DNA from: a virus
DNA: 22,079 nucleotides
IMG/VR virus record: IMGVR_UViG_3300028735_000330
Coordinates: 1-22,079 of that record
Strand: one strand, 5' to 3'
Positions 1-22,079 of the stretch are shown one piece after another (within the stretch, counting starts at the first letter, position 1; every line of letters begins with the position of its first letter). The position numbers and the translations under genes were made by a program. The notes beneath the pieces are model-generated. The model searched no databases and was not told the DNA's origin. It worked only from the letters and a program-made list of their open reading frames with translations.

Positions 1-2
1 GC

Positions 3-128
3 GTTCAATTCGGCACCGACGTTACCCAAAGCGGCCTGGTGGAAATGAAGTCCCCGGTGAAGTGGATGAAGGTCAAGGTTACTGCCGGGGCCGGGAACGT
101 CAGCGCCTATATCCAGGGCTGCCCGTAA
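3..128 (+). CDS. C-terminal end of a phage virion protein (partial)
   Basis: An open frame runs in from the left edge and stops at TAA 126-128, giving 41 residues that end in GCP. The piece has alternating beta-type residues (VKWMKVKVTAGAGNVSAYIQG). This resembles the last beta strands of phage structural proteins that lie next to the lysis genes, such as tail or neck accessory proteins. The family cannot be named from so short a piece. The gene is cut by the window edge, not by a mutation, and is followed by a 48-base gap with a run of seven T. Confidence 0.6.
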   Translation, partial: VQFGTDVTQSGLVEMKSPVKWMKVKVTAGAGNVSAYIQGCP

Positions 129-176
129 CCCTTTTTTTGTCAATGATTATGCCTATACGACACATGCAGTTGACAG

Positions 177-1553
177 ATGAAAAATAGCGTCCTGTTTCTC
201 AGCCGCAAGGGGGAGACGCTGCCGGTGGTCCGCCGGCTGCGCCGCGAGGGGATACCGGCAGAGATTTACCTGCACGACCTCCGTTATGCCAACGGCTATA
301 AGAACATCTTGCCCAAGGTAGGACAAGACGGCCTGGTGGCGGCTGTGAAGCGCGCCGAAGCCATTGTCATTGACACCATCATCGCCAATGAGAAAACTCA
401 CCGGGACCTGGCCTTCCTGGAGAAATTCCGGATCTCCAAAAACGTCCCGGACATTTACGGCCGCCTGGGGGACATTCTCAAGCGCCCTCCCTGGAGCAAG
501 ATGGTTATCGGGGGGGGCGAAGAGGTCGCGGAATACGAACTCAAGAGGCCCAAGGGAATAGAGCTCGCGAAGAAGGCGGGCTTTTCCATTCCTGCCTATC
601 ACGAGTTCAAGAGTCTCAAGGACGCGGCCCGGTGGCTCAATTCCTCAGAAGCCAAGAAGGAGAAATACTACTTCAAGGCTGACGACAACGTGGCCCTGGA
701 CCTCACCTTCGACGGCACCCCGGAGCAGCTTATCGACTTCCTGACCACCAAGGCCCCGAAGCGCCTGGGGACCGACAAGGTGACCTGCATCCTCCAGGAA
801 GCTATCGAGGGCGACGTGGTGGAACTCAGCCGGGAGGGGTGGCGCCTCCCGGATGGGAAGATGGTTCACCCCAACTCTACCCTGGAAAACAAGAAGCTGC
901 ACTCCCGGGACTCCGGGCCCCGGGTGGGTTGCGCGGTGAGCACGGTCTGGAGAGACGCCGATTTCAGCGGGGTCAGCCATAAGCAGCTAGCCAAGGCGGC
1001 GAAGCTCCTGGGGGATTACATGGGGGCCATGGACGCCAACTGCATCATCACCCCGGACCTGCAGGCTTGGTTTTTGGAGTGGACCCTGCGCTTCGGCTAT
1101 TCGGCGCTCTACCTCCTGCTGTCCTTCATCATGCCTGGGAAGTTGGGCAATTTCTTCCTCGATTCCTTCCGGACTCTGTGGAAGGAGGGCTTCGTGGCCT
1201 CCCAGGTGCTCTCGCTCTTCCCGTTCCCGCCCACGGATAACAACCGCCTCGACTTCGTCTCGATGATCCAGGGCAACCTCATTTCCGGCCACAAGGTTGA
1301 TGAAAAGGACTTTTGGTGGATAGACGTCATGGAGGACGCCTACGGCAATTTCCGGGTGGCCGGCGCCGACGGCCTCATCGGGGTAGGGGTCGGCCATGAC
1401 GGGACCATGGAAGGCGCTATCCGCAAGGCCTATGAGAAGGTGAAGAAGATCAACCTCACCGGCAACAAGCAATTCTGGCCCCTCAGCGAACACCTTGAGG
1501 GTCATACTGACCGCTATAAAAAACTCCGCCGGTGGGGGGTGATCAATGCTTGA
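177..1553 (+). CDS. ATP-grasp protein, PurD (GAR synthetase)-like
   Basis: The 458-aa protein has ATP-grasp features in the order seen in phosphoribosylamine-glycine ligase: an N-terminal Rossmann-like part, a nucleotide lysine in YYFKADDN (about K167), LQEAIEGDVVELSREGW (about 205-222), an ENKKLHSRDSGPRVG stretch (about 237-251) recalling the PurD loop, and FLEWTLRFG (about 298-306) at the metal-binding Glu/Asn-Arg-Phe-Gly site. Such enzymes join a carboxylate to an amine or thiol through an acyl phosphate. The natural substrate here is unknown. True GAR synthesis is doubtful because the motifs are divergent and no purine genes are nearby. The ATG has no clear SD. The gene overlaps the next by 8 bases and heads the lysis cluster, so it is probably expressed late. 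Confidence 0.72.
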   Translation: MKNSVLFLSRKGETLPVVRRLRREGIPAEIYLHDLRYANGYKNILPKVGQDGLVAAVKRAEAIVIDTIIANEKTHRDLAFLEKFRISKNVPDIYGRLGDILKRPPWSKMVIGGGEEVAEYELKRPKGIELAKKAGFSIPAYHEFKSLKDAARWLNSSEAKKEKYYFKADDNVALDLTFDGTPEQLIDFLTTKAPKRLGTDKVTCILQEAIEGDVVELSREGWRLPDGKMVHPNSTLENKKLHSRDSGPRVGCAVSTVWRDADFSGVSHKQLAKAAKLLGDYMGAMDANCIITPDLQAWFLEWTLRFGYSALYLLLSFIMPGKLGNFFLDSFRTLWKEGFVASQVLSLFPFPPTDNNRLDFVSMIQGNLISGHKVDEKDFWWIDVMEDAYGNFRVAGADGLIGVGVGHDGTMEGAIRKAYEKVKKINLTGNKQFWPLSEHLEGHTDRYKKLRRWGVINA

Positions 1554-1986
1554 TAAGCTGTGCGAGGTTTTCGTGGAGGCCAATCTCAATACCGTAATTC
1601 TCACCTTCCTATTTTTGGTCATTTTCATTCAGGCACTCGGTAAAGGCGGCGGGAAGGTGCTTGTGGAACTCCTCAAGAGGCTATTGGGCCACGGGGGGGT
1701 GACGGTGGAGGTCAATCAGGCCAAAGAATCCCCCTGCAAAGGTGACCCCAAAAACTGCCCGGCCCATGCCAGTTCGGTGGACCCGAGTCTGTGCCCGGCG
1801 CACCAGGCCGAATATGAGCGTTCCCTACGGAACGAGAAAGAAATCAAGGACTTGTGGATAGCTCAAGAGGAGTTGCGGAAAGAGCTATCATCGAAGCTCG
1901 ATAGCCTGGTGGCCGTTAATCAGAAAATTCTCTTGGCTTTAGCGATGCCTTTGAGCAAACGCCAGAAGCTCTTGGAGGGGGATTAA
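1546..1986 (+). CDS. Small membrane-anchored coiled-coil protein in the lysis cluster
   Basis: This 146-aa protein has one hydrophobic segment at about residues 16-31, then a basic stretch, then a Cys/His-rich piece (CKGDPKNCPAH and DPSLCPAH, about 63-88), and a charged, probably coiled-coil tail (about 88-125). The start overlaps the end of the ATP-grasp gene by 8 bases (ATGCTTGA), which suggests coupled translation. It lies just upstream of the endolysin, so a role in lysis (holin accessory or spanin-like) is possible, but I do not recognise a named family. The paired C-x(n)-CPAH motifs could bind a metal. No lipobox is visible, which speaks against an outer-membrane spanin. Confidence 0.7.
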   Translation: MLDKLCEVFVEANLNTVILTFLFLVIFIQALGKGGGKVLVELLKRLLGHGGVTVEVNQAKESPCKGDPKNCPAHASSVDPSLCPAHQAEYERSLRNEKEIKDLWIAQEELRKELSSKLDSLVAVNQKILLALAMPLSKRQKLLEGD

Positions 1987-1988
1987 AC

Positions 1989-2684
1989 ATGGTTCTTCAG
2001 CTAGGTTCCCGGGGGGAGAACGTCAGGAAGGTGCAGCTGCAACTCCTGGCGTTGGGGTATGAGCTACCGAAGTTTGGGGCCGACGGGAGATTTGGGAAGG
2101 AAACAGAAGAGGCCGTCAGGGAGTTTCAGGAGGATAACGACCTCCAGGTGGACGGGATCGTTGGGCCTGAGACTCTGGACCTGCTGATGGATGAGGAGAT
2201 AGAGCCCGAGCCGACCCCTCAACCCAAGCCTGCCACGGTGACGCCGGCCAAGGGTGACCCGGCGTGGCTCACCTGGGCCTTGAGCAAGTTGGGGGATGCT
2301 GAGATCCCGGGGCCGGGGGACAACCCGGAGATCGTCTCCTGGATGAAGCTGACCTCCCTTCCCCCCTCCATGCGCCACGATGCCACGGCCTGGTGCTCCG
2401 TGTTCGTCAACGCCGGCTTCGAGCTTAACGGCTACAAGGGCACCGGTTCGGCGGACGCTGGCAGTTGGCTGAATTGGGGGCATGCGGTTGGTCCCGTGCG
2501 GGGAGCCGTGGCGGTCTTTGCCCGGCCAGGCGGTCACCACGTCGCTTTCCTGCTCCGTGACCTGGGGGATAGCGTCGAGGTCGTGGGTGGCAATCAGGGC
2601 GACGAGGTTTGCAAGAAGGTTTACAGCAAGGATGGATCGCTGCGCTTGCTCGCCTACCGGGGGCCGAAAGGGTGGCCGGCATGA
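1989..2684 (+). CDS. Endolysin: peptidoglycan-binding domain plus CHAP-like (TIGR02594-type) peptidase
   Basis: This 231-aa protein degrades peptidoglycan at the end of infection. Residues 1-67 form a PG_binding_1 domain (LGSRGENVRKVQ, FGKETEEAVREFQ, DGIVGPETLDLLM). A Pro-rich linker (about 72-88) follows. Residues about 90-231 form a Cys/His catalytic domain with AWCSVFVN (C136), GGHHVAFLL (H183/H184) and GGNQGD (N202), the pattern of the TIGR02594 CHAP-like family. There is no signal peptide, so export should depend on the downstream holin. The stop is shared with the holin start in ATGA. Family assignment is firm; which peptidoglycan bond is cut cannot be read. Confidence 0.9.
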   Translation: MVLQLGSRGENVRKVQLQLLALGYELPKFGADGRFGKETEEAVREFQEDNDLQVDGIVGPETLDLLMDEEIEPEPTPQPKPATVTPAKGDPAWLTWALSKLGDAEIPGPGDNPEIVSWMKLTSLPPSMRHDATAWCSVFVNAGFELNGYKGTGSADAGSWLNWGHAVGPVRGAVAVFARPGGHHVAFLLRDLGDSVEVVGGNQGDEVCKKVYSKDGSLRLLAYRGPKGWPA

Positions 2685-2980
2685 CTTTCCGACAGGAAGT
2701 GGGACGGCTCATCCTGATAGGCGCCATTGTTTACTGCGCCGGGTTGACGCTCATCCTGGCCGCGGCGACCTGGGCTCATTGTGAGGTTTCCCAACCTGTC
2801 CGGGATATTGTGATCATCATCCTTACCTGGTTCACCACGAAGGCTGGCACGGTGATCGACCATCAGTTCGGCTCTTCTCAAGGGAGTGAGGATAAAACCA
2901 ATTTTCTTATGAAAGGGGTTGCCTCGAATGGCACGCAGAAAGAATCTCCTGCCCCCCCTGGTCCCGAAATGAGGAAATGA
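2681..2980 (+). CDS. Holin-like small membrane protein
   Basis: The start is ATG 2681, which overlaps the endolysin stop in ATGA; the longer open frame upstream lies inside the endolysin. The 99-aa product has two hydrophobic segments (about residues 9-31 and 42-57) separated by a short loop (HCEVSQPVRD), and a polar, charged C-terminal tail ending in PEMRK. Size, two membrane spans, charged tail and direct coupling to an endolysin match class II-type holins, which open the inner membrane for the lysin. The call rests on topology and position, not on a sequence motif. Confidence 0.75.
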   Translation: MTFRQEVGRLILIGAIVYCAGLTLILAAATWAHCEVSQPVRDIVIIILTWFTTKAGTVIDHQFGSSQGSEDKTNFLMKGVASNGTQKESPAPPGPEMRK

Positions 2981-3034
2981 ATCATACCAAGTAGCCGTCA
3001 AACAAGTAATTTTTTGTGGCACGGCTTGCCCAAG

Positions 3035-3052
3035 CGCAGGCTGAAGCCTGCG
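3035..3052. repeat. Short REP-like hairpin
   Basis: CGCAGGC (3035-3041) and GCCTGCG (3046-3052) form a perfect 7-bp stem with a TGAA loop. It lies in the 2981-3099 gap between the holin and the MT-A70 gene. The sequence resembles short palindromic repeats common between bacterial genes. No T-tract follows, so it is not a standard terminator. Only one copy is present in this window. Confidence 0.45.
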
Positions 3053-3099
3053 GCTAAGTTGACCAAATATTCTGAGTCGATTGAGGCGGTGCGTGGTAA

Positions 3100-3660
3100 T
3101 TGGAAGTGATGGAAGGTAGAGAATATCGCACCATCCTCATTGACCCTCCTTGGCAGGAAACGGGCGGGGGTCGGATCAAGAGGGGTGCTGATAGGCATTA
3201 CCAGGTCATGAGCACCCCGGAGATCATTGCCGTCATTCTGCGGTGCGAACTCTTCCGGCCAACTCCGTCGGCCCACCTCTACCTGTGGGTGACCAATAAT
3301 TTCCTGCCAGATGGCCTGCTGGTGGTGCAGGCCCTGGGGTTCCGTTACAAGACCCTACTCACCTGGTCCAAAGACCGGTTCGGCCTGGGCCAGTATTTCC
3401 GGGGCCAGACAGAGCACATGATTTTTGCTACCAAAGGACCCCACCTGCCCGCTAAGACCAAGAATCAACCAACTCTTATCAAGGCCAAACGGGGCCGTCA
3501 TTCTGCCAAACCAGAGGCGGCCTATAGCCTCATTGAGGCGGTCTCACCGGCCCCATACCTGGAGCTATTTGCTCGCACCCCTCGGCCAGGCTGGGACTGC
3601 TGGGGCGAGGAGGTTCCGCCTGGCAAAGGGTTGTTTGACGGCCTGGAGCTAACAACATAA
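3100..3660 (+). CDS. MT-A70 family DNA adenine-N6 methyltransferase
   Basis: This protein of up to 186 aa carries the hallmark ILIDPPW near the N-terminus (residues about 12-18), then MSTPEI, LYLWVTNNFLPDGL, a TWSK segment, EHMIFATKG, and SPAPYLELFARTPRPGWDCWG at the C-terminal end. Together these are the conserved blocks of phage and bacterial MT-A70 enzymes, which transfer a methyl group from S-adenosylmethionine to adenine N6. Translation may start at TTG 3100, GTG 3106 or ATG 3109; no SD clearly decides. There is no restriction nuclease beside it, so it is a solitary modification enzyme, likely protecting phage DNA or altering gene control. Codon use is GC-rich like the late genes, unlike the AT-rich methyltransferase further right. 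Confidence 0.9.
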   Translation: MEVMEGREYRTILIDPPWQETGGGRIKRGADRHYQVMSTPEIIAVILRCELFRPTPSAHLYLWVTNNFLPDGLLVVQALGFRYKTLLTWSKDRFGLGQYFRGQTEHMIFATKGPHLPAKTKNQPTLIKAKRGRHSAKPEAAYSLIEAVSPAPYLELFARTPRPGWDCWGEEVPPGKGLFDGLELTT

Positions 3661-3690
3661 ACCTCAAAAGGAGTCTGTTGAGCAGGTCCA

Positions 3691-4089
3691 TTAGGCATTG
3701 GCCGCCTGTTCGTCCAAGACCTTATTCACGATCCGGCGATATTTGGGATCGGAGAAGTATTTCTTGGAGTTCTCTATCACCCGCCGGAGGACGGACATGC
3801 CCACCGGATTCAGATTGGTCACCTTGATCAGGCGGTTGAGGTCGTCCCCAGGGAGGTCTCTTAGAAGCTGGCCGAAAGCCGCATTAAAGAACGGGGAGGC
3901 AAAGACGCCAACCCCCTGGAAGTCCAATTCCACCGGCCGGCCCGCCTTCAACTCCGGGAGGATCAGGTCATGGACCTTTTGCCCGTCGTCCAGGGTAATG
4001 CAGTCCTCCCCGATCAAGGTGTGAACCTCAATTTTCATGCTTTTATGTGGCCGTATCTCCCAAGAACGGATATGTCTTGTCATTTTCAT
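3691..4089 (-). CDS. STAS-like DUF4325 domain protein
   Basis: This 132-aa protein has the DUF4325 pattern: an alternating strand-helix fold with VELDFQGVGVFASPFFNAAF (about residues 53-72), LLRDLPGDDL and a final helix with VLRRVIENSKKYF. In the family the F-x(n)-SSFxNxxxG segment is the core of a STAS-like fold. DUF4325 proteins usually occur with signalling or conflict-type genes; their biochemical role is not settled. The start ATG 4087-4089 lies 1 base after the methyltransferase stop, with an AGAGG SD inside that gene's last codons, so the two are co-translated. An internal ATG at about residue 18 has a poorer SD. This is the last gene of the minus-strand cassette. Confidence 0.75.
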   Translation of the reverse strand: MKMTRHIRSWEIRPHKSMKIEVHTLIGEDCITLDDGQKVHDLILPELKAGRPVELDFQGVGVFASPFFNAAFGQLLRDLPGDDLNRLIKVTNLNPVGMSVLRRVIENSKKYFSDPKYRRIVNKVLDEQAANA

Positions 4090-4090
4090 T

Positions 4091-5641
4091 CTACCTCTTT
4101 ATAAGAGTAAGAATAGATTCTCTGAGTTTATAACTTCTGATTTGGCCTGACCTGCGAACCCTGGCCTTTTCGATCTTTTCAATCTCTAGTCCTAAATCCA
4201 AGCCGATTCTGGCGAGTAGCAAATCAGTTGGTACATAAACATCAGCAATGAGGCTATCTCCAACGACTAAAATGAATCTGCTGCCCGATTTTAGTGAGGA
4301 GACAACATTTTTCATAACTTTATACATATCGTCAAAATATTTATGGACGATATACGGCATATCATGACGTCTATAAGCGCCGCGCCTCTTAATGTTTGCT
4401 TTGATATTTTTTCTAATTTCCTCAAGCCAATCATTGGAATACGATGAACGTGATTCTGAGAAATCTCTAATTAAGCCCTTTGATACATTATCGCAAACCA
4501 CCATATCATCTTTTATTTTTTTTAGGTCAACTTGATTCTCGACAAAATCTAACCAACCCATTTCAATTTTATAGTTAATGACATAATCCAAACCATTCAT
4601 ATAAGGAGGAGAGGTAATTACAAGATCGAATTGTTGATTATGCTGAAAATCCATAGCATTAGTTAAGGCGATATGGCTCTCGGTATGAATGAAATTACTA
4701 TAATCATCTTGAATGAGTTTTAAATCATCAGCTATTTGAGTTACCTTCTGTTCAAGCAGCACAAGAGGAGTGTCATCATAAACCCTTTTACTTTTGGCGT
4801 ATCCTAGGCATGGGCTGCGCTTGAGATTACTACAATCAATTAGGATGGAAGAAAACGCCATCTTTAGGAGATTCTTAATCTTTGTCTTGTCGCTTCTTGA
4901 TTTAATAGACTCAATACCACCCTTCAAAAGCTCCAAATTTTTTAAGACTCCGGGGTTGAAGTGAGAGGTAGATTGTAGGAATGAAGGAGCGGGTGAACGT
5001 CTATCTTTTGGCATCTCATGGTAAGTTCTAATAAGATATGTCGGGGATACATCCCAAGAATTGACCTTCACATCGGCAATAAATTGTAGGAGGGGATTTA
5101 GCTCTGTCCCAAAAGAGGGAAACCCATTGATTTTCGACTGAACTAAAACCGTTCCACACCCAGAAAATGGGTCTAAAATTATAGGATTGGCGTACTCATT
5201 TTTATATTGGTCAAAAATGGATTGGACAAAAGACGCTGAGAATCCTTGAACATATGGTGCCCAGCGGTGAATACGTTCATTAACATTTGGGGTGAACTGG
5301 ATCGGCTGTCGATTCTCTATAATTTCAATACCAAGTTTTTTTAGATAGGGTTGGGCGTCCGATTCAGCAGAGCCGCCCTTTTTGGGTGAGTTAAATATAT
5401 TAAGCTGTCTGGCATTGAGATCGCTATGGCTACCTTCTTCCAACACGGCCACATCTTCCAAAAAGGATGCCTGGTGGAGGCGCACTCTTTTTAAGTCTTC
5501 AACCACAACGACATTCCCCCGAGAGAGTTTAGCAAAAGAGAACCAGTTTAGTCCAATCCCATTGCCCAGCTTGGTATAAAGTATCCATCTCTCTTGCCAA
5601 GTCAGGGTCATACCTGAAAACGTCTTCCCGCGGAAATCCAA
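4091..5641 (-). CDS. DNA methyltransferase (N4-cytosine/N6-adenine class)
   Basis: This open frame of 516 aa carries motif I as LDPFSGCGTVLVQ (about residues 155-167), preceded by IHRWAPYVQGFSASF, and motif IV as VITSPPYMNGLDYV (about 339-352), followed by a C-terminal strand FILVVGDSLIADVYVPTD. FSGCGT binds S-adenosylmethionine and TSPPY is the catalytic loop of amino-methyltransferases. The roughly 170 residues between the motifs probably hold target recognition. The start is uncertain: the first 37 codons overlap another plausible ORF (5529-5840), and homologous structure begins only near residue 110. Base composition is clearly AT-richer than the flanks, a sign of transfer. No nuclease gene is adjacent; the partner is the DUF4325 protein. 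Confidence 0.85.
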   Translation of the reverse strand: MDFRGKTFSGMTLTWQERWILYTKLGNGIGLNWFSFAKLSRGNVVVVEDLKRVRLHQASFLEDVAVLEEGSHSDLNARQLNIFNSPKKGGSAESDAQPYLKKLGIEIIENRQPIQFTPNVNERIHRWAPYVQGFSASFVQSIFDQYKNEYANPIILDPFSGCGTVLVQSKINGFPSFGTELNPLLQFIADVKVNSWDVSPTYLIRTYHEMPKDRRSPAPSFLQSTSHFNPGVLKNLELLKGGIESIKSRSDKTKIKNLLKMAFSSILIDCSNLKRSPCLGYAKSKRVYDDTPLVLLEQKVTQIADDLKLIQDDYSNFIHTESHIALTNAMDFQHNQQFDLVITSPPYMNGLDYVINYKIEMGWLDFVENQVDLKKIKDDMVVCDNVSKGLIRDFSESRSSYSNDWLEEIRKNIKANIKRRGAYRRHDMPYIVHKYFDDMYKVMKNVVSSLKSGSRFILVVGDSLIADVYVPTDLLLARIGLDLGLEIEKIEKARVRRSGQIRSYKLRESILTLIKR

Positions 5642-5840
5642 CAGGTTGAATTGTGCCTTCCTCCCCAGTCATTAAACGTTTAAAATAGGTATCGTCTGTA
5701 ATGTAAACCCCCCGCTCCGTCTCCTCCCATACACGGCGAATCAGAGGCACACCTCCAAAAGCCCTAACAATCACTAAATCACCCCTCATAATGGCCACCT
5801 CTCCGTTGAGATGGGCCAATTTTAGCTGGACTTTTTTCAT
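5529..5840 (-). CDS. Small hypothetical protein at the head of the methyltransferase cassette
   Basis: This 103-aa ORF starts at ATG 5840 with an AAAGGA SD about 10 bases upstream. It begins with a basic N-terminus, then MRGDLVIVRAFGGVPLIRRVW, a strand-rich piece that could be a small SH3/KOW-like barrel, and ends in LYQAGQWDWTKLVLF. Amino-acid composition is balanced, so it looks real, but I do not recognise the family. It overlaps the annotated N-terminus of the methyltransferase by 113 bases in another frame. Either the methyltransferase starts further downstream or the junction contains a frameshift. GC content is higher than in the methyltransferase body. Confidence 0.5.
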   Translation of the reverse strand: MKKVQLKLAHLNGEVAIMRGDLVIVRAFGGVPLIRRVWEETERGVYITDDTYFKRLMTGEEGTIQPVGFPREDVFRYDPDLAREMDTLYQAGQWDWTKLVLFC

Positions 5841-6012
5841 GTGTAAACATTTTTCCTTTCTGGACCAGGCCCGGGAAACCTTTGCGGTGTTTAATCGTTA
5901 GCGGTTGGTTTGGGCAAAAAAAAGTAGCATTTTGGTAGCAGAATATAATTCTGAGCCCTCTTTTTCGTCTATTCTGTCTCTCTCGTCCTCAGGCGAAAAA
6001 CAGACAAAAACA

Positions 6013-6041
6013 AGGGTTATCGGCAACTTACCGATAACCCT
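6013..6041 (+). terminator. Strong hairpin terminator left of attP
   Basis: A perfect 11-bp stem, AGGGTTATCGG (6013-6023) and CCGATAACCCT (6031-6041), closes a 7-base loop and is followed on the plus strand by CATTTTTTC. On the minus strand it is followed by a less regular T-rich stretch (TGTTTTTGTCTG), so it may stop both directions. It insulates the lysis/methyltransferase side from the attachment site. Confidence 0.8.
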
Positions 6042-6073
6042 CATTTTTTCATTTTGGCCTGATTTTGCCTGTT

Positions 6074-6133
6074 TTAGGTTCAGGGTCTAGTGGGCGTAGG
6101 CCTGTCGGGGTTCGAGTCCCCGCTTCGGCACCA
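6074..6133 (+). other. tRNA-Leu(CAG) 3' segment serving as attachment core
   Basis: From the anticodon stem to the 3' end this reads as a class II tRNA: anticodon stem ttagg/tctag (6074-6078/6086-6090, allowing G-T pairs), loop TTCAGGG with anticodon CAG (6081-6083), a long variable arm (about 6091-6105), T arm CGGGG-TTCGAGT-CCCCG (6106-6122), acceptor strand CTTCGGC (6123-6129), discriminator A and encoded CCA (6131-6133). The D arm and the 5' acceptor strand (expected GCCGAAG) are absent, so it is not a functional tRNA gene. On integration it would restore the 3' part of the host tRNA-Leu gene. About 60 bp of identity with the host is expected. Confidence 0.85.
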
Positions 6134-6141
6134 ATAAAATC

Positions 6142-6171
6142 AAGGGGTTAGGGCTCATGCCTTAGCCCCTT
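6142..6171. terminator. Bidirectional hairpin terminator at the end of int
   Basis: A 12-bp stem with two G-T pairs (6142-6153 with 6160-6171) closes a CTCATG loop. The plus strand continues with TTCTTTTT and the minus strand with TTGATTTTATT. The hairpin overlaps the last codons and stop of the integrase, so it should end the minus-strand recombination operon and also shield int from late plus-strand transcription. Confidence 0.65.
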
Positions 6172-7288
6172 TCTTTTTGGAGGAGGAATTTGGTAGCGTT
6201 TTGGTAGCACAAGATGTTGTGGTATGGAGGAGGCCGTTGAGGGAGTTCACCCCGGCCTCAAGGTATTCCGGGGCAAGGTGGGCATATCGCATGGTGGTCT
6301 GAATATCTTTATGCCCCAGGAGTTCCTGGACCTCTTTTATGGGCCTGCCCTTCATTACCAAGTGAGAGGCGAAGGTGTGCCTCAGGTCGTGGAAGTGGAA
6401 GTTTTCAATCCCGGCCCGCCGGCAGGCGCCGCCAAAGGCCGAACGAATATCCAACAGGCGTTTCCCATCCTCGTTACAAAAGATGTGCTGCGATTTTAGT
6501 TGGTTTTTGCGGCGCAACTTCTTGAAGACCCCTGCCAGATCGTCACTCACCGGGATGGTGCGGGGTTCGCCATTCTTGGTGAGCCAACCAGGGAGGCGGA
6601 TTTTCCCGGCCACCACCATTTCCCAGGTGAGGCCAAAAAGTTCCCCCCGGCGCATCCCGGTCAAGAGGGCGGTTTCCACCAGGGGCCGCAGATGAGAATT
6701 GCAGGCCTCCAGGAGGCGGGGAATTTCCTCTGCCGTCAAAAACCGCAACCGAGCGTTATTGTGTTTTTCCTTGAGGGATTCGGCATCTTCCTCCTTGAAG
6801 GGGTTGGCCGGAACCAGCTTGGCTTTTTTGGCATACTTGAACATGGAGCTAATAACGGCCAGTTCATTGTTCCAGGTTGCCAAGGCCCGGGGTTTGCCTC
6901 CCCGGGCAGGAGTGTTAAGTCTCTCCGTTTTAAAACGCACTAAATCAGTATAAGTGACCTGCGCGGCAACCTTGGCTCCACTAAGGGTTTTGGTTTGCAG
7001 GAGACCCCGGAGAACAAGGGCTTTGACATAATATCCCTTTTCACGGGTGCAGGTTTGCAGATATTCCTCGGCCAGTTCCCCTAGGGTTAAATCGGGCTCC
7101 GGTGTCTCTGGCGGCTCGATCAATTCCCAATATTGCCCGGTATCCAAGGCATATTCTACCTTGCGCTTCCATTCCGAGGCGGGGGTTTTCTTTTTGTAGT
7201 TTCGGACCTTCTCTTTGCCATCGGGATCTCGCCAACCAACCCGGAAGGTGATTCCCTTTTTCCCAGCAATTTCTTTTATGTAAGCCAT
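6155..7288 (-). CDS. int: Tyrosine integrase
   Basis: This 377-aa site-specific recombinase should integrate the phage into the host tRNA-Leu gene and excise it. It has an N-terminal arm-binding domain (about 1-60, with GITFRVGWRDPDGKEK), a SAM-like core-binding domain (about 65-165) and the catalytic domain with R213 in TGMRRGE, a lysine near K238, H300-x-x-R303 in HDLRH, H326 in LLGHKD and the nucleophile Y335 in MRYAHL. All active-site residues are present. The start ATG 7288 follows AAGGAGATGCC, a strong SD. It is the last gene of the minus-strand operon and lies 22 bases from the tRNA-derived attP core, the usual placement. Confidence 0.97.
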   Translation of the reverse strand: MAYIKEIAGKKGITFRVGWRDPDGKEKVRNYKKKTPASEWKRKVEYALDTGQYWELIEPPETPEPDLTLGELAEEYLQTCTREKGYYVKALVLRGLLQTKTLSGAKVAAQVTYTDLVRFKTERLNTPARGGKPRALATWNNELAVISSMFKYAKKAKLVPANPFKEEDAESLKEKHNNARLRFLTAEEIPRLLEACNSHLRPLVETALLTGMRRGELFGLTWEMVVAGKIRLPGWLTKNGEPRTIPVSDDLAGVFKKLRRKNQLKSQHIFCNEDGKRLLDIRSAFGGACRRAGIENFHFHDLRHTFASHLVMKGRPIKEVQELLGHKDIQTTMRYAHLAPEYLEAGVNSLNGLLHTTTSCATKTLPNSSSKKKGAKA

Positions 7289-7340
7289 GGCATCTCCTTA
7301 AATTTATTGCAGTCATTTTACCGCCATGGAAGTAATGGAA

Positions 7341-7523
7341 TCAAGAGACAGCAACGGATATTTTACGATCTTTCACCCATTCCTCAATTTCTTGCGGGTC
7401 AAATAAGACTCTTCCCTCTAAGCGCACATACGGGATTTTCCGCTGCTTCGCCCAGGAGTAAAGAGTCTTGGGGGAAACGGATAGGTCCTTTGCCAGTTCT
7501 TCGGCCCCTATGAGTTTGGTCAT
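7341..7523 (-). CDS. Excisionase-like helix-turn-helix protein
   Basis: The start is ATG 7523, with the excellent SD AGGAAGAGG, giving 60 aa; the upstream extension of the open frame is not needed. Residues 5-50 form an HTH_17/MerR-like winged helix (LIGAEELAKDLSVSPKTLYSWAKQ, then a wing with LEGRVLFDPQEIEEWVK). Such small proteins act as excisionases or AlpA-type regulators, and this one is directly upstream of int, so a directionality role is likely. Its start is fused to the zinc-finger gene stop in ATGA, so the two are co-translated. Whether it is a true Xis or a regulator of int cannot be told from sequence. Confidence 0.85.
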   Translation of the reverse strand: MTKLIGAEELAKDLSVSPKTLYSWAKQRKIPYVRLEGRVLFDPQEIEEWVKDRKISVAVS

Positions 7524-7702
7524 TCCTCTTCCTTGAAAATCGGCCGGCCACAATGGGGGCAGGTGGCATCCGGGCCGTGCAGGGAGTTGTAGTGGGCCTT
7601 CCGGCACCGGGCCTTACAAAACCGCTGCCCTTCTCGTTTTGGCGTGAAAGGCTGTTGGCAGCCCTTGAACTCACATTTTCTCTCGGGGAGATTAAGGGCC
7701 AA
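7520..7702 (-). CDS. Small zinc-finger protein
   Basis: This 60-aa protein carries two Cys clusters. The first is CEFKGCQQPFTPKREGQRFC with a following ARCR, a pattern often seen in phage and bacterial proteins that recall an MYND/Zn-ribbon knuckle. The second is a C-terminal CPHCGRPIF knuckle. Translation begins at TTG 7702 with GGAGGG about 6 bases upstream, so the TTG start is well supported. The stop overlaps the start of the HTH protein in ATGA. It is probably a DNA- or protein-binding accessory factor; the exact role is unknown. Confidence 0.75.
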   Translation of the reverse strand: MALNLPERKCEFKGCQQPFTPKREGQRFCKARCRKAHYNSLHGPDATCPHCGRPIFKEEE

Positions 7703-7754
7703 ATCCTACCCTCCAGAATAGGTCTAAAAATCCGCTAGCTCTTTTTCCTGGCGT

Positions 7755-8333
7755 CTAGGCGGATCGGTCAAGGGGATTGGTCACGCGCAGGGCCACGGTG
7801 AAATCGATCTCAATAGCCACGGTGAAATCAACTTCAAAATCATAGCCCTTTGGTTTGTATTTCTGAATCAATTCATCTAAGTCAGACATAGGACGAAGTT
7901 TTGATTGGTGTATGTAGTGGCTTAAAATACCTTTGCCTCCTATATCTTTTGGTTCTACTTTGGATAAGTCTTTTCCATATGCCCATCCAATAAAAATTAC
8001 TGTTCCATCATTATTGTATTGGCCCAAAGGATAAAAATCGGCTTTAACTTTTCCTGCCTTCTCCAACAGGTAATAGGGTTTCTTGGCAGTCTTGACGCCA
8101 AATGTCCCCAATCCAGGAACATCAAAGTCAATACCACCATCACCATAGGGTTTATCTTCTTCACCTATCCAATACTGCATTAAATCATATTTCTTTCCAA
8201 AGGCAATTTCACCCGTGACGCCTATACGGTCTTCAACTAAAGGATCAGCATAGAAACGTGGCGTAAGATTGTTATGCCTTTCATGAAGGCCATACCATTT
8301 TTGGGCCACAACATTAGCATCGGGGATGCTCAT
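7755..8333 (-). CDS. PD-(D/E)XK-like phage protein
   Basis: I choose ATG 8333 because AGGAGA lies just upstream; the frame is open to ATG 8408, which has a poor SD. The 192-aa product has GVTGEIAFGKK, then YGDGGIDFDVPGLGTFGVKTAKK, and later GILSHYIHQSKLRPMSDL. This order (helix Glu, strand Asp, then VKT) is the PD-(D/E)XK fold pattern found in many phage proteins. The residue two before the lysine is Gly, not the usual Asp/Glu, so catalysis is doubtful. The C-terminus contains a short duplication (DFTVA twice, encoded by 14-bp repeats at 7792-7805 and 7816-7829). It lies in the recombination operon but is AT-richer than RecT. Confidence 0.6.
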   Translation of the reverse strand: MSIPDANVVAQKWYGLHERHNNLTPRFYADPLVEDRIGVTGEIAFGKKYDLMQYWIGEEDKPYGDGGIDFDVPGLGTFGVKTAKKPYYLLEKAGKVKADFYPLGQYNNDGTVIFIGWAYGKDLSKVEPKDIGGKGILSHYIHQSKLRPMSDLDELIQKYKPKGYDFEVDFTVAIEIDFTVALRVTNPLDRSA

Positions 8334-8351
8334 ATTTTCTCCTAAAATGGC

Positions 8352-8373
8352 CCCCCCGGTATCGCCCGGGGGG
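8352..8373. other. GC hairpin just upstream of a ribosome binding site
   Basis: CCCCCCGG (8352-8359) and CCGGGGGG (8366-8373) form an 8-bp stem with a 6-base loop. On the minus-strand mRNA it sits about 10 bases before the AGGAGA SD of the 7755-8333 gene. No T-tract follows. It could be a processing or attenuation element in the long operon. The adjacent 8409-8569 gap shows no convincing ORF. Confidence 0.45.
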
Positions 8374-8569
8374 AGGCGCCTGAAAGCTGACTTGGGCCCG
8401 GCTGTCATGCAATACCCGCCGCTACCGGACCTTACATCCCTCTCTGGCTTGGGACAATCAGCCTGTTAACGGGCCAGGTTGCCCGGAACTGGAGGACAGC
8501 GGCGAAAATCTTACCGGGGGCCCGGAGTACCCGCCCGGACGAACGGGAAGCGCCGCCCCGGTCAATCTC

Positions 8570-9955
8570 TTATTTCCTGCCCTTTTTCGCGGGCTGATAA
8601 CCCTGCACTAGCTCCTCGATCTGGCTGAGGTTGTCGGCGGTGATGCTAGTGAGTTCACTGACGCCGACCTCTTTTAAGACCTCTATGGGGATCATCTTCT
8701 CGACGATCTGATTCCAGACGGCTTCCCGGCACTTGAGGAAATCGGGGTCCTGGTCCCCCGGCCCGGCAAAGTGGTCAGCCTCTCCCCCATTGAACATCGT
8801 GCCCTGGACCTGAGGGGTGATCACCGTCGTTCCGGCTGTCTCCGGGTGGGCGGGCTGGGTTTCCGCCGGTGCTGCCAGCGGAGTTTCGGCGGGGGGTTCG
8901 GCCGGCGGTGGCGTCTGCTGCTTGCTGAGGTATTTCTCAAAGGCGTCCCAAAAGCTCGGGAACATATTGGGGGCACCGGCCATGACCTTGAGGGCTGGCA
9001 CGGTCATTTTCTTTTTCTGGCCGTTGGCGGTCACCTGGAGGAAATTCTGGAGGGCCTGGTACTTCGCCTTGTATTCATCGGCCTCCTTAATGCCTGCGAA
9101 TTTCTCCTCCACCTGCTTGTCGAACGCGGATGTATCGAGGGTTTCCTCTTTGGCCGGGGCCTGGTCTGCAGACACCCCCCCGCCCAGGTTGTCCGGAAGC
9201 TCCTGGCCGGTTTCCGCCAGAAGGCTTTCGACGGTGGCCCCGACCTCCAGGCGGTTGTCGTCCCGGATCAGGTCCCGCAACTGGCTTTTCACCGGAATTT
9301 CCTTGAAGCCCTGCTTGATCACCGTCTTTCTGAACATCGCTTCTTCCCAATCCGCCCACGGCCCCGTCCCGGGAGCCGCCTTCCACGCGGCCGAAGAGTT
9401 GCGGATTTTCTCAATGTCCTGGCGGTACATGACATGAAAACGCTTGCTGCCGTCGGGCATGACGAAAACGACGGCGGCGCCGATGAGAGCCCCGCGTTGG
9501 TCCCCAAAGCTCGGCTCGTGGATCAGGTCCTCGTCCAGGCCATACTTCACCACGACCTTATCGCCCTGGTAGATGGGGTAAGAGTTGACGCGGGCAACCG
9601 ACTCCGTATCGGTGGCCCTCTTAATCAGACCTTTGTAGCCCGGCACCGGCGTTACCGTCAGCACTCCTTTGACTTTGTAGGGGATGAGCCAAACCCCGTC
9701 CTCGACGCCGGGCTCCAGGTCCCGGTACGCGGCCCAAATCAAGGCCATGAGGAGGCTCTTGACGTCGGCCTGAAGAAGTTTGGGGTCCCGCATCAGGGCC
9801 AGGTGGGTCATTTTGACGAAACGGTCCACCATATCGTCGTTGCCAAGCAGGGTTTTCAGGTAAGGGATTACCTTCTGGACCTCCCCCTTGAAGTTCTCCA
9901 TGAGCACCGCATTGGCGGATGGCTGCGGCGCTTTCTGCAACTCTTTTCCAGACAT
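8570..9955 (-). CDS. recT: RecT-family single-strand annealing protein with long C-terminal extension
   Basis: Residues about 15-240 match RecT: LLMALIWAAYRDLEPG, VWLIPYKVKGVLTVTPVPGYKGLIKRA, PIYQGDKV, GAAVVFVMPDGSKRFHVM, and AWKAAPGTGPWADWEEAMFRKTVIKQ. RecT binds single-stranded DNA and anneals complementary strands for phage recombination. The protein is 461 aa against a usual length of about 270-330. The added part has a helical region (about 270-340), a Pro/Ala/Thr-rich linker (about 345-385) and a C-terminal helical end. The start ATG 9955 follows GGGGGAGAGA. The exonuclease that would make its substrate is two genes upstream in the same operon. Confidence 0.93.
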   Translation of the reverse strand: MSGKELQKAPQPSANAVLMENFKGEVQKVIPYLKTLLGNDDMVDRFVKMTHLALMRDPKLLQADVKSLLMALIWAAYRDLEPGVEDGVWLIPYKVKGVLTVTPVPGYKGLIKRATDTESVARVNSYPIYQGDKVVVKYGLDEDLIHEPSFGDQRGALIGAAVVFVMPDGSKRFHVMYRQDIEKIRNSSAAWKAAPGTGPWADWEEAMFRKTVIKQGFKEIPVKSQLRDLIRDDNRLEVGATVESLLAETGQELPDNLGGGVSADQAPAKEETLDTSAFDKQVEEKFAGIKEADEYKAKYQALQNFLQVTANGQKKKMTVPALKVMAGAPNMFPSFWDAFEKYLSKQQTPPPAEPPAETPLAAPAETQPAHPETAGTTVITPQVQGTMFNGGEADHFAGPGDQDPDFLKCREAVWNQIVEKMIPIEVLKEVGVSELTSITADNLSQIEELVQGYQPAKKGRK

Positions 9956-9965
9956 TCTCTCCCCC

Positions 9966-10796
9966 TTAAACTTTGACGTTGAGCTCTAGTTCCTCGTAGA
10001 TTTCACAGCCGTCGATGTGACGGGTTCCCCCCTTGACGGCGGCGTTCAACTTTTTCATGGACGGATCACAATATTCCCGGGGCACCTTGTCCGGGTCGAT
10101 GATTCGGACTTTCCACTTGTCCTTGGTGTAGGCGGCGCCTTCGGCAACCCTGGTGATGGAAGCCTGTTCAATGGCAACCGGCGGCACGACTGGGGCCGCA
10201 GTTTCCAGAACCGCGGTTTCCTCTGCGATGGTCCGCTCCAGAGTGGCCCGGACGCCGGGATCGGTTTCCTGCTCGAGCTTTTCCTGGGCGGTCTGGATGA
10301 TGTTGGCGGCTGCCTCTTTTTGGGCCGCGGCCTCGGCGTCAAGCTGCTCCTGCAGCCGGCGGTTGGCCTCCCGCTGTTCGGCCTCCTTCCGTTGCCTCTC
10401 CAACTTCTGTTTTTGGAGGTGGGCCGTCATTTTCTGCCTGAGGATTTCGTCGTTGCGTTTCAGGTAGTCAGTCAGGCGCTTGAAAAGGTTGCGAATGGCG
10501 GTGACGTGATTGTTGTAAGGCGTCACGAAGCCTTTATAGGAAAGGTCCAACTCTTTGATGAGCCGCTTATTTTCGGATACCTGGGAGACGGCGGCTTTGT
10601 AGGAGTCGTCGTCCGTGACCGCTAGGGCCTGCCCTGCCTGCAACATGGCGCGGCAGATTTCCTCAAAGGGCATGAGGCTCAGAGCTACCGGCCTTATGTC
10701 CAGTTTGGCCGGCGGCGGGGGGACGGCCCTCGGCGGCACGATCTCCGCTTCCCGGGCCGGCTGCTCCTGAAAAGCCACAGAAAAATCAAGGTCCAT
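9966..10796 (-). CDS. Coiled-coil protein of the RecT operon
   Basis: This 276-aa protein has a Pro-rich N-terminal part (about 18-35), a helical region (40-105), a long charged Arg/Glu/Gln/Ala-rich coiled coil (about 105-200), and a compact C-terminal domain with KDKWKVRIIDPDKVPREYCD and GCEIYEE. The last block is widespread in phage proteins encoded beside RecT and SSB, but no activity is established as far as I know. It may bridge the exonuclease and the annealing protein or bind DNA; that is inference. ATG 10796 lies directly after the exonuclease stop (TGAATG), with GGGAG 8 bases upstream, so it is translationally coupled. Confidence 0.75.
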   Translation of the reverse strand: MDLDFSVAFQEQPAREAEIVPPRAVPPPPAKLDIRPVALSLMPFEEICRAMLQAGQALAVTDDDSYKAAVSQVSENKRLIKELDLSYKGFVTPYNNHVTAIRNLFKRLTDYLKRNDEILRQKMTAHLQKQKLERQRKEAEQREANRRLQEQLDAEAAAQKEAAANIIQTAQEKLEQETDPGVRATLERTIAEETAVLETAAPVVPPVAIEQASITRVAEGAAYTKDKWKVRIIDPDKVPREYCDPSMKKLNAAVKGGTRHIDGCEIYEELELNVKV

Positions 10797-11348
10797 TCAT
10801 TTGCTCCCGTAGAAAAAATGCCAAGCATTGACGAGTGAGATGAATACCGAGAGCCCCAGGTTGAGGGATTTGGTGAACTCCCGGAACTGCGCCGTTTTTC
10901 CCTCGGGGTGCGGCTGCAGACTGGCGATGCGGGACACCGGCCAACCGTTGACTTCCACAAGCTCCTTGTAGCCGGCGGTCTGGACAATCCATGATTTGTC
11001 AAAGGCCCGGGGGGTTTTCCAATCAGGCAGGGTCAGGCCGCTATCGCCCCGGATACGAAGCAGGGCGTCCGGGGTCCCCTGGTAGCGGTAAACTGGGTGA
11101 ACCAGGCGTTTCTCTACCCAAATAACCTCTTCCACCTGGGCGTCAGCCCAAGCCGTGAAGGAGCGGAAGTACCCCTCCAGGTTGGCGGAGACCTCGGGGA
11201 TCCAGGTGCCTATGAGATAGGCAGCGGCCAGGGCGTGGAACTCAGAACCCCGGTCCTGGGCCGCGGTGATGATGTGCTCGGGCACCTGGGAGAAGTCCTT
11301 GTAGGGACCGATTACAGTCGTCACCGACGGATATTTTATGCCACCCAT
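10797..11348 (-). CDS. PD-(D/E)XK exonuclease (RecE/Cas4-like)
   Basis: The 183-aa form starts at ATG 11348 (MGGIKYPSVTTVIG), matching the usual beginning of this phage nuclease family; the longer open frame would add 53 low-complexity residues. Conserved blocks are DRGSEFHALAAAYL, a YQGTPDALLRI strand with the first active-site Asp, LPDWKTPRAFD with the D-x-K active-site core, and QTAGYKELVE. Such enzymes resect double-stranded DNA ends to make substrate for RecT. The upstream 46-aa ORF overlaps this start by 13 bases, giving coupled translation. Direct linkage with RecT supports the role strongly. Confidence 0.85.
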   Translation of the reverse strand: MGGIKYPSVTTVIGPYKDFSQVPEHIITAAQDRGSEFHALAAAYLIGTWIPEVSANLEGYFRSFTAWADAQVEEVIWVEKRLVHPVYRYQGTPDALLRIRGDSGLTLPDWKTPRAFDKSWIVQTAGYKELVEVNGWPVSRIASLQPHPEGKTAQFREFTKSLNLGLSVFISLVNAWHFFYGSK

Positions 11349-11476
11349 CTGGTCATGGTGCGTTCCCGGACAAGCTCTCCGGTGTCCAGGCGGACGGTGC
11401 GGACCAGGCGGGTCAGTTTCCGAAGTCCCCGGGGTAGGTGCCCCCGGCTGCCATGTGCTCTTTTCTTCTGCCACAT
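11336..11476 (-). CDS. 46-aa basic leader ORF of the recombination operon
   Basis: ATG 11476 follows TGGGGGAT, a good SD, and the ORF stops at TAA 11336-11338 inside the exonuclease start region. The product is strongly basic (RKLTRLVRTVRLDTGELVRE) with a regular strand-turn-strand pattern that looks like real protein rather than noise. It is the first gene after the promoter at 11508-11536, whose expected transcript start (about 11501) leaves a leader of about 25 bases. No family is recognised. It may be a small nucleic-acid-binding protein or may serve mainly to couple translation to the exonuclease. Confidence 0.6.
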   Translation of the reverse strand: MWQKKRAHGSRGHLPRGLRKLTRLVRTVRLDTGELVRERTMTRWVA

Positions 11477-11507
11477 ATCCCCCACAATCGTTTATATTAT
11501 GTGCCAT

Positions 11508-11536
11508 GTTTTATGACTATATGTCAGTATTGTCAA
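11508..11536 (-). promoter_or_regulatory. Promoter of the recombination/integration operon
   Basis: On the minus strand TTGACA (11531-11536) is followed after 17 bases by TAAAAC (11508-11513). The spacer contains the palindrome TGAC-N5-GTCA (11514-11526), a candidate operator. The expected transcript starts near 11501, upstream of the 46-aa ORF. This is the only good promoter seen for the long minus-strand operon down to int. Confidence 0.65.
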
Positions 11537-11557
11537 GAAAAAAATTTGGCAAAAAAA

Positions 11558-11584
11558 TTCCCCCTGAGAGAATCCCAGGGGGAA
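11558..11584 (-). terminator. Rho-independent terminator of the repressor gene
   Basis: A perfect 9-bp stem, TTCCCCCTG (11558-11566) with CAGGGGGAA (11576-11584), and a 9-base loop is followed on the minus strand by seven T (11551-11557). It lies 26 bases past the repressor stop and just before the promoter of the next operon, so it separates immunity from recombination transcription. Confidence 0.88.
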
Positions 11585-11609
11585 CGGCTAAGCGGGTTTG
11601 GTGAGGACG

Positions 11610-12266
11610 TTAGAGCATGGGCGGTTGAATGTCGATAACCAGGTCGCAGAGTTTCACGAAGCTCCGCGGGAGAGTCCGGTCAGGGATCGCGGAATTGAAG
11701 CCTTTCAGGGTGATGGAATCATCCGAGAAGAAAACCCGGTACACCTGGGCCATGCCTTTCTCGTCGTGGGAAACCACCATGGCCTTGTCCCCGATCTTAT
11801 CATAGGTGTCTTTCTGGCAGACCAACATGGTCCCCGCGGTGAAGGCCGGGAGCATATCTTCTTTGATCTCCAGAGCGTAGATGTGCTTCAAGATAGGCAA
11901 GTTAAGCGTCCCCCGGTAATGGATTAGGCGGTCAGAAGCAACCGGAATCTTTTGAGGATAGGGAAACAACTTGCTTGCTGAAACAGCCGCCACCACCGGG
12001 ACCTCCACTTCCCCCCCGAAAAACTCCTCCAGGGTAAGCCCTAGGTGGGCAAGGATGGCTTCAAGATATCTGAGCTTCCATTCTCGCTTGCCGTCAAGCA
12101 TCCGGTAGAAGTACCCGTTGTCGATGCCAGTTGCCTTCGAGACGGCAAAGGCAGTGGTGCCCTTATCCTCCATGAGGCGGCGCAATTTATCACCAATTTC
12201 AGCGCCGCGCAATTTATCACCAATTTCAGCGCCGCGAACTTGACGGTTGACAGGAGCCTTCTGCAC
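11610..12266 (-). CDS. CI-like phage repressor (HTH plus S24-like domain)
   Basis: This 218-aa protein has an N-terminal XRE-type HTH (about 20-75: RLMEDKGTTAFAVSKATGID, FYRMLDGKREWKLRYLEAIL) and a C-terminal LexA/S24-like domain (about 115-210: IKEDMLPAFTAGTMLVCQK, GDKAMVVSHD, YRVFFSDDSITLKGFN). It should bind the early operators and keep lysogeny. The Ser-Lys pair of self-cleaving repressors is not evident: where a Ser is expected (usually S-M-x-P) the sequence reads DMLPAF. It may therefore not be RecA-cleavable. Translation starts at GTG 12266 with GAGG upstream. Residues 11-28 contain an exact 9-residue duplication. Confidence 0.88.
   Translation of the reverse strand: MQKAPVNRQVRGAEIGDKLRGAEIGDKLRRLMEDKGTTAFAVSKATGIDNGYFYRMLDGKREWKLRYLEAILAHLGLTLEEFFGGEVEVPVVAAVSASKLFPYPQKIPVASDRLIHYRGTLNLPILKHIYALEIKEDMLPAFTAGTMLVCQKDTYDKIGDKAMVVSHDEKGMAQVYRVFFSDDSITLKGFNSAIPDRTLPRSFVKLCDLVIDIQPPML
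12180..12233. repeat. Exact 27-bp tandem duplication inside the repressor gene
   Basis: Two identical 27-bp units lie head to tail at 12180-12206 and 12207-12233. They are in frame and encode RGAEIGDKL twice, just before the HTH. The ends of the unit share the short palindrome GGCGC/GCGCC, which would favour slippage. Loss or gain of a unit would change the repressor N-terminal arm by nine residues without breaking the frame. Confidence 0.97.
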
Positions 12267-12297
12267 ATCTAGCCTCTAGTTCATAGAATTTGGTGAG

Positions 12298-12326
12298 ATT
12301 TTATGGCAAATGGGCATAGTTGTCAA
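12298..12326 (-). promoter_or_regulatory. Promoter of the repressor gene
   Basis: On the minus strand TTGACA (12321-12326) and TAAAAT (12298-12303) are spaced by 17 bases, close to the sigma-70 ideal. The -35 box lies in a small palindrome GTTG-N-CAAC that could be an operator. The transcript would begin about 25 bases before the GTG start. Confidence 0.75.
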
Positions 12327-12362
12327 CCAAGAAATCGCTCATATAGAAGTTAATAGCACGAT

Positions 12363-12623
12363 TTAGCTGGGACAATATAACGGCAGCCCCCCGGAGCTAT
12401 GGCAAAAAAAGCAGTAGCGGTTTGGAGATACAGGGATGCTCTTGGTCAGGGGAACCCCGATAAAGCTGTCGGCGATTGAACCGGCGTAAGGCATCGGCGG
12501 CGGGGAGCGGCCTAATTCCTCCTTATGGTCGGCATGATCATAATCCACCGGCTCTCCCGTCCGGGGGCGGTGAAAAGTGCCTACCTTGCCGTCGCACAGG
12601 AGGCTGAGGATCTTCCGAGACAT
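12363..12623 (-). CDS. Small hypothetical protein next to the repressor
   Basis: The 86-aa ORF begins at ATG 12623 (MSRKILSLLCDGKVG) with a moderate AGGGA SD and ends 37 bases before the repressor promoter. A good minus-strand promoter at 12665-12692 points into it, which supports expression. It contains a CFFCHSSGG Cys pair near the C-terminus and no recognised domain. Composition (many Pro, Ser, His) is less typical of a folded protein. It could be a superinfection-control protein, or the transcript could simply be a long repressor leader. Confidence 0.42.
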   Translation of the reverse strand: MSRKILSLLCDGKVGTFHRPRTGEPVDYDHADHKEELGRSPPPMPYAGSIADSFIGVPLTKSIPVSPNRYCFFCHSSGGLPLYCPS

Positions 12624-12664
12624 TAGCAATTTTCCCTAATGGAATCCCCTAACAAGTCCACTCA

Positions 12665-12692
12665 ATTTTAACCAGAGGCTCACTCCTGTCAA
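12665..12692 (-). promoter_or_regulatory. Minus-strand promoter upstream of the immunity region
   Basis: TTGACA (12687-12692) and TAAAAT (12665-12670) are spaced by 16 bases on the minus strand. The sequence TTTCTTGACA at the -35 box is shared with the recombination-operon promoter. It would drive the small ORF at 12363-12623 and possibly read on into the repressor. Confidence 0.55.
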
Positions 12693-12737
12693 GAAATTTC
12701 TGCAATATTTTTTTTTTGACAGTTGAATATTTTTTTA

Positions 12738-12775
12738 TTGACAGTTGTGACATTATGGCAGTATATCTCTGCCAT
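12738..12775 (+). promoter_or_regulatory. Early promoter with operator over the start codon
   Basis: TTGACA (12738-12743) is followed after 18 bases by TATATC (12762-12767). A perfect 7-bp inverted repeat, ATGGCAG-N7-CTGCCAT (12755-12761/12769-12775), overlaps the -10 box and ends on the ATG at 12774. A second TTGACAGTTG lies 22 bases upstream (12716-12725). The inverted repeat is the best operator candidate for the repressor or the Cro-like protein. The transcript would start at about 12774, on the start codon. Confidence 0.6.
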
Positions 12776-13019
12776 GCAAAGAAAATTGCGTAGACTCAAG
12801 GTGCCCATCCCGCTGGACTATGCCGAGGCTCTGGACTATGACCCGAGCAACATCTGTCACATCAACGCTGGCCGCCGCCGCATCGTCTCGATCCCCGACA
12901 AGGCAATCAAGCGGGTGATCCTGATTCTGGAGGCGGCCCGGGAGGATGGTCGTCTCAAGGGCTTGAAGCTCCTGGACCTCATCCCCGAACTCAAGAAACT
13001 TCTGCCTTACCTCCCGTAA
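12774..13019 (+). CDS. Cro-like early regulator
   Basis: The 81-aa protein from ATG 12774 has a basic N-terminus and a probable HTH at about residues 11-45 (LDYAEALDYDPSNICHINAG, RRRIVSIPDKAIKRVI), then a helical tail rich in Leu and Lys. It is the first gene of the rightward operon, facing the repressor, the Cro position. There is no SD before the ATG, and the likely transcript start coincides with it, so it is probably translated from a leaderless mRNA. HTH assignment is from pattern only. A TTG start at 12723 would add residues upstream of the promoter and is rejected. Confidence 0.7.
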   Translation: MQRKLRRLKVPIPLDYAEALDYDPSNICHINAGRRRIVSIPDKAIKRVILILEAAREDGRLKGLKLLDLIPELKKLLPYLP

Positions 13020-13029
13020 GGAGTGAAAC

Positions 13030-13299
13030 GTGGGCGCGAGGGACATGGACAAGCGCGAACCGGCCCGCGAGCTCGTAAAGGTTTTGAAAAGCTGCCTCTG
13101 GCTACCTCTGAGTGAGACGCTGTGGCAGAAAGGACCGGTGACGCTTTATGTCGATGAGGTGGGCATCTTCCTCTATCACCTGGAGGTCCGCACCCACGGA
13201 CTGAGCCACAACCGGATACGGCCCCGGGACCTGAAAAGCCGGGTGATCCGGCTGCTGGATGGAAAATGTCTTGACCTGGACACGGGGGAAATCTCTTGA
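13030..13299 (+). CDS. Hypothetical protein of the replication operon
   Basis: This 89-aa protein starts at GTG 13030, supported by an ideal AAGGAG SD (13018-13023) that overlaps the stop of the Cro-like gene. The product is predicted as mixed alpha/beta: a helix (REPARELVKVLKSCLW), strands (VTLYVDEVGIFLYHLEV) and a helix with GKCLDLDTGE. I do not recognise a family. Its stop overlaps the TTG start of ssb, so it is translated in series with SSB, which suggests a replication-linked role. Confidence 0.7.
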   Translation: MGARDMDKREPARELVKVLKSCLWLPLSETLWQKGPVTLYVDEVGIFLYHLEVRTHGLSHNRIRPRDLKSRVIRLLDGKCLDLDTGEIS

Positions 13300-13652
13300 G
13301 CCTATCACTTAACCGAGCCTGTTTGACGGGCTACCTGAGTACCGACGTCGAGTTGAAATTCACGCCCGGGGGGACCGCCTACGCCCGGTTCTCCCTGGCG
13401 ACAAGTGAAACCTACAACGGGCAAGTCAAGACGCAATATCACCGGGTAGTGGCCTGGGGGAAGAGCGGGGAAGCCTGTAAGAAATTCCTCGTCAAGGGCC
13501 AGATCGCCGCGGTGGAGGGCAAAATCCAGTATTCCAACTATGAGAAGGACGGAAGGAAGGTTTACGCCACCGACATTGTGGCGGACAAGGTGAGCTTTGG
13601 CCCCCGCAAGGACGCAGAGCCGGCCACGACGGGGGGTGAAATTCCATGGTAG
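13296..13652 (+). CDS. ssb: Single-stranded DNA-binding protein
   Basis: This 118-aa OB-fold protein shows the standard SSB blocks: LNRACLTGYLSTDVELKFTPGGTAYARFSLAT, YHRVVAWGKSGEACKKFLVKGQ and VEGKIQYSNYEKDG, ending in GGEIPW, a variant of the acidic C-terminal tip that recruits partner proteins. The usual Gly/Gln-rich linker is almost absent, so it is a short phage form. It covers single-stranded DNA for replication and for RecT-mediated annealing. Translation begins at TTG 13296, overlapping the previous stop, with GGGGGAA upstream. Confidence 0.94.
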   Translation: MSLSLNRACLTGYLSTDVELKFTPGGTAYARFSLATSETYNGQVKTQYHRVVAWGKSGEACKKFLVKGQIAAVEGKIQYSNYEKDGRKVYATDIVADKVSFGPRKDAEPATTGGEIPW

Positions 13653-14344
13653 TGCCGGAAACCTTCCCCTGCCCAACCCACAACGCCATCCTCACCGAAC
13701 GGGCTTGCCAGAACAATCAACTCCGGGCCCTGGCGGAGCAAAAGGCCGGCCACACTACTTTCATCACCAAGTGCCTTAGCTGCCTCTGCCCTATCAAGAG
13801 GTTGGACCAGACCGATGCCCCGGAATTGCCCTCGGTGCATGACCACCTGGGCATGCCCCTCCGCCAAGATGATCCGAATAAGCCAAAAACTCGCCCTTTA
13901 TCCAAAGGGCGCCGCAAAAAAAGGAGAGTAAAGACCATGCCGAAAGCAGCAGCAGCCCCCCAAGTAGAAGTCAAAGAGCCTTTTATCCCCGAGGATACCG
14001 CGAAGAGCCTTGGCCTTCAGCCGGCGGCGGCCCTCGTCAACCCGCTCCCCGAACTCCTCCCCGAGAAGCCGGCCCCCAAGTGCAAGAAGCATCCAGACCG
14101 CGATGCCAAAATCAACAGCCGGGGGATTTCCACAGGGCAATGTGAGGAGTGCTTGCACGATAACACCAGTAAGGGAGGGATTGCGGTGAAGAAGAAGATG
14201 GACCCCAACTTCTCCCTCATCGGGGAACTCCTGAAAGCTGACCGCCACCAGGAACTCTTGCAAGCTCTCCGGGAAAGCGCCGAAGCCAATGAGAGGACCC
14301 TGGAACAGGAAGCCATTTACCGCCTGAGAATGACCGTGCACTAG
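13646..14344 (+). CDS. Cys-rich hypothetical protein with possible internal start
   Basis: The 232-aa frame starts at ATG 13646, overlapping the ssb stop. It has an N-terminal Cys/His group (CPTHNAILTERAC and KCLSCLCP), a basic stretch (SKGRRKKRRVK, about 87-97), and a second Cys group (CKKHPDRDAKI with QCEECLHD). The C-terminus is helical. Both Cys groups look like zinc ribbons. A strong SD (AAGGAG 13921-13926) precedes an in-frame ATG at 13937, so a 135-aa C-terminal form is likely also made. Function unknown. Confidence 0.65.
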   Translation: MVVPETFPCPTHNAILTERACQNNQLRALAEQKAGHTTFITKCLSCLCPIKRLDQTDAPELPSVHDHLGMPLRQDDPNKPKTRPLSKGRRKKRRVKTMPKAAAAPQVEVKEPFIPEDTAKSLGLQPAAALVNPLPELLPEKPAPKCKKHPDRDAKINSRGISTGQCEECLHDNTSKGGIAVKKKMDPNFSLIGELLKADRHQELLQALRESAEANERTLEQEAIYRLRMTVH

Positions 14345-14356
14345 CCTGAGGTTAGC

Positions 14357-15211
14357 ATGACTCGCCCTCGGAAGCAGACCGTTGATTGGTTCCCCCATTC
14401 TTGCAGCCATGGGCGAACTATTTTTGTCCTGGAAAAAAAGTATGGGATCGCCGGTTATGCCTTTTGGTTCAAGCTCCTGGAAATCTTAGGGAACACAGAG
14501 GGCCACCATATAAACCTCAACGAGCCTTCCGCTTTGGAATACCTTCAGGCCTACACGCACACCGATAACGATACCTGTCTCGAAATCTTAAACCTCCTCG
14601 CCACTCTCGAAGCCATTGACTCTAAATTATGGGAAGAAAAAATAATTTGGTCTGATAATTTCGTGGCGGGAGTTGCACAGGCTTACCGCAATCGCAATGC
14701 AAAAATCCCGGTTAAGCCGGATAACTACCGTCAGAAACCCGGGTCAAGCGGGATAACTGGAACGGAAACGCAGCCGAAATCCGTAGAAGAAGGAAAGGAA
14801 GGAGAGGAAGGAGAGGAAGGAAAGGAAGGAAATATATCGCAATCCCCTCCGCCGCCTGGCGGCTCCGGTGATGCGTCTCCACCTGCACCAACCCCAACAC
14901 CCTATTTTAGCTGTAAGCACTTTGAGGTTTCCGGCGAGTATTTCCGGGAACTGGTCAAGGACTACCCCGCTCTCCCGAACAAGTCCCTGCTTCTTGAGCT
15001 AAAGAAGATGCGGGATTGGCTCGACGATAACCCGAACCGGCATAAGCGCACCGCCAGGGGTTTCCTTAAAAATCCCAAGAGTTTCATCAGGAATTGGTTG
15101 GGCAAGGTGGTGGTCAACCCGAGCTCGCGTGGATCGCCAAACGAGCCCAAGGGTTTTGCCGGGATACGAGAATACGCAAGACAGAAAGGATATGGAAATG
15201 GCAATGAGTGA
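14357..15211 (+). CDS. DUF4373 (Lin1244/Lin1753-like) replication-initiation protein
   Basis: This 284-aa protein opens with DWFPHSCSHGRTIFVLEKKYGIAGYAFWFKLLEILG within residues 10-46, split here only by normal family variation, which identifies DUF4373, a winged-helix domain common in phage replication modules and related in role to DnaD. A low-complexity Glu/Gly linker (about 144-158) and a Pro-rich stretch (about 161-182) separate it from a C-terminal helical domain (ELVKDYPALPNKSLLLELKK, ARGFLKNPKSFIRNWL). It probably binds the origin and brings in the loader and DnaB, which follow directly. Confidence 0.82.
   Translation: MTRPRKQTVDWFPHSCSHGRTIFVLEKKYGIAGYAFWFKLLEILGNTEGHHINLNEPSALEYLQAYTHTDNDTCLEILNLLATLEAIDSKLWEEKIIWSDNFVAGVAQAYRNRNAKIPVKPDNYRQKPGSSGITGTETQPKSVEEGKEGEEGEEGKEGNISQSPPPPGGSGDASPPAPTPTPYFSCKHFEVSGEYFRELVKDYPALPNKSLLLELKKMRDWLDDNPNRHKRTARGFLKNPKSFIRNWLGKVVVNPSSRGSPNEPKGFAGIREYARQKGYGNGNE
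14785..14832 (+). repeat. Purine-only GGAAGG/GGAGAGG repeat in the DUF4373 gene
   Basis: About 48 bases contain almost only A and G on the plus strand, with repeated AGGAAGG and GGAGAGG units. They encode a Glu/Gly/Lys linker. Each unit also looks like a strong SD, so ribosomes may pause here. Length changes in multiples of three would alter only the linker. Confidence 0.85.
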
Positions 15212-15659
15212 AGAGGTCTTTATGAAGGGCATGGCCGTTCTATCTGCCGCTTACCCGGACTTCGAGCTCAAACCCGAAACCATGAAAGTTTACCGGGAAT
15301 TTTTGAGTCACCTGACCCCGGAGCAATTTGAGCGGGCTGCCCGGCGCCACATCGCCAGGAGCCCTTACTTCCCTAAGGTCAGCGAGGTTTTAAAGGCCTT
15401 CCGGGAGGACTTGCCCTCGGCGGTGGACGTGTGGAATAGGCTTATGGCGGGGGCTGAGGCCGGCAAGAAACCCGACCTCGACCCGGCGGCAGAGCGGGCC
15501 CTGACCTTCATTGGCGGGTTTCAGACGTTCCAGTACACGCCTTATGATGAATTGAAATTCCGGTTTAAGGACTTCGAGAGGGCTTATCTTGAAGGTCAAG
15601 ACCAAGAATTGGAGCGGTTAAGTGGACGACAAGAACCTGTCGCCGCCCTGGAGCGGTGA
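15198..15659 (+). CDS. Helicase loader, G39P-like
   Basis: I choose ATG 15198, with AAAGGA 7 bases upstream; ATG 15192 is too close to the SD and the frame is open to 15129. The 153-aa product begins with a helical domain (LSAAYPDFELKPETMKVYREFLSHLTPEQFERA, in two helices, then HIARSPYFPKVSEVLKAF), which matches the pattern of the phage G39P loader/inhibitor family. G39P binds the replicative helicase and loads it with the initiator. The C-terminal part is charged and less ordered. It lies directly before dnaB and overlaps it by 38 bases. Confidence 0.72.
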   Translation: MAMSEEVFMKGMAVLSAAYPDFELKPETMKVYREFLSHLTPEQFERAARRHIARSPYFPKVSEVLKAFREDLPSAVDVWNRLMAGAEAGKKPDLDPAAERALTFIGGFQTFQYTPYDELKFRFKDFERAYLEGQDQELERLSGRQEPVAALER

Positions 15660-16947
15660 GGCCGAACAGAGCGTTCTCGGCGCGGTGCTCCTGCGGCCGG
15701 CGGCTATGGATGAGGTCGCCCTCATCCTCAAGCCGGAGGACTTTTACCGGACGGCGCACGGCCAGATTTACCGGGTGATGTTGGGGCTCTATAACCAGGA
15801 GCGCCCGGTGGACCTGGTGACGGTGACCATGCGCCTGAAAGAAGTCGGGTGGCTCGACGGTGTTGGCGGGCCTGTCTTTCTGGCCAGCCTGAGTGAACAC
15901 GTGGGCACCGCGGCCAACGTCAGCTATTACGCCAAAGTGGTGCACCAAAAGGCCCGGCTGCGGAAACTCCTGACAGCCTCCCAGGAAATCACCCAAGGCT
16001 GCCTCGGCCCGATAAATGCTGACCAAGTGGACGCCTTCCTCGATGAGGCCGAAGAGAAAATCTTTGCCATCAAAGAGGACCAGGCCGGCCAGGTGGTCTT
16101 TAACCTGGATGAGCTTGTCCCCGATGAGGTTTCCCGGATTGAGAGGAACTTCGAGACGAAACGGGAAATCCAGGGGATCGCCAGTGGTTTCGTGGACCTT
16201 GACAAGCTCACCGGGGGCTTCCAGGACGCCGACCTTATCCTTATCGCCGCCAGGCCATCCATGGGCAAGACCGCCCTCGGGCTCAACATCGGCTTTCATG
16301 CGGCCAGGTCACAGGTGCCTACCCTGTTCTTCTCCCTGGAGCAACCCAAGGAACAGCTAGTGCAGCGTCTCATGGCAAGCGCCGGCCAAATCAACTCCTG
16401 GCGGTTGCGCACGTCCCGCCTCAAACAAGACGAATGGGACAAGCTCATCGACATAGATAGCTTGCTGAATGGCCCCTTTTATATCATTGACCGCCCGGCC
16501 CTGACGCCTATGGAAATCCGGGCCCACGCCCGGCGCCTGAAAAACAAGCATGGCATCGGCCTGGTGATACTGGACTACCTGCAGCTAGCCCGGGAGCCGA
16601 AAGCAAAGTCCAGGGAACAGGAAGTCGGGGGCATATCTCGAGCCCTGAAAGCCCTGGCGAAGGAGTTGGACGTCCCGGTGATCGCCCTCAGCCAGTTGAA
16701 CCGGGACCTGGAGAAACGGCCCAACAAGCAGCCGGTGCTCTCAGACCTGCGAGAGTCGGGGAGTTTAGAGCAAGACGCCGACCTGGTTCTCTTTATCTAC
16801 CGGGATGAGGTTTACAACGAGAATAGCAAGGACAAGGGCCTGGCAGAAATTCACTTGGCAAAGCAGCGCAACGGGCCCACGGGCCGGATTAAGCTGACCT
16901 ACCGGAAGGAGTTCATGCAGTTCCGCAACTATATCCCAGAGGTTTAA
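15622..16947 (+). CDS. dnaB: Replicative DNA helicase DnaB
   Basis: This 441-aa hexameric helicase unwinds DNA at the phage fork. The N-terminal domain (about 8-105: GEAEQSVLGAVLLRP, HGQIYRVMLGLY) binds loader and primase. The RecA-like domain has Walker A AARPSMGKTALGLN (about 207-220), Walker B LVILDYLQL (about 314-322), and the downstream SQLNRDLEKRPNKQPVLSDLRESGSLEQDAD block typical of DnaB. Length is normal for the family. Translation starts at GTG 15622 with GGAG 7 bases upstream, inside the end of the loader gene. No primase domain is fused and none is seen in the window. Confidence 0.97.
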   Translation: MDDKNLSPPWSGEAEQSVLGAVLLRPAAMDEVALILKPEDFYRTAHGQIYRVMLGLYNQERPVDLVTVTMRLKEVGWLDGVGGPVFLASLSEHVGTAANVSYYAKVVHQKARLRKLLTASQEITQGCLGPINADQVDAFLDEAEEKIFAIKEDQAGQVVFNLDELVPDEVSRIERNFETKREIQGIASGFVDLDKLTGGFQDADLILIAARPSMGKTALGLNIGFHAARSQVPTLFFSLEQPKEQLVQRLMASAGQINSWRLRTSRLKQDEWDKLIDIDSLLNGPFYIIDRPALTPMEIRAHARRLKNKHGIGLVILDYLQLAREPKAKSREQEVGGISRALKALAKELDVPVIALSQLNRDLEKRPNKQPVLSDLRESGSLEQDADLVLFIYRDEVYNENSKDKGLAEIHLAKQRNGPTGRIKLTYRKEFMQFRNYIPEV

Positions 16948-16951
16948 ATGT

Positions 16952-17206
16952 ATGGTCAAGGCTCTTGACCGGCAAGTTGGGGGGGACCACTACAAGGGGA
17001 TGAAAATTCAGGTGGTGGAGTTCTGTCACCTGAACGGGATTGGTTACATGGAAGGGAGCGCCATTAAGTATCTCTGCCGGTGGCGCCAAAAGGGAGGGCT
17101 TGAGGACTTACGGAAGGCAATTCATTTCATTGAATTGATAATCGAGCTTGAAGAAAAGGAGAAAGGGCATGACGAAGCAGGGGTTGATTTCCAAGGTGGC
17201 AAGTGA
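16952..17206 (+). CDS. DUF3310 family protein
   Basis: This 84-aa protein has the DUF3310 signature: VGGDHYKGMKIQVVEFC near the start, then AIKYLCRWRQKGGLEDLRKAIHFIELII. It is a small helical protein found in many phages, often within nucleotide or replication operons. A relation to MazG-like folds has been suggested, but the role is unproven. ATG 16952 follows GAGG at about 9 bases. Its last 38 bases overlap the HU gene in another frame. Confidence 0.85.
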   Translation: MVKALDRQVGGDHYKGMKIQVVEFCHLNGIGYMEGSAIKYLCRWRQKGGLEDLRKAIHFIELIIELEEKEKGHDEAGVDFQGGK

Positions 17207-17441
17207 AGCGAGGATCCCCAAAGTTAAGGCGGAAGCGGCGGTCAAGGTTCTGAAAGAGGCAATCATTGCCGTGATTCAGGATGAGGGAAAATTCACTCTC
17301 TCCGATTTCGGAACCTTCAAGGTCGTGGAGCGCCAGGCGCGCACCATGAACTCCTTCGGCAAGGGCAGGGTGGCGGTGCCGGCCCACAACACCGTCAGGT
17401 TCAAGCCATCGCCTTTCCTCAAGGAAATGGTGAACAAGTAA
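17169..17441 (+). CDS. HU/IHF-family DNA-binding protein
   Basis: The start is ATG 17169, with AAAGGAGAAAGG just upstream, giving 90 aa, the standard HU length. It shows GLISKVASEARIPKVKAEAAV, KFTLSDFGTFKVVERQART and, at the C-terminus, HNTVRFKPSPFLKEMV, which are the dimerisation helices, the saddle strands and the DNA-binding arm region. It bends DNA and may help at the origin or at attP. Being phage-encoded it may replace host IHF/HU during integration. It ends the GC-rich replication operon. Confidence 0.94.
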   Translation: MTKQGLISKVASEARIPKVKAEAAVKVLKEAIIAVIQDEGKFTLSDFGTFKVVERQARTMNSFGKGRVAVPAHNTVRFKPSPFLKEMVNK

Positions 17442-17453
17442 GACTGGGTGTCA

Positions 17454-17471
17454 GGGGGGCTTTTGCCCCCC
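17454..17471 (+). terminator. GC hairpin after HU
   Basis: GGGGGGC (17454-17460), a TTTT loop and GCCCCCC (17465-17471) form a perfect 7-bp stem 12 bases after the HU stop. There is no T-tract, so it may be a weak terminator or an mRNA-stabilising end. It marks the border to the AT-rich methyltransferase gene. Confidence 0.5.
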
Positions 17472-17487
17472 ACCAAATACAAAGCCA

Positions 17488-18633
17488 ATGCCTACCCACG
17501 AGGTGCCTAAGTATATAAATGAGTTTTGGACATCTAAACAAAGACAGGCATCATCTATTCATGAGATATCATATAGAGCTTGTTTTAAACCTCAATTGCC
17601 ACAATTTTTTATTCAATTATTATCTAGCGATAACGATGTGGTTTATGATCCTTTCTCTGGAAGGGGCACAACACCGATAGAAGCCGCGCTTTTGGGTAGG
17701 CAAGTTATATCTAATGATATAAATCCATTAAGCGAAATATTGACCCGTCCTCGGTTAATGATACCTGATTTTAAAGATGTTGAAAGAAGGCTTAATACTA
17801 TCAATTATAAAAAGCAAGCCAAAGCTGACATAGATTTGTCTATGTTCTATCATCCAAAAACGGAAAGCGAAATAGTTTCTTTGCGTGAATATCTTATAGA
17901 AAAGGATAATTACGGTGTCTCAGATGAGATTGATAATTGGATAAGGATGGTCGCAACAAATAGACTAACTGGACATTCAAAAGGTTTTTTTTCGGTTTAT
18001 ACTCTACCTCCAAATCAGGCCGTTTCTCCTGATAAACAGATAATGATTAACATAAAACTAAACCAAACACCTGATTATAGAGACACTAAAAAATTAATAT
18101 TAAACAAAACGAAAAGTTTGTTGAGGAATTTAACTGCTAAGCAAAAAGATTCTCTTAGAAGAATTGGAGGGACTGCACTCTTCTTTACCGAAGACGCAAG
18201 GAATACACCAGAGATAAAAGATGAAACGGTGCAATTAGTAGTTACATCTCCACCGTTTTTAGACACAGTTCAATATTCTAAAGATAATTGGCTGCGCTGT
18301 TGGTTCAATAATATAGATATACAAAATGTTTCTGAAAGAATAACAATGAGCAATAAGGTAGAAGAATGGACTTATGTCATGAATGGTGTTTTTGCAGAAT
18401 TATATCGTGTCTTAAAAAAGGATGGTTGGATAGCCTTTGAAGTTGGTGAAGTAAGGCGAGGGAAATTAAAGCTTGATGAATATATTGTCCCCTTGGGGTT
18501 AAATAATGGCTTTAGTTGCGCCGGAATATTAATAAATACACAAGTTTTTACTAAAACATCAAATATATGGGGGATTAAAAATATGGAGATCGGAACAAAT
18601 ACCAATAGGATAGTTATATTTAAAAAACCTTGA
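17488..18633 (+). CDS. Second AT-rich DNA methyltransferase
   Basis: This 381-aa protein carries motif I as YDPFSGRGTTPIEAALLG (about 53-70) and motif IV as VTSPPFLDTVQYSKDNW (about 252-268), with a final strand-rich part (WIAFEVGEVRRG). The order and spacing match solitary amino-methyltransferases of the same class as the 516-aa enzyme on the left, though they are not near-identical. Long stretches of AT-rich codons contrast sharply with the flanking genes, a clear sign of recent acquisition. There is no SD before ATG 17488. No restriction nuclease or specificity subunit is beside it. Likely role: modification of phage DNA against host restriction. Confidence 0.88.
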   Translation: MPTHEVPKYINEFWTSKQRQASSIHEISYRACFKPQLPQFFIQLLSSDNDVVYDPFSGRGTTPIEAALLGRQVISNDINPLSEILTRPRLMIPDFKDVERRLNTINYKKQAKADIDLSMFYHPKTESEIVSLREYLIEKDNYGVSDEIDNWIRMVATNRLTGHSKGFFSVYTLPPNQAVSPDKQIMINIKLNQTPDYRDTKKLILNKTKSLLRNLTAKQKDSLRRIGGTALFFTEDARNTPEIKDETVQLVVTSPPFLDTVQYSKDNWLRCWFNNIDIQNVSERITMSNKVEEWTYVMNGVFAELYRVLKKDGWIAFEVGEVRRGKLKLDEYIVPLGLNNGFSCAGILINTQVFTKTSNIWGIKNMEIGTNTNRIVIFKKP

Positions 18634-18660
18634 GACCCATTTGGGCTTTTGCAAAAAAAA

Positions 18661-18680
18661 ACGGCCTCCTGAGAGGCCGT
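18661..18680 (-). terminator. Terminator of the right minus-strand operon
   Basis: ACGGCCTC (18661-18668), loop CTGA and GAGGCCGT (18673-18680) form a perfect 8-bp stem. On the minus strand it is followed by eight T (18653-18660). It ends transcription from the HTH gene side before the oppositely oriented methyltransferase. Confidence 0.85.
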
Positions 18681-18702
18681 TGCAGGGACGATCTTGAGAG
18701 GT

Positions 18703-18951
18703 TTAAGGATTTAACCTTCGTTTATTTTTTCCCTTCCTCTTCCCCATATTAATAATGGCCCGCACCGCTTTCGGGTCTTTCTCCAGGGACTCCAAAAGGA
18801 GCCTGACAGTTCCAGATATGGCCCGGCGCCCCGTTTCCCAATGGCAGATAGCGCCTTGCGTGACGCCTAATGCCCGGGCCGCAAGCGTCTGAGTGGGAAA
18901 GAGCTTTTTCCTCCTGGCCGTAAATTCCTCTGCGGTCATGGTTTCCCTCAT
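18703..18951 (-). CDS. XRE-family helix-turn-helix regulator
   Basis: This 82-aa protein has a clear Cro/CI-type HTH at about residues 20-60 (TQTLAARALGVTQGAICHWETGRRAISGTV), then a basic C-terminus (GKRKGKNKRRLNP). The ATG overlaps the recombinase stop in ATGA, so it is translated with the recombinase. A second in-frame ATG four codons on has its own SD and could be the true start. The form resembles antitoxin-like or autoregulatory HTH proteins. As the last gene of the operon it may control the operon or the neighbouring recombinase. Confidence 0.8.
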   Translation of the reverse strand: MRETMTAEEFTARRKKLFPTQTLAARALGVTQGAICHWETGRRAISGTVRLLLESLEKDPKAVRAIINMGKRKGKNKRRLNP

Positions 18952-19538
18952 GGCTTAATTCTTAACTCCTTCATAGCATTTTCAAGCTCATCGTCAACTA
19001 TATGAGCGTAAATCGTGGTGGTTTCGATATTGCTATGGCCCAAAGCCTTCTGGACCAGGCGAAGGTTCTTGGTGGCTCTTAACAAATCCGTGGCGAAGGT
19101 GTGGCGCAAGCTGTGGGGGTGAATATCTTTGACGATGCCGGCTTGCTCGGCCACGCGCTTGACCATGCGCCTCAGCCACCGATCATTTACCGGACGGCTG
19201 CCGTCAAGGGAGGTAAACAGTAGGTCACCGGACGGCGCCCCGTTACCGGGCCGGCGGGTGAGCCAGGCCCGGACCAGAGCCAGGTCGTCGGCGCTCAGCC
19301 ACACAACCCGCTCCTTCCGGCCTTTCCCCCGTACCTTGAGCTTGCCGGATTTAAAATCCAGGTGCTTTATCTTTAACTCCCGGGCCTCCCTGGCGCGGAG
19401 TCCTGCATTAAGCAATAACCGGATAAGGGCCAGGTTCCGCAGGGCACTAAGGGAGTCGGATCGCTCCAACTCCCCTAGTATGCGGGCCTGTTCCTCCGGG
19501 TCCAAAACTTCTGGGATTCTCCGGGGGGCTCTTCTCAT
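18948..19538 (-). CDS. Single-domain tyrosine recombinase (XerC/D-like catalytic domain)
   Basis: With start ATG 19538 (SD GAGGAAGGG) the protein has 196 aa. It contains a complete catalytic set: R48 in AGLRAREA, a lysine in GKGRKER (72 or 75), H142-x-x-R145 in PHSLRHTF, H168 in ALGHSN and Y177 in TIYAHI. The core-binding N-terminal domain of Xer and integrases is missing; the longer open frame (to 19604) adds only 22 unrelated residues. It is thus a second recombinase, separate from int. It could resolve phage dimers or act on a different site. Small recombinases of this kind occur in phages, but their target is unknown. Confidence 0.88.
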   Translation of the reverse strand: MRRAPRRIPEVLDPEEQARILGELERSDSLSALRNLALIRLLLNAGLRAREARELKIKHLDFKSGKLKVRGKGRKERVVWLSADDLALVRAWLTRRPGNGAPSGDLLFTSLDGSRPVNDRWLRRMVKRVAEQAGIVKDIHPHSLRHTFATDLLRATKNLRLVQKALGHSNIETTTIYAHIVDDELENAMKELRIKP

Positions 19539-19551
19539 TTTCCCTTCCTCG

Positions 19552-19770
19552 TCAGGATTCCCCGCAGGGAAGTTCCTCTTTGGGCAAAACAATGCCAGTA
19601 TCAAAAGTCCTCTTGGCCACCACTGACCACGCTTGTTCTGGATAAAAGCGGGTCATGAAATCCTTGGCGGCCCGAAGATTTTTGGCCTGGACAAACTTGA
19701 CGCTGACCATGGTGCGGCCGGCGTCCTGATTGCTGTGAAAATCCTCCAGGTTAAAGGCAATGAATGTCAT
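19552..19770 (-). CDS. Small hypothetical protein
   Basis: This 72-aa protein starts at ATG 19770 with a strong GGAGGATAAGAA leader. It begins with a beta strand (MTFIAFNLEDFH), has a strand-helix unit VSVKFVQAKNLRAAKDFMTRFY, and ends GIVLPKEELP. The pattern suggests a compact beta-alpha-beta fold. I do not recognise a family. It lies 13 bases upstream of the single-domain recombinase start, so the two are co-expressed. Confidence 0.7.
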   Translation of the reverse strand: MTFIAFNLEDFHSNQDAGRTMVSVKFVQAKNLRAAKDFMTRFYPEQAWSVVAKRTFDTGIVLPKEELPCGES

Positions 19771-19809
19771 TTCTTATCCTCCTTTGCTGGAATTAACCGC
19801 TTTCCTCCT

Positions 19810-19829
19810 GGGGAGGGTTCCCCCTCCCC
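19810..19829. other. GC-rich hairpin in the gap before the small genes
   Basis: GGGGAGGG (19810-19817) and CCCTCCCC (19822-19829) make a perfect 8-bp stem with a 4-base loop. On the minus strand it lies between the 24-aa peptide and the 72-aa protein, with AGGAGG right after it. No T-tract is present, so an RNA stability or processing element is more likely than a terminator. Confidence 0.5.
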
Positions 19830-19865
19830 TCAACGGTCAAATATTTATGGCTTGTTTGACTTCCG

Positions 19866-19940
19866 TCAGTTGGTTTTTTTGCCTTTGATGAATCCCACCA
19901 TGACTAGGAACACGAGCCAGAAAAGCAGGAATATTCTCAT
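19866..19940 (-). CDS. 24-aa single-pass membrane peptide
   Basis: ATG 19938-19940 overlaps the previous stop in ATGA. The peptide begins MRIFLLFWLVFLVMVGF (a single hydrophobic span, about residues 3-17) and ends in a basic tail (KGKKTN), the classic shape of a short inner-membrane peptide with a cytoplasmic basic end. Coupled translation is the main evidence that it is made. It could be a small toxin or a modulator of a membrane protein; no family is recognised. Confidence 0.55.
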   Translation of the reverse strand: MRIFLLFWLVFLVMVGFIKGKKTN

Positions 19941-20137
19941 ACCTGGCGGGCCTCCCAACCTTTGAGCCTCAAGGGGGCGGGGGGCGGTCCCGGGTTGACG
20001 GTTCCTTTGACGGCATGGCTGCCGTCCGTCGTGGGCCAGTCACAACAACCTGACCATTCGCGGCCTTCGGCAAAATAGGCGCGGCAATACTTCCCGCACC
20101 GCGAACACCGGGGAATGTCCGTGTAATTAACCGGCAT
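19937..20137 (-). CDS. Small zinc-ribbon protein
   Basis: The start is ATG 20137 with GGAGG upstream, giving 66 aa. It contains CSRCGKYC and, after about 15 residues, CCDW, enough for one zinc site. The C-terminal half is Pro/Gly-rich and probably disordered. The start lies inside the last codons of the 20127-20435 gene (11-base overlap), and its stop overlaps the 24-aa peptide. It is a typical small phage accessory protein; function unknown. Confidence 0.72.
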   Translation of the reverse strand: MPVNYTDIPRCSRCGKYCRAYFAEGREWSGCCDWPTTDGSHAVKGTVNPGPPPAPLRLKGWEARQV

Positions 20138-20435
20138 TTTCGGCCTCCTGGGTGGCGTATTGCAGGGCGCGCACAATCTGAAAGGGGGTGGGCGTCCTCT
20201 GCCATTCCCTAATCATGTTCCCCTCAGAGTCATAGCGGCGTCCGGTGCGGGGGGCGTCCGGGTCGGTGGCAACCCACGCTTGCCACAAGGTCAGCATGGG
20301 GTTTAATTGGATGATGATAGAATGGGAGTCCTCCCAATTTTCCACGGTGGGGTTAAGGATAAGCCGGGTAAGGCGCTCCCTTACTTCGGGTTTCAAAGGG
20401 CCAAACATATTTTGGCACTTGTCCAGGTATTTCAT
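20127..20435 (-). CDS. Hypothetical protein downstream of ligase
   Basis: This 102-aa protein starts at ATG 20435 with GGAGG 9 bases upstream, inside the last ligase codons. It is mostly helical (MFGPLKPEVRERLTRLIL, SIIIQLNPMLTLWQAWVAT) with a C-terminal TPFQIVRALQYATQEAE helix. No motif or family is recognised. It lies in the middle of the minus-strand operon and is translated directly after the ligase. Confidence 0.7.
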   Translation of the reverse strand: MKYLDKCQNMFGPLKPEVRERLTRLILNPTVENWEDSHSIIIQLNPMLTLWQAWVATDPDAPRTGRRYDSEGNMIREWQRTPTPFQIVRALQYATQEAENAG

Positions 20436-20437
20436 GG

Positions 20438-21094
20438 TTAAAACCTCCATCGGTTAGAGGGGCGGCGCACCTTTTTCATCCAGGCGCTTTCCGTGGCGCG
20501 GGCTCTTCCCAGGTCCAGGGTGCCGTTTAAGTTTTTTAAGACAAGTCCCTCAATTTCCGGCTCCTGGGTAAGATGTTCAAAGGTCTGCCGGAAATTGCCG
20601 TTATACTGCGGGGCCAGGTCCAGGGTTGAGCCGTCGTGCAGGTCGGCATAATGCCAGAGGATTTCCAGGGCTTCGCGGCGCTCCGCAAAGGTGATGCCGG
20701 TTAAGAGGTTACCGGACGCGATGAACACGTCATAAATGGCTATCCGATGAGAGACGCCGCGCACCTTGCCATGTCTCAACTCACCGTCAAATAGCCAGTA
20801 CCCTTTCAGGTGGAGGGCTGCCAGGGCGTTCAAAACTTCCGGGCTCGGGGTGTAAACTAGCTTTTCGCCGTGCCTCCCCCAAAATTGAAACTCACCGTCG
20901 GGCAGGTGGTGAAGCTGTAACCTCTTGCCGTCGTATTTGGGCTCCGCAATCCACCGCGGATCTTCTGATAGTTGTTTAAATAATGGCTGTTCAACGTGAA
21001 TCAGCCGCGGGCGCTCGGGGTAGAAATATTTGAAGCCTATTATTTGGGGTTGTTTTCTCTCCCGGGCTGCGGGTATAGTTAAAGCTGTTTCCAT
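20438..21094 (-). CDS. Minimal ATP-dependent DNA ligase (adenylation domain only)
   Basis: This 218-aa protein has the nucleotidyltransferase motifs in order: I in AEPKYDGKRLQ (nucleophile K53), a WGRHG block (R74), III in LFDGEL (D103, E105), IIIa in IAIYDVF (about 118-124), IV in EGLVLKN (E182) and V in AWMKKVRR (K207/K208). It ends ten residues after motif V, so the OB-fold domain that follows in ATP ligases is missing. The stop is followed at once by the next gene, so this is not an obvious frameshift. Start ATG 21094 follows GGAG. It should seal nicks during replication and recombination, or perhaps act on RNA. Confidence 0.85.
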   Translation of the reverse strand: METALTIPAARERKQPQIIGFKYFYPERPRLIHVEQPLFKQLSEDPRWIAEPKYDGKRLQLHHLPDGEFQFWGRHGEKLVYTPSPEVLNALAALHLKGYWLFDGELRHGKVRGVSHRIAIYDVFIASGNLLTGITFAERREALEILWHYADLHDGSTLDLAPQYNGNFRQTFEHLTQEPEIEGLVLKNLNGTLDLGRARATESAWMKKVRRPSNRWRF

Positions 21095-21114
21095 TTGGTT
21101 GCTCCGCGTGTTGG

Positions 21115-21148
21115 GGGGACAGGTGAAGGTGGCGCCTTACCTGTCCCC
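21115..21148 (+). terminator. Strong plus-oriented hairpin between two minus-strand genes
   Basis: GGGGACAGGT (21115-21124) and ACCTGTCCCC (21139-21148) form a perfect 10-bp stem, extended by an inner AAGG/CCTT. On the plus strand GTTTTTTATG follows, the form of a rho-independent terminator. Both neighbours are on the minus strand, so it would block antisense transcription. In the minus-strand mRNA it is an intergenic hairpin before the ligase. Confidence 0.7.
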
Positions 21149-21192
21149 GTTTTTTATGCCAGGGCCTTATCAAAGGCCGTCAAATTCTCCTG

Positions 21193-21840
21193 TTAGCGAA
21201 TTGAGGGTTTATACTGCCGGGCCCATGTTCTCAGGGCGTCCAGGTCCGCCGGGCTTACCACGCGGTAAATCTCGGCATCGAATCCCTCCCGGACGTTCAG
21301 CTTGGTTTCCGTCTCGAAAAAATCCGCGAATCTGTCACCGATAAGGGCCATAAGCTCCCCTTGAAGCTCCTCGCTTTCAAAGACTTCGGCCTTGAGTTTC
21401 ACGGTGAATTTCTTGTTGATGAGCTCCGCGAACGCGTCTCCCAGGATTGCCGCGAGCTCTTCCTCGTCCTCGGGGTTGATAGTCCACTTGTTCGCGAAAA
21501 TGACTTTGGCGGCGTGCCGGTTCCCGGCCAGGGCATAGCTGTTGTGATACCTGCCGTTAAAGCCGTCGTCGTCAATGGCCTTCCGAACGAACGCGGCCAG
21601 GATTTCGCCGGCGGCGTCCATACTGGCCTCGGCCTGTTTCATGTTCTGCTTGCTTTCCATGTAAGTGTCCACGGCCTCCTTGATTTCCGGGGGCGCGGCC
21701 AGGTTGGGGATGCTGCTTTTCTTCGCGGCCGGCTTGGGTGCGGCCTTGGTCGCGGCCAGGGCGTCACCGAATGACGGCGCGGCCGGCTTCTCATCCCGCT
21801 TTTCCGCGGCGTTGCTGATTGAAAAAAGGTTTCCTGACAT
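21193..21840 (-). CDS. Conserved-looking hypothetical protein
   Basis: This 215-aa protein starts at ATG 21840 with GGAGGAC upstream. The first 50 residues are low-complexity Ala/Lys/Pro (AALAATKAAPKPAAKK-like, probably disordered), followed by a helical region (about 52-90) and a mixed domain with GNRHAAKVIFANKWTINPED, FTVKLKAEVF and LNVREGFDAEIYRVVSPADL. The acidic and basic balance and the operon with ligase suggest a DNA-metabolism role, but I cannot name a family. It is the first complete gene of the right-hand operon in the window. Confidence 0.65.
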   Translation of the reverse strand: MSGNLFSISNAAEKRDEKPAAPSFGDALAATKAAPKPAAKKSSIPNLAAPPEIKEAVDTYMESKQNMKQAEASMDAAGEILAAFVRKAIDDDGFNGRYHNSYALAGNRHAAKVIFANKWTINPEDEEELAAILGDAFAELINKKFTVKLKAEVFESEELQGELMALIGDRFADFFETETKLNVREGFDAEIYRVVSPADLDALRTWARQYKPSIR

Positions 21841-21877
21841 GGCGTTAGTCCTCCAGGTTTATTTTTTCCCGGTAAAA

Positions 21878-21928
21878 TACCGGACGTTGCTGCTTACCGG
21901 ACGTTGCTGCTTACCGGACGTTGCTGCG
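21878..21928. repeat. Three tandem 17-bp repeats
   Basis: The unit taccggacgttgctgct occurs three times in exact tandem (21878-21894, 21895-21911, and 21912-21928 with one final change). A 6-bp inverted repeat CCGGTA-AAA-TACCGG (21869-21883) overlaps the first copy. They lie upstream of the right-hand operon, so they could be operators or iterons. Confidence 0.95.
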
Positions 21929-21961
21929 TGGGCGCCGGGCTCCGGGCCGGCGCCGGTGCTG

Positions 21962-22024
21962 CCGGTCCGCCGGCGGGGGGGGGCCCGGTCCGCCAGCGGG
22001 GGGGGGCCCGGTCCGCCAGCGGGG
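21962..22024. repeat. Three 23-bp GC-rich repeats with poly-G tracts
   Basis: CCGGTCCGCC recurs with a 23-base period at 21962, 21985 and 22008, each followed by GGCG/AGCG and, in the first two, by a run of nine G. No convincing ORF spans it. Long G-runs are prone to slippage and to assembly error. This repeat, the 17-bp repeats and short single-copy sequence fill the stretch 21841-22048. Confidence 0.85.
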
Positions 22025-22048
22025 ATCGCCGGCGGGCTCGGGCTCGGG

Positions 22049-22079
22049 TTAATCAATTTCGATCATCTCCCCAAAGGGC
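22049..22079 (-). CDS. Possible C-terminal end of the next minus-strand gene (partial)
   Basis: A minus-strand frame enters from the right edge and ends FGEMIEID followed by TAA (22049-22051). It is only nine codons, so support is weak. Acidic C-terminal ends of this kind are usual, and the direction agrees with the operon. Confidence 0.3.
   Translation of the reverse strand, partial: PFGEMIEID

Follow-up and report, generated by a model that had tools for sequence, protein, structure and literature searches.

Why does a temperate phage keep a solitary DNA methyltransferase (MTase) gene and a gene for a STAS-like DUF4325 protein side by side next to its attachment site? The locus lies in a window of 22,079 nucleotides, a 22-kb virus record (IMGVR_UViG_3300028735_000330). 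The reading favored here, with a probability of roughly 0.6, is that of a counter-defence cassette put together from those halves of two host defence loci that confer immunity, a restriction-modification (R-M) operon and the VapKSC toxin-antitoxin operon.

The cassette consists of three minus-strand open reading frames (ORFs), namely P0003, a 103-aa ORF with no family match (5529-5840), the MTase (4091-5641 as called from a TTG) and the DUF4325 protein (3691-4089; PF14213, E=2e-20). They are placed between late-side genes on the plus strand (177-3660) and a minus-strand tyrosine integrase (6155-7288; PF00589, 7e-36) that shares 72-78% amino acid identity with integrases in three genomes belonging to the same class as G256, a genome discussed below. 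The plus-strand stretch 6075-6133 corresponds to the 3' part of tRNA-Leu(CAG), and its identity as the attP core is confirmed because the same stretch also abuts a related integrase gene of 74.6% DNA identity in another locus (L130). The first-pass annotation had described this arrangement correctly, including the small protein ahead of the MTase, the DUF4325 assignment, the orientation against the late genes and the proximity to attP, and its view of the slot as one for cargo of the defence or anti-defence sphere is supported. Its description of the cassette as AT-rich fits the MTase gene (39% GC) but not the P0003 ORF (46.5%) or the DUF4325 gene (56%), with the window at 54%. Only one phage is known with exactly this cassette, and an integrase-based search of IMG/VR for an intact relative of the phage returned distant integrases only. 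Elsewhere, the window encodes another orphan MTase of low GC content (34%; 17488-18633, plus strand; PADLOC MTase_II profile, E 1e-150), an MT-A70 MTase (3100-3660) and a second tyrosine-recombinase-like ORF of 218 aa (18948-19604, minus strand) with a helix-turn-helix (HTH) ORF (18703-18951) just downstream.

Homology identifies the DUF4325 protein as VapS, which is the STAS antitoxin in VapKSC defence. Specifically, VapS of PDB entry 9z7o (9z7o_A), from Escherichia sp. E4736, matches residues 15-130 with an E value of 2.8e-22, and the phage gene shares 84% DNA and 90% amino acid identity with vapS of a complete VapKSC operon (L081). In this system, described in June 2026 (EMBO J 2026, PMC13373217), VapS binds and blocks VapC, a PIN RNase toxin of the same operon. 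According to the published model, the ssDNA-activated GHKL kinase VapK phosphorylates VapS at Ser48, which frees VapC, and neutralisation is lost with VapS S48E or upon deletion of residues 94-116 (PMC13373217); the term DUF4325 is not used in that paper and methyltransferases are not mentioned. The phage protein keeps Ser48, the serine of FASPFF counted from the native start, as well as residues 94-115, which are near-identical to those of L081. It thereby shares with VapS of the Escherichia system the family, the STAS core, the Ser48 position and the C-terminal inhibitory region, but it is encoded in a phage, behind an MTase and without vapK or vapC, and carries an N-terminal extension. The native gene of 115 aa (3691-4038, minus strand) starts at ATG 4038, while the expressed ORF reaches ATG 4089 (132 aa), and the 17 residues in between are a deletion scar. 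HMMs for VapK and VapC, each built from nine sequences, detected neither gene in the window, where a probable 16-nt vapK scrap is the only trace of them; the phage therefore carries an antitoxin homologue without its toxin. When the predicted VapS structure (pLDDT 78.7, from few alignment rows) was compared with known folds, no match was significant; the STAS protein RsbS ranked third at E 0.32. The CapKS regulators likewise rely on a STAS protein with a phosphorylatable serine to control immunity (PMC13373217), but CapS has a winged-helix DNA-binding domain, whereas the 115 residues of phage VapS have no HTH family match.

The second component is an orphan amino-DNA methyltransferase of 471 aa (4091-5506, minus strand; N6_N4_Mtase, 3e-8) with the catalytic motifs DPFSGCGT and TSPPY, and its relatives indicate that it is the M of a GIY-YIG type II R-M family. 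These relatives occupy 52 loci, with identities of up to 71%, and a GIY-YIG gene of about 300 aa lies directly downstream of the MTase in 46 of the 49 that could be tested (45 detected by script, plus L030 with a match just beyond the script's distance limit). An HMM of this partner family found no such nuclease gene in the window, which leaves the MTase without the second half of a type II R-M system, and comparison of the partner with the PDB gave no informative match. The most likely start of the MTase is GTG 5506, which has GGGGGA upstream, because homologues start near there and the remnant of a leader gene begins there; TTG 5641 was rejected as the start on the same grounds. Orphan DNA methyltransferases of phages are well known as anti-restriction factors. 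The cassette resembles them in carrying an M without an R in a temperate phage and differs in that a remnant of the lost R can be identified, in whose slot an antitoxin is now encoded for expression.

The junctions between the genes record how the cassette was put together. The DUF4325 ORF begins with MKMTRHIRSWEI, where nucleases have RARTTKQIRSWEIPR, so that nine codons of the GIY-YIG gene (TRHIRSWEI; 4054-4080, minus strand) persist at precisely the position of the nuclease start in relatives. Scored with a position-specific matrix from 40 nucleases, this site reached 26.6 bits and ranked first among the 44,004 six-frame 17-mers of the window, with the next at 18.0 and the maximum of 60 shuffled sets at 21.7. 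A 16-nt stretch directly before the vapS start codon (4040-4055, minus strand) links the remnant in frame to vapS, and 15 of its positions agree with the 3' part of vapK in G256 (L081), in the same strand and order, 138 nt upstream of vapS there; as 1 of 300 shuffles matched equally well, its origin as a vapK scrap is probable, not certain. With the nuclease gone except for these nine codons, translation of VapS would start in the slot that the enzyme once occupied. The first-pass annotation had proposed co-translation of the two genes, and the MTase stop TAG, followed after 1 nt by the ATG of the DUF4325 ORF and with GAGG upstream, makes translational coupling plausible. At its other end, the MTase has taken its GTG start and first ~24 codons (5435-5506, minus strand) from a second leader gene by in-frame fusion: its first ~26 residues (EDLKRVRLHQASFLEDVAVLEE) are 69% identical over 26 aa to this leader gene (lead2) in L144 (E 6e-4). 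The reading frame is kept at both fusions. Given the separate relationships of leader, MTase and vapS, the cassette is a mosaic of three sources, with which the differing GC contents of the three genes are in line. The harmful parts, namely nuclease, kinase and toxin, appear to have been deleted, leaving the protective halves of two defences.

For vapS, a likely source could be narrowed down among 345 sampled genomes from the phylum of a deltaproteobacterial MAG. The VapS of G256, encoded within a complete vapK-vapS-vapC operon, is 88% identical to the phage protein over the whole alignment, and the two genes agree at 297 of 353 DNA positions. This DNA identity extends from the base immediately ahead of the vapS start codon to just past the stop codon, where vapC would start. 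A search at class level, covering 29 genomes, returned G256 together with G318, which carries the closest chromosomal relative of P0003, and G369, G372 and G367, which carry the closest integrase relatives; because all of these fall in one class, it probably contains the host of the phage. An intact VapKSC occurs in only one of the 29 genomes, and a close copy of the GIY-YIG R-M system was found in none of them. In G256 (L095:5565-13481), a type I hsdRMS locus immediately precedes the VapKSC operon, and a decayed vapS in G064 (L096) likewise lies after hsdRMS.

The first-pass annotation had suspected that MTase and DUF4325 protein form a system of their own, possibly a modification-based switch. 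The genes are real, yet their pairing is not a conserved system: a DUF4325 gene lies near none of the 52 close MTase relatives, and the MTase of the cassette lies near none of the about 29 VapS loci, apart from one distant MTase in the defence locus of G256. A conserved MTase-DUF4325 system, described or undescribed, was rejected on this count. VapK and/or VapC adjoin 24 of the about 29 inspected VapS loci, and the others are a pseudogene (L082), a copy with proline at position 48 (L085), L134, a host locus (L159) and a fragment (L161). At the position of Ser48, the orphan DUF4325 protein of the viral locus L134 (L134:3001-3378 = L003:6001-6378) has glutamate (YAEPFF), like the S48E phosphomimic, which is unable to hold VapC; it may interfere in another way, such as by acting on VapK. 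In two further loci, L101:513-1494 (G026) and L099:3407-4431 (G062), vapS and vapC were found and vapK was not detected, and these are possibly two-gene variants of the system.

The available data are compatible with a model in which both halves of the cassette act as antidotes. As antidotes of defence systems are the only parts retained, counter-defence is the simplest explanation; the sequence itself shows the homologies, their boundaries, the scars, the preserved residues and purifying selection on vapS, while activity and specificity of the MTase, binding of VapC and a benefit to the phage are inferred. The orphan MTase would methylate phage DNA, and in lysogens host DNA too, so that the cognate GIY-YIG enzyme could not cut. 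Infection or induction would generate ssDNA, upon which host VapK would phosphorylate host VapS and free the toxic VapC. In turn, VapS made by the phage would recapture VapC, and it may also occupy VapK as a substrate, so that the neutralised toxin would allow the cell to survive long enough for the phage. Since phage VapS keeps Ser48, it may itself be inactivated by the host kinase, and protection would then depend on dose or on substrate competition. In this scenario, deletions removed the genes for nuclease, kinase and toxin, and VapS ended up in frame downstream of the start signal that had served the nuclease. In support of this reading, the small class with the closest integrase relatives also contains a complete VapKSC.

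An unlikely competitor is that the cassette is a decaying relic of cargo that once protected the lysogen as a complete R-M system and VapKSC, from which the costly killer parts were lost and whose leftovers have no role. Complete vapK-vapS-vapC operons do occur in five IMG/VR viral records (L135, L137, L138, L139 and L140), two of them with an integrase gene directly after the operon (L137 and L140), which indicates that vapS can also ride in phages as part of a defence rather than a counter-defence. The several deletion scars in the cassette and the existence of vapS pseudogenes in hosts (G064) would also suit decay. However, no reading frame is broken, the fused frames stay in phase downstream of a ribosome-binding site, and the missing parts are the harmful ones rather than a random selection. 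Selection on vapS likewise speaks against decay: 38 synonymous and 11 nonsynonymous codon differences separate the phage gene from that of G256 (dN about 0.05, dS about 0.92; dN/dS about 0.055). When the differences were polarised with G064 over 86 codons, an outgroup that is itself a pseudogene and yields small counts, 9 synonymous and 1 nonsynonymous changes fell on the phage branch and 16 and 10 on the G256 branch. The 9:1 ratio indicates that phage vapS is not decaying, even if part of the constraint may predate the loss of VapK and VapC.

Two other readings retain a function for the cassette but assign it differently. It may mainly serve the lysogen as an anti-addiction device that shields it from VapKSC borne by plasmids or prophages and from the loss of R-M plasmids, and the attP location and the strand opposite to the late genes would suit expression from a prophage, while VapKSC itself is carried by prophages. 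A role in the lysogen and one during infection look alike in the sequence, and the lysogen-specific version is considered rather improbable. Alternatively, VapS might have been rewired to bind and restrain the MTase until a VapK-like host kinase phosphorylates it upon DNA damage. VapS would then be a phospho-switch through which a host kinase that senses ssDNA steers the modification of phage DNA in response to damage, and this switch would have arisen by fusion of pieces from an R-M operon and from a toxin-antitoxin operon. The tight translational coupling of MTase and vapS fits this idea, as does the role of VapS as a phospho-switch in its home system (PMC13373217). Yet no second MTase-VapS pairing exists among the 52 loci of the MTase and the about 29 of VapS, the window has no kinase gene, and the phage protein, whose branch shows no burst of change, shares 90% identity with a VapS that is encoded next to its own VapC. 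Such a switch is conceivable but unsupported, and it must be regarded as very improbable.

The cassette may represent the first counter-defence directed against VapKSC. Phage antitoxins as such are known, such as AdfB of ICP1, which acts against DarTG, as well as T4 Dmd and pseudo-ToxI of phage TE, and the origin of such mimics has been called uncertain (PMC11481870). Like these, phage VapS is an antitoxin-like protein encoded without a toxin and proposed to rescue infection; in contrast to them, its putative target is the PIN RNase of VapKSC, and its descent from a host operon remains visible, together with the deletion scars. The new elements would thus be the VapKSC target, an assembly by trimming that is legible in the DNA, and the start signal of a lost nuclease that now makes an antitoxin. 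One route to an antitoxin mimic thereby becomes readable, in which vapS was captured from VapKSC, kinase and toxin were lost, and expression was gained via the start of the deleted nuclease.

The small ORF ahead of the MTase has a history of its own. Its AlphaFold prediction has a pLDDT of 41, and relatives with 78-80% DNA identity occur in G318 (L103) and in the viral contigs L144-L146, each with an MTase downstream. A second leader gene of about 100 aa usually lies between the P0003-family ORF and the MTase, although the MTase also follows without it. The MTases themselves differ: that of G318 has a Tsp45I-type nuclease, the leader of L144 is followed by a C5-like MTase, a further gene and a Vsr-like ORF, and the leaders of L145 and L146 precede MTases without a recognisable nuclease. 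In viral L145 (97-1494), the leader is kept together with a Tsp45I-type M that is 82% identical to that of G318, and the Tsp45I nuclease is absent; by this comparison, L145 is a second, parallel viral cassette without the restriction enzyme that the chromosome of G318 has. The two-gene leader (window 5529-5840; L103:8075-8700; L144:1943-2562; L145:97-363; L146:3998-4627; L143:6198-6808) precedes MTase genes of differing types and is possibly a mobile leader of R-M operons. Beside it, a divergent gene with the motif PPYVPYRT..NFLDSLK and an IS1-like transposase were observed.
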